Positions 1-64,000 of a stretch of 64,000 bases of DNA are shown piece after piece; within the stretch, counting starts at the first letter, position 1, and each line of letters starts with the position of its first letter. The notes under the pieces are model-generated. The model worked only from the letters and a program-made list of their open reading frames with translations, ran no database searches and was not told where the DNA came from. The translations under genes and the position numbers were made by a program. The DNA is from Symbiodinium sp. CCMP2592 (lineage: Eukaryota; Sar; Dinophyceae; Suessiales; Symbiodiniaceae): positions 496,329 through 560,328 of the forward strand of contig CAJNDT010000001.1 in the NCBI GenBank assembly GCA_905221615.1. Reading direction: 5' to 3'.

Positions 1-551
1 GGAGCTTCAATTTATGGATCTTGGCTGGGCACTTAGACTTGCGCGGAATGGACTCGGGGAGTACGTGGTGACTGCTCCTGTAGCTGCCCTTTTGTGGTCC
101 GGGCTCACTGCTACAGTACAGGTTGCATGGGTCGGGGGTTTAGGGTTCCTTGTTATCATACGTACGGTACAGGATGGCTCCAAACCCAATTCGTTATCTG
201 TTCGTTGGCAGGCTTCGGGCTTGGGGCTCAGAATCTAGGGTTTTAGGTTTAAGGCTTCGCTCGGGGGTTCAGGGGTTTAGGGCTCGGGGTTTAGGTCTTC
301 GGGCTCGGGGTTCAGCGCGAGGTGAACATCCTGCGAGCAAGGCCTTGCAATCCTCGCAACATCTCCAAGCCAAAGGTCGACAAGCACTGAAATCCCACCG
401 CAGATTGAACAAACACTTCATGGCCGTATGCCCCGGAACCCGCCCTCACTTGCCAAGGGAACTGCGAATTATCCTTTCGGAGCATGTTGTGACTACAGCA
501 CCTAGACCCTACAATGCAGGTACCTTGCTCTGGATAACCTGCTCTATGGTT

Positions 552-633
552 ACGGTTTAGGGTTTAGGCTTTAGGGTTTAAGGGTTTAAGGGTTTCGGGT
601 TTAAGGGTTTAGGTTTGAAGGGTTTAGGGTTTC
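552..633 (+). repeat. Degenerate TTTAGGG telomere-like tract
   Basis: About ten consecutive units of the form TTTAGGG, TTTAAGGG and TTTCGGG, G-rich on the plus strand. This is typical of the interstitial telomere-like DNA of this window: units vary by single-base changes and indels rather than forming a perfect array. Confidence 0.85.
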
Positions 634-1619
634 GGGTCTTCACAAAAAGGAAGTAATCCCCAACCGGTCCTGCATTGTAGTGTCTAGGTCTAGGTAGAGT
701 ATGGCAAAGAGTTCGAAAAGGCTCCTTATTGCAAGGAAGTTCCCACCACCCCACCCTTTTAACCCTACCTAGACCCCAAAAGTATGTAGAGGAATGGCTT
801 GTTGATGGGTGTTGGGCCATTAGTCTACCTAGGTTCGGGGTAGTACACCCCCGGCCGGAGTACACCCCAGGCCATCCACTCACGCACTCACTCGCTCACT
901 CACTTTTGGGGTTGAGGTAAGCCCTAACCTCTATGGCCTAAAGCCCTGAAGACTGATCTCAGATCTTCCCCGGTAGCCTGGACTTCCAGCTGCATTTTGC
1001 GAGACTTCGTGGTAAGCATACACGCCCCCCTGCGGATCAGGGTTTCACGGTTTAGGATTTCAGGGTTTAGGGTTGAGGGTTTAGGGTGAAGTTCAAAAAC
1101 CTGCACCCTCAACGAACCTGGTAGAAAGGAAGCGCCCTCCGAACCCTTAAGCTCCTAAACACCTAAACCCCGACCCCTACACCGAAAACCCAAAACAAGA
1201 TGAGCCCTGAGCCGCTTTGTGAAGTGTTGTTGGGTCCTGGGGTGTTGAGGTCGTGTTTCGGGTCTTCAAATTAGGATTCAAAGGCTACGAGGCTTTTGGG
1301 CTTATAAGCCCTATGCAAAGCCGGAGCCACAATTCACTCTTGTGGAGAATACGGACACACCCTCAAATCTCTGAGCTCTGAATTCAACTTAACCTACCGG
1401 AACCGACATTGTCCAAATTATTTCATTATAATAGCGGCCGAACAGGATTTGTAGGGGTCCCACAAGAGAGCCTGGTTTGGAAGGATAAGGTAACCCTAAG
1501 CCCTAACCATTATTTCGTGACTAAAGCTTCTCGTGTAGGACATCCCCTCCAGTCGGTGGACTTGGTGGCCAAAAACTAAAATCCATAACAAAATCCTTTA
1601 TGTAGGGGCTGAAAAACTA

Positions 1620-1680
1620 GAATAGGGCTTCGGGGTCTATTGTACTAGGAGTATAATAAGAAACCCCGGAAACCCTATTC
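1620..1680. repeat. Short inverted repeat (hairpin)
   Basis: The left arm GAATAGGG..CGGGGT pairs with the right arm ACCCCGG..CCCTATTC around a centre containing GTATAATAAGAAACC. The centre resembles the core shared by several hairpin families in this window. Confidence 0.6.
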
Positions 1681-2244
1681 CAATTAAGTATTCAGGCTTC
1701 TATATTAGACACTGGCAGCTAACAGAACCGTTTGGGTGCGTGCAGCTTCGCCGGAGCCAACTGTCCCTTACGCACAGGCTTTGGAGGTCAGCTGCAGTAC
1801 TAATGTCTTCTTAGTAGTCTTAGTAGTAATCGCAGCAGTCGTCCTCGTAATCGTCGTAATCGTCGTCGCAGTAGACAAGTAGGCTGACTAAACGAAGCGA
1901 GAAGTACAGCAACAAGAAGCGATGCAAACTTTTAATCCTTACACCAGCATATGCTTCGCAAACAAACACACTAAGGCTGTGCACAATGTTTCTGCGCATG
2001 CGAACGTTGCTTCCACCGCGTTGCGGGTTGATGGAGGGTTTGATCTCTGCTCAATTGGGCTGTACGTGAGGTCATCAGTGGGATGCAACTCATTGATAAG
2101 GCCCTTCACCACTAATGGGCGGGCCAAGAGACGGGTATGGCTGCTGCATATTCGTACTTCCATTTCACTCCACCCAAAACCCTGAATCACACAAGGCAAC
2201 TTGCATTCGCCTGAGGGTTTGATGCATCCGGCCCGTATGTCCTT

Positions 2245-2366
2245 ACTTGGAGGCTCATGGGACTTAGTAAGTAAGGTTATAAGTAGGTTATACTTAGGAT
2301 AACCCCACTTAGGGGACTTATAACCCCACTTATAACCTACTTACTAAGTCCCATGATCCTCCAAGT
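2245..2366. mobile_element. MITE-like inverted repeat, family IR-A copy 1
   Basis: Terminal arms ACTTGGAGG...CCTCCAAGT, followed inward by GGGACTTAGTAAGTAAGG and its complement. The element is almost entirely palindromic and could fold into one long hairpin. It is nearly identical (about three substitutions) to the copy at 50305-50425, about 48 kb away. No open frame is present, so any mobility would be non-autonomous. Confidence 0.85.
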
Positions 2367-2532
2367 ATTCGGCGCAAGTCTTCTCTCGGCTCGCATTGAG
2401 GCTTGGACTTTGCGGCTTAGGGTTAGTAAAGTTTCAACGGTTACGTCGGGTAAGCCTTAAGAGGCGGGTTTCTGGATTGGGTTTCCTATACTGAACTTCG
2501 AACCCTCGCAAAAAGTAGGATATTAGCAGTTT

Positions 2533-2582
2533 CTTAGGGATTATAATAACAAAAAATTAAAAAATACTAAGTACCCCTAAGT
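2533..2582. repeat. AT-rich short repeat, family IR-K copy 1
   Basis: CTTAGGGATTATA, then an A-rich centre (AAAAATTAAAAA) and CTAAGTACCCCTAAG. The same arrangement recurs at 28627-28676, so it is a dispersed repeat rather than chance AT-richness. Confidence 0.6.
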
Positions 2583-3456
2583 ATTTCATGTTCAAACCTG
2601 AATAGCAGGGCAGAGTTCGGTGCTACACCGGCTCCACAGTCTCGGTTAGGCCCGGACCGCTTGAAAGCAGCAGGATACAATGAATCACAGGGTCTCATGC
2701 ATTGGGTGTCGGCTTTGGGGACTGGCATTGCAGTGTCCCACCCTAAACCGTCTCATTACCCTCCCGACCACGAACTAGGGCTTTCAACTTGCGGACTCGC
2801 ACGAAACAGGCACGGATTAGGGTTTAGAGTTTATAAGGTTTACCATGGTTTACCGCCCTGTATCCCCAGAAGTGACTGCAGCCCATGTCGATTCTGCAAA
2901 TCGCCGGTGCGAAGCCTGAAAACTTTAGCGTGCGAGCACTTGTCGTTTGGGTTTGGGGGTTTACCTGTGTAGCCGGCTTTACCTATATACTTGCTTGCAG
3001 ATTATAACAACTGCAATTCAGCGAATTGTTGCCCACTCTTGTGCCTGGGTTTGGGGTCAGTTGTTTGCTTGCGGGAGAGCTAAAACTGAGATATGATGAC
3101 CAAAAGTCCAGGGCCAATGACTTCAGGAAGTCGCACTTCTTCGGGAAAGTTATGCTTGAATGAACTGAAACTTTAGGCTTTAGGGTTTCCCTAAACCCTA
3201 AACCCTGCAGTCTGTGCCCCTTAGCATGTCTCCAAGGCCAAGGCGTGCGGCCACTGTTTACCATGGCGCCTCGGTGGACAGCCCCTTGCGGTTTAGGGTT
3301 TATGTGCGTCAAGGGGTTAGGGTTGCTTGGGGTCTAGATTTCTCTTTTGGTTGCTGGTCACGCTTTCTTCTACGGCTAGGGCTTACCCATGTATCTACAT
3401 ACCCAGTGTATGCTTAGGCCTCAACGTGCCCATATAGAACCCCTGTAAGCGCAAGT
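2583..3456. other. Unassigned DNA with telomere-like units
   Basis: Open frames of about 100 codons are present, but they include TTTAGGG-derived residues and lack coding character. A head-to-head junction of G-strand and C-strand telomere-like units lies at 3178-3206. Confidence 0.6.
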
Positions 3457-3566
3457 ATATGGGAGTTTCCGAAAACAGGGGACCCTTATATAGTACCCTA
3501 AATAGTAGGATCCCTGTTATAAGGACCCCAAAATGAGGTACCCCCAATGTTCGGACCATCCCATAT
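3457..3566. mobile_element. MITE-like inverted repeat, family IR-B copy 1
   Basis: Begins ATATGGGAGTTTCCGAAAA and ends with an eroded complement (TTCGGACCATCCCATAT). The interior contains GTAGGATCC and TATAAGGACCCC, as in the other IR-B copies. The eroded right arm suggests this is an older copy. Confidence 0.8.
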
Positions 3567-3694
3567 TTCTATAGGTACATGGAGCCTTATAGAGTCATTC
3601 CGATTAGACTCTCCGGCTCGTGGTCTGCTCACTCCCACCGTGTTCCGGTTTTGCCGACAGGCTGATCAAGTGCGCAAAACAAGCCAGCACAAAT

Positions 3695-3725
3695 TCTCTC
3701 TCTAACTCTCTCTCTCTCTCTCTCT
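3695..3725 (+). repeat. (CT)n microsatellite
   Basis: Roughly 30 bases of CT dinucleotides, interrupted once by AA and followed by a T-run. Confidence 0.85.
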
Positions 3726-3977
3726 TTTTCTGCCTTGCCATCACTAAGAGTCTCGCAATGCAAGGGCACGAAATCGCAGGCTCCAGCACAAATCACCTTC
3801 TAATCATCTGAACAAGTCTTTCCATGCCATTCCATTCCCATTCCCGACCCGTTCTGAACGGATCCGCTCAGGTCTGGGGCATGCTGCGCAATCCTGCAGT
3901 ACAAGGGTACAATATCAGTGGCTCCTCAGTCCCCCATAGCACTGTTAACTGACTGCTTCAGTGGCAAAACCGGCTCT

Positions 3978-4075
3978 ACATGACGGTTATTTTGACACTC
4001 ACACTCGGACAAAGCCTGGCAAGGTCTGCAGCGATACTGGTCTCTCTCGTTAACAAGGCTCTTCACATGACGGTT
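3978..4075 (-). mobile_element. Short insertion with 11-bp target duplication, beside TTTAGGG
   Basis: ACATGACGGTT occurs at 3978-3988 and again at 4065-4075. The enclosed 76 bases begin ATTTTGACACTCACACTCGG. Read on the minus strand the insert ends in GTGTCAAAAT, a weak A-rich tail, which suggests retroposition in that orientation. TTTAGGG units start immediately after the second direct repeat. Confidence 0.7.
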
Positions 4076-4079
4076 TAGG

Positions 4080-7000
4080 GTTTAGGGTTTGGGTTTAGGG
4101 TTTGCCTTCTTTGGGGAAATACTTTGACATCGGCGGCTCGCGTGAAACAAAGCGAAGCAACTCCTCAAAACACATCCCATTCAGTCCTATCCCAAGTTTT
4201 TAGACAGTCTACGCGGAAACCCGAGACCCTAGATGCCTACACCGCAAACCTTACATTGAAAAACCCCCCTAAACCCTCAATCCCTAGACGCCAAATCCCT
4301 AAATCTCAAAGGTCCAATTCAAGGAACTTCTTCCAGGAACCCCTAGCAGACCGTCTAAACCCTGAACCCTTAACCCTAAACCTTGCGCACATGACATGCT
4401 GAGCTAAGACTCCGGCATCCGAGAACCAAGGAAAAGTTTTGATCTGCAGACTCCGAACTGCTTGTGTTAGGGTCTGCTGCTAATGCTGTTATTGTTGTTA
4501 GTGTTATTGCTATTATTTCAGCGATACTGCTCTTACTGATTAGTTGTGGTTGCCATGTGTCACTATCAGTACTGGTATCTTGACTATGACAATGTTAGTG
4601 TTGTCCTTCTTGTCGGTACTCATGGCGCTGTCTCATGTTTCAACATCCCTGGCTTCAGTTGAAGACCTGCATGTTGCAGTCATCAAAATGTCAGCTAATC
4701 AATTAGACACTATAGCTCGGCGGCTTTGCATATGTATCTTTCTAGACCGATACGGTCCGCACTCTTTGCTTGGACGACAGCACATGTAAAGCATTGTTCC
4801 TGTCTGGGTCTTGGCTCATGGCACACTGCAGGATGTCAATGGTTGACGCCAAGCCAGACAGCGTCGCGAGAGCATCTGCAGGCTGCACCGCTGAAGATCC
4901 CGCTCCGACACAAGGATTCCAGAATAGCAGTGACGGGAGCCGGAAATGAGGAACAGCTAAACATGAAAAGGCTGAACTGAACCAGGACTGCAAGCAACAA
5001 GGAGTTGCAACAGGACCGCACAGATTTCGCAGAACATGCCACAATAACTCCTTGTCGCAATGCGCCACTTAATGCTGAACCCCCTGCTGAACCCAAAATC
5101 CTGGACCAACTTCTTTGCAAACGATGAGCGCTGGTCCAGAAGAGCGGAAGCAAATCGCCCCGTGAGTCATTCCTAAATATTCCATAGCCATAGTCTTTCC
5201 GCATAGTTGCCCACTGCCTTTTCGATGGTTATTCGGCCAAACTCGGCCATGTACGACCATGCCCCGACGTAAAACAACGACAATAAAAACATGTGATACT
5301 TAATCCGACATTGCTCAGTGCGGGCAGTCGTTGTACTGCAGGTGTCGCCGATAGTATTGTCAAAGTACCATGTAGCAGAAGCAGGAGAAGGAACCGAGAG
5401 CATTGACAAACTGATGCATATAGATCATCGAAAATGGCTAGCCATAAGCCCGAAAAATCAAAGTGCAATCCCTCACTCCCTCTAGACTCTACAACCATCG
5501 ATCCCTGATCCCTTTTGAAACATGCAAAACGAACAAACTCGACTAGAAGACTTCGCCCCTGCAGTCAAAATATCATTACCGACGAGTCAACAAGCAGTCA
5601 GCCTGAATACCTCAGCGGTTTATATATACAACGGGGTGGCAGCAACCGATAGTTGCGGGTGTGTATTAACAACCATGATAACAACCATGAATCCGACGCA
5701 GCTATGCTAACGGCGCATAGACGAACATATACTGTGTATGCATGTGACAACAAGGGCAAACACATTAGGGACAGGTGTCTACTCGTCAATGAGAACAAAC
5801 ATGAGAATGCTAGTAGTCACCATATCAATAATAATTAAAGATAGCCGTAATCAACATGATTATGATACTGATCATAATGATGCCATGGCTCACTGAAGGG
5901 GGACTTGCTCTCCTGACCGGGCTGGGTCACCGTAGCTGGCGCCACTTCTTCGTGAACAGCGAAAACTCCGCATCACTGTGGCGAGACCCTATTAGTAAGC
6001 ACTCTATACGCCCCACACACACACACCTTTCAAGGCCAACGAGCGCACAGGACCCTAAACTTCCCTGCAAAACCTTAAAAGTCGTAAAGCCAACTAAACC
6101 CCACCTCATATAAAACAAAACTTGGGTTTAGAAGAATTCAAGCTCTCGATCCGGTCCCGGCCAGACATGAACCAAGTACAGGGTCCTTGAAAAGTAGAAG
6201 CGGGTATCGGAACACATGGTGGTGTACTTGTATCAGGACTCTAAAGGGATACTTTTGCGAATGACGACCTCTGCATCATGAAGCTGATCAGCTGAAGCAG
6301 GTTAATGCTTTACGTCGGTCAGGGCGTTGATGCCCCAAAGCCCGCAAAGCATTATGGATTTCGATACTCTCTGCCCCGAACAGGTTTAGGGGTTGGGGAT
6401 TTTAGGGCCCATCACCAAGTACTCCTATGGTTTAGGTTTGTTATGTTTAGAACGACCCTTCCTTCTCGCTGGCAGAGGGTTTAGGGATGTCTCCATGGCC
6501 TTCCTCGCGATCGTTTCCTTGACCCTAAAACCCACTAGTAGTTCTGAACCCCAACACGCCCCGACACCGAGTTTATTGCTTAAGCTTTTGCGTACTTATA
6601 GGAGTGAAGTTGCTAAGGGCTCTGGGGATCTTGGCGGAATATCATATAGTCTACTTCTTCAGACCCTTGCAATAGTCGCTCTGGCAAAGCGCATGATGCG
6701 GATTTTCGAGCAAAGTGATCCCGGACTCGGTGACTCCAATATCCTGGAACTCCTTTTATACGCCCTATTACCCTTAACTTACAGCCGTAGACTATGGTTT
6801 TAGCGTTTGGGGTTTCCGGTGTTTGAACCCATTAAGCCAATGCAGAACCCTGTGTTGGGAAACCGTCACACTGATCGAGCAATTCTGGAACCCTTATGAT
6901 TGCAGAAAGCCTCTTCCAAATCCTCATATATTATCAAACCATGTTGAGACCCTAAACCCTATTGTTGTAGAACACTTTTTCGGCCCTGCTGCGTTTTGGA

Positions 7001-7306
7001 GTCACCGGGGATCCCGGCACGGCATGGTCAAGCTCTGAAGCGGTTTCGACCCGATGCCCGCGGGTTTAAAGCTTGACATAAGGGCCTTAAAAAATAGAAT
7101 CAAGCATTTATGGGTTTTAAAAGTGTCTCTTAAGGCTTTAGTCGGGTGGTTTTTCCGATGCGGTAGTAATTGCAATGGGGTTTTTGGTAGACCACCTATT
7201 AGTCAGACCTCTGCACGATGCTGGGGCTGCAAGCAGCCCGAGGCAGGTCTTACTTACCAAGCAGATATTACTTGCGTATTTGGGTCCTTAGGTTCAAGAT
7301 TTTGCA
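4080..7306. other. Unassigned DNA, no gene supported
   Basis: 4080-4110 and 6100-7300 hold telomere-like fragments. 4440-6100 is less repetitive and contains overlapping open frames on both strands (for example minus 4742-5204), but no frame keeps convincing composition and no family was recognised. An exon here cannot be excluded. Confidence 0.5.
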
Positions 7307-7419
7307 GATATGGGAGTTTCCGAAAATAGGGGAACCTAATATGGTACCCTAAATAAAGTAGGATCCTTATTATAAGGATCCCAAAATATGGTACCCCTAT
7401 TTTCGGAAACTCCCATATC
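7307..7419. mobile_element. MITE-like inverted repeat, family IR-B copy 2 (best preserved)
   Basis: Perfect terminal arms GATATGGGAGTTTCCGAAAA and the complement. The whole 113 bp is close to a single hairpin, with a central AGGATCCTTATTATAAGGATCC-like palindrome. It has no coding potential and can serve as the reference copy of family IR-B. Confidence 0.9.
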
Positions 7420-9130
7420 AGGGCTTGGTTTCAGTTTCTGGCACTTTGGGTTTATGCTTTTGGGGGAGGCCAGGGAGTTCAGATCCGAAACACGAGACCT
7501 TAAGCACACAAGCTTCAACCAAAGGTTCACATACCCAAGTGTAGGGTTCACTACTTGCGGCTTAGAGTTCGAGATGGGGCCTTCGTATTCGAGATACGAT
7601 GCAGGGGTACCTCATACTGAGACAGTAGGGAGCAATGATGGAATACTATCATTACGCAACCCCTATAAACCCTTGACCTTGTTTACACTTTGGGCAGCGC
7701 TCCGGCAATCTGAGGCTCGACTTCAGGGCCACCATGCAGGACTTTGCGTGCCGACACTGCGTTGTCTAGGCTATTCTCTTCCCAGACCCCCGGGAGGATC
7801 GAAAAAGTAGGAACCCGATGCCCTAAACCCTAACCCAAACACACTTCTAGACCCTCAACACTCCCTAAACAGTGCTTCAACCCCCCTTCCCTGACACTTG
7901 GTGGTGGGAACTTGAGGCTGTCTGGGAGTTTCCGAAGACAGGGCGCCTTCGAAGCTTTGTTTAGGGGCTAGGGGTTAGGGTTGAGGATCAAGGCTTTTGG
8001 GCATCTATGGGTAGGTTCCAGAAAGGCCCCGCATTCCACGGAAACTCGCTGACGAGCATCTTGATTCCGATTTCTTCAACCCTGCACTTCAGGATGCCAA
8101 CATAAGGTCTCCAAGACTCAAGGCTCAAAGGCTCAGTCAGGCTTTATAAAAGGGTTCAGGGTTTTGGGTTCAGGGCTAATTACAACCCTTAAAGGATCCC
8201 TAGAGCCCTAAAGCCTAAATCCTAAATCCATAAGACCCCAAAACCTTCAGGGTTCAGGGTTTAGGGTTAAACCCTAAACCTGAAGGCCCTGAGCCTGGAG
8301 CCTTGGGTGTTATTTCGCGAGTGCAAGGCGGCAGAAGGCCCCGAATTGTGCCTCCAGGGCTTCCAGGCTGGAAACCTGGCACACGAGCGCGGCACCTTGT
8401 AAAGGGGTACTATTGGGTTCCTTTCTATAACTGGGTCCCCTTTAAGGGGCGCAAGAGGGGGGTGCCTTTAAAGTGTCCTTATTGAGGGTTGTTTTCAAGG
8501 GCCCTTACAAGCGTTCCTCGAAGGGTCCTTATTGTCGTCTTTTTGTTAAGTGTTCTTATTAAGGGTTCTTTTGAGGGCTCCTTTTGAAGGTGACTTCAAG
8601 AGCTCCCTTGTTTGGCCTTCACAGGCTCCTTTAAGAGTTCCCTTGAAGCGTTTTAAGAAGAGTGCCAGTAACGGTGCCTTCCAGGGTTCCTGAAAGAGCT
8701 CTATGGGGTGCCGTTATAAGTTATACTATATGGGGTACTATAGGCTTCTAAAGCAGTCCAAAGGGTACCACAGATTTCTTCAGCAGCGTCCCCCTGAAGG
8801 GTTCAGTTAAGGGTCCTTGTAAGGCTTCTCTAGGGGTTCAAGGGTTCTGGCGGGGTGCTATTAAGGGCTCTCTTAAAGGATCTATCGAGTTAAGGGTTCC
8901 TTTGGGTCTGCAAGGGATCCATTAAGGGTGCCTTGAAGGGCTAAGAATTCGATAAGGGACAAATACTGGTTTAGGGTTCTACAGGGTTTAGGGTTTGCCT
9001 TTAAGGGCTTTAGAAGATCTAGGATTTGCAGGGTTTAGCGTTCAAGACTGGCACCAAAGGAGGCTGTCTGCCCTGTCAGGGGTTCCGTAAGCCCCTAACC
9101 CTAAGGACTGGTTCGAGGATCCAGCCACGG
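7420..9130. other. Telomere-like and AAGGG/CCTTT-rich degenerate repeats
   Basis: A solo arm of IR-B (CTGGGAGTTTCCGAA) lies at 7920-7936. 8480-8950 is a run of variants of GGGTTCCTTTAAGG and AAGGGTGCC, comparable to the block at 34380-35100. A head-to-head telomere-like palindrome lies at 8257-8280. No gene was recognised. Confidence 0.65.
8257..8280. repeat. Head-to-head telomere-like palindrome
   Basis: GGGTTTAGGGTT is followed directly by AAACCCTAAACC, so two telomere-like units meet in opposite orientation without a spacer. Confidence 0.8.
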
Positions 9131-9132
9131 CC

Positions 9133-9617
9133 TTGTTTTTGCCGTTCCACCCTCCGTCTTTCCATCCACTGCGACACGGCCTTCCCCGAACAGCTTCTTT
9201 GGTCACTGAAGGGAAACAGACAATGCTCGCCGTGCGGGGAGACGGACACCGGGAAGATCCAACAACCCGAGCTGGTTGCCCCTCGGTGACGCCTGTTTCT
9301 CTTCTCCACTCTGAGGGCGGAACCAGCTATCACATAGACCGTCTCCGTTTGTTCGACCGTCCCGAACCCCGCGCACCGATTGCTCAAGTGTACCAACTCC
9401 CGATCTTGTGGACCAACTTCTTCAAGCTGGTAGTAGCACTCTTCTTCTTCTTCTTTCCTTGGCCCGGTCCTTCTGCATTCTCCTCCCCTTCGCTGCAGAC
9501 TACCTTCTGTATCTCGCCATCATTGCCGTCCTTGCCGGCGCTCAGGACTACGAAACTAACTTGCTGGAGCACAGAAATTCCTCTGTTTTGAAAGAAACCT
9601 CAGTTAACCCAGACTGA
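9133..9617 (+). pseudogene. Possible membrane-protein exon with a frame change
   Basis: From about 9300 to 9440 one plus frame reads as plausible protein (RLRLFDRPEPRAPIAQVYQL, then a hydrophobic stretch). At the CTT-rich tract around 9440-9462 the plausible reading moves to another frame, which gives a strongly hydrophobic segment (SFCILLPFAADYLLYLAIIA, roughly 9470-9540) and ends at 9617. Third positions are GC-rich in the second part. A membrane protein fragment with a one-base indel would explain this. It could equally be fortuitous: no family is recognised, no start codon is defensible and there is no neighbouring gene. Confidence 0.28.
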
Positions 9618-9619
9618 CT

Positions 9620-12184
9620 GTACCTTAAACCTCCCTCAGAAACCCTAAACCCAGAACTGTACCCTAATCCTCCCTCAGGGTTTCTGAGCCTAAACCGACC
9701 CTGGGCCTCCCCAAACCCTAAACTGTACCCTAAACCTCCCTTACGGACCCTAACGAATCCCTGAGCTGTCTTGAAAAAACCCAAACTCCGGCTCTAAACC
9801 GTTCGAAGGGTGCAGGATTCAGGGATCTAAGCCCTAAATTTTGAAACTTAAATCTGCCTAAACCCTTTTGAGGCCAGGCCTCCTGAGGTGTTCCCGAAAA
9901 CCTAAAACCTTAAAACCTCCCTTTGGAAGGCCCCGCCTGCAGCCCGGAGATATTTATTCGAAGGCCCTGGCCCTGAAGAGGCATGCCCGGCCTAAGACTT
10001 TGCAAGTGTCAGGTTGACGTTGAGGGTTCCTTTAAAAGGGTTCGGTAAGAGCTCCTGCGGGCTCCGCGGCCTAAGCCTGCGCGAGTTTCAGGTTGACGCT
10101 TAGGGTTCACTTTCAAAGGCTGAGTTGTCCTGAAAGCCCTTTGAAAATTATTTGCTATTATGGTTGTCTACAAAATAGTAGGGGGAAATTAAAAAAGATC
10201 CCAAAGGACAACCCAGAAGGGCTCTGTAAGAGCTCGTACGGGTTTCCCGGCCTGAGACTTTGCGAGCGTTAGGTCTATGACTTATGTTACTACCCAGAGT
10301 CCCCATAGTAGTTCCTTTTGGGGATTCTGAACCCCAAAAAAGAACTACTTTGGTGCCTTTGGGTAGTTTTGGATTCTGTATAAGGGTTCGTGCAGGGTCC
10401 CCCGCCTAAGACTTGAGGCTTAGGTTCAGGTTCAGGGTTGAGGGAATAATGTGAGGCTTGGGTTTAAGGTTTAGGGCCTAGGGAATATACGGTTTAGTAT
10501 ACGGGCCAAAAAAGCAGGGTGCCTTTGAGGGTTCTATGTGAGGCTTTGATATAGGGGTTTGGCCTACGGCCTAAGATTTGGGGGGTTTGGGTTTTTTGGA
10601 TTAAAAGTTTAGATTTGGGGGCGTAAGGATCCGGGTCGAGGTGGCAGCATGATGTAGCATGTAGGGCCTATGTTTAAAGGTGTACGATGTATAGGGGGAA
10701 CCAGGACCTTCACAAGAACAGTTCCTGTCGGGACGGCACAAAGGTTATATATTGCATGCTTAAGACTTCTCGGTTCCTGAGTGATCCCTGAATCATAAGG
10801 GTACCCTTTTTCCCACTTTTCGGGTTGAATTTAAGGGAACCTTTAAAAAAGGCAAAGGTTCCTACTCATGGACCGAGACTTGTTAGTCTGTAGGATGCGA
10901 TGGGCCGGCCTTCACTTCGTTGGTTTATATAATCGGCTGAAGCTGAGCTCCCAAATGGAAAGGTCCAGCTGAACTAGGGGCCTGGGTTTTTCGAACAGAG
11001 TTTACAGTTTGGGCCGCAATTTCGCCTATATTCTGAGACATCGGCCCTAAAATAATAACCCTAGTGTGGCTTTCGGGTCCGCTTCGGCAATGGCAGTAGA
11101 GGAAAAACTTGGTCAAGTCTTCTACATTCTACACCACCAACCCCTGAGTCTTGAGCTGAGACTGCACAGGACTTCGTGTTGTGTTGGGTCACAAGAAGCG
11201 CACATAACAAGCTGTCCCCAGTTCACGTAGCAGCACCCAGCGCACGGTCGCTTGACGATTCGACTGGCCACTGCGAAGCCAGATCGACCAAACCCTCAGA
11301 AGCCCGAAATCCTCAAGCCCAACTCCAATTAAGCCGAAACTAAAATCAAACTAACAAGCCGCAAAGAAGCGCCAACACAAGAGCCTAAAGCCTAAACGGT
11401 CCTAAGCGCTTTAAACTCCGATGTAACAGCGGGAACCCCAAATCTTCCTCTGGGATTCCGGCGTCAGAACCTCGACCTCAATTGGCTGAAACAAAGTATC
11501 TTCAGGTATTGGGGCTAGAGCTCAGGTCGAAGAGTTGTAGGTTTCAACGAAGAAGGCTTTCAGATTTAAGGTCAGGGAAATACGGGGTCTCGGCAGAGTT
11601 TAAGGGAACAGAGGTTCGGAAACATGTTTAGGGCTTGGGTTTTGGAAGTAAGGTAGGGTCTGGGGCTAGTAATTAGGATACAGGTTTGACCGTCTTGGCC
11701 TAAACCCTATCAACCATAGACTACGTTTTGGGAATTTTCTGTCGCATTGATATCATTAAGTGTATACAGGGTTGTGGGGATCGGTGTTCAGCGAGTGAGA
11801 TGCAGGGCTTATAGTAACAACACTAGTACTGCTGATGATGCTAAGAACAGCAAATCGACTACTTAAAAGGTAATAATAGTAAACATAATGATACTATTGA
11901 TCATGACAAAAAGCGAATACTAATGATAACAATCAGTCATAACATGACATAACCATGGGCAGGACCCCTGGCACTAGCCTCCTTCAAAATCCTAGACTCA
12001 GGAGAAGCGGGTGACAAACACCGCTGTAGATCAAAGCATGACAGATGCAGGGAAAAAGCGCCTGGGGCTTTGCCAGACTCTGCGCTGGGGCCTGCAGGCG
12101 ATTCGTCGCCCTGCGGCAGATAGCGTGCCCGGAGCGCCCGGCTGTCTGCAGACAGGCGGTCTCCTTCTTTAAAACCCCTTAACC
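9620..12184. other. Unassigned repeat-rich DNA
   Basis: Contains C-strand telomere-like units at 9640-9760, AAGGGTTC-type degenerate repeats at 10020-10500 and IR-C copy 1. 11100-11500 is less repetitive but has no supported frame. Confidence 0.6.
10290..10366. mobile_element. MITE-like inverted repeat, family IR-C copy 1 (short form)
   Basis: Terminal CTACCCA...GGGTAG arms with CCCCATAGTAGTTCCTTTTG and its complement. At 77 bp it lacks most of the AT-rich centre present in the 92-101 bp copies, so it looks like an internally deleted member. Confidence 0.85.
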
Positions 12185-12457
12185 CTAAATCCCTAAACCT
12201 AGATACCCAAAACCGTAGTTCACCTGGATCATTTCTGTCTCGCTTGCGAAGCTCACACGGCAAAAAACGCGGACTTTCAACGGCTTCTGGAGCTTAAACT
12301 CCAGACGCAGCAGGCGGCCCGGGTTCATATCCCCATCTGGCTGAGCATTAGGCCTGCACTGCCTCGGCACTGTCAAGCATCTGCAGCTTGCTGAACTGCA
12401 ATCATCACAAATTACATTAATCATCGTAATAGGTGTGGGGTTCAGCATTACACACAT
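12185..12457 (-). other. Possible coding segment, function unknown
   Basis: A minus-strand frame is open over about 90 codons. Roughly 12230-12350 (residues such as GRLLRLEFKLQKPLKVRV) has GC-rich third positions, unlike the telomere-like DNA around it. The upstream end runs into low-quality sequence, and a second frame at about 12357-12405 also looks protein-like and ends in a stop, so the exon structure is unresolved. No family was recognised. Confidence 0.2.
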
Positions 12458-12599
12458 GTTACTTGGAGAAGTAAAGTCTAGGACTCGGCAATAATGGGTC
12501 TGAGGTGAAAGGTTCTATAGGGTTTAGTGTGGGGAGCCGGACAGAGCTTAGGTTCAACACTGCTGCATTTTAGAAGTTCAGCATGAACCTCGAGCCCTC

Positions 12600-12735
12600 A
12601 ACCCTGAATTGAAACCCGACCCGGCCGGCAACCCTGAGCCCTCAACCCCAAACCCGTAAACCCTGAACCCTAAGCCCAAAACCCTAAGCCCTAAACCCTA
12701 AGCCCTAAACTAGGTCCCAAAGCCTGAACCCTCAA
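12600..12735 (-). repeat. CCCTAAA/CCCTGAA telomere-like tract
   Basis: Many consecutive C-strand units with variants (AACCCTAAGC, AACCCTGAA, ACCCTCAACC). The tract is degenerate, not a functional telomere end. Confidence 0.85.
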
Positions 12736-12815
12736 CCGTGACGGGGCCTCCGTGTCCTCCAGGCGTAGCTGGAATCCCAGCGGCGTCAGTGGCTTCGTCT
12801 GGGCGTTACCTCCGT

Positions 12816-12912
12816 TACCAATAGGCCCCAAAGTAGTTAACCTTGTTGGGAATACCTAATAGAATTTTATATATGAACCCCCAAAAGGAACTACTTTGGG
12901 GTCTATGGGTAA
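12816..12912. mobile_element. MITE-like inverted repeat, family IR-C copy 2
   Basis: Arms TTACCAATAGGCCCCAAAGT and ACTTTGGGGTCTATGGGTAA enclose an AT-rich centre (ATAGAATTTTATATATGAAC). Mismatches in the left arm (AGTTAACCTTG in place of AGTTCCTTTT) indicate decay. Confidence 0.85.
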
Positions 12913-14668
12913 GCATCACAAAGGTAGATGGGCCAGGGTGGCTAATGGGCTTTAAGGTACAGTGTGCAACATTTGCTTAACATCTAGCCTATATTCCCTA
13001 ATCATGACAGACACACACACATGCCGATGAAGAGCACATGAATACTTGGTTGATCCGGGTGCTGGGGTCAGGGGCCTCCAAAGGTGGGATGAGGGTAGGT
13101 GGGATGAATGAAGATCCCGTGTAAAGGCATCCGTTTATCCTACCCACCGTCATCCTGCCTTTCGGGGTCCTTGATAGGGTTGATAAAGGGCAGGATCATG
13201 AGGCTTTGGGACGTTACGGCTTTAATTCGAGTTCAAGGCTTGCGGCTTCCAGCTTGCGGTATTCAGAACCCTAAAGCCTAAAACTCTAAACCGTGCTGTG
13301 GGCAGCAGCGTTGGTTTTCAGGCAGGCTGAGCGTAGGGTATTTGACGGGTTTGAGGCTACGTCTATGGGTTCCAGAGGATGTGAAAGTATTCCCAGCACC
13401 GACCTGGAACTGCAGCCTCCAACAAGAAGGTCTGAATCCGTATCAACCTGAACCTCATTACTCTTTAGGGTTCAGGGAACCCTCAACCGAAATCCCTCCA
13501 TCCTATGTTCAACCCAATGCCCGAGAGCTCCGAAGTTTGACCGTTGTAAACAGCCAAAGCCCCGTAGACTAACACTCCACCCTCTAACTCGCACCATCGA
13601 GCCCTACATTCAAGACGATGAAATAAAGCCAAAGTCTCGAACTCCGGACACCCCTGCAAAAAGGAAACTCCAAATCCAGAGTGCTCTAGACTCTAGAGCA
13701 GCAATGTCATACCCACCTTCTCAAGGCACCCCTCAGACCCCCCAGATCCCCCGCAAAACTCCCCTAATTGGGAGTTTCCGAAAATGCGGGAAACTCCCTA
13801 ACAAAGGACCCTAAAAAGTAGGATCCAAAGGTACCCCTCATTTTCGGAAACTCCCACTTCTATCCTATCAAATTACCCCATGCCTGCTGGCTTCCCAGCG
13901 CTGGACCCCAAGGGTTTGGGAGCAAAGCCCTTGCCGAGTTCGACCAGGAACCTCGGGGAGTCCAATATAGGGACCTTAACCATTAGGTTTTGGGGCATAT
14001 TATACTGATCTTTTGTAGGGACCTTAACAATTAGAATAAGGTTTTGGGGGATATTGTACTGAAGTTATAATAAGGACCACCAAAATAGTATAGGCGATTA
14101 GTAAGCCAATATAGTAGAGGGTTTAGGTTTTAAACGGTCTCGGCTTTAGCAGTAAGTGCCTAATTCCCGAAGCCCAAAAACCTAAATTAATTCCTTATAG
14201 AAGCAGTATGGTTCGCCTATACAAAAACCTGCAATATTTCATCTTCCGGGATTCCTAGAAGGACTTTCGGGTGGTATTACCGCTCTAAAAAACTTGGGCT
14301 CCAGTCTTTCTCTAATGACTCCCTGGTTCCTTGGTAGGGAACCGGGAGATGGACCCTTTTGATGACAGCACCCTAACTTCTTTGTCATTTTTGCCGCGTG
14401 ATTGCAATGCGGCCGAAAGCCGTAGAAAGGAGGATGAGTGTGGTCGTCACCCCTCAGGAACTTCAGACCCCCCCCCCCCTCCGACGGTGAACTCAATTGG
14501 GGGGCTCCGGTTTAGGGTAAGCTTACTTTGCGCTGGGTTCACCCCATCTTCTTGCTCACCCAACCTTCTTGCTCCAATGTTCGCTGGAGAACGAGTCTGA
14601 GCAGCTGTGCGCAATCGTGCCACAATGTCGGAGCTTCGAGCCAGAAGACGCGTTCGCCACTTGGTAGT
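12913..14668. other. Unassigned DNA with inverted-repeat remnants
   Basis: Holds IR-B copy 3 and, at 13977-14095, sequence with TTATAATAAGGACCACCAAAATA that resembles the core shared by several hairpin families. Open frames at 13342-13572 and 14239-14600 are short and without coding character. Confidence 0.55.
13769..13856. mobile_element. MITE-like inverted repeat, family IR-B copy 3
   Basis: TGGGAGTTTCCGAAAATGCG at the left and CATTTTCGGAAACTCCCA at the right. An internal GGGAAACTCCC palindrome follows the left arm, and the usual centre is shortened to GTAGGATCC. Confidence 0.85.
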
Positions 14669-14863
14669 TCATTCATCCTCGCTGCTCGGTTGGGTGGCCG
14701 AATCCCCCTCCTCCTTCACATACTCTAGGGCTCGAAACTTTTGTAAGGGCACGAAGGCATTTTCTTCCCGTCTGGCCTTCCGGTTGCTGACGGCCTCGTC
14801 TTCCGTGAAATCAGTAAGTGTGGCGTTCCCCACGAGGTCGCCTGTGTGCCGGGGTACAACTGC
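14669..14863 (-). CDS. Cryptic terminal exon, charged C-terminus, unknown protein
   Basis: On the minus strand a frame is open from 14863 to a TGA at 14669-14671 and reads as about 64 residues of credible protein: VPRHTGDLVGNATLTDFTED, then a charged stretch with NRKARREENAFVPLQKFRA and an acidic end finishing SSEDE. Third codon positions are mostly G or C, in contrast to the flanking telomere-like DNA. A TAA closes the frame upstream, and TAAGCAG directly before it would make a good 3' splice site, so I read it as a last coding exon. It has no start codon of its own. No family was recognised and no upstream exon was found in this window's next few kilobases (15-17 kb). Confidence 0.45.
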   Translation of the reverse strand, partial: AVVPRHTGDLVGNATLTDFTEDEAVSNRKARREENAFVPLQKFRALEYVKEEGDSATQPSSEDE

Positions 14864-14972
14864 TTATACGGTTCAGGCATGTTTAGGGTTTTCGAAGTAT
14901 AAGGTTGAGGTCCAAGGTTTACAGGGCTTCCGGTACATTGGGATTTAGGGCTTAGGGGCTTACAAACCCTAA

Positions 14973-15084
14973 ACTTGTAAAGAAACCCTTTTTTGCAGCA
15001 GGCCTCCTTGCCCAGCAGCCCGGTTACACTTGTAAGAAACCCCTTTTTTTGAACCCGGGCTTGCTGGCTGCCAGTAAGAAACCC
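14973..15084 (-). mobile_element. Array of two nested A-tailed insertions sharing target duplications
   Basis: Three direct repeats occur: ACTTGTAAAGAAACCC (14973-14988), ACTTGTAAGAAACCCC (15028-15043) and GTAAGAAACCC (15074-15084), each followed by a T-run. The first insert begins TTTTTTGCAGCAGGCCTCC and contains CAGCAGCCCGG. The second begins TTTTTTTGAACCCGGGCTTG. A third T-run with TACACCTGGACTACGCA follows without a visible closing repeat. On the minus strand each insert ends in an A-tail. Confidence 0.75.
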
Positions 15085-15610
15085 TTTTTTACACCTGGAC
15101 TACGCACCCCTAACCCGAAGCCCCAACCTCAAACTCTAAACCCGAAACCCTCAGCCTGCCTCGCCCTAGGGCCCAACCAAAACTAGGAGCCGTTTCTTGT
15201 AACTCCCCCCCAAGAAGGGGAGGCAGATCTGTGCCTCTAGAAAGGATACTGGACCCAAAACTGAAATAATGAAGAATGCAGAAGCCGGCTGGCCGGGATT
15301 TGAATAATCAGTCAGAATTCGTTAGGGAGTTTAAGTGGTTCTTCAATGTGGGTACTATTATTACATATTGTTGCGGACCTTGAAGGGGGCCCGAAAACGG
15401 ATGATCTGTACTAGTACAGGCTGAAACTATTACAGTATGTTCTGGTATTCTTGCGTTACTGCAGTCTTCTGGTAGCTTTTGGCAGCTGTCACAAGTCTTA
15501 TAGGGTCGCTTGAAAACCGACAGAGCCAAATCCAAAAGGTAAGAGCCGTCAGTCCTAAAGCATGAACAAAAGCTCAAAGCCTAATCCCCGTATAACGTAC
15601 GATTCACCCC

Positions 15611-15657
15611 GCTTTCACCCTTTTTTGCAGCAGGCTTCGTTGTCCAGCTTTCACCCT
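15611..15657 (-). mobile_element. 25-bp A-tailed insertion with 11-bp target duplication
   Basis: GCTTTCACCCT at 15611-15621 and 15647-15657 flanks TTTTTGCAGCAGGCTTCGTT plus GTCCA. It is the shortest member of the group sharing the GCAGCAGG 3' end (minus-strand sense), which suggests strong 5' truncation. CCCTAAACC units follow. Confidence 0.8.
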
Positions 15658-15659
15658 AA

Positions 15660-17640
15660 ACCCTAAACCGACTTAGGTCATTGACATCTTGGGCCACGGC
15701 AGTAAAGCAGCTGCTAGCACCTCGGCAAGAACAAGGCGTTTAGGTTTCCTAATCCAAACAGTATTAATAATAACAACAATAATAATTCATTATAAGATAA
15801 GTTTAAGGGTTCCTCGCGGAGCTGTTTTGGGGGTTCGAAACTGGCCTGGGGGTCAAGCCGGGGGTTTAGGGTTAAACTTGCAACCCTACATAAGCCTACC
15901 CTAAACCCGCAAAGTTTGGCTGACACCCTAAAAGGCTGAAGTCTGCATCCATCAGAAGGGGTTGGAGCCCTTATGGCTCCGGAACAACTGGCAAGACTCT
16001 TCTGCACGCCCGTATGTAGACCCTACCTACTGTAGGGTTCCTCCTGGTATGCATATATATATATATATATATATCCACACACACACACACAGAGACCGAA
16101 ATCCTGTTTTCCATCAGTTGCGGCCCTAGATCAGCACGAAAATCCTACTGTGGAGAGGCATGTGCCAGGCCTCGGTGGGGCTTAGGGTTCTTGGGTTTAG
16201 GGGTATACCCTAAACCCTCAGCCCTTTGACAACTGGTCTCTCACGAAAGCCCTCAAAGGACAATGCTCATGAGCCCTGAACCTTAAACTACGGAGGCTTG
16301 TGCCTGTTTTAAGCTCATTGTGTCGGGGTCCAGGTACAAGCGTAGTGCAAGTAGGCCTCGGTTGTTCGGAGTTGAGGGTTTCACCTAGGGGCTTAATTGG
16401 GGCTCTGTGAAAAATTATCGTAGACTTTAACCCAAAACCCTATCCCAACTATCGAAACCTATATTCAGGCCACGATATTAGGTTATTCCTAGCACAGCAA
16501 AGAGGCAGAGGAAGAAGTGCTCAGGCATAGCTAAGGCATGGGCTGGAACATCCACGCACGCGGATAGCCCAGACAGCGAACCTCACGGAGCTTATGAAAG
16601 AGGAGAGATCTGATGTGGAGGTGGTTATGATAAGGACAAGTTACTCTGAAATTTAGGGTCTGTATTAAAGCCACTTCTTTCTTGAAACTCTTTAGAGGGT
16701 CTTGGGTCAGACTGCACTTGTGATGCAAACCGGAAGGGTACTGCACAAAATCTGTGGGAAGGGCACAGACGGCCACACGGTAGCGTTAACACGAAACTCT
16801 TCCAAACCCTACCTAGTCCAGCACCATACCTGCAATAACACAAGGATTCTTAATGTTATTTCTGGCGTACTCCTTGACTCGGGGGTGTTGGAGCTGTTGG
16901 ATGCCCCGAAATAAACCAGCCTGTTCGGGCCCCACGATTGACCAAGTCAAGCTTCCTTCGGAGTTGTCCGGACACCCTCTTGCATGCTTCTGAAGTCCCA
17001 AGACTAGGCACCTAAACCCCTGCCGAATCCATCGAAAAGCACGTACAGCTGGACGGAGCGTGTTAGGCCGCACGTTGTAGGGTTTCGGCTCGACTTGCAA
17101 AACTCCTGGGTTCTCGACCGGATGCGCTTTGCGACACGACCTGAGTGCAACAGCAGTTTGCTCCAACGGCTGTCCAGTTGGTGCTGCGACCTCTTCTGCG
17201 GTTTGCAGCTTGTCTTTAATCAGCTAGCTATCTGGCAAGCCAAGTACAAAGTGGTGATGGATGGCTGGTTAGCTCCAGGTTTGGATGATGCATACATTGC
17301 ATACATTCTTCATAATAAACGAAGAAACCAACAAGCTAATCACGTAGTTTTCGAAGCTATGCAGAACTTCGTCGTGTGTCTGTGACGTCTTATCGCAAGT
17401 TCTTGCTCCTTTCCTTGCTTGTCATCAGTGGCCGTCGCTGCGGAAGTCGCAGTCTTTGGGGCTCCTTACAATCATCGTATAACATACCCCAAAGCCCGGT
17501 TCTAATTATTCAGGCCCCCGATGTCGCCCTCCCTTTGTGCTTCTCGGTTTTCGGCCTTAGACTCGACTTTAGACGAGACAGAAAGACCCTAAGCCCTAAA
17601 TCCGTTACATCCCTAGACTCTAGACCCTAGTTTGGGCATT
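15660..17640. other. Unassigned DNA, weak coding hints only
   Basis: 15750-15800 is AT-rich. A (TA)n/(CA)n compound microsatellite lies at 16052-16091 and a head-to-head telomere-like palindrome at 16193-16217. 16530-17400 is relatively free of telomere-like units and has overlapping frames on both strands, none of which I can defend as a gene. Confidence 0.5.
16052..16091. repeat. Compound (TA)n (CA)n microsatellite
   Basis: About 22 bases of TA repeats run into about 16 bases of CA repeats. Confidence 0.9.
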
Positions 17641-17782
17641 TGTGAGTTTCCCAATCTAGGGGACCCTAAGAATATAGTACCGTAACTAGTAGGATCCTTA
17701 TTGTACGGACCCAACGTTAAGGTATCCCTATAATTTTCGGAAACTCTCATTTTACCCCTACATAATTTTCGGAAACTCCCAT
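17641..17782. mobile_element. MITE-like inverted repeat, family IR-B copy 4, duplicated right arm
   Basis: The eroded left arm TGTGAGTTTCCCAATCTAGG pairs with AATTTTCGGAAACTCTCAT near 17733-17751. A second right arm, ATAATTTTCGGAAACTCCCA, follows at 17762-17781, so the terminus is tandemly duplicated. The centre carries GTAGGATCCTTATTGTACGG. Confidence 0.75.
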
Positions 17783-17888
17783 TTTTGTCAACACACCGAG
17801 GCTGCAAGTTTCCGTCCGCAAGCCTTCAACTCGTAAACGCTTCAGCCCCGGAACATCCCTGAGCCTCACAAGTCTCAAGGTTTTGAAG

Positions 17889-17973
17889 CTACCTAGACCC
17901 TCAAAAGTACGTAAAACAATGACCCAAAACCTGTTAGAGGCTATTATTCTACATACTTTTGGGGGTCCAGGTA
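17889..17973. mobile_element. Inverted repeat, family IR-L
   Basis: ACCTAGACCCTCAAAAGTACGT pairs imperfectly with ACATACTTTTGGGGGTCCAGGT across about 40 bases. Half of the same element (ACCTAGACCCCAAAAGTATG) occurs near 765-790. Confidence 0.7.
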
Positions 17974-18133
17974 CACCCCAAACTCCCGAAGTACGGTTGT
18001 AGAATAACCCTTCCAGGGTTCCTTGAAAGGGAAGTAGCACGAAACCGCAAGCCCCATGAAAGGGCTGAGTTCACTTGGAGCCTTCCAACTCCCAAACCAA
18101 AGATCCTGGTGATTCTGGGATCCATTAGCAGCG

Positions 18134-18216
18134 GCCCCCACCCTGTAATAGTGACTATAAGGATTATATTAGGGCCCTACTATATTCCTATTATACCACT
18201 ATTACAGGGCGGGGGC
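18134..18216. mobile_element. Long inverted repeat, single copy
   Basis: GCCCCCACCCTGTAATAGTG and its near-complement CACTATTACAGGGCGGGGGC bracket an AT-rich centre that is itself partly palindromic. No second copy was noticed. Confidence 0.8.
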
Positions 18217-20479
18217 ACCGTCTCTGGGATCCAAGCAACGGCTTCGGAGCCCGCCTCCTTCGCCTGCGAGGTTTCCGGATGGTTTAGGGTTTATAGGGTT
18301 TTGTCCCTCCTACCTAGCATGGACAAAAGCCGGCATATAGGGTTTAAGGTTTATAAAGTGTTTATGTCATTTGGCTTAGTGAAGCATTTTGGTTTTGAGT
18401 GACTTTGGTTCTGCTTTGGGAGTCAAGCGTTTAAAGTTCTAGAATTGGGTAAACATCAGCGTGCACACCCGCAGGACTATCGATCAAAGGATGCTTCGCG
18501 TTTCCGCTTCAAAGGAGCACGCGCTTCAGGTTTGGAGAACCACTTAAGCCCTTTTGCCTAAACCCTGAGCCAAATTCTACGTTCTAAGGTCCCAAGAAGA
18601 TCTGCTCATCTGCGCGTCCAGTCCTTTCCTGCTCCTAAACCCTATAAACCCTAAGAACTAGGGTTGGGGGGGCCAAATCCCAGGAGTCCAAAACCGCCAA
18701 GCCCAACTCCACCCAAAACCGCCAAGCCCAACTCCACCCAAAATCCCGGATCCAAGACTGCGCTCAACTTTGGCCCCCACCCTTCGTGAGTCCTAGCTCT
18801 TTTGGCTCCCTGCCGTGAACTTAGTTTGAGTTCAATGCAAGTTCCTTGATCTTGGGTTGCGCTAAATGAAAATCAGTGAACTTAGTTTGAATCCAATGCT
18901 CATATCTTAACACTTGTAAGCCTCAGCCCCGAACACTTTGATTGCTGAAGCCCAAACCTCAAACCCAGAAAGCTCGTACCCTCAACCCCGAAGTCTTTGC
19001 AAACCCTAAACCCTTTTTTCCCTAAGACCCAAAAACCCTAAACCCTAAAGCCCCAAAGCCCAACCTAATGCCTAAGTCTAAGTATCCCTAAAGACCGAAG
19101 ACCTCAGGTACAAGGTTCCGAAACTCCAGAAACTCCTTCCAGAAACCCGAATTAGGCCTGACATCTTAAACCCACAACCCCCTAAATCGCCCCAAAATCC
19201 CCGAGACCCTTTCACCATGGATCCCTTATAGAACCTTTGCGGAGACCTTTGATGAACCCGAAACCCTAAACCCCTAAGCCCTAAACCCTAAAACCTAAAT
19301 CGTTACGAAACCCTCGGGAAGGCCAGCTGCTGCTCGTAGGCGAACCTCCCAGCGAGCGTGCAGCTAAGAAGGGATGGGAGTGTACTTGGAGGATCAGGGG
19401 ACTTAGTGAGTAAGGTTGTAAGCACTCTAATTGGGGTTATAAGTAATTATGAGTATAGTTACCTTGTATATATGACCCTAGTTACTACGTCCCATGCTCC
19501 TTGAAGTATCGCCTCTTGCTTAGGGATTATGGTCCAGGGGCTAGGGTTTCAGCACTCACACTCGGACAAACCTTGGCGAGGATTCTTGGACAGCACTTTG
19601 GCGGAACCCAGCACATTAGCCAGGGAAACAGGGTTTAGGGTTTAGGGCTTAGGATTGTGGGTTTAAGGTTTTACGGCTTAGGTTACTACATCTAACTTTC
19701 CCTACAACTTCCCCTACCTATTGCAGAATGACTCATTACCATGAGACCTATGTGCTGTTTTCTCAAGCGAGCAATCCCTACACCCAAGCACGGCACAGAA
19801 CCTCGCTGAGCCTTTTGTAGGGGCCGTCATAATTGCAATAGCTTTTGGGATGCATGGTACTCCCAATTATACGAGGAATGCAGAAAACAGTACTGCAAAT
19901 CATTGAGGCGTCTGCATTACGCCGCATATACCACGAGCACTCACCAATCTGCCCGAAAACAACAGCACTTCCCAAAACCCTTTACCCTAAACCCTAAACC
20001 GTGGCATAGAGGCCTAGCTAGTCAGACCGAGGTGTCGGCTAAGATATATAAGCGTCAGACAGACAAATTTAGCTAGCCAGTCAGTTGCTTGGATAGATGA
20101 CGGATGGGTAGGACAGAACGAAAAATGCATACAAAAACTTCTAGATACATAGACAGGTCGAGAGCTAGATAGACCGATCACTGAACCTGCATGCTTTTGA
20201 ATCTGCAAAATGTGCACTGCTATGCCTCATGCTTGCGTCCCCTATTTGGACCTTAAAGCCATAAACAAGAAAGGCGTTGCAGCGCCGAATTCCCAAAAAT
20301 GGAAACGTCGAGCCGGTTATGCATCCCTAAACCCTTGTTTCTAGCCAGGCATCCCTAAACCCTAATCCCAGTACCCTATAAGACAAAAACGCAGGGCACT
20401 TCGACCCAAGAGCCTCAAGAGAAAACATCGGGGCTAATGGTTAAATTTTAAAATGTCCCGAAATTAAACCCTCAGCCCC
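18217..20479. other. Unassigned telomere-like and repeat DNA
   Basis: Mostly CCCTAAA/CCCAAA-type sequence (18550-19310), plus a direct repeat of AAACCGCCAAGCCCAACTCC around 18689-18740, IR-A copy 2 and the dispersed CACTCACACTCGGACAA element at 19553. No gene was recognised. Confidence 0.65.
19384..19507. mobile_element. MITE-like inverted repeat, family IR-A copy 2 (diverged)
   Basis: Starts ACTTGGAGGATCAGGGGACTT and ends ACGTCCCATGCTCCTTGAAGT. The terminal 25 bases match IR-A but the interior has diverged strongly, so this is an old or distinct subfamily member. Confidence 0.75.
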
Positions 20480-20570
20480 AAGCCGAACCACCCTTTTTTG
20501 CATCAGGACTTGTGCAATCGCCTGAACACTGACTTCCACAATGCAAAGAATTTGAAAGCCGAACCACCCT
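20480..20570 (-). mobile_element. 61-bp A-tailed insertion with 15-bp target duplication
   Basis: AAGCCGAACCACCCT is repeated exactly at 20480-20494 and 20556-20570. The enclosed segment starts TTTTTGCATCAGGACTTGTG on the plus strand, so in minus-strand sense it ends CACAAGTCCTGATGC followed by an A-tail. CCCTAAA units start directly after the second copy. This is the clearest target-site duplication in the window. Confidence 0.85.
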
Positions 20571-20858
20571 AAACCCTAAAACCCTAAATCGAACATGGAA
20601 GGAACCCAGCCTGAAATCTGATCTACGCCTGCCCCAAAACGAAAATCCGCAAGTCCCTCATGATGAATCCCGCGGGTTGGCTTTGGGATTTGTTGCAGGA
20701 TTTAGCGTTTTAGGGAAGTTTAGGGTTTAGGGTTTGTAGTAGGGTTTAGCGTTTGGAGTTTGGAGTTTAGAGTAGGTTTCTCCAGAAGTGTAGGATGTAG
20801 GGATTGGCATGTAGGGTTCATTACAGGGTTTGGGGGCTGGGGATGGTTCAGGGCTTAC

Positions 20859-20976
20859 CTACAGTAGAAGCCGAAAAGTTGGAAACCACATAGCCTCAAT
20901 CCTTAAGAGTCATATATAGGGAATCCCAGCACTATTTGGCCTTAACACGGTTTCCAACTTTATGGAGTTTACTGTA
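20859..20976. mobile_element. Inverted repeat, family IR-H copy 1
   Basis: CTACAGTAGAAGCCGAAAAGT...GGAAACC pairs imperfectly with GGTTTCCAACTT...TTTACTGTAG across about 65 bases. It abuts a second hairpin at 20989. The arm motif CTAC..TAG..CCGAAAAG recurs in IR-H copy 2 at 38201. Confidence 0.65.
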
Positions 20977-20988
20977 GTTTACTGTAGA

Positions 20989-21067
20989 CCCTACAGAACC
21001 TACCTTTTCATAATAACTTGCTAAAGAAATCATAATAAGGAACCCTAAAACGGTAGGTTCTGCAGGG
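20989..21067. mobile_element. Inverted repeat adjacent to IR-H copy 1
   Basis: CCCTACAGAACCTACC and GGTAGGTTCTGCAGGG form the arms. The centre holds ATCATAATAAGGAACCCTAA, close to the core shared by other hairpin families. Confidence 0.75.
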
Positions 21068-21170
21068 TTCAGGGTGTAAGGTTTACTTCGAACCGCCTGA
21101 CTGGCGTCAGACTAGCCGTAGAGCCGGTTGATGCCGCGATGACTCTTCCGATGTCCTGTCAGAGTGCCGA

Positions 21171-21272
21171 GGTTTGGGGTGTAGGGCTTTAAGGTTTGGG
21201 GTCTAGGGTTTGGGGTTTGGGGTTTAGGATATAGGGTTTAGGGTATAGGGTTTATAGGGTTTAGGGCCTAAG
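21171..21272 (+). repeat. TTTAGGG/TTTGGGG telomere-like tract
   Basis: Around twelve G-strand units with frequent TTTGGGG and TTATAGGG variants. Confidence 0.85.
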
Positions 21273-22573
21273 GCTTGCTTGCCCGATGGTTTTGCAGGCT
21301 CTTCTATTTTGGGGTCTGGCACCGGGTCGGGTCTCGCATGTCACCACCAACAACATTATCAACGTCATAACCGTCATCACCATCATCAGAACCCTCAGAA
21401 CCCTCATTACCTTGTCAGTCTTCCTTCACCTCCATATGTCGATCCTCACCGCTCTCCATCAGCAACATCCGCATCCTTCTGCGCGAAAGCGAAACTTCTA
21501 GTCGCTCTCTCCAGTATGCCATCTAGCTGGGAACTCTTGCGTGATTAGCTGCATCAGCGTGTGGCAATGGCATCCTCATCGCCACCAGCACTAACATCCG
21601 TCAGCGCAGCAGACAGACCAGAATATTGAGACTCAGTCTAAACGCACTCCCTGTTTGTAACGCCAACCCACAGCCCAAATTATTCTCTTTAGATACTACT
21701 GGGGTCTGGAGTACGTACTGCGACCCTTATGTTGCCGATATAGTTCTTCTGCTAGAGTATCCCCAAGACCCATCCTAAAGCACGCACCCAGAGGGCCAAA
21801 TGCCCCTTTTACAGGATCTAGGGTTGAGGTAAGAATTTCCGAAAGAGGGGGTCCAAATAAAGTACACTAAATAGTAGGGTCCTTATTATAAGGACCCAAG
21901 AATAAGGTACTCCTAATATTCGGAAACTGCCGGGTTTCAGGGGTCAGACGTTCGGTTCATGGAACACGTCTCAAACTTGAGGAACCCTACACAGCTCAAG
22001 GAATATTCCTTGAAGCATCTTAGGTCTTCACCTACCCTTAAATCAGGAGTGTGTGAAGCTCTCTGGCCCTCTGGCATCCTTGAAGCAACGCCCCATCCTG
22101 AGTTCTTGCCTGACCTTCTTGTCATATGCTCTTCAAATAGTAACCTACATATAATGATAAACCCAAGTACCTAATTAGTGGGTCCTTCGGACCCTTAGGG
22201 TGATAACATAACTGTTTTTGAGATTACAAGGAGTATCGACACTGCTGGGGCACGGACGCTGCGCCCGAAGTTCACCCGCCGGACCTGTCGAAAGTCGAAG
22301 CTTGCTACAGACTGCAACGCTCACCAAAATAAGGCCACTGCTTCGCAGTTTTGCATAAAGGATGTAGGGCTTTGTGGCAGAGGTCAGAATAACAGAGATC
22401 TCCCGAATCAAAGTTACTTTGTGCAGTCTTGGGAACGTATGCATCATGAGATCTTGGGTTAGCCAGGATGAATCATATCTAATGTACACATGCTTTGTAG
22501 TCGAAATGAGACGCCAATGTGCCGAGATGGTCCACACTGACTTGATTGGACTGGAAATAGACGATTTCGTGCT
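21273..22573. other. Unassigned DNA between repeats
   Basis: 21290-21650 is largely free of telomere-like units, with CATCA/ACCATCA-rich sequence and overlapping plus frames of 70-89 codons that lack coding character. IR-B copy 5 interrupts the region. 22180-22560 has a 120-codon minus frame of unknown merit. Confidence 0.5.
21831..21930. mobile_element. MITE-like inverted repeat, family IR-B copy 5
   Basis: AAGAATTTCCGAAAGAGGGG at the left, AATATTCGGAAACTGC at the right, and the family centre GTAGGGTCCTTATTATAAGG. The terminal GGGAG/CTCCC bases are lost. Confidence 0.75.
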
Positions 22574-22669
22574 CTACCCATGGGCCCCAAAGTAGTTCCT
22601 TTTGGGGATTACCTTATAGGATTCGATATACGAACCCCAAAAAGGAACTACTTTGGGGCCTTAGGGTAG
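22574..22669. mobile_element. MITE-like inverted repeat, family IR-C copy 3
   Basis: CTACCCATGGGCCCCAAAGT and ACTTTGGGGCCTTAGGGTAG form the termini, with GGAACTAC/GTAGTTCC arms and an AT-rich centre ending ATTCGATATACGAACCCC. It closely resembles the copies at 24881 and 47651. Confidence 0.9.
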
Positions 22670-22712
22670 GGCCTGCTTAGGGTCAACTTGAGACACTTTG
22701 CCACACAATCAT

Positions 22713-22804
22713 CGACAGAGGGAGGGAGAGAGACAGACACAGACAAGGGACAGACACCGAGACGGAGACAAAGACAGAGACAAACAGACAGATAGGCCAA
22801 ACAA

Positions 22805-22835
<31 letters not shown>

Positions 22836-22893
22836 AAAAAGAGGGAGGGATGGAAGGAGAGACGAGAGAGAGAGAGAGAGAGCGAGCGAGAGC
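22713..22893 (+). repeat. Purine-rich microsatellite block (GACA, AG, A)
   Basis: Runs of GAGGGAGAGAGACAGACA, a 26-base AG repeat at 22805-22830, ten A residues at 22831-22840 and another AG repeat at 22864-22889. Charged or Ser/Leu-rich frames across it are artefacts of the repeat. Confidence 0.9.
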
Positions 22894-22988
22894 GGTAGTC
22901 TGCAAATTCGGCGATGAAGAAGAAACATCGAGACTGTTTCTGATGTAGTTTTGTGCTCGGGCAGCATCCATCCGGCAATGGATTTATC

Positions 22989-23399
22989 TCACTCAGTCCT
23001 GACTTTCACGGGATGCTCGAATGGACCCCTGTTGGAGGGAGCAAGAGCAGCTCGTTGAGGTAGAAGCTCCTCCGTGTAGGGGTAGCCAAGCCTTCTGGCA
23101 TAGGACTGGTAGATACCCAAGAGATCTGCAGGCATCGAGAAGACCGCATGCTGCGCCACCTGCATGCAAGCGTCGTCGTTCGTATGGCCAGGGTACGGAT
23201 GCCTGTGCAGATCTCCTTGTCTTGCCGCTTCCAAAGCCCTTCGCCGGTCATCCGCATGGAGTGGCACACCCTGGAACCAAAAGTCTAGCAGTCGACCAAC
23301 CTTGGATGCGCTTAAGATGACCTTCATGCGGGGTTGTGGGGAGATACTCCAGTATAGATATAATTCGGAACCAAAACTGCATAGTACTAGTATCAACAT
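22989..23399 (-). CDS. Possible C-terminal exon of a sulfotransferase-like gene
   Basis: A minus frame is open from 23399 to a stop at 22989. Its second half reads as plausible protein: FQGVPLHADDRRRALEAARQ, later MPADLLGIYQSYARRLGYPY. It lies downstream, on the same strand, of two other open segments (23922-23993 and 24391-24745) that look like the nucleotide-binding part of a sulfotransferase. Its ending with a helical segment and LGYPY would suit a C-terminal domain. The 5' boundary is not defined; the first 40 codons of the open frame are probably intron. The link to the upstream segments is inferred from order and orientation only. A second minus frame overlaps 23006-23269 and looks less protein-like. 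Confidence 0.35.
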   Translation of the reverse strand: MLILVLCSFGSELYLYWSISPQPRMKVILSASKVGRLLDFWFQGVPLHADDRRRALEAARQGDLHRHPYPGHTNDDACMQVAQHAVFSMPADLLGIYQSYARRLGYPYTEELLPQRAALAPSNRGPFEHPVKVRTE

Positions 23400-23921
23400 A
23401 TTTGAGGCTCCTATACTAACCGGAACAAGGAAGCAATATTCGTCACTACACCAACTCTTGCATCAATTGTAGCCACACTTCTTAACAAGACCACTGCAGG
23501 CGTCGTGCAAAAACTCTACAACAACCCTATCGCAAACGCCGCCAAATACTGCAACCATCAGTTAACAAGTAAACAGCATATACAAACAAGGCTTTCCTAA
23601 AACAGAAAGTTCCTTAAGAAGCTCCCAGCAACTTCTTGGTCGAAGCCTTCCGAGGATCCGTCAGCTTCCTCGAAGCTAAGACGCAAGGTATCATTTCGAG
23701 GGGTCTCATAGAAGGCGGTCAGGTTGTCCATCCTGGGCTCAGAAAACCGCCGAGGAGCAAGCTCCACATCCATGTTATGAATAGTTCTACAAACAACAAC
23801 AACAACAATGACAATACACGGTTAAGGCTTAGGGGTTTAGGGTTTAGGGTTTAGAATGACACTAGCAATTTAATAGTAGCTCCTAAAGAAAGCACAAGAT
23901 GTATATGGCTCCGGAGCCGGG

Positions 23922-23993
23922 AATCAGAACCATCATGCGCTGGGCGACGAAGGCAACGCCATCTTCCGGCCCCAGGCTCTGCACGGTGCCCTT
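23922..23993 (-). CDS. Possible middle exon of a sulfotransferase-like gene
   Basis: A short minus segment reads KGTVQSLGPEDGVAFVAQRM and then MVLI, with GC-rich third positions and obvious coding flavour inside otherwise telomere-like DNA. Sulfotransferases carry a helical region after the 3'-phosphate-binding motif, often with a G-(L/V) pair after acidic residues, so the position between the 24391 and 23399 segments makes sense. Splice sites were not fixed. The hairpin element IR-C copy 4 starts only 16 bases upstream (24009) and would therefore sit in the preceding intron. Confidence 0.3.
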
Positions 23994-24008
23994 GGGATAA
24001 AACATCAC

Positions 24009-24109
24009 CTTACCCAAAGGCTCCATAGTAGTTCCTTTTTGGGGTTCATAATTATTTAAAATCCTATAAGGTAACCCCAAAAAGGAACTACTATGGAGCC
24101 TATCGGTAG
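24009..24109. mobile_element. MITE-like inverted repeat, family IR-C copy 4
   Basis: CTTACCCAAAGGCTCCATAGTAG... and its complement ending CTATCGGTAGT. The core TAGTTCCTTTTTGGGG and its partner are intact. It differs from other copies by CTCCATAG in place of CCCCAAAG, matched by a compensatory change in the other arm (CTATGGAG). It probably lies in an intron of the sulfotransferase-like gene. Confidence 0.85.
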
Positions 24110-24390
24110 TTGCCGAGATTAGAGTTGAGGGCTTAGGGTTTAGGGTTTCGGGCTTAGGGGTTTCGACTCGCACACTCGCTCAACGCAGGCACGACTTCAC
24201 GATGTCTGCTTGCTACCTTTACTACCGTGATATGCCGGCATAGGGGGATATGAGAAGCAAAGAACAAACAAGCAAGCCCGCCCAGTTTAGGGGAGGATTT
24301 ATTTAGGGTTTGAGAGTTCAGGGGCCAGGGCCCCAAAGGTTAAACTTTCGGTTCTTATTGTCCACAGAGTGTACAAGACATATTATCATA

Positions 24391-24745
24391 TTAACTCTGC
24401 AGCGAAGTCACATTCGTGTCTTCCTGACCCCCGTGGTGGTAGCAGTAGGCCGAAGCGATCATGACCAGCGGATTGCGGACGGAACCAGCAACCCTGAGGG
24501 TTCTAAGCTGCCCAGCTCGTTGCAGCTCCCTCTCATGCATCTCCAACGAGTACATGTCGGTCACAAAGCGTACTGGCGAGCCCCAGTTGTAGCAAAAATC
24601 CGGAAAGTAGCACGGATTGCCCCAATGTCCGACTCGATCGTGCCCGAGCCCCAATGCCGCCCAGACTGCACGGAAGATCGCCCACGTCATCTGCACTCCA
24701 CTTTTATGGAAGCCAACTACGAGGTAGGTATGAAAATCCCAAGGC
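24391..24745 (-). CDS. Sulfotransferase-like exon (PAPS-binding part), likely incomplete
   Basis: The minus frame holds, in order, YLVVGFHKSGVQMTWAIFRA (FHKSG corresponds to the 5'-phosphosulfate-binding loop of sulfotransferases) and, about 75 residues later, GSVRNPLVMIASAYCYHH, matching the 3'-phosphate-binding pattern R-x-P-x(4-5)-S-x-Y followed by His. Known family members transfer sulfate from PAPS to a hydroxyl or amine, usually in the Golgi or cytosol. The frame is open to 24897, but its first 50 codons come from repeat DNA, so the true exon probably begins near 24745-24800. It stops at 24391 only about 15 residues after the second motif, far too early for a complete enzyme of 250 or more residues, so the rest must lie in later exons or be lost. 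The loop has Val where family members usually have Thr (KSGT), which might reduce activity. Confidence 0.5.
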
Positions 24746-24880
24746 CATGACTCTGGAATCTGCTTGCGGCTTCCTTGCCTCTGTCTCTGCTCAGCCTTCC
24801 TTGTGTGAGGGGGCAAAAGAGGGTCATCCTTTGAGCTTTTGTTAAGATGGTGCTTAGGGGAGCATCTTCGGGTTAAGGGT

Positions 24881-24976
24881 TTACCCAAATTCCCCAAAGT
24901 AGCTCCTTTTTGGTGTTCATATATAGAATCCTATAGGGTAACTCCAAAAAGAAACTACTTTGGGGCCCCTGGGTAG
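24881..24976. mobile_element. MITE-like inverted repeat, family IR-C copy 5
   Basis: TTACCCAAATTCCCCAAAGT and ACTTTGGGGCCCCTGGGTAG, with centre ATATATAGAATCCTATAGGG. It lies just upstream of the sulfotransferase-like exon. Confidence 0.9.
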
Positions 24977-25389
24977 AGCTTATAGGCCACTAAGATCAGC
25001 CGGGTTATGAGTCATCTACGAAATTCAGCCAGTAAGACTGGCCTTACGTGCGGCTCCCCACGATAGCAACATCACATAACCCACACCCAAGCCTGCCTTC
25101 TTTCTTTTGGTCTGCATACGAAGATACCAGAACTCATACGTCATCTACTAATCCTTTAAGCATTAACAGCACCGGAGGTTCTTCTGCACCAGGCAGGTGC
25201 CGGGCACGGAACTCTCTTCAGCAGCGAGGCAGAGCCATCCTGTCACAAGGAGATTTAAGATCCTAAACCCTATAAACCCTAACCTAAACCCTTAACCATC
25301 CTAAACTCCATACACCCCTTGGTTTTCGATAGCTCCGGGCTCGATGCGCGAGAATTAGTATAGGCATCTGGTAGTTTGGGTACAACGGT

Positions 25390-25478
25390 TGATGATATAA
25401 ATCCTGCCCTACCCATAACAAAGAATATACCATGATTCCCAGAGTATAGGGTCATTCAAGTAATGCAGGATATATATG
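25390..25478. mobile_element. Short inverted repeat, family IR-J copy 1
   Basis: TGATGATATAAATCCTGCCC at the left and ATGCAGGATATATAT at the right; the interior contains ACCATGATTCCC. The same arrangement recurs at 30538-30613. The right end abuts IR-B copy 6. Confidence 0.7.
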
Positions 25479-25587
25479 GGAGTTTCCGAAAATGCAGGGG
25501 GCCCTAATATAGTATCCTAAATTGTAGGATCCTTATTATAAGGACCAAAAATAAGGTACCCCTAATTTTCGGAAACTCCCATATATC
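25472..25587. mobile_element. MITE-like inverted repeat, family IR-B copy 6
   Basis: ATATATGGGAGTTTCCGAAA and TTTCGGAAACTCCCATATAT are perfect terminal arms. The centre GTAGGATCCTTATTATAAGG is intact. It is joined directly to the right end of IR-J copy 1, suggesting insertion at or into that element. Confidence 0.9.
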
Positions 25588-25664
25588 ATCTACCGGAGGG
25601 TTTAGGATTTCGGGTCTGAGGCGTACAGTAGGGCTCGTGGTTCAGACAGGGGTCTCGGGATACT

Positions 25665-25742
25665 ACTATAGTTTTACTCTATTCTTAATTACTATAATTT
25701 TACTATACTCTTAGATACTATAATATTACTATACTCTTAATT
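25665..25742 (+). repeat. 26-bp tandem repeat, three units
   Basis: Units at 25665-25690, 25691-25716 and 25717-25742 share the pattern ACTATAATTTTACTATACTC then TTAATT or TTAGAT. Only a few substitutions separate them. Confidence 0.85.
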
Positions 25743-25889
25743 ACAGCAGTAGTAGTATAATCTTACGATAAGATACCAAAATCCGCGACTCCTGTCAGAA
25801 GGTAGCATGCTGCGAGCACGCGAAGGCTGGCGAAGGCCATCCAAGCTCTGGCAGAGAAGAGCTGGCTCGATCCTAAACCCAGACCCCCT

Positions 25890-25990
25890 TTGGAGGATCC
25901 AAAAAGTATATGCCTTAATGGGGGTTCCGATAAAATACCCTTAGTAGTATAGGGCCCAAAATTAGGGGATCTACTTTCGAGATCCTCCCA
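25890..25990. repeat. Imperfect inverted repeat
   Basis: TGGAGGATC near 25891 pairs with GATCCTCCCA at 25981-25990. The interior includes CCTTAATGGGGGTTCC. Arms are short, and it may be a decayed hairpin element. Confidence 0.45.
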
Positions 25991-26008
25991 GAGGGCGGTC
26001 CTGAACTA

Positions 26009-26110
26009 GGATGCCCAGTAACCTAGGAATAAAGAGGGCTCCCTTTTTGGTATTGGGTAACTTTATAAGGAACCTAGGGCTACAGGGAATAAGGGTACTA
26101 CTGGGCATCC
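26009..26110. mobile_element. MITE-like inverted repeat, family IR-E copy 1
   Basis: GGATGCCCAGTAACCTAGGA at the left and CTACTGGGCATCC at the right, with CCTAGG subarms and an A/T-rich GGAATAAGGGT segment. A second copy lies at 50945-51060 with the same order of motifs. Confidence 0.85.
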
Positions 26111-26395
26111 CAGTCAAGTGACCCGCACAGGCCTCAAGCAGACCCCGACATTCTGAGGCCCGACAGAGTAGAAAGTTTAGGGCTGGGGTTTAGGGTTGAC
26201 AGAGTCGAAAGTATAGTGTATGACTCAGAGCCCAAACCCGACATTTTGTGGACAGCAGCTCTACACAGTTCGAAAGTCGCTGAGGATTGGCAAGATTTGC
26301 ACGACACGAAGGCTCAGTGGGGTTCCTTGAGCCTTGGATAAGTTGAACGAGCATCTGTGGCTTGAGATGTAGAGGTTCAGGAGCCCAGGGGTTTA

Positions 26396-26436
26396 AAACC
26401 CTAAACCCTAAACCCTAAATCCTAAACCCTAAACCG
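26396..26436 (-). repeat. CCCTAAA telomere-like tract
   Basis: Six nearly perfect C-strand units, one with CCTAAAT. Confidence 0.9.
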
Positions 26437-26498
26437 GTTTAAGGTTTTTGGAGGTTGAAGGGTGTGGGAGGCTGAAGAGTTTAGGGCTCGCAGGCTTT

Positions 26499-26634
26499 AA
26501 TCAAAAGGGAAAAGGAGGGACCCTTAATGGGGACCCCTACCCTGTCATGAGCTATATAATGGGAATATAACAGCTATATGAAGGGTATATACCTAGGGGT
26601 CCTTTTTAAGGGTCTCTCCTTTTACCCTTGGATT
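26499..26634. mobile_element. MITE-like inverted repeat, family IR-G copy 1
   Basis: AATCAAAAGGGAAAAGGAGGGA pairs with TCTCCTTTTACCCTTGGATT. The interior holds GGGGACCCCTACCC and AGCTATATAATGGG. The copy at 46223-46344 has the same arms, with its interior in the opposite direction. Confidence 0.85.
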
Positions 26635-26639
26635 TAAGG

Positions 26640-28600
26640 GTGCAGACCTCGTAGGCTTAAGCTCTGGGATGGACTCGCTATTCGGCTTTGTGGGCCTACT
26701 CTGCTGTGACTACCTGCAGACCATCCACAAAGGAAACACAAGCTTCGATGGTTATAGGAACTTCTACAAAAAACAGAACCCTTCTACACATTCCATATCA
26801 GAAAGAACTCCTCAAGGCTGTAATACAGAATGCTGACAACAAATCCTGCTCCCAGGGCTTACGAAGAATTTGGGGGAGTAAAAAGTATTGCAAGAGAGGC
26901 ATCTGATGAGGGAGCATAGCGACAAACAACCGAACAAGGCAACGTAAACCCGACTACGGTCTGTAAAGATGCGAACAACGACGGGGTTAAACCCCGAGCC
27001 CCCCAAAAAAGCTCTAAACCCCCTAAACCCAGAAGCCCGGACATCTTGGAAGGAAGCAGGGTGCTCCTCCCTACACCTTCCCATGTCGGAATACTTTCCA
27101 GTAAGGTTTAGGGCTTAGGATAAGCATCCCTAGTGCCCATATAACTACGTAGAAAAACCCCTACGATTTTCGACAACAGGCCTCGTTGTCTGGCAGCCCG
27201 GTCTAGCCAAACACACACACTCCCCTAACCTACAACAAGGAAAGCATGCGAATCGACACCTCTGAGTCTAACCTACCCTTTTTGCTCCTACCCTAAACCC
27301 TATACCCTAACCCCCCAAACCAGATGCAACTGCAGGGCCTTGACTTCGGCTGCCTTTGCATGATGACGAGGGATGGCTTGAGGGGCTTTAGGGTTTTGGT
27401 ACACTTCTCGATTTGTGCTTTAGGATTTAGGGTATGTGGCTTTCTCCTGAGCAGAAGTGTTTGCATGTCCACCTCAATTAGTGCTGCTTGCGCAACCGTG
27501 CTTCGCCTAAGCCCTTGACCCTAAAATTCGCCCTTGGTTCACCAGGGATTTGGTCAGGTATACCGCAAGCTTAAGCATTGAGCAAGATTCCACTAAGCTG
27601 TAAACCTATCTCAACCCTAAAGCCCTGTGGTCAACCGCCTGGCCTAGCCAAGCCTCAACGACTTCATCTATCTTCCCTGCATTGAAGGCCATGCTCAATG
27701 ACTCCAAAAGAGCACGGTCTCAGCATTGCTACACGACAAGACCACTTGGTCGTCCTCACAGTGCTACCAGCATGCACGAACACCGAGTTCGGTTTCACTG
27801 TGCTGAGGTTTGGGTGGAGGGTGTGGATGCCCCAAACCCGCAAACCCAAACAAACCCTAGTAAACCCCGAGCCCCTAAACCGTAAGCCCGCTTTTGAAAA
27901 TATTGAGCAGGGACTGCAATGCCTGCTCTACACCCTCAAATCCTAAATCCCTGAAGTCTTAAAGCCCTGAACCTCTAAGCCCTAAACTCTTAAATCCTGA
28001 ACCCTAGTATATAAGCCCAAGCAAACCCTAACAAACACTAATAAACCGCTAAGAAAAAACCTCTACCCAGCCCAAAACACCTAAACCACTAGACTTTCCC
28101 TAAGCTTCCGGCAAGGGAAGTGGACTCGTTCTCCTGATGCCGGGGCAACGAGGGGAGCCGGGCCAAAAGACCCAGTCTCGAAGTCTCCCAAAGAACTGCA
28201 AAGTCTCCCAAAGAAAGGGGCTTGAGTTTGGGGTCTTTTTTTAGTCATTCCTTCAGACTTTTTTCAGGCTTCAGAAGAAAGCCGAAAGGGACTTTGGGGT
28301 TTTAGCGCCAATGAGAGTTTAGAGTTCCAGGAGCATTTTAGGGCTGAGGCCTTAAGGGTTTAGGGCTTTAGGATTCTGGGGTTGCGGGTTTTGGTGTCGT
28401 GATGTTGCACTGCAGAGCCGTGGAGGCTTTGCAACATAGATGTTTCGATTTCTCGGTCGGTGGTTGATTAAAAATTGGAAGAGTTGCGTAGTGACCCGAC
28501 TATGGAAGACCTCCTGGGATAAACACCCACCCCACGCCGTTCGAGGCAAAATCGCTCAAACCAAGTCCCTGTAGGGTAAAGAACAGCAGTAGCAGACTGG
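26640..28600. other. Unassigned DNA with telomere-like units
   Basis: Short frames only. 27175-27223 contains GCCTCGTTGTCTGGCAGCCCGG, related to the 3' end shared by several A-tailed insertions. 27800-28080 is C-strand telomere-like. 28190-28215 repeats AAGTCTCCCAAAGAA twice. Confidence 0.55.
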
Positions 28601-28626
28601 AGGTTGATAATACGGAGTCACTTAGA

Positions 28627-28676
28627 ACTTAGGGATTATACTAACCAAAAATTAAAAATTATTTCTAAGTACCCCT
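28627..28676. repeat. AT-rich short repeat, family IR-K copy 2
   Basis: CTTAGGGATTATACTAACC, then AAAAATTAAAAATTATTT and CTAAGTACCCCTG. It matches 2533-2582 in order and sequence. Confidence 0.6.
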
Positions 28677-28753
28677 GACGGAGAACTTGGGCCCTTGGAT
28701 TGAACTCTGGATCTGCTGAATCAGGGCCAGCAGATGAAGCAAAGGCAATCATC

Positions 28754-28863
28754 TTGATTCGAGCTCTCCGGCAATAATGTGTTGCAAGTGCCGCTTCAAT
28801 TGTTATTATTTATTATTATTATTACCATTATTATTATTATTATTGATTCGAGCTCTCCGGCAA
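28754..28863 (-). mobile_element. Insertion ending in (TTA)n with 21-bp direct repeats
   Basis: The 21 bases starting TTGATTCGAGCTCTCCGGCA are repeated exactly at 28754-28774 and 28843-28863. Between them lie 68 bases: TAATGTGTTGCAAGTGCCGC, then a TTA-rich run of about 40 bases. On the minus strand this could be an insert with a (TAA)n terminus and target-site duplication. Confidence 0.75.
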
Positions 28864-28869
28864 AGAGTC

Positions 28870-29680
28870 GACATCCCCATCGATGAACTGTTAAATTCAT
28901 TGCACACCCTAGTGTAGAGGCGGCCTGAGTAGGAAGGCAAAGGCGTAGGTGGGATACTATGGTGTGCATCTACTTGAAGAAATCGGAAGCCCCAGTAGGA
29001 AGAATAGCTTGACGATGTATATTACACCCTACTGGTTTATACAACGTCCTTGAACTTGGCGTTTGGCTTCCGGGCCGGGCAGCTTTAACAATTAGCTACT
29101 CCGGACAAACATACACTCTCAACCCCAAGACCCAAGAAACTTAGCTTCCCAAAAAAGAAGCCTCAATTAGGATAGTCAGTGTTCGGTATCCCCATCAAAG
29201 TCTAAGTACGTATCAGGAAAAACTCTATGTGAGGCATAGGGGCATAGTAGTATTAATCGAAAATTGAAGCCAACAGCCGCCAACCTTCATGCACAAACCC
29301 TGAACCACCCAGGTCTCGTGCCCCCAAATTGGTGCTTAGGACATCTACTTCAACATACACTCACCACAAAACTCAGGGCCAATCCCGGTCCGAAACCCAC
29401 TATGCAAACCCAAATTCCTCAGAACCGCCCCCAAGGACCTGGACGTGAGCCATCTCACAACCCTCTATGCAAACCCAAGTTCCTCAGAAAAGCCCGAAAT
29501 CCCAACCGCACAAATAGCTTGCCTTGCATTTCCTCAAGACTGCCACCAACGTGTCGGGAACCTTATGCGTGCTGCTCTAAAGGTTTAGGGTTTAGGGTTT
29601 TAGGGCTTAGGTTTTTAGGGTTAAGGGTTTAGGGTGTTTAGGCTTTAGGGTTTAAGGTTTTTAAGGTTTACGGTCCTTTT
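28870..29680. other. Unassigned DNA
   Basis: 29264-29632 holds a 122-codon plus frame that contains an internal repeat (CTATGCAAACCCAA twice) and ends in telomere-like sequence; I do not regard it as a gene. 29580-29670 is a TTTAGGG-like tract. Confidence 0.55.
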
Positions 29681-29850
29681 TAAGGTGCCCAAAGCAATAT
29701 GGCACCCTTATAAGAGAACCCTACTAGTAAAATGTAATCCTAATTTAAGAAAACTCCTGCTTAAGGTCCCCCAAATGATATGGCACCCTTACAGGAAGAA
29801 CCTACTAGCAAAAGGGACCCAAATTTCGAAAAATACGCTTATGGCCTTCA
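29680..29850 (+). repeat. Direct repeat of about 80 bp, two copies
   Basis: AATATGGCACCCTTATAAG... near 29695 and GATATGGCACCCTTACAGGA near 29777 start two units that both continue with AACC(C)TACTAG(C/T)AAAA and a (CCT/CCC)AA(A)TTT segment. Confidence 0.75.
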
Positions 29851-29951
29851 AGGGCGTACTGCACTGCAAGGGCTCTGCAAGCTCCTCAAGTGCTACAATG
29901 GTACAGGTTTTCAGGATTTTATATAGGGTTTATCATACGCACCCTTAGAAT

Positions 29952-30026
29952 GTACGGGGGAGGGGGATAGGGGCCTATAACAAGGACTTAGTAAGGCCTA
30001 TTTAAGTACCTCCCCCCTACCCCCCC
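29952..30026. repeat. Inverted repeat with G-run and C-run arms
   Basis: GTACGGGGGAGGGGGATAGG at the left and CCTCCCCCCTACCCCCC at the right enclose GGCCTATAACAAGGACTTAG and GTAAGGCC. Confidence 0.7.
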
Positions 30027-30389
30027 GAAGGGTCCCTATAAGTTCAGGGATGCAGAAGGGCATGGCATCACTATCTTCTGGTAGCTACGATTGTTGCAAT
30101 TGCCGTCATCTGGACAATCATCACCGTTATCTTCAGTATTCTCACCATCACTATCACCACCACCTAGCACTGGCAACAAACGTGGTCATATGGCACCAGC
30201 AATCTTACGTACTCAGTTTAGGTACAAACCGTAGCTGTCAGCACGGAGGTAAAGCCTGGATGTCAACGCTAGTACTTGCACTTGCTCGTGTTATCATCAT
30301 GCCGTTCGTTGATATCACAGGCTCAAGTCGTCGTCCCGATACCCAAAATCGCAATCAAACCGAAATCCTGAACTAAGTGACGGAGCCTT

Positions 30390-30494
30390 ACCTTGAACTA
30401 CCAAAACCTACTATTTTGTCTGGTCCCTACAAATTCCATATTAGGGCTTACAATAAGAGCCTACAATAAAGTAGGTTATGGTAGTTTAATAAGG
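30390..30494. mobile_element. Inverted repeat, family IR-I copy 1
   Basis: TACCTTGAACTACCAAAACC pairs with GGTTATGGTAGTTTAATAAGG. The centre contains CTTACAATAAGAGCC and AATAAAGTAGG. The copy at 31774-31869 has the same plan. Confidence 0.75.
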
Positions 30495-30537
30495 TAAGTT
30501 CTTATGCTCCTGCCTCGAATGTACGGCTGATGATATA

Positions 30538-30613
30538 AATCCTGCATTACCTTAAGGGCCCTAAACTATGGGAATTATGGTATATTCCTCATTATGGGTG
30601 CTGCAGGATGTAT
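30538..30613. mobile_element. Short inverted repeat, family IR-J copy 2
   Basis: TGATGATATAAATCCTGC at the left and GCAGGATGTATATC at the right, with an internal ATGGGAATTATGG segment. It is related to 25390-25478. Confidence 0.7.
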
Positions 30614-30716
30614 ATCCTCAACCGCAGGAACCGGATAAGAGAACTCGCCCCTTTCAGGGTTCGTAGTAATGTGGATCCTGGTCCTGTGGGGATGTGGAAC
30701 CCGGGGGTCCGTCATC

Positions 30717-30832
30717 AGGTTTAGGGTTTAGGGTTTATAGGGTTTTTTGGGTTTATAGGGTTTAAGGCTTATATTGTGTTTATAGGGTTTAGGGTTTAGG
30801 GCTTCTAGGGTTTAGGGTTTAGGGTTTGGGGC
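30717..30832 (+). repeat. TTTAGGG telomere-like tract
   Basis: More than ten G-strand units with TTATAGGG variants. Confidence 0.9.
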
Positions 30833-30909
30833 ATTAAACTCGGAACCTAAGCTGCGAGCCAGTAAGGTTAGAGGGCTTATAAGGCCGAGTGCACATGAAC
30901 AGTCAAAAG

Positions 30910-31201
30910 TCAAATTCCCCTGTCACCTTGAACCCTGAGCGCCGAAACCTCTGCACGAGAAAGCCAGTTTTGCCGAAGGACACCGGCCAACAGCGCCATC
31001 GGCGCCAAGGCTGCACCGGATCGATGTGAGGAGGTGGAGAAGCCAATCTGTCCACGGGGAATGTCGGGATGCTCCGAGGCAGGAGAACTTGGTGAAATTC
31101 AGCAACAAGTCTGGACCAACACGCAGCTTGTCTTGCATTCTTGGATTGAAGGTGTCAGCGGCTCGATAGAGTTTAAGTTGAGGTATTGAGATTGAGAGCA
31201 T
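30910..31201 (-). other. Possible coding segment with two competing frames
   Basis: Two minus frames look protein-like here. One, open from 31201 to 30923, includes LKLYRAADTFNPRMQDKLRV. The other, open from 31098 to a TGA at 30910, includes ALAPMALLAGVLRQNWLSRA. The simplest reading is an exon whose frame has been broken, or an exon followed by a second one. No family was recognised and no start codon is defensible. Confidence 0.22.
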
Positions 31202-31600
31202 TTGGGCTTATTGGGTTGAGGGCTTCGCGCTAGCAGGGTTGGCAGGGTTCTCGGCTACGTTTTGAGGCTGAGAACACTGGAAACTTTGGAAGGTAACAGG
31301 CGTTCCTGCTTTCGATTGCGGGCGCGCAGTCCAGGCAGAGATTTTGGAATTAGTGCTGCTGGCTGGAAGTCAAGCTGAACTCAACCCCAAAGGGCAGGCT
31401 GCATGAAACCTGTATACGCCCCAAAACACCGAACCCTACACCCAAAAAGGCTACCCTCAAACCCTACAAACAGTTACTCCCAAACCTCAAAACACCAAAC
31501 TAAACCTCACATCGTCGCCTGCAGGCCGCCAACAGACAGGCTGAGCGGCACCCGCTCCCGGAGGCGTAGCTCCTCAGCAAAGTCGCCCGGAGCTCCTGCG

Positions 31601-31712
31601 GTACCCAGAGACTGCAATATCCCTTAATTAAGGCATATGCCTTAAATTATAGCCCTAATATGATTTAAGGATTATTCCTTAATTATTAAGGCATATTGGA
31701 GTCTCTGGGTAG
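31601..31712. mobile_element. MITE-like inverted repeat, family IR-F copy 1 (begins GT, ends AG)
   Basis: GTACCCAGAGACTGCAATAT pairs with ATATTGGAGTCTCTGGGTAG. CCTTAATTAAGG palindromes follow each arm. As written on the plus strand it starts with GT and ends with AG, the form expected of an element that can be removed as an intron (introner). Whether the flanks are exonic is unknown: the preceding 70 bases have an open plus frame rich in Arg and Ser. Confidence 0.85.
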
Positions 31713-31773
31713 TCGAACATGGTGCCTTCCTATCTCAGGAATCTCTTGCAGGTTTTTGCAGGGTTTCGAACTA

Positions 31774-31869
31774 GCTTAACCCACCAAAATCTACTGTTTT
31801 GGAGGGTATCACTTCCATATTAAAGTTTAGAAGAAGAACCTACAAAAAAGTAGGGTTTGGTAGGTTAAG
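31774..31869. mobile_element. Inverted repeat, family IR-I copy 2
   Basis: GCTTAACCCACCAAAATCTA pairs imperfectly with TAGGGTTTGGTAGGTTAAGG. The centre has TTCCATATTAAAGTTTAG and AACCTACAAAAAAGTAGG. Confidence 0.75.
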
Positions 31870-32559
31870 GTATAGTTAAGTTTCATGAAATTCTGGGCGG
31901 GTAAGCAGCGCTTCGGTAGAGGTTTCCCATGGGGTTCTCAAGGGTTTGAGATATGTGCCTGAACAATCAGAATTGGGGGCTTGGGTAATTACCTTATGGT
32001 GAAGCTGTGAATGTTCGTAGGACAGGCCCCTTAACCCTTGAGAAGCAGGCCGCATGGTTTTCAATACTGACTTGTCCTAACCCACCACGACCTAGTTTCG
32101 CTGCGTAGTTCCCAATCATGTCTGGACTACAGTAGTCGTTATACTAAGTCCCTACGTTGTGTGTACTTTCATGTTAATTTAGAGACCAACACAAGAGTAG
32201 CTACCGCCGGGTTCTTACAACGGCTAATGTGCAATGACATGTGTGATGATACTGGGACGGTTCGCTTCGCAGGAGGTCCAAACTTTTTTGAAGGTATAAC
32301 GAAGATCTTGCAGCTTAATCACTCCCTTACTTCAAGACGTACAAGCCCGACCCCACACATATCCTCACCATGAGCTGCAACAAGTTGTGCACTTCGCAGT
32401 GAAAACCCCTGGAACTCCCCTCACCTTTGGACCCAAAAGCCCTCAATTCGCTCTTAAACTCGCTCTTAAACCCTCCCCTAACTTACTTTTTACACCTGGA
32501 CTACGCATATGCCAGGAACCGCCCCCCTAATTTCCTAAACCCCTAACCCGCTCCCGCTC

Positions 32560-32567
32560 TATATATA

Positions 32568-32608
<41 letters not shown>
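32560..32608 (+). repeat. (TA)n (TC)n microsatellite
   Basis: About ten bases of TA repeats followed by nearly 40 bases of TC repeats, after C-strand telomere-like sequence. Confidence 0.9.
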
Positions 32609-32610
<2 letters not shown>

Positions 32611-32726
32611 CGCTATAAACGGCTATAAAGGTCAAAGCAGCCCGGAACACCAAGTTCCCGAGCTCCCTCAGTCCCAAGCCCTAAGCCGAAAGCCCTGAAG
32701 TTGCATATGCCTAAGCCGTGGCCATT

Positions 32727-32836
32727 TGGGAGTTTCCGAAAACTATAACTAGGGGTACCATCTCTTCGGGGTCCTTATAATAAGGATCCTACTATTTAGG
32801 GTACTATATTAGGGGCCCTATTTTCGGAAACTCCCA
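32727..32836. mobile_element. MITE-like inverted repeat, family IR-B copy 7 (inverted interior)
   Basis: TTGGGAGTTTCCGAAAACTA and TATTTTCGGAAACTCCCA are the arms. The asymmetric interior (GGTACCATCTCTTCGGGG, then AATAAGGATCCTACTA) is in the opposite orientation to most other copies. Confidence 0.88.
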
Positions 32837-33052
32837 TTTCTGAAGGCCGGGGTTCAGCTTCGAATGCGGGTGGTTGAACCTGGGCTTCGAGTCCCCCGAA
32901 ATTTGCCCTACACGCCAGAAAGTGAAAGGGTTGGGGTTCAGGGTCCCTAGATAGGGCTTGAAGCCACCAATCTCTGGTACAACACAAGTAAGCATTGAAA
33001 ACCTTTGAACAGAAACAAGACAAGCTCCGGAACCCCAACCACACCAAACCCT

Positions 33053-33185
33053 ACTTGGAGGGTCGGGGGACTTAGTAACTGGTTATTTAAAGACTTATAA
33101 GTACCATAACCCCAATTAGGGTCCCTTTTAGGGTACTTATAAGTCTACTTACTACCTACTTACTAAGTCCCCCGACCCTCCAAGT
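33053..33185. mobile_element. MITE-like inverted repeat, family IR-A copy 3
   Basis: ACTTGGAGGGTCGGGGGACT and AGTCCCCCGACCCTCCAAGT are perfect 20-bp arms, followed by TAGTAA.../...TTACTA. The interior differs from copies 1 and 4. Confidence 0.88.
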
Positions 33186-33220
33186 ACACCCCAAACTCTG
33201 GTTGCTACTGGACTCAAGTC

Positions 33221-33320
33221 TAGCCAAAACCCTTTTTTGAATCCGGTCTACGGCGACTCTACCGGGTCCGCCCTCAAGCTGCTCATGAGGAACGACTAGT
33301 TGAAACATAGCCAAAACCCT
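33221..33320 (-). mobile_element. A-tailed insertion with 13-bp target duplication
   Basis: TAGCCAAAACCCT occurs at 33221-33233 and 33308-33320. The insert (74 bases) begins TTTTTGAATCCGGTCTACGG. AAACCCTAAAC units follow the second copy. Confidence 0.8.
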
Positions 33321-34289
33321 AAAACCCTAAACGCCCAATCCCTAAACCCCTATAAACCCCTTAACCCCAAAGCCCTAAACCCCTTAAACCCCAAGACCCT
33401 ACACCCCCTAAACCCGTATAAACCTTGAAGCCCCGCAGAGAATCTCCGGTCCGGCCAGGAGTGTTTGCGCCTGGGCAGTGCCCAGGCTTAGCCGGACCCG
33501 CATGCTGGGAATCACCAGCCTCGGCGTAAGGGACAGGGTTGTCAGGGTTTAGGGCTTCGGGGCATCCATGAAGGGTGTAGGGCGTACTGAGAATTCGAGA
33601 CTCAGGGCTTACAGGGCTTGGGGAATAAACGCTCACTATATAAGGTTTATAGGGGGCTGAGGACTTGAGGATTAATTAACGGCTTTTGGCTCAGGGTTTA
33701 GGCCAGGCTCAAGTATTGCGACCTACTGTCGGTGATTGTGCGAGCCATTCTGGGTCGTTGAATCTTCCCGGCGTGTTGACCTCCTGTTTGGAGCTGTGGC
33801 TTTGCATGATATCTTTCTGTCTTCTCGTTCTTCTTCTAATTGTTAGTTATTCATTAGTATTACTATCTACTGTTCATTACTCCTCTTCTCATGGCTGTTC
33901 TGGTGACGAACCGGCCTTCTACTCCTTCTGTTTCAATCCCTTGTATTGCCAGCAGTAGCGATAAAGCTGCTTGGCATCGTGGCAGTTGCAATTGCTCCTC
34001 ATACTCCGGGTAATTACTGTGATATGATGGGGATCACACGTTTCTGCGAGTAGGCTCTGTGCCAGGTTCTCATGCTGTGTGCTAGCGGAAGCGCTACGAC
34101 CTACTTACACCTTCCGTGGCCTCAGAAGCGTCAACCTTCGAGTTGCGGAAAGATGGCAAAAGCCGCAACTGCCTGTTGAAGCGTAAAGCCGCGAACTCTA
34201 CATCCTATAGCTAAGAACATGATGGCCGCCCCTCAAAGGTATCCCTAAGCATCCCAGCGCCCGGCTTGTAGTTGTGGGAACCCTCGGAG
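33321..34289. other. C-strand telomere-like DNA, then unassigned sequence
   Basis: 33321-33425 is CCCTAAA-type. 33686-33958 holds a plus frame with a hydrophobic run (LCMISFCLLVLLLIVSYSLV) at about 33805-33870, but its codon use is AT-rich and nothing supports a gene. Confidence 0.5.
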
Positions 34290-34347
34290 GGAACCCTTTT
34301 TGAAACAGGCATTCCACTTCGCCCGGAGTTGCTCCGGAAGGAACCCT
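34290..34347 (-). mobile_element. A-tailed insertion with 8-bp target duplication
   Basis: GGAACCCT at 34290-34297 and 34340-34347 flanks TTTTTGAAACAGGCATTCCA and about 20 further bases. CCTAAACCC units follow. The short repeat lies within GGAACCC-rich DNA, so chance is possible. Confidence 0.5.
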
Positions 34348-34379
34348 CCTAAACCCTAAACCCTAAACCCTCAACCCCA

Positions 34380-35104
34380 AAGGGTATCAGGAACCCTGAA
34401 AGGATCCCTACATCCGGGAGCCCGAAAGCTTCTTGAAGGAACCCTAGTAGCCCGTAATACGGACCCTTTCAAGGAGCTCTTAAACAAGAACCCTTGCCCT
34501 GAATCCGAAAAGGAGCCCTAAACAGCGCTCCTTGAAAAAGCCCTAAAAACTTCTTAAAGGAGCCCTTGAAGGGAACCCTAAACGGCCCAAAGCCCTAAAC
34601 CCTTAAAAAGGAACCCGAAGCAGCCGAAGAATCTGGGAACCCTTTAAAGGAGCACTTTAAAAGAGGCCCTTAAAGCCAACCCTAAACCCCCAAAGCGTTC
34701 CGAGCCCTAAACAGCCCTAGAGCCTGAACCCCGTGAAAGCAACCCTAAACCCTTCAAGGCAACCCCAAAAAACCTGAAAGGGAGCCCTAAAAAGCAGCCG
34801 AAGAACTCTAGGAGCCCAGTCAAAGGAGCTCTTTGAAAAAGCCCAAAACCTTTAGCCCTTATAGGTTCCTTTATTCCTTTAAGGGCTCCTCTAAAAGGGA
34901 GCCCTCAAAAAGACAGCCGAAGAGCTCTGGGAACCTTTTAAGGAACTCCTTGAATTCCTTTCTTCCTTTAAGGGTTCCTTTAAAAGGGAGCCCTTTTTTG
35001 CCGCAGGCCTCGTTGTCCAGCAGCCCGGTTACAGCAAGAGCCCTTTTTCCCCCGCTTAAAAGGGAGCCCTCAAAAAGCAGCCGAAGAGCTTGAAGGTCTG
35101 CCAC
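34380..35104 (+). repeat. Degenerate repeat block (GGAACCCT, AGCAGCCGAAGA)
   Basis: Variants of AAAGGAGCCCTTAAAGGG alternate with AGCAGCCGAAGAGCTCTGGG, seen near 34620, 34795, 34910 and 35080. Two parallel segments at 34867-34905 and 34955-34993 share TTCCTTTAAGGG and TAAAAGGGAGCCC. The 86-codon plus frame and 77-codon minus frame inside it are repeat translations. Confidence 0.75.
34988..35048 (-). mobile_element. 39-bp A-tailed insertion with 11-bp direct repeats
   Basis: GAGCCCTTTTT at 34988-34998 and 35038-35048 encloses TGCCGCAGGCCTCGTTGTCC then AGCAGCCCGGTTACAGCAA. The body matches the inserts at 14989 and 15622, differing in length at the end away from the T-run. Confidence 0.75.
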
Positions 35105-35171
35105 TGCCGCGTATGCTCAAACATCGCCTCGATGCTCGAGGGCCTGGGGAGCTGTCTTTGCTTTCGTCGCT

Positions 35172-35292
35172 TGGGGTTTAGGGGTTTACGGGTTTAGGGG
35201 TTGCGGCGCTCACACTCGGACAATCCAGGCGAGGGGTTTAGGGGTTTAGGGTTTAGGGGTTGATGGTTAAGGGGTTTAGGGTTTAGGGTGTC
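35172..35292 (+). repeat. TTTAGGGG telomere-like tract with a short insert
   Basis: G-strand units dominated by TTTAGGGG. They are interrupted at about 35203-35231 by CGGCGCTCACACTCGGACAA, which is bounded on both sides by AGGGGTT. Confidence 0.8.
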
Positions 35293-35299
35293 CGTCACG

Positions 35300-35770
35300 A
35301 CCAGGTGGATTATGCTGGGATAGAGCGGTTAAGGCATGCTTCAAGGGCTTAAGATTCCACTAAGAGCTCGCTCCTCTACGGGCTTAGGATTTTGGGTTTG
35401 GGATCGGGTTTAGTTCCTTTAAAGGTTGTGGATTTAGGGATGTCTAGCGCCTAGGGTTTCTTGAAGGGTGGCTCTAATTGAGATTGATGGTTTAGGGCTC
35501 TTTAAGTTGAGGGCTACTTTCGAGGGCTTAGGTTTTAGGGTTCCAAAGGCCTGGCTATCGGGAGGATTTATGTTGATTCCCGTAGCGAAAGTTCCGAAAG
35601 GGTCACAGCCTTTACAAAAAGATTGAGAAAGCGAAGAACTCCCGCGAGACCCACTTAAACTGCCAGATTGCCGGGCCTACATGAGCTACAATCACTACCG
35701 GAACCGGCTGCCCGACACGCAGACCAGCTTGATGCTCTGTGCGTTCGGCCGGCATGCCAAAAAGCGAGCG
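35300..35770. other. Unassigned G-rich low-complexity DNA
   Basis: TTTAGGG-like and AAGGGCT-like fragments to 35560, then more complex sequence without a supported frame. Confidence 0.55.
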
Positions 35771-35840
35771 GACATGCAGGGTTGGCAGCCCGAGATATAC
35801 AACAAGTTCTGTATCTCGGGCAGCAGCAATCCTGCATGTC
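35771..35840. repeat. Compact 70-base hairpin, possible structured RNA or MITE
   Basis: GACATGCAGG (35771-35780) pairs perfectly with CCTGCATGTC (35831-35840). Inside, GCCCGAGATA pairs with TATCTCGGGC around a 14-base loop (TACAACAAGTTCTG). Small internal bulges separate the two stems. The shape resembles a small-RNA precursor or a folded MITE. No second copy was seen. Confidence 0.75.
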
Positions 35841-37143
35841 GGGTTGTTTTCATTTCAACTATTTTGCAATTTCCCTCCACACGCAGTACTGCCGTGGCCG
35901 ATGTTTTGGGTTGGCAGTCTGAAGCCTCATCTGCGTGAGGTGACCACGGAGAAAGAAGTTGAAATATGCATTCCTTGACGGTTCCGATAAGCCAAAACGG
36001 ACACAAGTGCGCTACGCGTACGGGTAAGCCTTGTAACCCCACCTACACAATCATATACCCGAAGCCCAAAGTCGATAGGTCCTAAACACCAAACAACTCC
36101 GAAGCTGGCAAAGTTCACAGACCCGCGGCTCATCGATCTGCAGTGGACCAGCCACGGACATGGTCCTGCTTGTCTGACTCTGTCTTTTGCACTGAGTTTC
36201 TTGAGGCTGCTGGCTTTCTAGGCGGCTCTATAGGGCCGTGTAGGGTGTTATGCACGTGCAAGAATGGGTCTATGAAGAGTCGACGGAGGCTCTACAAGGG
36301 TTGCTTTGGATTTACAGCTTAAGGTTTGGGGTTCCCAGCTTAAGTTGTTGCATGTATGGCTCACGGGTCTACGGTGAGGTGTAGCTCTCGGGGGTTGGTT
36401 TCGGGTGTTGGGTTTAGGGGTTTGGTGGCTTGGGGTTGTGCAATTTAGAATAAAGCCTCTATTAATGCAGGCCGTAAGCCTCTGTAAGCAAAAAGCCTGT
36501 GTTGGTGGACCACAGGTTCGATCCATCACATATGTGGCAAAAGGCCTGAGGGGCCCGGGTTGGAATTTGTAAATTCCAAATGCTGAAACTCAAACGCTCT
36601 CTACCGCAACTGTAAGTTTCGGGTTTTCTGCTTGTGTAATTGCATGCCTACAGACATGCATAGCCTGAACATTATAAATGTTTGCGCTGCCCAAGCCCAA
36701 AGGAATATGTGTTTCGGCATGGATGTGTTTCGCGCTGACATCTCCCAATTCGGAAGGTGCCAATGCGCGGACGAAGGATGACTCGTCTTCCCTGCTTTTA
36801 ACTGCAGGATAGGCGTTAATGTTGTTCCTATGTCTACAAGGACATGCTGCCCCATGAGTACATACTTTGGTAATTAGGAAAATGTCCACATGCAACTACA
36901 TCAATCCGTGAAATAAGCCTCTAACTCCGAGAGACGGTCAAACCTACTTAATGATCATGCCCTTGCGAGTGCAATCAACATGAGAAAAAACACAATCGCA
37001 ACATAGCAAGAACACATCGCTATTTTGTATCTTCAAGGACTATGTCGATAGATGGTTCTTCACAACTTTACCGGTCGCAGGCTCCGGGCTGATACGCCGC
37101 AAAATCCTTGCCCGAAGTCCTGCATCCTAAACCCCATACCCTG
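35841..37143. other. Unassigned DNA poor in telomere-like units
   Basis: Open frames on both strands (minus 35695-36042, minus 36590-36895) have no recognised motif. 36290-36440 contains G-strand telomere-like fragments. Confidence 0.45.
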
Positions 37144-37201
37144 GAATGCCCTTTTTTGCACAAGGACTTGTGCATACCCGCCTGGATCTCTCAGAATGCC
37201 C
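37144..37201 (-). mobile_element. A-tailed insertion with 8-bp target duplication and terminal hairpin
   Basis: GAATGCCC at 37144-37151 and 37194-37201 flanks TTTTTGCACAAGGACTTGTG and about 22 more bases. In minus-strand sense the insert ends GCACAAGTCCTTGTGC (a perfect 7-bp stem) followed by the A-tail. CCCTAAACCC follows. Confidence 0.7.
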
Positions 37202-37218
37202 CCTAAACCCTTTCTTTA

Positions 37219-37252
37219 AGCACGGACTTGGAGTGTATGCCGGCAGCGAAGC
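37219..37252. repeat. 34-bp repeat identical to 59010-59043
   Basis: Starts AGCACGGACTTGGAGTGTAT and ends GGCAGCGAAGC. It is preceded by TTTCTTTA and CCCTAAACCC. The identical block at 59010 is also preceded by a T-run after CCCT. Confidence 0.85.
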
Positions 37253-37348
37253 TCTAGGGCAGAGCCTTCCTGAGTCACCTTAGGAGACCTCGGGGATGCA
37301 CACATGAGCAATGCAAGAACGATGAGAACCACGAACGAGTGATGCATA

Positions 37349-37564
37349 CTACAAGGGGCGACTGATCTTATCGAGGACTTTGCATGCTTCACTGGAGACG
37401 TACTCAAACAAAAGGGATTTGTCGTGACGTGACCACATGAGTCGATGTAAGGGCGACGCCAACCGAGCAACAACATCCTGCAGATCATTGGACAGGAACA
37501 ACTGCAGCACCAAGGCATCTGAAAGCATGGAGATATACTGAAGGCCAACCTCCCAAGCATCCAT
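37349..37564 (-). CDS. Possible exon of an unknown helical protein
   Basis: The minus frame starts with an ATG at 37564 immediately after GGTTTAGGGAGC and runs 71 codons. It reads AWEVGLQYISMLSDALVLQL, LQDVVARLASPLHRLMWSRH and ACKVLDKISRPL, with evenly spaced Leu/Val suggesting amphipathic helices (an armadillo- or HEAT-like flavour, not assignable). A second overlapping minus frame (37216-37560) is Cys/Met-rich and less credible. No neighbouring exon was found. It could be a decayed gene fragment. Confidence 0.28.
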   Translation of the reverse strand: MDAWEVGLQYISMLSDALVLQLFLSNDLQDVVARLASPLHRLMWSRHDKSLLFEYVSSEACKVLDKISRPL

Positions 37565-37678
37565 GCTCCCTAAACCCTAAACCAGAACCCTAAACCCCTA
37601 AACCCTAAGCCAGACCTCTAAAACCGCTCCTGCCAGACTCCAGTCCGGGAAGGTCAGGTAAAGGGTCCTTCATCGTTT

Positions 37679-37947
37679 GGGTGGTTGTCAAAAGGGGGAG
37701 GCCGGCCAAATAGGAAAAGATACGGGGATTATGGTCCCATTTTGGGTACCCTACATGTTAGGTGCCGTATTATAATAAGGACCCAAAAGCGGACCCAAAT
37801 TTTGACAACCTTATAGGAGCCCTATAGATCCCTTTAAAAGAGCTCTTCAAGGAGAACCCTTAAAGGAGCCCTTATAGGAGCCCTATAGATCTCATGTATA
37901 GCAGCCCAACATTCTGAACAACAGGACCCTGATTTTGACAACCACCC
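37679..37947. mobile_element. MITE-like inverted repeat, family IR-D copy 1, with internal insert
   Basis: GGGTGGTTGTCAAAA at the left and TTTTGACAACCACCC at the right. An inner TTTTGACAACC at about 37798 is followed by 110 bases built from CCTTATAGGAGCCCTATAGA, AAAGAGCTCTTCAAGG and a second CCTTATAGGAGCC, which re-create a duplicated segment before the final arm. The same insert type occurs in IR-D copy 4 at 56496. Confidence 0.8.
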
Positions 37948-38200
37948 GTTTGGTTTCAGGGTTTAGGGTTTAGGGTTTAGGGCTCAGGGCCTGGATGGAC
38001 CTAGGCTAAGGGTTTGGGGCTCCTTTTCGGGAAGCTTTCGGGCAGATAAAGAACTAAGCTAAAACGAATGCTGAATATGACAAGGCTCAGGATTTACAAT
38101 TTCCCGGTTTCGGGCTCCAAGCTTTGAGGGGCTAGCCGCTCGTGTCTGGCATCTGGGGGTTTAGGAGCTTTCAGCCTAGAAGAGCTTCTCGAATAGGTTT

Positions 38201-38287
38201 ACCTGTAGCCGAAAAGACCCACATTTTTAAGGAGCTACATGAACTATGATAAGGAACCCGAAAAGGTAGGTCTTTTCGGCTACAGGT
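38201..38287. mobile_element. Inverted repeat, family IR-H copy 2
   Basis: ACCTGTAGCCGAAAAGACC and GGTCTTTTCGGCTACAGGT are perfect arms. The centre contains ACTATGATAAGGAACCCG, near the shared core. Confidence 0.88.
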
Positions 38288-38479
38288 AGGGTTAAGAGGC
38301 TACAGGGGGATGGGTCGACTCGACGTCGTTAGGATTTATGCCTTTGGGGTTTAATGTAGAGGCCTTCAGAACTAGAATAATGGGGTTTTGGGGAATATCT
38401 CAGTATAAGTATGTAGGGACTAGGAGGAACTATTACGAAAAGATGTTCAAACTCCTATGTCAGGTTTGAGACCTGGCAG

Positions 38480-39957
38480 CTCGACGTTTTTTTGGGGTTG
38501 AGGGTTTACGCTCTCGCAACTCGGAACAAGCCAGACGAGGTCTTTGGTGCGTGTCGGTACTACAGATAGCCATCTCGCTTCCCACGTGCAAACAGCTCAA
38601 CATCAAGGTAGTGCCACGCAGGACAGGAAACGAGACATACCATCCGACAGAATTCACTGAAGATGTGTCAGGGCGATACAGTCTCCGTGCAGCATCCTAC
38701 ACGACAGGAAAAATCGCAACACAAGTTAAGGCCACTGATGACATTCGGACGCTACACTCTGCTAGCTTTGAGCACTGGAGAAACAGTCAGGGTGACCTCG
38801 CTCGAGACAGCACAGGTCTGCAAGGGCGGGGTTGCTTCAAAGGACTTTATGTCTTCTGTACAGCAGCAGTGTCAGGGTGAAAAGATTTCAGGCTTCAGTC
38901 TTCGGTGGCTCAGTACTCGTGGCAGACATTATGAGGGACCCAGAGATGGTCGCACAGCTGCGCACTCATTCATACAGTCATATGCTCGCCCAAGTTCGAT
39001 GCTTCCAAACGTCACTCTGCCAGCTCTTGGTCGGCCCCTTCCCTGGTTAACAGCATCGGCAGTCATGTATTCGTGCCAGCACCATTTTCACAGTTCCGGG
39101 TATGTGCGGCGTGACAGAGAGGGGCATGTCTTCGTCAGTGCACCTCCGCGCTTGGGTATGTCGGGCAGTCCGCAGCTGCACCAGCTGTAGCGGCCCTGTT
39201 ACTGCAGGCCTTGAAGGTGCCAGATGGGTAGTCACTGGCACACAGGCTGGCAAAGAATTGGCCCGAGCTTCGTTGTTTCCAAGCAAGCCAGAGCAGCGTC
39301 GGAAGGAACCCCACAGCTAGCTCTCAGTCCCCGTGTAGGACCATTGCTTGTACACCTTGCAGAAAGGGCGCATGAAGGCGCCTTGGGAAAGCCGTCGTCT
39401 CATTTGTAGCCTTCGTGCCAGCCCTATGCAGAGGGAATATCAGCATTAGCCTTCGTGCCATCCCTATGCAGACGGAAGATCAACAGTAGCGCAGGAATCC
39501 CTGGCCATACCACGGCATCCAGCAGTAAAACCGAGCGCCGCAAAGGGATGAGCCATGGGCCGCGAGGGCGAGGGTTAGTGGTTTCTAGGGTTAGCTATAA
39601 GCGGGTAATAAGTAGGGCGGTTAATAAGGGAATGCTACGATGAAGTTGTAACAGGGAGTCAGACAGTGTCATGCATCACCCTTCATTCATCACATGCATC
39701 ATGCAGGCGTCAATTCATCAAATTCAAGCATGCAACAGTCCAGCAAAAGGCAGTGCGAAGTGAAACCAGGAGTCGCAGCAAAGGGAGGGTTGGGAGCAGA
39801 GGGCAAGGGAGACGTACTGATATATGATGACCAGGCAGGCAGGCAGGACGACGGGGACTGAACGGACAGTGCATGGAGGAAGGACCGACAGAGAGGCTGA
39901 GCGATGAACGATCTACCCAGATGCATGTTGCACGCATCTGTTGTCCTGTCGTCGTAG
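38480..39957. other. Island DNA downstream of the dioxygenase-like gene
   Basis: From about 38500 onward telomere-like units are nearly absent. Overlapping plus frames of 72-175 codons (38551-39320) have no coding signature. A 40-bp tandem duplication lies at 39407-39486. As it lies 3' of the minus-strand gene, part of it may be untranslated region. No poly-T stretch marking a retrocopy 3' end was seen next to the stop. Confidence 0.5.
39407..39486 (+). repeat. 40-bp tandem duplication
   Basis: TAGCCTTCGTGCCAGCCCTA begins the first unit and TAGCCTTCGTGCCATCCCTA the second, 40 bases later. Confidence 0.85.
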
Positions 39958-40968
39958 TCAGCAGTCCTGTGTAGGGTCCTCGAAGATTTCGATGACGTCC
40001 TGTTCATTTGCCTTGCGTGGACTGAGAGCGAGTGCCTGTCTGAGAGTGAGCTGGCGGAGGCGGGGAGGTTCGACCCCCTGTGCCCCATGCGTAGTCTCAC
40101 AGAATAGGGTCCGGGTGGGCATGTGAAAACCTAACTGCAGTAGCTGTTCTTTAACATCCGGTTCCAGCGTGGCCGCGCCCAGGGTGCTGAAGGCCACAAG
40201 GATGACCCTATTCCTAGCCGTTTCAGGGTTCAGGACATGGCCCGCATGAAGAACCTTCCTAGCATTAAACAGGAACGGAGAGGATAGGTTGACTACTGTT
40301 CCAGCGAGGTCTAGGTTTTGGTATTCACGGTACACTCTCCCTACTCTATCCGCAATCCAAAGGCCTTCGCCGTCTTTACACTCAGTAAGCGAGATGATCC
40401 ATGAGTTCAAGGGCCCATTACGGATGTCGCGATGAACCTTGTTTGTGCAGCCCCTACGGAGGACCCACGTGCTGTATGGGTGCATGGGAGATACAGTACG
40501 AATAAACCGGTTAACAAGCATGGTCATGTAGGGCATTTCGGTACTAAAATTAAGGACGTGTTCCCTGGACCGAGGGCTGGCCCCGCTCACAAGGTAACGC
40601 GTATCCAAACCACCACGTTTCATAAAGTTGCGGGGGTACATGTTCAGCAACCCCAACACGTCTCGTTTAGTGGGGGGCTGAATCCTATTCAGCAGCCTAA
40701 CCGCAGAAAATTCAATGTCCCGAAGCAGTGGGTCCTGAATAAACCCACAATCCGGTAACCTGGGGCCCGACTCCGGTTGGGAGCCATCGGTAAGGATGGT
40801 GCATTCTGCATCGACTTCAACCTGAGTGCTATGCGAGTCCTCCAAGTCGATGGGCAGACAAGCGAGGGGCGGGACAGGTTTGGGACACGGTTTGGGAAGG
40901 CTTGCATCATCATCTACTGTCAGGTCTTGCACCTGAGTGGCAGTCCTTAGCTCACATGCAAAGGCCAT
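39958..40968 (-). CDS. 2-oxoglutarate/Fe(II) dioxygenase-like protein, 336 codons open
   Basis: An ATG-initiated minus frame of 336 codons. Residues 160-260 carry the double-stranded beta-helix signature: H179-x-D181 in CTNKVHRDIRNGPLNSWIIS (metal ligands), GEGLWIAD (residues 200-207), a distal His at 241 or 244 in KVLHAGHVLN, and R254 in ARNRVILVAF as the likely 2-oxoglutarate anchor. These are established features of the 2OG-Fe(II) superfamily, whose members oxidise proteins, nucleic acids or small molecules. A segment after the fold, VKEQLLQLGFHMP, is recalled (unverified) from dinoflagellate proteins with this domain, some of them linked to transposable elements. The N-terminal 90 residues are Pro/Asp-rich and low complexity. 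The frame continues upstream without interruption except for TGA at 41008-41010 and 41215-41217, so the ATG at 40966-40968 may be internal to a longer, now broken protein. The substrate is unknown. Confidence 0.7.
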   Translation of the reverse strand: MAFACELRTATQVQDLTVDDDASLPKPCPKPVPPLACLPIDLEDSHSTQVEVDAECTILTDGSQPESGPRLPDCGFIQDPLLRDIEFSAVRLLNRIQPPTKRDVLGLLNMYPRNFMKRGGLDTRYLVSGASPRSREHVLNFSTEMPYMTMLVNRFIRTVSPMHPYSTWVLRRGCTNKVHRDIRNGPLNSWIISLTECKDGEGLWIADRVGRVYREYQNLDLAGTVVNLSSPFLFNARKVLHAGHVLNPETARNRVILVAFSTLGAATLEPDVKEQLLQLGFHMPTRTLFCETTHGAQGVEPPRLRQLTLRQALALSPRKANEQDVIEIFEDPTQDC

Positions 40969-41010
40969 GGTGCTACGTCCGTTGGGCTGCTCCAGTTGCT
41001 GTGATCCTCA

Positions 41011-41655
41011 CTCTCTGATGGGAAGGGTTGTGGCCTGGGAGAGCACAATTTCCCAACGTGGTAAATGCAGCCCGAAATGCTCCCAAACAATGGCTTCAGC
41101 AATGCACTCAAAGCGGTGTGTCCACTCCCTTACTTGCCAATCCGCAAAGGCTACGTCTTCCGGGTCTACTTCAAGCGCGGGGGCGTTCAGGTCAACAGGG
41201 TCCAGGTCTACGTTTCACGCAAGACAAAGCTCTGCAATGTAGTCGTCGAGAACCGGACAACTACGAACAAACCATATCCAAGCCTCACGCGACATGTGAA
41301 AGTAGCGACGAAGTTCGGTGACAATCATACTGACCACACATTCCGGCGGTGTGGTGAGGCAATCGTGTACCTCTTGGGGTTCCAAGGGAGAAATGGGCAG
41401 CAGATGCGGGGGCTGCACTACATCCAAACGAAAACTGGACCGCGGGGTTGAGCTTTCCGTAGACATGACACAGTCAGCGGGCGAAACTAGCTGTATCTGA
41501 AGAGCAGAAACTCGGCATCTAGCATCATGGAGGCTGTGTGCAGTCGGACAGATCTTATCTGCAATCCCTCGCGCCACACTTTTACTGGACCAGGCAGTGC
41601 AGTACAGGGCGAGGCCCGTGTCAAGTGGCCCATGCTGTCCAAATTTCAGGGCCTG
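41011..41655 (-). pseudogene. Upstream part of the dioxygenase-like frame, split by in-frame TGAs
   Basis: On the minus strand the frame of the 39958-40968 gene continues upstream through TGA (41008-41010), 68 sense codons, TGA (41215-41217) and about 146 further sense codons to a TAA near 41655. The segments are clearly protein-like: ALKFGQHGPLDTGLALYCTA, ECVVSMIVTELRRYFHMSRE and, between the TGAs, VREWTHRFECIAEAIVWEHF. No ATG is evident at the upstream end, and upstream sequence (41660-41925) is GCAGT/GGCAAG-rich and looks intronic. Two CGA-to-TGA transitions, readthrough, or an N-terminal exon of a real gene would all fit. No family was recognised for this half. Confidence 0.55.
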
Positions 41656-41924
41656 CGGTTATGTCGCGTGAACTGCAGCAAGGCACTAAGGGCAGCCACA
41701 GTCCACAACATGCAAAGGAAGTGCAAATTCAAGGATTGCAGTACAGGCAGTTCGCAAGGGAATGCAAAACAGTCACATCAAGGGCATGCAGGCAAGCAAG
41801 GGCAGTGCGTAACAGTCGGCAGTGCGAAGCAAAGTAGGCTCGACATCAAGTTAGACTACCAGAGGTTGCATCAGCCGAAAAAGACGCACAGGGGCCAAAA
41901 TGGTCCGCCCTTGTCAGCTGCAGA

Positions 41925-42233
41925 TCAGCTGTTTAGCGGGATGCTGATCTGGCTCCCGCTCGCCCCCCTAATAGTAATGTGGCTGTTGGAGCCACTGGCA
42001 TCAGAGGGCAAAGCCTGCTGAAGGTTAATCCTCGCAGGGGCTGTGGGGTCGTGCAGCGGTGGTCTGCCATGGTCTTGCATGGGCCCCGTTGGCACGACCG
42101 GCCGGTACAGTGGCGGCGCTGGAACCGTAGTCTGTACAGGCCTCTCACAGTACTCCCGGATCAGGTGCACCTCGTTGCCACGCTCGGGGATTAAAACTGG
42201 AAGCACTAGACCTTTCCACATCCCACTTTTCAT
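41925..42233 (-). CDS. Open segment between the two main frames, unknown
   Basis: A minus frame of 102 codons starts with ATG at 42231-42233, overlapping by four bases (ATGA) the TGA that ends the previous frame. Residues such as LIPERGNEVHLIREYCERPV and INLQQALPSDASGSNSHITI are plausible, and third positions are strongly GC-rich, so it is likely coding, probably the continuation of the 43629-42230 gene after another shift of frame. It ends at a TGA (41925-41927). No family was recognised. Confidence 0.35.
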   Translation of the reverse strand: MKSGMWKGLVLPVLIPERGNEVHLIREYCERPVQTTVPAPPLYRPVVPTGPMQDHGRPPLHDPTAPARINLQQALPSDASGSNSHITIRGASGSQISIPLNS

Positions 42234-42430
42234 CGTCGCGAAGCTGAGCCTGCTGCTTCCCCTGAGTCACTTTCCACGGCAGCAATGAAATCCTCAGTAG
42301 ATCGAGAGAGGGCCTCGAAGAACCGATTAGGGTTCTGAAGGATTGCCTCAATGGTGGACGCCAGCCAATGTTCTGTGATCAGGGTTATTCCCTGATGGAC
42401 TCGCAGAGGCGTCTCGTCACCATCCCTCCG
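42230..42430 (-). pseudogene. Continuation of the 414-codon gene in the -1 frame
   Basis: At about 42408-42430 the reading moves from PLYGGMVTRRLCESIRE (which stops at 42385) to the -1 frame. That frame is open for more than 60 codons, with strong protein character: DGDETPLRVHQGITLITEHW, ILQNPNRFFEALSRSTEDFI, ending GSASRR then TGA at 42230-42232. The switch falls in GGAGGGAT, which is not a canonical slippery heptamer, so a one-base loss is more likely than programmed frameshifting. Confidence 0.55.
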
Positions 42431-43629
42431 TAGAGGGGCGACTCTTTTGTGCCCATTTGATTCTGCCTCTTAGCTTGCTCCCTCACCGCCACCTTCGAAG
42501 CCTCTGTTGCAGCGTTGCCACTGACGTCGATAGCAGACTCGACACGTTTCTGCAGAGCTTCACGAATCGGTGGTACCAAAGGAAGCATCAAGAGGCTCGG
42601 CACCGGTAGACTTCCGTCTAGGGATTTGAAGAGCATCCCCAGTTCGGGGTATGCGCCTGCCACAGTATTGGCTGTGGTGAGCCTTCCCAGTCTTGGATCG
42701 TTGTTCAACTCTTTGAATAATTTTGCAGAGTTGACCAAGACGCTCTTGGCGCTTTGGGAAAATTTGTCCTCTTTCATGCCCATTGAGCCCTTGGAACTGT
42801 TTTTGGTCCCGTACATCGAAGAGGCCAAGCAGAAGCCCAGCGCTCGAATTGTCATTCTGCGCTCTTCCATTGCTGCTGTCCTGAATTGCAATGGCGAGCC
42901 TCCAGAATACAACCATTCTGCATCCAACTGTATGTTGGACTCTGCTGCAGCTTCTGACAGCGCTCGAAAGAATGAATCCAAACGACCCATTTCTAAATCC
43001 ACGTGGCAATTGATGCTGCCTCCGGGTTGTGTGCGGATGAAGAGGGCAATTGACGATCCGAAACGAAGGTCTTTGCCTTGAGCCCAGTCTGTCACCAAGC
43101 GAGAGTTGTAGAGGAACTTTCCCACCAACAAGCGTAGGCTTCCGATCCTTTTGTCTAGGTAAGCTCTGAGATGGATGCCTGTGAGAAACTCAGCTTCCGG
43201 GATGAACCAGATCTTGCAGTTTGACTGGTTGTAGTTGAAGAAAGCTTTCTTGTCTAGCTTCCTGTCGTTGGCAAGAGTCAAGACATTAGTCTTGACTAGT
43301 GCCCAGCAATTGTCCTTGGTCGGCGGGATTTGGCGAGGTCTGAAATTCAGCCAATTTTCAAGGGCTAGTGAAATGAATGCCTCCTCCAGGATCCACAAGT
43401 ACGACTCTTCCAAGCTGTCAGAGGGCTCCCCGAGGTGGTCCTCTTCGCTTCCAAAGTGGAGTCGCTTAAAGTAGCGCCAGGCCGCCCCTCGGTCTCGATG
43501 ATTGAGATGAGGGCGCGGGAAGTTCCTGATTCCCTTTGTGAACTCCGAAAGCAGGCAAGCTTGGTTGGAATCCAGGCACAGCCCCGGAACTCTTGGTCCT
43601 GGGAGCGGAGACCAGTAAGATTCTGACAT
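42385..43629 (-). CDS. Spliced-leader-tagged gene, 414 codons, unknown dinoflagellate protein
   Basis: The longest open frame of the window starts at ATG 43627-43629, 15 bases after a near-perfect copy of the dinoflagellate spliced leader. That fixes this start and implies the locus derives from a mature trans-spliced mRNA. Features: Trp/Arg-rich N-terminus (RGAAWRYFKRLHFGSEEDH, about residues 48-66); FRPRQIPPTKDNCWALVKTN (97-116); a mixed domain with FIPEAEFLTGIHLRAYLDKR (142-161) and FIRTQPGGSINCHVDLEMGR (203-222); then a helical, Lys/Ser-rich C-terminal third. No signal peptide, membrane segment or catalytic motif was recognised. The printed end (stop at 42385) is probably an artefact of a frameshift. 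An accessory or gag-like protein of a retroelement is one possibility, given the neighbouring broken frames on the same strand, but nothing in it proves that. Confidence 0.75.
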   Translation of the reverse strand: MSESYWSPLPGPRVPGLCLDSNQACLLSEFTKGIRNFPRPHLNHRDRGAAWRYFKRLHFGSEEDHLGEPSDSLEESYLWILEEAFISLALENWLNFRPRQIPPTKDNCWALVKTNVLTLANDRKLDKKAFFNYNQSNCKIWFIPEAEFLTGIHLRAYLDKRIGSLRLLVGKFLYNSRLVTDWAQGKDLRFGSSIALFIRTQPGGSINCHVDLEMGRLDSFFRALSEAAAESNIQLDAEWLYSGGSPLQFRTAAMEERRMTIRALGFCLASSMYGTKNSSKGSMGMKEDKFSQSAKSVLVNSAKLFKELNNDPRLGRLTTANTVAGAYPELGMLFKSLDGSLPVPSLLMLPLVPPIREALQKRVESAIDVSGNAATEASKVAVREQAKRQNQMGTKESPLYGGMVTRRLCESIRE

Positions 43630-43644
43630 GCGATCCGGAGTTGC

Positions 43645-43664
43645 CTTGAGCCAAATGGCTACGG
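43645..43664 (-). other. Relict dinoflagellate spliced-leader sequence (DinoSL)
   Basis: On the minus strand CCGTAGCCATTTGGCTCAAG equals the conserved dinoflagellate spliced leader except for one missing T in the T-run. It is directly followed by a 15-base 5' leader and the ATG at 43629. Telomere-like TTGAGGGTTTAGGG adjoins its 5' end. A leader in genomic DNA at the 5' edge of a gene is the accepted mark of a retroposed mRNA. Confidence 0.9.
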
Positions 43665-43751
43665 TTGAGGGTTTAGGGATTGTGGTCTTTCTTTTGCCTG
43701 TCGCCTTTGCTTGCGTCCTGTCCCGTTTTACGGTCTAGGGAGTTAGGATTA

Positions 43752-43846
43752 GGGGGACCCTTGGGGATGTAGACACTCTCAATAAGGCCCCTTTTAAGAG
43801 AGCCAGAAGTAGGGTTCAGAAGGGGTACCCTTTAAGGGGTCTCCCT
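43752..43846. repeat. Imperfect inverted repeat
   Basis: GGGGGACCCTTGGGG at the left pairs loosely with CCCTTTAAGGGGTCTCCCT at the right, with GCCCCTTTTAAGAG inside. It is probably a decayed hairpin element. Confidence 0.4.
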
Positions 43847-43914
43847 AATAATACTACCTAGGTTTAGGGTTTATGTGCTTTTGGGATTCGGGTTTAAGGG
43901 GGCTGCCGCAGGTG

Positions 43915-43999
43915 TAGTCAGATTCCTTTTGAAGTCGTCATGGGTTTTTTCCCTTTCGCATGGCTGGCCACATGGGTTTAGGGTTTAGTCAGATTCCTT
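43915..43999. mobile_element. 57-bp insertion with 14-bp target duplication, one end TTTAGGG
   Basis: TAGTCAGATTCCTT occurs at 43915-43928 and 43986-43999. The insert begins TTGAAGTCGTCATGGG, includes TTTTTTCCC and ends CATGGGTTTAGGGTT directly against the second repeat. Unlike the other short insertions, the telomere-like unit lies inside the duplicated flanks, as part of the inserted DNA. Confidence 0.75.
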
Positions 44000-46222
44000 C
44001 ATTGGGCTTTCTCAGATGCTTGGGATTCTGTGAAGCTTTTTCACAGGCAATCGACCCATCCCACAAGACCCGGATAGATGCACGCAGTGCCATTTAGGGT
44101 CTGGGAGCTCTTGAAACAAGCTAAAAGTCTAAACCGAAACCGTTAGCCTTCAGCCATAATAAAGCAGCATTGTCAACGCAAGCCCTGAACTTAAAAAACT
44201 CCGCACCCCAAGCGGTAAAACCTAAAACCTGGACCCTAGCATGAGGGCCTAAAGAATCTTCGTCAGTCCTCATCGTCCATTGCCGACACGAAGCTCCCGG
44301 CATCGTCTTCCTCGTCAGTGACGTCTTCCGTGGCCACCCTTATTGCGCACAGCTTGGTCCAACTTGGTGTTTAGGTTTTGATAGAGCTTAGGGATTGCAA
44401 GTCGTTGTTGCTTAAGGTATGGGTTTAGGGTGTAAAGTCTAGGTTTAGGACAACCCATGCACAAGCTAATGGGCCCTTCCACCTCTCCCTCAATATACAA
44501 CTACTATTTCTATGACAATGGCCTATTCTAGAAGCCTTAACAAGTAGCATTAGTCTTATTCCTATGATTTTGTAACTCATGTAAACTATACATTTTACCC
44601 CCTGTGCTTTCGGTCGAGAATAGAATCTATTGCTAAGCCCCCGATTACTTTCATCTAGAGTACGTCACCTAGTGTTCTGCTCTTACGGTTGCTGGGGTAT
44701 CGATTTGAAGGCAACCTCTCGGGCAGTTCAGGCAGCGCCAAGATGGACTCCTATGTTTTCGGATTTAGGGACCTACATGAACTACTGTAGCTTGCTTGAC
44801 ACCATCAAGTACAGGCCGCAGCTTCAGGTTGGCACGTCGAGGGGAGGTACAAAGTGTTCAGGAAGCAACCCCTGTAGTATGACCCGCAACGGGCTTCGGG
44901 TATCTAGTAGTTGGGATCGCTACGTGGGGCGTGATCGAAAGCCGCTTCTACAAAACGCCGTAAAGTGCCGATCTAATCCTTTGAACACTGGAACCCTCGA
45001 CCCTAAAATCCATACGAATAGATAAAGAACGTGGCAGACCCATAAGCGGTTGTCAAATCCTGGCTGAATAGCCCGTCAGACTCTATTAAATAGCGACCGA
45101 CCATCTTCGGACGATTCCAACACCACACAACCTCAACCAAGACAAATGCATGAACTATCAGAAACCCGAAACAGAAAGCCCTTGTAGCTGGAATGCAAGC
45201 CCCAATCCCTAAAACCTACACCATACAAACCCGAAATCCTGAACCCCAAATCAAAACCTAAACCATTCGGCTAAGCTCGTGGCTCGGACGGATCTCTGTC
45301 CGATCCTCCTGAGATGGAGACATCGGGGCTTTGCAGCTTCCTTGTCTCTTGCTCTGGTTTTGAGGCGCTGGGTTGGGGGGTTAGCGTTTTTGAGTTTAGG
45401 GCTTTGCCTAGGAGTTTAGCGTTCGGGACTTCAAGACTTCAAGGTTAGTAGAATTCAAGTATTCGGGAGTGCAACCATGAACAGCCCCAAAAAAAGCCCC
45501 TGCAACAGGACTTCCTGCAGCAGCATGCTTCCCAAAGGTGCTGTTGGGGAGTCCAACGAATTGCTGATGAAGAGCCTACCCGCAATCTTTATGCAAACCC
45601 TCGAATCCCTGATCTGGACTGAAGACGTGCTGATGAAGACTTGAAGACCTTAAGACGTGGATTTTCGTCAGCAGCATGATTCCCAGTAGGTTTTTTTGGG
45701 ACTATTGGACCAAATGACTTGCTGATGAAGGTCTACCCGCAATCAAGCAAACCCTAAATTCTGTATCCCAGACGAAGGTTCTATGACGCAATGATACTTG
45801 GCATTTGGGCTCAATATAGTGGAACTGTATACCGCTTTGGGGAGTGTATGATTAATATGTACTTGGGCTCTTAGGATAAGTACGGCATCATGATATCCCA
45901 ATGCCCGCCCTCGTTCCAGGCATGCCATGGGATATTCTCAGACCCTTATAAACTATGCCGCGGATTCCGCATGGCAACGTCTTGTAGTAGATACGTAACA
46001 AGTTGTCCTTAAATCTTTGTGTTCGCGCCTGCGCAAAGGAGCGGGGCAGAAGACGTCCCAAACGGAACCTCTGTGTATTGGCTCTGCATCATAGGGGAGC
46101 TACTGCAAAAAAATTCAGAGTCGAACTTTGGGTAACTTCTCAGAGCAGAAAATAAATTGGTTTCGAGAAGGAAATGACCCAATTGCGGAGATTGGGGTCC
46201 CGGGCATTCAGGCGAGACATTG
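44000..46222. other. Unassigned DNA
   Basis: Contains telomere-like fragments at 44370-44450 and 45190-45260, a 131-codon plus frame at 44630-45025 without recognised motifs, and a diverged direct repeat at 45518-45770. No gene is supported. Confidence 0.5.
45518..45770 (+). repeat. Diverged direct repeat of about 100 bp, period about 151
   Basis: CAGCAGCATGCTTCCCA near 45518 and CAGCAGCATGATTCCCA near 45669. Both continue with TTGGGGA/TTTGGGA, a CCAA(C/A) segment, TTGCTGATGAAG and CTACCCGCAATC. Confidence 0.75.
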
Positions 46223-46344
46223 AATCAAAGGGTAAAAGGAGGGACCCCTAAACAAGGACCCCTATAGGTATATACCCATAATATAGCCATTATATGGCAC
46301 ATTATAGGGTAGGGGTCCCCATTAAGGGTCCCTCCCCTTTGATT
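46223..46344. mobile_element. MITE-like inverted repeat, family IR-G copy 2
   Basis: AATCAAAGGGTAAAAGGAGG and CCTCCCCTTTGATT are the arms. Interior GGTATATACCCATAATATAG and GGGTAGGGGTCCCC match copy 1 (26499) in the reverse direction. Confidence 0.88.
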
Positions 46345-46455
46345 GAAGGACGCCACACACTAGCCGTATCTTGGCTGGTGGAAGGGATGGCACTTGGTTT
46401 TTGAGCCGAACGGGAAGTCTTCGTACTGAACGCATGTGGACTTAAGTTGCCAGAT

Positions 46456-46557
46456 GGGTGGTTGTCAAAATTAGGGTCCCTTTTTGGGGTACCCTAAATA
46501 TTAGGTGCCGTATTGTAATAAGGGCCCAAAAAGGGACCATAATTTTGACAACCACCC
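46456..46557. mobile_element. MITE-like inverted repeat, family IR-D copy 2
   Basis: GGGTGGTTGTCAAAATTAGG and AATTTTGACAACCACCC are perfect arms, bounded on both sides by AGAT (possible 4-bp target duplication). The centre holds TATTAGGTGCCGTATTGTAA and AAGGGCCC. There is no internal insert. Confidence 0.9.
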
Positions 46558-46559
46558 AG

Positions 46560-47650
46560 ATGAAGCAGGCCAATTAACGAAGCCCTAATAAGCGTTTAGC
46601 AACGATCAACTGGATCCGCAACAAGACGGAACATCCATGATCGACAGCCTTATCCCGATGCATTTTAGTTCCCATTGTACGTAGCTACAAAAACTACCCT
46701 TACAAATGCATCTCGTGTATGACTACAGTTGTGGCTACCCATAAAACCTTCAAGTGGGCATAAAAGTGCAATGATGGTCGTCAGGTTTATCGCCCAAAAT
46801 CACGGTCTAGAACTAACTGGCAAAGAGTTTATTTTTCTAGAATTTTACATATACCGAAGGTGCCCCGAACTGCAGAAATCAGTGGAAGGTTGGTGGTCTG
46901 ATGATCTCGCCAAAATAGCCGAGGGCCGGCATGCCATAAAACACGAGGGCACTTGAAGGTGCCCTGGCTTTCGGCCGGCTGGCTTCCATCCCCAAAACCC
47001 AAGCCCATGCAACCGAAACCTAGGCCCTCGATCTGAAAAACTAAACCCCAATCAAGCCCCAAACACACTACGCCTTAGAACCATAATAAAAAAAAAGATG
47101 TTCAATATTTGCTTGGGTTTTATATGAGCAAAAATACAAATAATTCCTAAGGAGACTATAGTAAACATACCTGAGCCATAGACCTGAAACCAGGCTCCTT
47201 TCAATCATAAGTCCCAAATGTAGCATAGGGGGCTTTACATGGCTTTCACAATGCAATTTAAGGTGGCTACTCTAGCATTATCTCAAATACTGAGATGATG
47301 AGTACTTCTTTTGGTGTCTACCCTAGCATAATCTCAAAATATCTCAAATACGGATATTCTGAGTAAGTACTTCTTCAGACCCCCGTATGATGCCTGTCTT
47401 CCCCGACCAGGTGCATCTGAGGCGCTGCGGCGATGTTGACCTCCTCCCCAAGAAAGGCTTCCAGCCTTGACTGAACAAGCTAAACAAAACGCACCAAAGT
47501 CTTCTAAACACCGAACAAATCTACAATGCCCGTACAAATGATACATTACATGGAGGGAGTCGGTGGTGATGGGAAAAGCTGTTACAAATACCCGAATGAT
47601 GACCTGCGTTGCACACTGCAGGTTTACACTCACTCTGCGATTTGATTCCA
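46560..47650. other. Unassigned DNA
   Basis: 46700-46960 has a 75-codon plus frame (ELTGKEFIFLEFYIYRRCPE) of uncertain merit. 47090-47350 is AT-rich with a partial direct repeat of CTCAAATAC(T/G)GA. No gene is supported. Confidence 0.45.
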
Positions 47651-47746
47651 CTACCCATAGGCCCCAAAGTAGTTCCTTTTTGGGATTAACGTCTAGGATT
47701 CTATATATGAAACCCAAAAGGGAACTACTTTGGGGCCTTAGGGTAG
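47651..47746. mobile_element. MITE-like inverted repeat, family IR-C copy 6
   Basis: CTACCCATAGGCCCCAAAGT and ACTTTGGGGCCTTAGGGTAG, with AGGATTCTATATATGAA in the centre as in the other full-length copies. Confidence 0.9.
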
Positions 47747-47749
47747 CGA

Positions 47750-50304
47750 ATCACTCCCACATCACTTAGGCGAGGCTTGAGGGCGCAATTTTGACTGATT
47801 GAACAGGCAGGTCAGGGAAGCTGGGGGGAGGTGATTTTCGGAGTGACATTGGGGCGTGAATCGGGCGTGAAGTTGGAGTTAGGAATATTGTTGAGCGATT
47901 TCGGCGTGCTTAAAACCTTGCCCGAATTGGCACTCTCAAACATACATACACACATACGGACATGTGGTTCTTGCAACAAAGCGTGCTTTGTCTTGTTGTT
48001 TGCTTCCTCTTTCAAGCTGTCTTCTGTCAGGCGCCCTCTCTTGCAACAAGCCCGGGAAGCCACAACAATTGCTTATGGATTTGGGTTTCTCGAGGCTGAA
48101 CCCAATCCCAGCCACTGGCCCTAAACTCCAAATTGGACCAAGACCTTCATCCTAAAGCCGAAAGGAAAAACCCAAATCCTAGCCCAGGTATCCCAGGAAG
48201 CATTACATGTCTTTCTGGAACAGAGCTATAACCTGCACTCCAGTGGCGTTTGAGGACCGACGAGGATGCTGTGGATGGCTTGAACCTCACGTGAGTGATC
48301 GCGGTAAGGGCTCTCGAATTCAAAACCCTGCACCTACGGTGTATAAAGTGTAGACTTCTCAACCACTCTAAACCACACACCACGATACTTTAAGGCTCAG
48401 CGAGAGCTGTTGTTCTTCTTGCGCCTCTACTGATTGTTTTTTTGGCGACATGTAGGCTACCAGGGCTTGGGACTGGCTTAAGCTTTTGGGGTTCAGGGTT
48501 TTAGGGTATAGGGGTTTAGGGCTTAGGGGTTTAGGGTTTATAGGGTTTAGGGTGGGGTTTAGTAGGGTTTAGGGGTAGGGCAGCTGGGGATGGTTTGGTG
48601 ATTGCAGTACCGCTACCGTGGCTGGGGCTTGGGCGTCAGAGGTTGATTTTCTAGAATTCACAATCAATCGCTGAATCCCAGAGCCTGAAGCGGACATCGA
48701 CTTGTCCGCTGCTTCCAGCACTGACATTCGAAAGGAGCGTCTGTCTGTAAGAAAGCGGCAAAAACAACTTATCTGTCGGCTCTTCCCTGCAAACCCCAAA
48801 CTCAAAAACCCCATACCCTCCGCCCTCAACCTAGACCCGCATTCACTAGATCTCAAAGACCTCAACGGTGCCTCAACGTAGCCAGGAAGCCCATTCGCGA
48901 GCATCTGCGGCCTTGTTCGTCGCGAAGAAGAACATCCGACTGCGATGAGGCCCATCTTGCTCCTCTTGGACCCCGGTTGCAGGGCTCTAGCGGTTGCACA
49001 GTCTTTTGCCAGAGTATATTGAGGCTTATACGGGTTGATAAGGCTTTCTTGGCTTTAACTGCTCCTTGCGAACAGGGACTGGCTTTCGGCGTTCGGCCGT
49101 TCCACTCGGGCAACACATGGCGTTTCCGAAACTGGCTGTGTAGACAACGGTTCGTTGGAGGAGGCGTAGTTTACAGTGAGCGGTTCCGACAAGTCGAGAG
49201 GAGAGACAGAAGACTGGACCCTCGAAGCGATACATCCTTCTTACTATAAAGCCTCGGAAGAAACTTGAGTGAGAGGCTTCGTGCCGCTCTTATATCAGCG
49301 CTCGAGGATGGACAAAATGTACAATCCCGTGTCCAAACCGCTTCTAAGCTGCCTGCATTGCAGATACTTTGAGGAGGAGCTGTCGCCAAATACAAGTCGA
49401 CAAAGGGTTGGAGGGTTTGCCACCAAGCCTCAAACCATGACAATGAATGGAGCCGCACCCAAAACACCCAATTCCAACAGCCAGTGCAAATTCTAAGACT
49501 CTAGACCTCTACTATGTCATAAGCAGGTCTACCAAAAGCCGTAAGGGTTCAAGTGCCCCAGGATACTGTACACGGAGCTATCCGAGACTCTACGAAAACC
49601 TAGACACACTCTAAACCTACCCCAAGCTGTGAATCCTAAATCCTTAGATACCTTTCTACCGAGGCACCGTCTGCAGAACGAAGCCATGAGCGAACTCCTC
49701 CGTAATTCGATCGGCCTGGTTGCTCTCTCGGCGCTCAAGGCTTAGAAAGCTAAAAGCTTCGCTTCTTTGAGGCGGGGGGGGGCTTTAGGGTTTAGGGTTA
49801 GACCTGAACCCGCCAAAAAACAAGTACCTGAGAGGCTCCGTATTACAGAGTCAATATACATCTCCTTGAAAAGAAACTTTCTTTTATTGATGAGTTTAGA
49901 GACTGGGCTTCGGGTTTATAGGGCTGAAAAATTTTGGGCATGCGGTTCGGAGTTTATAGGTGATGCATATCGTGCAACGCATGAGAGTGTGCTTTGTCCC
50001 TTCAGGCTGGGACAGAACGTTGGAACAGGTTTAAGGGCTTAGGGCTTCAGTTCAACGTCTAGAGTCTAGAATCCAAGGTCAGGGTTTTAGGAATGAAGGC
50101 TGCCAACTGTTCAGATTGGGAGTGTGAGATGTGAAAGGGCAGACAGCCTGGACGGAGAAATCAAGCTCGAGTTCTTGCGACCATGTGGGGATCTCCACCA
50201 GCAGCTTGGGGTGCGCGTTTGCTCAACTCCAGACATGTCCGGATGTGTTCGCAGTCGCGAGTCTGCCTCACGAAAAAACCCGAAGCGCAAACCCACAAAT
50301 TCCA
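47750..50304. other. Unassigned DNA
   Basis: A TTTAGGG-like tract spans 48486-48582. 48600-49480 is more complex, with competing frames on both strands (84-128 codons) and no recognised motif. 49780-50090 carries telomere-like fragments. Confidence 0.45.
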
Positions 50305-50425
50305 ACTGGGAGGCTCATGGGACTTAGTAAGTAAGGTTATAAGTAGGTTATACTTAGGATAACCCCACTTAGGGGACTTATAATCCCACTTATAACCTAC
50401 TTACTACGTCCCAGGATCCTCCAAG
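50305..50425. mobile_element. MITE-like inverted repeat, family IR-A copy 4
   Basis: From AGGCTCATGGGACTTAGTAA to TCCTCCAAG it is nearly base-for-base identical to copy 1 at 2245-2366, with about three substitutions in 115 positions. The left terminus is altered (CAACTGGG in place of TACTTGG). Confidence 0.88.
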
Positions 50426-50630
50426 CACTGTCTATGCGAACAAGAAGCATTTGGCCGCGACCAGTACTCGAGAAGATTCGAAACGCCAGGAGTGTTGGAC
50501 TCTACCTCGCGTGGGGGTGGGCCAGTCCGAGATGCTATTAGTATCATGGGGCCAAACCCTGGGCATCAAAATAGCCCAAAAGCCTTATATAGTATGGTCT
50601 TTCTGCCAAAAAGCCTTAATATATGGGTGG

Positions 50631-50729
50631 TTGTGAAAATTATGGTCCCTTTTTGGGTCTTTATTTTAGTACCACACTTAATATTTAGGGTACCCAGAAA
50701 GGGACAATAATTTCGACAACTACCCATAT
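50631..50729. mobile_element. MITE-like inverted repeat, family IR-D copy 3
   Basis: ATATGGGTGGTTGTGAAAAT and ATTTCGACAACTACCCATAT are the arms, with GGTCCCTTTTTGGG and its partner inside. The interior is in the opposite orientation to copy 2. Confidence 0.88.
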
Positions 50730-50944
50730 GGGTCCTTAGATGCCTAGGGAAAGGGGGTGATGGGCTTCGGGGGCAATCTGGCACTGCCCTTTCTACAAGA
50801 ATCCATGGCGGAGTTGACCCAAACAAAAAGCCCAGCTATGAGGATCCTAGGTTACAAGGACCCCTGAATCAGGAACCCCGAGCTTTGAAGAACCCCCCGA
50901 CCCATGAAACCCGGATAAGTCTGCGAGGAAAAACATATAAGCAA

Positions 50945-51060
50945 CTAGGATGCCCAGTAACCTAGGAATCAAAAAGGGGCTCCCTTTTTGGTCTTGGGTA
51001 ACAAAAAAAGGAACCTAGGACTCCAAAAAGGGGAATAAGGGTACCTACCGGGCACCCTAG
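50945..51060. mobile_element. MITE-like inverted repeat, family IR-E copy 2
   Basis: CTAGGATGCCCAGTAACCTA at the left and TACCGGGCACCCTAG at the right. GGGCTCCCTTTTTGGT and GGAATAAGGGTAC are shared with copy 1 (26009). Confidence 0.85.
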
Positions 51061-51168
51061 ACAACCCGAACAACCTCGACTCTAGTCCCGAAGCCCTAAA
51101 AGCTGAGTAGCATTCCGGGCTCATTCCTTCGAGCATCCTTTTTTTTGTATTGGGGTCTCAACCCTGGG

Positions 51169-51275
51169 CCCAGAGACTCCAAGATCCCTTAATTAAGGAA
51201 TATACCTTAAGTTATGGTAGGATCCCTAATATGATTTAAGGACTACTCCTTAATTAAGGGATATTGGGGTCTCAA
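51169..51275. mobile_element. MITE-like inverted repeat, family IR-F copy 2
   Basis: CCCAGAGACTCCAAGATCCC then TTAATTAAGG at the left; CCTTAATTAAGGGATATTGG then GGTCTC at the right. The terminal GTA/TAG of copy 1 is lost. Confidence 0.82.
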
Positions 51276-51279
51276 GGAG

Positions 51280-52640
51280 GGAGAGCGCTGCAGACCGAAA
51301 ACTGGGATCGCCATGGAGGGCTGGGGTTTGCCCAGAGCTTCCAGTTTAGGGGTCCTGGGTGGGGTTTAGGGTTCGGGTTATTAGGAACCACCAAAATAGT
51401 ATTGCAAATTATTCAAACCCCTGTAGTGTTACAGGGTCACTCCTTTCCAAAACTGCCATCTCCGGATTCCTGGATGCTGCAATTCCAGATTACAGTCATT
51501 CAGGGCTCAAGTTTAGAAAGGGGTTGCAAGCATCTGGCGTAATCGTTTACACTAGGGAGCCCTGCTCAGGAATGCCATTTCTATACAAGTTCCGGGTTCC
51601 ATGTTCTAGGCCTAGAGATTCGGGTGCCTCCATGGCATTTCGCAGAGGGCTGCCCTTAACGGGCGCACTGAAAATTGACGCCAAAACGGCGCAGCTTGCA
51701 AGCCAGGTTAACGGCTAGGTTTGAATTAGGAATGCCCTGAGCTGGGGAGGTACCACGGAAGCCAGCCTGTGTAAAGCTGACTGAAGATTCCGAGGCTCAT
51801 TAAAAGTTCAACGCTCCCAGGCTTTGAAACTGGAGACCCTAAACCCACAGCCCTGCTCTACCCCAACGCTCGCACGAGCATACCTCCACATCATGTTAAC
51901 TACATTCACACGCCAACCTACCTTTTTGAGTCGATATGCGAACCTGCCCTACGCCTACACTGCGATCCCTAGATGCTGACTCCTAAATTCTTGTTGTACC
52001 TTTGGCTATCGCACTGCAAAACCCTAGACCCTAAACTCCAAACCCAAATCCTAAACCCCATGCCCAAATCCTGCTTCTACAGCTATCTCACTGCAGGATC
52101 CGTCAGTCGATTTCGATGAGAGGAGCTTCCACTTCCGACACCAATTTTCCTCGGGTTTGGGGTTTAGGGGTTTCAGCACTCACTCTCGGACATACCTTTG
52201 GTGTTTAGGAGTTTAGGGGTTTGGAGTTTAGGGGGGTTTAGGGGTTAGGGATTTAGGGTTCAGGGTTTAAGGTTTAAGTTTAGGGACTTGGGATCTGTTG
52301 TCTAAAACCTCTCAGTACCGCCCGTGCTGCAGAGGTGCGGAAACTCCGGAGACAACCCAGACACTCAGAAACCTTGAGCGGTTTAGGGCTTCAGGTTTGG
52401 ACGGCTTTGCACCCTGCATTGCTTGACTGGGTGTTGGGGTTTAATTAGGGCTTTCGGGGTCTAGGGCTGCTGTAAACAACTGTAAATGTACATATCAAAA
52501 CTTTGCACCCTAAACCCTAAACCCTAAACCCAACCCTACCAGGCCTTGGCAGCCAAGAGTCGCGTCCACCTCCGCTTCGGGGCCGCTTCCCCGACAGAGC
52601 GATCTGCCGTAGGAGGTTCCTTTGGGACTTCGCGGTTTAG
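51280..52640. other. Unassigned DNA with telomere-like tracts
   Basis: 51359-51718 has a 119-codon plus frame that starts in telomere-like DNA; I do not call it a gene. 51386-51410 repeats ACCACCAAAATAGTAT, seen also near 14082. 52152-52280 is a TTTAGGGG tract containing a CACTCACTCTCGGACA element at 52177. Confidence 0.5.
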
Positions 52641-52668
52641 GGTTTAGGGTTTAGGGCTAGGGTTTCAG

Positions 52669-52685
52669 CACTCACACTCGGACAA
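52669..52685. repeat. Dispersed element CACTCACACTCGGACAA
   Basis: This 17-base block, usually continuing as GCCTNGGCGAGG, occurs here and at 3996, 19553, 35208 (variant), 52177 (variant) and in a diverged form near 38512, always next to TTTAGGG-type sequence. Confidence 0.8.
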
Positions 52686-52955
52686 GCCTAGGCGAGGTTC
52701 ACGAGTCCGCATCAGGCACATATGGCCCCAAGCCAGCGCACGTGTGGCGGCAGCCGAAAACATTAACACTCCAAGCCACTAGTCAAACCCGCATCCTGAG
52801 TTCACACTGCACACGACATAACGACCGAAGGCCGTAGGATTGTCAGCATCACATCTGGTCTCGTAGTGTCCTCATGCGTACGTGGCAGCTTAACATGGGG
52901 GCAATGATGCCCACACATATGCTCGCATATCCAGGGCCAGTTGGTTGTTCCGACG

Positions 52956-53283
52956 CGGTCCCCGTGCAGCTATACGTCCATGTCAGATGTCACCGAGCAA
53001 ACGGATTCCCACTGGGAATGATATTCTTGCCAAAACCATGCGGGGCATGCCGCAAATTCAGTCTTGTCTTGCCAAAAGCCATGCAGGAGCATGCAGCAAA
53101 TTCAGTCTCATCTTGCAAACGGTCCCCGTGCAGCTATACGTCCATGTCAGATGTCACCAAGCAAACGGATTCCCACTGGGAATGATATTCTTGCCAGAAA
53201 CCATGCGGGGCATGCAGCAAATTCAGTCTTGTCTTGCCAAAGCCATGCAGGAGCATGCAACAAATTCAGTCTCGTCTTGCAAA
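52956..53283 (+). repeat. 164-bp tandem duplication, two units
   Basis: CGGTCCCCGTGCAGCTATAC opens both units (52956 and 53120). The two differ by only a handful of bases, and each contains two copies of a smaller word, GCAAATTCAGTCT. The second unit ends where the match stops near 53283. Confidence 0.9.
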
Positions 53284-53363
53284 CATGTTCTCCAACTCAT
53301 GCATAGCCAAAGGGGCAGCAGCACACCGCAGCTTCGCGTAGCTACGCATTCCCATGGCAGTGC

Positions 53364-53387
53364 ATTGTAGTGAGCCAGTGGACCACA
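53364..53387 (+). repeat. 24-bp repeat, second copy at 53724
   Basis: ATTGTAGTGAGCCAGTGGAC plus CACA is repeated exactly 360 bases downstream (53724-53747). The 30 bases on either side are similar but diverged, so an older duplication of at least 80 bp is likely. Confidence 0.8.
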
Positions 53388-54620
53388 GCCTCATGTCAGT
53401 CGTAGCAAAAAGTCCATGCCAGATGTCACCAAGCCAACAGATTCCCACAACGAATGGCGCTTTGCCCAAAAACCATGCAGAGGCATGGAAGGCCGAAGCA
53501 GGCTATACATTCAATAAATGCAGTCTTGCAAACGTATTCTCCAACCCATGCAGATGTTGGTAGACGGTCATGACCGATGTCTGCCACTACCTGTGGTTGA
53601 TTGTGTCTGTCCGAAGTCAATGCCACATTCAGCAAAATCCAACTCCATTGCATGCAGATATCAGAACAGGATGCCAGAAAGCATACAGCGGCTTCACGCA
53701 GCTATACAGGTCCAGGTCAGCGTATTGTAGTGAGCCAGTGGACCACAAATGCGTGTCAGTCACATCCAATATCTCTGGCCCTCCATCACAATCTCGGAGC
53801 CCTGAGTCGTGACAGTCACCAGGCCGCAGTGTGGCAGACGCAGCATGTCCCATCATTCAGCACGAGCGAGGGTTAGGGTTACCTAGACCCCGACTAGGGA
53901 GGGAAGAGTGGCTAGTGACTAGTTACCAGACGAACGGACGCGGTGACAGCGAGGCCGAGTCAGAGGCCTTGTTCTGTGAGCTATGGAAACCGTAGCGTGT
54001 GATTCGGTCCCGGTCTCCGCCCTGCCAGTGCCCTCGTCAGTCTTGTGGTGCATGCGGAGCATGAAAGGCCTGTCCAGGGGCGTGTTAGTAAGAGGACGGA
54101 TCCTAAGTAGGGAAGGGTAGGCCGGGGAGGGGGACATCAACAAGGGCCGACTCAGACACAACGTGACGCTTTGGCTGTGAATCAGGGAACAAGCGGAGAG
54201 GTGCTTGATTAGGATGTAACGGGAGGGGCGTCAACACATTGCACAAAACGCTTGGGCTAGGCTTGAACAGAACGACGGGGCTGGGCTGGGTGGCAAGGGG
54301 TGGGCTGTTCGGAGGTTGACACACGTGCGCACTCGGTCCGCATGGACAAACCTCTTTAGCATGCAGCTCGTTCTCGTGTCAAGTGCAGTGGTCGGTCGTA
54401 GATCATTCCTAAATTCGTGGCACACAAATTCAAATTCGCAAATTAACGAGCAGGCATGCATTCAATTCACCGTCGGGTTCGACACACGCACCATGCTTGA
54501 ATTCTTATCCGGGCATGTGAAAAACACAGCTCCAGACCTCTGTGCGTGCATGCAGCATCATCGACCGAGCGGTGCAGTGCCCAGCGGGGGTCTTCAGGAA
54601 ACCACCACGACAGGAGTTGC

Positions 54621-55590
54621 CACTTAGGGTTTAGGGCTTAGGGTTTAGGGTTGAGGGTTTAGGGTTCGGGTTTAGGGACTAGGTTTTCGGGCATGACATA
54701 AGGAATCATGCGCCCTAAATGGCTTACGGCCTATGGCATATATTCCGTAAACAAGGGGCGCTGGGTGAGGGCTCTAGCCCGAAGCTTGAATCAACACCGT
54801 GATTTAACTATCTTTAGGGTTGTAGTTTGGGGTTGAGAGCTAGGGTGTTCGGGTTGACAATTTAGGGTTCTGGCAAAAACGGTTTCGGATCGAGGGCTTA
54901 AGTTTCGAAATCAGGTTTCAGGGGCCGTCTGAGGCATGCCTGGGTCTCCCCCTCAAAACTCTTGAGAAGTTTAGGGGGCGATGTCAGGGATGGGGTGTGG
55001 GCGGAATCAACTTCAACGGTGGGTGGCGACAAAAGAGAAGTCGCTGTTTTTTTCAGCATCCCTCGGTGTCAGGGCCTGTCCAAAGACCAATCACCGCATT
55101 GCTTTCCACCGAAGCCCCGTAGCCGTTCTGGCTAGTATAAGCTAGTATAGACGCACTCAAGACAAGATCCTGAGTTCTGGGATCCCCCTCCACTCCGCCA
55201 CCCCTCCGGTCATCTCAACTCACATCTCGGGGGCGGAGAGCTTTGCACCTAAAGTCCTCCATCAATCCAGTGGCGGCCATGTTTTGTGTCGGACCGGTTC
55301 GGACCTGGGTAAGATCATGGAAGTGGTGGAGCCCTTGCAAGACCCCTTTATAGAGCCATGAACTAAAGGAACCACCTTTATAGAACCATGAATTCAAGGA
55401 ACCACCTGAAGGTGAGGTTATAGGAAGTGGGGGAGCCTTACAGGATCGCTCTGAGAGTACCATTACTGAAAGGAACCCTCTAACGGTTGGGCTACAGGAA
55501 GTGGTGGAGCCGTAATAGGACACCTTTATAGAACCGTTAGTTCAAGGACCCCCTGACACCGACTGGGGCATCCTCTTGCTTAGTCAAGCG
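54621..55590. other. Telomere-like tract, then direct-repeat block
   Basis: 54626-54690 is TTTAGGG-like. 55310-55560 contains recurring words: GGAAGTG(G/T)(T/G)GGAGCC, CTTTATAGA(G/A)CC(A/G)T and AAGGA(A/C)CC(A/C)CC, giving a degenerate tandem structure. A leader-like 17-mer lies at 55117-55133. No gene was recognised. Confidence 0.55.
55117..55133 (+). other. Possible decayed spliced-leader sequence
   Basis: CCGTAGCCGTTCTGGCT matches the first 17 bases of the dinoflagellate leader at 15 positions, but the terminal CAAG is not present (AGTATAAG follows). No open frame begins shortly downstream. It may be a relict or chance. Confidence 0.3.
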
Positions 55591-55916
55591 GCGAAGTACC
55601 GTGCGATGCCGCCCACCTGGACGTCGCACTTCAGCAGCTCCCTGCGGAACGCTTACAATATGTTCACTACAGGTTCAGGAATATCAGGGAATAATTGAAA
55701 CTGGGCTTTGGGGTTTCTTTAGAGTAGATATAGCAGGGACTACACGGGGATTCTATAACTGATTTTCCGAACGTTTCCTAAGAATCTCAAGTCCTAGGGA
55801 GGACTTGGGTGTTTGGGGCCTTTATGTTGGAGGAGTGTTGGCTTTTAAGGGTTTCGGGGCTTAGCGGTTTGGTGAGCTCCAAAGCTCGGCGAAATGCAGA
55901 CAGGAGCTTGCCGTAA

Positions 55917-56145
55917 CTAGGCCTGGGCAACGGGGCTGATGCCTTCGAAAAACCTTGCGGCCTCTTCCCAAAATTTCGGTGCCGATTCTGGTACAGGCAG
56001 GAAAGCTGCATCGAATGCCGTGGATTCATGTCGATGCTTCCAGACGACTTCCTGTGCGTGCTTCATTCCGCCAAATGGGCCTTCTCGGCGTGTTCCCTCC
56101 ACCCCAAACTTCTTCAGATGGGGCGTCGCTCGGTGCGGATCCGGG
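55917..56145 (-). CDS. Possible terminal exon, unknown protein
   Basis: A minus frame, open to a TAG at 55917, reads HLKKFGVEGTRREGPFGGMK, then EVVWKHRHESTAFDAAFLPV and APKFWEEAARFFEGISPVAQ. The composition is that of real protein, with GC-rich third positions, and it stands out from the telomere-like DNA on both sides (55800-55870, 56160-56390). The ATG at 56100-56102 is possible, but the frame continues upstream, so it is more likely an internal or last exon. No family was recognised and no partner exon found. Confidence 0.38.
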
Positions 56146-56308
56146 CGGCGTAGCCAACCCTAATCCCAAACTCTAAGCACCCAAGCCTTGAAACCAACCC
56201 TAAACCCCAAACAGATCCGTACAACCCTGTAGAACCTTACACGAAAAGCATGTGAAGATGGATGTTACTATAAGTTCTAGCGACCGAATCTCACAACCAT
56301 ATTGCCCA

Positions 56309-56390
56309 AAAACCCTAAACCCTAAATCTCAAACCCCAAAGCTCTAAACTCTAAACCTTAAAAGCCCTAAACCCCAAAACACTATGCCCT
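56309..56390 (-). repeat. CCCTAAA telomere-like tract
   Basis: C-strand units with ACTCTAAACC and AACCCCAAA variants. Confidence 0.85.
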
Positions 56391-56495
56391 AAAAACTAGC
56401 AGACCTAACAAGCCCCGAACTCCCGCCTTGCCACTTCAGGCATGGCAGCGTATTTCGACTTCGGCGGTTTGTAGGAGACCTGTGCTTAGGATTTC

Positions 56496-56687
56496 TGGGT
56501 GGTTGTGAAAATTAAAGGGATCCATAGGGCTCCTATAAGGGTCCCTTTAAGGGTTCCTTTAAAGGGATCTATAGGGCTCCTATAAGGTTGTCAAAATTAT
56601 GGTCCCGTTTCGGGTCCCTAATGTAGTACGGCACCTAATATTTAGGGTAATTATCCATAAAGGAGCCCTACTTTTGACAACTACCCA
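56496..56687. mobile_element. MITE-like inverted repeat, family IR-D copy 4, with internal insert
   Basis: TGGGTGGTTGTGAAAATTAA at the left and TTTTGACAACTACCCA at the right. After the left arm come AAAGGGATCCATAGGGCTCC, TATAAGGG and a second AAAGGGATCTATAGGGCTCC, then a repeated GTTGTCAAAATTATGGTCCC. The insert is the reverse of that in copy 1 at 37679. Confidence 0.85.
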
Positions 56688-56689
56688 TT

Positions 56690-57100
56690 TGTTTGGTGTG
56701 TCTGTTTCGGTTGGGTAGGAGCCGGGGTTTGGGGGTCCAGGTGCAAGATGATTGGGGTGTAGGGTCCAGAAACCGATGGGGTTTAGTGCTTTAGAACTCA
56801 AGGTATCTGGAATAACCTGGAGTCTTGGCGGGGGTCATAGATAACAGACCCTAACCCCTAAAACGAGATCAGGATTTGGAGAGTAGAAACACTATTTACT
56901 CCGACCCCTATAGTAAGGTCTTGAGTTTAGTGTTACAGGTCTTACCCGTCCTACACCTGCGTTTTCGCAGGTTGACAGTCGGATCTATTCTACAGGGATT
57001 ACTAAACTCCAATGTCAAAGGTAAACAACAATGGACCCCCATTGAGGGCTTAGGGGTGGTATAGGTTTGTCTGGCTGAAGTTTGGGCTCATGAAACAATC
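56690..57100. other. Unassigned DNA
   Basis: Low-complexity G-rich fragments and a 62-codon plus frame without coding evidence. Confidence 0.5.
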
Positions 57101-57171
57101 CTCATACCATGCCCTTTATTCAGCACGGACTGAGGTGCCGGCCAGCGCCCACAAAACTCATACGATGCCCT
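57101..57171 (-). mobile_element. Insertion with 15-bp target duplication (14 of 15)
   Basis: CTCATACCATGCCCT at 57101-57115 and CTCATACGATGCCCT at 57157-57171. The insert begins TTATTCAGCACGGACTGAGG, related to the AGCACGGACTTGGAG repeat at 37219 and 59010. CCCTAAACCC follows. Confidence 0.8.
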
Positions 57172-59009
57172 AAACCCTAAACCCTAAGTTCAGGCCCAAG
57201 GAGCTTTGCCCACAACTGCTGATTCTTGCTTCGGGCCTTCCTTGGCAACAAACAAACACCTAAACATAAACCTTCGAAGCGAACATCCCTACAGCGGGGC
57301 TGCCTTCGATAGTTCATCTGTTCTTGCCTGTCTGGGCCCCAAGCAGAGGCCACTGCAAACTCAGGTGGCCGGAGACCCAAATGTTTTCAGATAGTCGGGT
57401 TTGGGCTTCCTTTTACATAGGGTTGTCAGCTTGGGGCGTAAGGCAAGATATAGTGATCCCCATCAGGGGCACCTTAGACTTGTTTAGAGCCCCTGAAACT
57501 CTTGAAAGCAATATAGAATCCTCTAGGGGGATGTCAGAAGAAGCACATAAATACAAACAACTGAAGCCTGCCGTGTCCAAACAAGGACATGCCTTGCCTA
57601 CGTCGACTTCATCGATTTTCTTCAGTTGGGACCATAAGACTCTGCACTTACGACGTAAGTTTTAGGCTGCTTCCATTTGGGGTGCTTTTGAGGGCCGAAT
57701 CCCCAACCCGATGCACCCTGAAGCACCAGAACCATCCCTGAAACCAAAAAGTCTACTGAAAGGCTTCTAGGCCCAGTATCAAAGAGGCCAAGGCAGCCTA
57801 GCAGTCCGCCGTAGGAAGGGGGTGCATGACCTCCCCATGGATGGAAACAAAAGCTTCTTGCGCCACGTTCGTTGGGGAGAATTTATGGTTCTCGATCCAT
57901 GGGATGAGAAATTTGGGTGGTGGGGTGGGGGGCAGGATGCTGGGCGTTTTCCGGGTTTAGGTTTGTATGATGGGTGGTATTCTCTCGTGCTTGGGAACCG
58001 GCAGACATGGCTTCAGCTCGGTTCGGAAACACGTTGGCAGCTATGTCGCAGTCCATTGTGCAAGCTGCACAAGCCTCAAACAAGAAGTGAAGTGCCGTGG
58101 AATGTTGATCCACTCGGGGTGATGACTCATGCAGTAGTGCGCAGTCATTCACCAATTGACCGAGCATCATGTGCTAAACTACAAGCAGACCAGCAGATCG
58201 GAGACATACTGCATAATATGACATCTAGTGCAAAAAAAACATGCAGTTGGTCCGTTTCGTGCCCGTGCGTGCATGTACGCCCTGAGATTCACATATCTGT
58301 CTGTCTGGCTGTATTTATGTTTGTAGAGTTTACACATTCGCATGTCAGCATGGAAATGAGGAAGTAAGAAAGCACGTGAGCAAGCGAGTGAGTCGGTGGG
58401 CAGGTGGGTGTGTAGGTGGGCGGGTGAGTGAGCAAGCCGAGCAAGCAAGTACGTAAGTGAGTCAGTAGGTACGAAACCCTAGAGGTCTAAGGACTCATGT
58501 ATTAAGGCTTTTGGGTCCAAAGACCATACTATATAAGGCTTTTGAACCATTCTGATCCCTAGGGAAAGTGTTTGGGCAAGGAGCAAGTGAGCAGGTCGGC
58601 AAGCAGGTCAGCAATGAATGAAGGATACTGAAGTGGGTACAATGACAGACTGAGTCTGAGCGAGTGAGTCCAGAATGCACGCTGTGAAAGCATGTGTAGC
58701 CACCTGCCGTACACGAGACTATGCTGTAGGCATGGGATATTTTCGCATGCGTTGCCTGATGCATCTGCTAGCTCATGAATGATACCCCTCGAACAGGCTA
58801 ATCGCGATTGCTTGCAATGTTTCGCAAGAGTCCGCGCATCGGAATCTCATGCCGGGTTTGTCCAAACCAAGGCGCCCGCATCCGCAATCAAGAACCCGAA
58901 ACCCCAGATCCCAAAACCCTCAACATATTAAAGCTGAAGCCTTATAATCCTGAAACCCGAGAATCTTGGAACCTAAGGCATTCCAAGCCGCCTAAAGCCC
59001 TTTTTTTTG
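57172..59009. other. Unassigned DNA
   Basis: 57822-58367 holds a 181-codon plus frame whose first half contains Trp/Gly-rich text (GWWGGGQDAGRFPGLGLYDG) and whose second half looks random. I see no family and doubt it is a gene. 58370-58450 and 58560-58620 are GTGAGTGAGCAAG-type repeats. Confidence 0.45.
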
Positions 59010-59043
59010 AGCACGGACTTGGAGTGTATGCCGGCAGCGAAGC
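59010..59043. repeat. 34-bp repeat identical to 37219-37252
   Basis: Starts AGCACGGACTTGGAGTGTAT, preceded by CCCTTTTTTTTG and followed by GCCCTAAAACC. Read on the minus strand it ends TCCAAGTCCGTGCTC plus an eight-A tail, so it is another A-tailed insert; its target duplication is weak (AAGCCCT versus AAGCGCCCT). Confidence 0.8.
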
Positions 59044-60630
59044 GCCCTAAAACCTAAACTCTAAAACCCTAAAGCCCTAAACCGTTAAACCCTGACAGTG
59101 ACCGTTATTGAGATTGAGAACCCTATCGAAACATTCCGAAAACCCTGGCACGACAAAACCCCTCGACCCAGAGGCTGGCACCATCCAGGGCGAAGACATT
59201 GTTGAGCTCGATGAGGACATCTATCGCTGCCTGTGGACTGTCCTGTCGATGTAGGGTTTGGGGTTCCAGGTTTTAGACTTAGAGTTTAGGGACTGAGTTT
59301 AGAGTTTAGGGTTTTAGACTTAAAGTTTAGGGACTGAGTTTAGGGTTTACGGTGATTATCATTCTTTGGTTGGAACTGATAAGAACGGAAATGGATGAAT
59401 CATCCTTCATGCTTCAAGCGTACTGAAGCGAAACCCAAATTCGATCCATGATGGCTGCATGCCGAGCCACGGTCCATTTGAGAACAGCCTTGCCCCAGCC
59501 CATCCGGGCATTGTTATGCAGTTCGCCTGCGTCGTCGGTATACATGACTGCTTCAAAATTCATCTCGGTGGTTCACTGCCTTAACAGAAGCCTGCACAGT
59601 TAGACTGGGGCTTCTCGGGCTTCTGTACTACACAAGTGGTCTTACAACAAGCACTAGCAAACCTGATAATTAAGCCTTAAGGAATGGTGTGCCTTGGTCT
59701 TTTGATCTTTAAACCCTGTAAACTCGAACCAGTGATCTCAATCTCAACCACCCTTCAAAACATCGGACCTAAATCCTAAACCCTCTAGCAGCTCTGCCCG
59801 AAGACATGGTAAACAAGTCTTCTAACCAACTTCCTGAGCCCGACGCATCTGTCGGAAGTATTGGGCAAAGGTCCTACCAAATGCGGGATGCAGGACCTGG
59901 GTGATCTGAGTTTTGCTTTACGGCGCGGGGCCTTTCTTTTGGGTTTAGGTTGGGTGCTTCTGTCTCCTCTTTTTCTGCGATCTACGTGTGGTAAGCCCAA
60001 ACTTGCAAGGCTTGGTTTGCTGAACTCCTAGAAACCCTAAATTCTTAAACTCAGAACCACTAAACACTAAACAGCTGAATTCCTAAACTCAGAACCACTA
60101 AACTGTACGTCACTAAACCGCTGAACAATAGTAACCTACTACGAAGCTTCAGGGTTATGGCACTACATCTCAGGGTCCACACCCGGAGAGCGTCAACGCA
60201 ATACAACAATCACGATGTGGGTTCTTGGATTTCTTTAGTATATCCCTGCGAAACCCCACATTAGGCCTCGGGGCTTAAAGGCCATAACACCAAAAAAAAA
60301 GACTAAATGCGCCGCCTGTGTCCACAAGATACTGCTGCATGCCATCCCAGGCAGCATTGCCCGACCGCGCTGCTCGAAGCTGGTGCACTGGGATGACCTC
60401 GCTTGTACTTCTATGTCTCGGAATTAAGTGCTTCAGGTAGCGCAACGAGAGACGGCGAGCGAGAGAGGGAGAGTGTGCGGTTGATGCTTCAGGCATTCTA
60501 GGCATTCAGTTTTTCCGCTTGATTACGAATGCGAGGGCACTCAGTACCTTCCGCACCGGAGGGAGTGCTGCTTGAAACTCTTCCGGCCCCTACATAAAGC
60601 TCCTTTTCTGCAGGCTTGCATGCAAGGACT
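59044..60630. other. Unassigned DNA with telomere-like tracts
   Basis: 59044-59092 is C-strand and 59246-59355 G-strand telomere-like, the latter a local duplication of GTTTTAGACTTAGAGTTTAG variants. Minus frames at 59785-60000 (basic, Lys/Arg-rich) and 60275-60505 (VIPVHQLRAARSGNAAWDGM) are conceivable exon pieces but unsupported. 60055-60115 repeats CTAAACTCAGAACCACTAAA. Confidence 0.45.
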
Positions 60631-60639
60631 AAGCCCTAA

Positions 60640-60682
<43 letters not shown>

Positions 60683-60711
60683 CTCTCTCTCCCAGGCATT
60701 CGAAGCCCTAA
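60631..60711 (-). mobile_element. (CT)n insertion with 9-bp direct repeats
   Basis: AAGCCCTAA at 60631-60639 and 60703-60711 brackets a CT run of about 50 bases ending CCCAGGCATTCG. On the minus strand the inserted DNA would read CGAATGCCTGGG followed by (GA)n. The same GCATTCGAA word follows the CT run at 62161-62324. Confidence 0.6.
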
Positions 60712-60869
60712 CCCTAAACCCCTAAACCCAAAACCCTAAACTCCTAAACCCTCAATTGTCACCGGGGCGCCTTCCGCTGGTCTCCCTCATGCTGCAGGAG
60801 GGTCTGCTGTGCCCAAGAGGGGAGCCTGGGCCAAGGACTCAAAGAGCCCTCAGTTCGTTCTCACAAAAA

Positions 60870-61230
60870 AACGGCCCGAACATGTATATTAGTATATTAG
60901 GGGTCGGAGGGGGGATCTCGCGGCATCAACAAATTTGTACATACATGAAGACTTAAACAAATATGCAAATAAACAAAAAATGATTAGAATAATAAATAAT
61001 AAATACATATACGTATATACACACACGATTTGGAGGGTGGGCTTCTGCTATTTATGCAGATTTCTATCACATGAAGTTTGGGAGCTTGTCACTCTATCCA
61101 AGACAGCGTTGGCCAGCCCATGCATGTAGTCTTTTTACACTAATGAAGGACTTCTTCTTCTGACTCAAAGATAATTACTTCCTGACTCCCGGATAACGCG
61201 GCGGGCTGCGTGAACTGAAGCCTTGGTACC
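60870..61230. other. AT-rich unassigned DNA
   Basis: 60950-61030 is A/T-rich (AAACAAAAAATGATTAG, TACATATACGTATATAC). No gene was recognised. Confidence 0.5.
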
Positions 61231-61344
61231 ACCCAGAGGCTCCAATATCCCTTAATTAAGGAATATATACCTTAGATTATGATAGGATCCCCTATATGAT
61301 GTAAGGTATATCCCTTAATTAAGGGGAATTGGAGTCTCTGGGCA
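61231..61344. mobile_element. MITE-like inverted repeat, family IR-F copy 3
   Basis: ACCCAGAGGCTCCAATATCC and GGAATTGGAGTCTCTGGGCAG at the ends, with CTTAATTAAGGAATATATAC and CCCTTAATTAAGG inside. It begins CCACCC rather than GTACCC, so the GT terminus of copy 1 is not conserved. Confidence 0.88.
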
Positions 61345-61448
61345 GTTTTGGGATCTAGGATTCCATCGTTCAGGGTTGTTAAACCCTTAACTACATTCCG
61401 TGCTCAAGGTGTCAGGCTTCGTCGGCTCAAGGCTTCAGGGTTTTTGGA

Positions 61449-61482
61449 CAGGTTTGCGGTTTAGGGTTTAGGGTTTAGGGTT
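61449..61482 (+). repeat. TTTAGGG telomere-like tract
   Basis: Nearly perfect units: GCGGTTTAGGGTTTAGGGT and onward. This is one of the least degenerate short tracts. Confidence 0.9.
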
Positions 61483-61489
61483 ATGATGG

Positions 61490-62160
61490 GACCCCTGAAA
61501 CAAATCCGACCCTAGACCATGAACACTAAGTTAATATAGGAGCCTTGATACGTAGAAAGGGTTTGATATGCATTTTGATTTACATGCAGTATAGTATAAG
61601 TACAAAGCAAGGAGGCCTAAGGAATAATATTCGCAAGCATTCAGACGTCTGTACTAGGGCGCTATTTTAAGAACCCTATTATGATGGCGATTCAGTTACG
61701 GTGGGTTTCATAATCAGGGGTCTGCAGCAGGGTTCAATGGTTCAAGCTTGCACCTTGCTGCCCAAGGACAGCTTGCATGAAACCGGAAAATGATTCCTAA
61801 GGGAAACCCAGACAAGACAGCAGACCCAGACCTCGAACCGTTGAACCAGAAACCCTAGACCCCAAAAGCCATCCAAAACACCCTAAAGCTTAAACCGCCC
61901 GTGAAACGCCTTCAACTGATGACCAAGTACTGTGCCAGGGTGGCTCCCGTGGCAGGCATGGAAAAATGGTAGAAGTGCGCATAGGAAAGACCTGTCTGGG
62001 CATTTCGAGCTAGATGTTAGGAATGTTTGGATATCGCACCCTAAACACCCCGCCCCTCCCCCCGGACCGCTCATGAGGTGCGAAGATATCGGGGTTCAAG
62101 GCAACTACTTTTTCAATCCTTTTGGGGCAAGGGAGTTTATTCATGATGGGTCTACATTGC
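61490..62160. other. Unassigned DNA
   Basis: Sequence of moderate complexity with a 141-codon plus frame from 61932 that runs into the CT repeat. Only its first part could be coding, and no motif was recognised. Confidence 0.5.
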
Positions 62161-62326
<166 letters not shown>

Positions 62327-62845
62327 CCACGCATTCGAAAGCTTCCCCAAACCCTAACCCCGGGGCCTAGTGCTTGTCTTTGCTGGGTGGGCTGGTGCTG
62401 GAAAGGGTGTGGACCCCCGGGGCGGCACTAAGAGTCGTTGGCGACTCGACGAGCACCCCCCTTTCCCCCATCCAGTTGCACTAGGGCGAAAGTGCCGTAC
62501 ATTTACATGCAGCATGCTTTACTCTCAGGAAGGCCATGATTGATTACTCTCAGGTGGTCATGATGCTGCCCCGGTATAGAGGCTGAGCGGCAGCGAGGGA
62601 AAAGAGATACCGACGACTCGCTGCATGAAGTCTTCGATACGCCCTTGGAAACAAACGGCCGCACGAAGTCGGTCATACCGGGGCGATCGGATGCTGAATC
62701 ACACGGACGGAGCTTTGATAACATCATACAAGTACCTTGGGAGGGAAGGACACGGCTGAGTTATTGGAAGACACCAAGTTGCACATTCCTCGCGGTATGG
62801 TACGGCCTGACTTAATCCGCCCCACCCCCTCTCCCCCCTTCCACG

Positions 62846-62997
62846 GGTGGTAGCAATGGTGCTCCCCGTTTGCTGTATTTCGGGTCGTAGCGATGGTGCT
62901 CCCCGCATTGCAATCACCCACCCGCCCTCCCGCTCACCTGGGTCGTAGCAATGGTGCTCCCCTCTCCCACAACCGGGTCGCAGCAATGGTGCTCCCC
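62846..62997 (+). repeat. Four copies of GTAGCAATGGTGCTCCCC
   Basis: Copies near 62849, 62886, 62945 and 62980 (GGGTCGTAGCAATGGTGCTC then CCC, with single-base variants) are separated by 35-58 bases of unrelated C-rich DNA. Irregular spacing argues against a simple tandem array. Confidence 0.85.
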
Positions 62998-63652
62998 ACT
63001 CGCCGACTACCAGTTCATCTCACACGTGGAGGTCAGCATGGCGACTCTCCATTGCGATATCGTACTATTCCAGGTGGAAGTGGTGGTGCCCGTTGGCTCG
63101 GGCTATACCTTGTTGTCATCGGTTATAAGATGGTCGATCACAGTTGCGTCAGGCTACATCCCTGCTGGAGGGTTACTCCTGACACCCCTGTTAAACAGCC
63201 GGAAGCAGCATGATGCTCAGCAAGGCCCATCTCCTCAGGACTCCCGCCGCTTACCTCCTAGCACCGTGTGTAGAGGATGTCCTGATTTGTTGCAAATCAT
63301 CAAACCACGGCTTTCGGATCGCATACTGTTGATTTCACACTTCCGTCATCTTCCTGCTGCTGCTGCTGCTGCGTTTGCTCTGCTTCGCATGGGCCATGAC
63401 GCTTGCGGAGCCCCATGCCCCGTTTGCGTCTTAACCCTTCGGGGCGGAGACAACGCGGGTGCCCGTCTCCTTGCCAGGAGTCGATTTCTCTCTCTCTCTC
63501 TCTCCCCCCAAACCCTAAACCCTAAATCCTCCGGGACGAGGCCCCTAAATCAATCCCCAACTGGCCCGACCCGCGCGGCCTCTCCAGGTCAGAAACTCGT
63601 TCCTGAGGGCGCAACGGTCTCCACTAACCCTCTAGTACGGTTTAGGGTTTGA
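62951..63652 (+). other. Long open frame, doubtful gene
   Basis: A 233-codon plus frame runs from within the GTAGCAATGG repeats to the telomere-like TACGGTTTAGGGTTTGA at 63640. The middle (TVCRGCPDLLQIIKPRLSDR, then FRHLPAAAAAAFALLRMGHD) has some protein character and GC-rich third positions. The last 60 codons cross a CT repeat and CCCTAAACCC, so the frame as a whole cannot be one authentic gene. A coding exon at about 63200-63470 is possible. Confidence 0.22.
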
Positions 63653-64000
63653 GGGTCTAAGAAGCATGAAGAAACCGTAGGGGGCAGAACAGATCATGTG
63701 AAGCATCATGACTTAGTCTAGATACCTCAATCAGGGTTACAAGTTATAATAGGGATAACTGACTCCACTACAGTTATCTGCCTTACCAAGCCCATCAAAC
63801 CTTTCAGTAGTAACATATGTAGTAGCTACTTACTGTTGATGGTTGCAACACTGGTTTCTGGTTTTGTGACATCTCGGGTCTTGCGGCCACATACGTCCAT
63901 AACATCTACATACGTGCATACATGCATGCAAACATATTATACTCAAACACATACCGCTTGGCACCCGGAAGCGCCTGTAACGGCCCTTTGCGCTGCCGCG
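63653..64000. other. Unassigned DNA
   Basis: AT-rich sequence with CATACATGCATGCA-type words near 63920. No gene was recognised. Confidence 0.5.

Follow-up and report, generated by a model that had tools for sequence, protein, structure and literature searches.

Short inserts at telomere-like sites in Symbiodinium: probable 5'-truncated LINE copies oriented with neighbouring genes

What are the short segments that sit between direct repeats next to CCCTAAA units in the genome of Symbiodinium sp. CCMP2592, and how did they get there? The question arises from a site at which two identical 15-mers (AAGCCGAACCACCCT) bracket an insert that starts with TTTTTGCATCAGG. It lies in the stretch of 64,000 nucleotides that was analysed as a whole and is referred to as the window in the following (C1:496329-560328), inside a 4.0-Mb contig of a 1.098-Gb assembly. 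A preliminary description had listed nine such sites and ascribed them to target-primed retroposition of small RNAs. Inspection of the sequence bears out its central observation, an exact duplication of 15 bp on either side of a 61-bp insert with a T-run, and the same layout recurs at eight of the nine listed sites (Table 1), with duplications of 8, 11, 13 and 15 bp, within the 8-16 bp that had been stated. The exception is 3978, where an 11-bp duplication (3978-3988 and 4065-4075) comes without a T-run like the rest and abuts TTTAGGG, the opposite strand to the other sites. Telomere-like units, said to lie beside nearly all duplications, follow the second copy at seven of the nine sites; none adjoins the site at 34980, where the second copy continues with CAAAAAGC, and none stands at the right end of the one at 14973, which has CCCTAAA directly on its left (14967-14973).

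Table 1. Target-site duplications (TSDs), inserts and LINE tails in the window; a slash between two sequences marks a junction.
Feature	Position	Strand	Details
Target-site duplication, left copy (..CCACCCT)	20480..20494	+	exact 15-mer, repeated at 20556-20570
fam2 retroposon tail, 61 bp	20495..20555	-	A-tail on minus strand (T-run on +)
Target-site duplication, right copy, then AAACCCTAAAACCCTAAA	20556..20570	+	
Insert chain at one apparently re-used target	14973..15151	-	tails from 14990 (fam1), 15043, 15086
fam1 LINE tail	15611..15657	-	25-bp insert 15622-15646, 11-bp exact TSD GCTTTCACCCT, then AAACCCTAAACC
Insert	33221..33320	-	74 bp (33234-33307), 13-bp exact TSD TAGCCAAAACCCT, then AAAACCCTAAAC
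Insert	34287..34347	-	39 bp (34298-34336), TSD 10/11 (34287/34337), then CCTAAACCC
fam1 LINE tail	34980..35070	-	61-bp insert 34995-35055, 15-bp exact TSD TTAAAAGGGAGCCCT
Weakly fam2-like insert	37144..37201	-	42 bp (37152-37193), 8-bp TSD GAATGCCC, then CCTAAACCC
fam3 LINE tail	37208..37260	-	at next telomere unit, CCCTAAACCC/TTTCTTTAAGCACGG
Insert (57116)	57101..57171	-	15-bp TSD CTCATAC[C/G]ATGCCCT, one mismatch, then AAACCCTAAACCC
fam3 LINE tail	58998..59045	-	8-T run after CCC; duplication extent ambiguous

The simplest reading would be that these direct repeats are products of chance or slippage in CCCTAAA-rich DNA. We searched the window for runs of five or more T's that come after an 8-mer found again 12-130 bp further on, and took 200 Markov sequences for each of the orders 1, 3 and 5 as the null. 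There are 11 such repeat-bracketed T-runs on the plus strand and 4 on the minus strand, against simulated means of 0.10, 0.19 and 0.35 (orders 1, 3 and 5) and a maximum of 2, so that the layout is far above chance. The second copy is followed by AAA in five cases on the plus strand and in none on the minus strand (simulated maximum 1), and the duplicated sequence ends in CCCT in 9/11 and 0/4 cases, respectively. The four minus-strand hits imply that repetitive DNA alone gives some bracketed T-runs. Among the nine plus-strand CCCT hits, two belong to the chain at 14973, and one, at 19014, lies within a telomere-like array, has no convincing match to any family and is probably a product of repetitive DNA. 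Telomere-like DNA is, moreover, very abundant: across the whole genome, the 14-mer CCCTAAACCCTAAA is found at 487,741 places (244,814 on the plus and 242,927 on the minus strand), as opposed to 433 (224 + 209) for the reversed pattern, in counts that take in overlapping occurrences and any true telomeres. In the stretches viewed, it sits as short dispersed arrays. However, Markov controls up to order 5 yield no more than 2 hits, the duplications are largely unique sequence, and the inserts mostly belong to dispersed families that share a tail. This family membership contradicts chance and slippage, to which we assign a negligible probability.

The inserts share a core 3' of the T-run; in LINE sense it reads about AGYCCnGnnnC, followed by A's, in window inserts and LINE ends alike. 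The tail pattern CCCTTTTTTGCANCAGG occurs at 74 + 68 places genome-wide, its reverse at none. We sampled the first 20 non-window places among 100 listed of the 142: 11 of the 20 have an exact duplication of at least 7 bp ending in CCCT (L043 and L045 being one sequence), and in 10 AAA comes straight after the best second copy (4-14 bp). Taking the best match, insert lengths range from 16 to about 250 bp, the longest depending on matches of 4-6 bp. L043 (C240, minus strand) and L045 (C303, plus strand) have the same insert and displayed flanks on two contigs, reflecting either a duplicated segment or overlapping contigs.

Three window inserts belong to the family fam1, those at 14990, 15622 and 34995, with scores of 58, 39 and 91 against shuffled maxima of 29, 24 and 28. 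A 97-nt probe from the fam1 tail gave 437 first-look candidates, 40 of which were scored; of the first 21 of these, 20 were examined (the other, on C226, is L042) and four were followed further. The next 110 nt upstream gave 8 matches. The copies extend and stop at many different 5' points. Among three of the eight upstream matches, for instance, the stretch shared with L074 stops after about 500 bp in L075 and about 360 bp in L076, while L074 continues, its fam1 tail leading into an open ORF2 of 1110 aa with the Pfam domains Exo_endo_phos (PF03372, 2.3e-11) and RVT_1 (PF00078, 4.3e-17). This ORF2 returned 42 scored matches (from 1823 first-look candidates), including open frames of about 1100 aa at 30-42% identity. 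PF03372 was matched by 10 of 11 endonuclease segments, and E45, D168, N170, D244 and H245, which we take to be the catalytic residues, are invariant in their alignment. A search of solved structures with one endonuclease alone returned only matches with E of at least 0.77; with the 11-row profile it returned nucleases of the same superfamily, e.g. ExoIII, APE1 and DNase I. With one ORF for endonuclease and reverse transcriptase, an A-tail, TSDs of variable length and 5' truncation, the element has the features of an APE-type LINE. Likewise, the two fam3 tails of the window, at 37210 and 59001, are the 3' end of the LINEs L101-L103, which have an open ORF2 and one of which lies on the same contig (C1:834814). 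Their scores to the 3' end of L103 are 78 and 68, against shuffled maxima of 27 and 24; the 25-mer of the latter is at C1:555338, and 75 places of fam3 were collected from the genome. The fam1 and fam3 inserts are 5'-truncated tails of APE-type LINEs.

The small-RNA source that had been proposed thus falls for both families: fam1 is the 3' end of an open-ORF2 LINE with scattered 5' ends, and fam3 is a LINE 3' end as well. The other part of that proposal, target-primed insertion with an A-tail and TSDs next to CCCTAAA, is supported by the tails, duplications and junctions. We had also considered a full-length small RNA of ~95 nt as the source of fam1 and dropped it, as longer copies run into ORF2. 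The insert at 20495, of which the first 27-55 bases match copies such as L045, L043, L064 and most of L077-L096, belongs to fam2, as does, weakly, the one at 37152 (score 26, shuffled maximum 23). fam2 is a repeat family of the same build, whose longest copies agree over about 230 nt only; matching of a fam2 peptide to the C-termini of LINEs found no parent element (best score 37, shuffled maximum 44). The inserts at 33234, 34298 and 57116 have no match above shuffles to the sampled LINE ends; the second has a related stretch in the flank of L068 and the third a 24-bp exact relative in that of L090. Might the inserts then, if not all of them at least fam2 and those without a family, derive from small RNAs or mini-SINEs retroposed by LINE machinery that they recruit through a shared 3' end? 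The lack of a fam2 parent, the limited agreement of its copies and a tail motif beside the A-run that is common to many unrelated heads speak for it. It is nevertheless unlikely: the fam1 tail leads on into a LINE with an open ORF2 and that of fam3 is part of such LINEs, the 5' ends of fam1 are scattered and its long copies reach ORF2, where a SINE has a fixed 5' end, and no Rfam family reaches the gathering score in the window. ARAGORN, run with the bacterial code, found no tRNA there either. The build, tail and target of the insert at 20495 suggest a LINE source, and fam2 and the unassigned inserts as a whole probably have a source of the same kind.

Three further groups of sequences deserve mention. 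In the chain at 14973-15151, three retroposon-like tails share target copies (about GTAAGAAACCC) that begin at 14973, 15028 and 15073, as if each insertion had re-used the target left by the previous one. Apart from its fam1 member, the second tail scores 36 to L109 (shuffled maximum 24) and the third 34 (shuffled maximum 32), too close to the shuffles for an assignment; the third has a 15-bp relative at 32493. A small family, TTTTTACACCTGGACTACGC, is present at 15092-15110, at 32493-32507 and in the flank of L035, preceded by a T-run as in other inserts. Finally, a repeat CACTCACACTCGGACAA is found near 3993, 19553, 35209 and 52669 and in L095, adjoining TTTAGGG-like runs, with a sense opposite to that of the inserts. 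Within 3978-4075, it is enclosed by the 11-bp duplication. It is possibly a further family with a different cut.

The junctions with the target are displayed by the LINE 3' ends. At 12 of 18 of these, from 7 families (L097/L099, L098, L100, L101-103, L104, L105/106 and L109/110), 4-9 A's are joined straight to GGG, in several cases followed by TTTAGGG. Together with L074, the junction typical of telomere-specific LINEs (T/A insertion, A-tail joined to AGG(G)) is found, though not as an absolute rule, in eight families, of which seven have a full-length open ORF2; L105 and L106, which look alike over the printed stretch, match ORF2 from residue 271 on only. L107, L111 and L112 (C5294, C3334 and C424; the latter two are one family) end in ..GAGTCCGTG against a TGAGAGAG run, as if these sister LINEs targeted GA microsatellites, a target switch within one LINE group. 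L108 ends near a GA-rich stretch, and for L113 and L114, of a distant LINE group, the fetched stretch stops short of the 3' end.

When copies are picked by tail similarity alone, CCC precedes the T-run in 15 of 20 for fam1 and 12 of 20 for fam2, compared with 41/1170 and 40/576 background T-runs, respectively; the other 5 and 8 copies have no CCC at the junction. Target specificity is strong, not absolute, with exceptions such as L043/L045 at CCCCCT/CATTTGG and L067 in (CTA)n. A clear duplication is seen in 36 of 72 sites, a set in which 32 (12 window sites and L030-L049) had been selected in ways that favour CCC, by pattern or by reading, and a few are counted twice; 17 of these 36 continue with AAACC or AAAACC. 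The remaining 36 show no clear duplication, perhaps in part since copies run past the fetched stretch. The positions C, C, C and T before the nick are conserved at 83-94%, the empty-site consensus is CCCT^AAACCC, and telomere units lie mostly on one side, the duplicated side being largely unique. As far as sequence can tell, these junctions point to CCCT^AAA as the place of the nick. A natural empty site is provided by L045, whose insert splits CGGGCCCCCT/CATTTGGCGA, while two neighbouring units of the tandem array carry CGCCCCCTCATTTGGCGA intact; for the site at 20480, a genome query gave both flanks and six partial matches (82-87% over about 46-55 bp) and no empty paralogue.

We therefore consider it highly probable that the inserts are 5'-truncated copies of dinoflagellate APE-endonuclease LINEs, for which telomere-like DNA is the site of target-primed reverse transcription. 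The LINE endonucleases presumably make the nick themselves: they would cut the C-rich strand at CCCT^AAA (TTT^AGGG in the complement), and the ..CCCT end would then prime on the LINE RNA at its A-tail. Copying would halt early, in many cases at about 20-120 nt, and the second, staggered cut would leave the duplication, mostly 8-16 bp and ending in CCCT.

A further regularity, which the preliminary description did not point out, is the common strand of the inserts: the tail pattern has 11 hits in the window, every one of them on the same strand. To follow it along the genome, we merged the first 100 of the 142 CCCTTTTTTGCANCAGG places with two further sets of 40 listed places into 172 sites. 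Neighbours less than 300 kb apart are on the same strand in 32/32 pairs, and in 60/60 after the 75 fam3 places are added; the agreement is 11/13 at 300-600 kb, 4/5 at 600 kb-1 Mb and 1/5 beyond 1 Mb. As gene markers, we used three Pfam families: kinases were searched first, ion-channel and ankyrin families once the pattern had been seen. All ten kinases within 300 kb of the 172 sites are co-directional. With all sites, LINE sense equals gene strand within 200 kb in 13/14 cases for kinases, 9/10 for ion channels and 9/9 for ankyrins; this pools to 31/33, or 27/28 when one is counted per insertion (p about 2e-7), and drops to 5/7 at 200-300 kb and 12/19 beyond. Genes agree in strand with each other at 30-200 kb in 19 of 23 cases. 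Given that LINE sense and the neighbouring gene strand agree, the inserts follow unidirectional gene blocks. Same-group ORF2 copies with a marker within 200 kb agree in 5/5 cases (6/6 before one that had been compared with its own tail was dropped), two of them, on C432 and C358, being incomplete copies, and a distant LINE group agrees in 7/8, three of the eight lying on one contig within 15 kb. Weaker support comes from relics of the 21-mer of the dinoflagellate spliced leader, which is found at 217 + 212 places of the whole genome (reversed control 0) and so marks the genome as that of a dinoflagellate: from the first 100 of these 429 places, 14 of 18 run with the gene block within 200 kb. 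Within the window, the long ORFs 39958-41007 and 42385-43734 lie on the minus strand, as the strand of the inserts predicts for genes; the eight window ORFs searched, including these two, have no Pfam match.

The strand of the inserts could merely follow a local strand bias of the CCCTAAA targets, as a strand-specific nick would turn a biased target into biased inserts. However, the window contains 114 CCCTAAA on the plus and 121 on the minus strand (15 and 17 for the 14-mer), yet 11/11 tail hits are on the plus strand, in what is one block with known inserts. Six other 10-kb loci with more than 20 telomere-like units have mixed strands as well, which leaves this account very improbable. Strand statistics for the 14-mer were not drawn from the listing, in which all 100 matches are on the plus strand, although loci sampled from it contain minus copies.

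Selection is a more serious contender: antisense copies may be purged. Read with transcription, an antisense copy shows a pyrimidine run followed by AG (CCCTTTTTTGCAG/CAGG), a ready acceptor for cis- or spliced-leader trans-splicing; the disfavoured strand reads TTTTTTGCAG in fam1 and TTTTTTGCATCAG in fam2. Retroposons of the SIDER type in the directional gene clusters of Leishmania are about 4:1 sense, according to the available text of PMC2689281. On the other hand, the bias here is near-complete even for short stubs without promoter or gene, and the distant LINE group leans likewise. Alternatively, the strand may be fixed at insertion, which would then be one-sided relative to gene blocks: LINE sense would equal gene direction, and so the nicked strand would be the transcription template strand. 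The nick might occur only on the template strand of a unidirectional gene block, or on a strand exposed by a co-directional replication fork. We hold both accounts, purging and a lock at insertion, as tentative and about equally plausible. As very short stubs without promoter or gene are equally one-sided, we lean slightly towards a bias that arises during insertion, by coupling to replication or transcription, rather than by selection alone. If the lock is real, each telomere-like site would be open to insertion on one strand only, and tiny dead stubs would show which way transcription or replication runs along the chromosome.

Silkworm telomeres are the best-known home of telomere-motif LINEs; here several LINE families show the same kind of junction at scattered telomere-like DNA along the chromosomes of a dinoflagellate. 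The near-perfect match between insert strand and gene direction is unusual and would provide a DNA-only marker of gene-block direction; it also allows a choice to be put to the test, between a coupling of retrotransposition to transcription or replication and the purging of antisense copies. Among the matches listed, the titles and abstract openings of the literature contained no description of telomere-motif LINEs or of LINE orientation in dinoflagellates, and for 'DinoSINE' nothing apparently related. New here are the dinoflagellate host, the interstitial telomere-like targets, the sister families at GA microsatellites and the strict orientation.

LINEs of the R1 clade have an ORF2 with a C-terminal CCHC zinc knuckle; a simple pattern search found no C..C-H-C in the ORF2 of one element, L074. 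SART1 and TRAS1, telomere-repeat LINEs of this clade in Bombyx mori, also combine an endonuclease with a reverse transcriptase and are directed at the telomere motif of their host. In both systems, AGG(G) directly follows the A-tail, whereas the nick is TT^AGG there and would be TTT^AGGG here. The poly(A) of SART1 abuts AGG, and its insertion depends on repeats on the upstream side of the nick, as stated in the available part of PMC7265360, and the telomere units here are mostly on that side, too. By contrast, the sampled targets here are interstitial telomere-like DNA, the sampled copies lying inside contigs and not at chromosome ends as for TRAS and SART, and 5'-truncated stubs dominate. The LINEs described here appear to work like TRAS and SART, a likeness of function and junction that does not imply a placement in their clade.

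Within the Symbiodiniaceae, LINEs account for 13.36% of the S. microadriaticum genome (PMC8110479) and have been characterised as strongly diverged, probably left over from an ancient expansion (PMC8045281); the available portions of both accounts contain no mention of target site or orientation. Of the elements studied here, several families keep open ORF2s and share a telomere-motif junction and an orientation. Unidirectional gene blocks are known from S. microadriaticum, where chromosome domains follow the direction of transcription (PMC8110479, in the part available). The introners of the dinoflagellate Amoebophrya resemble the inserts in being short, repeated and accompanied by direct repeats; they have inverted repeats and direct repeats of 3-5 nt at exon borders (PMC7789003, available text), whereas the inserts here have an A-tail, duplications of mostly 8-16 nt and, for fam1 and fam3, LINE parents. 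The SIDERs of Leishmania, lastly, combine their overall sense excess with antisense copies that are more than 3-fold commoner in the spacers between polyadenylation and trans-splicing sites (PMC2689281, same text); in the dinoflagellate, by comparison, inserts and genes agree in direction almost throughout, at telomere-like targets.
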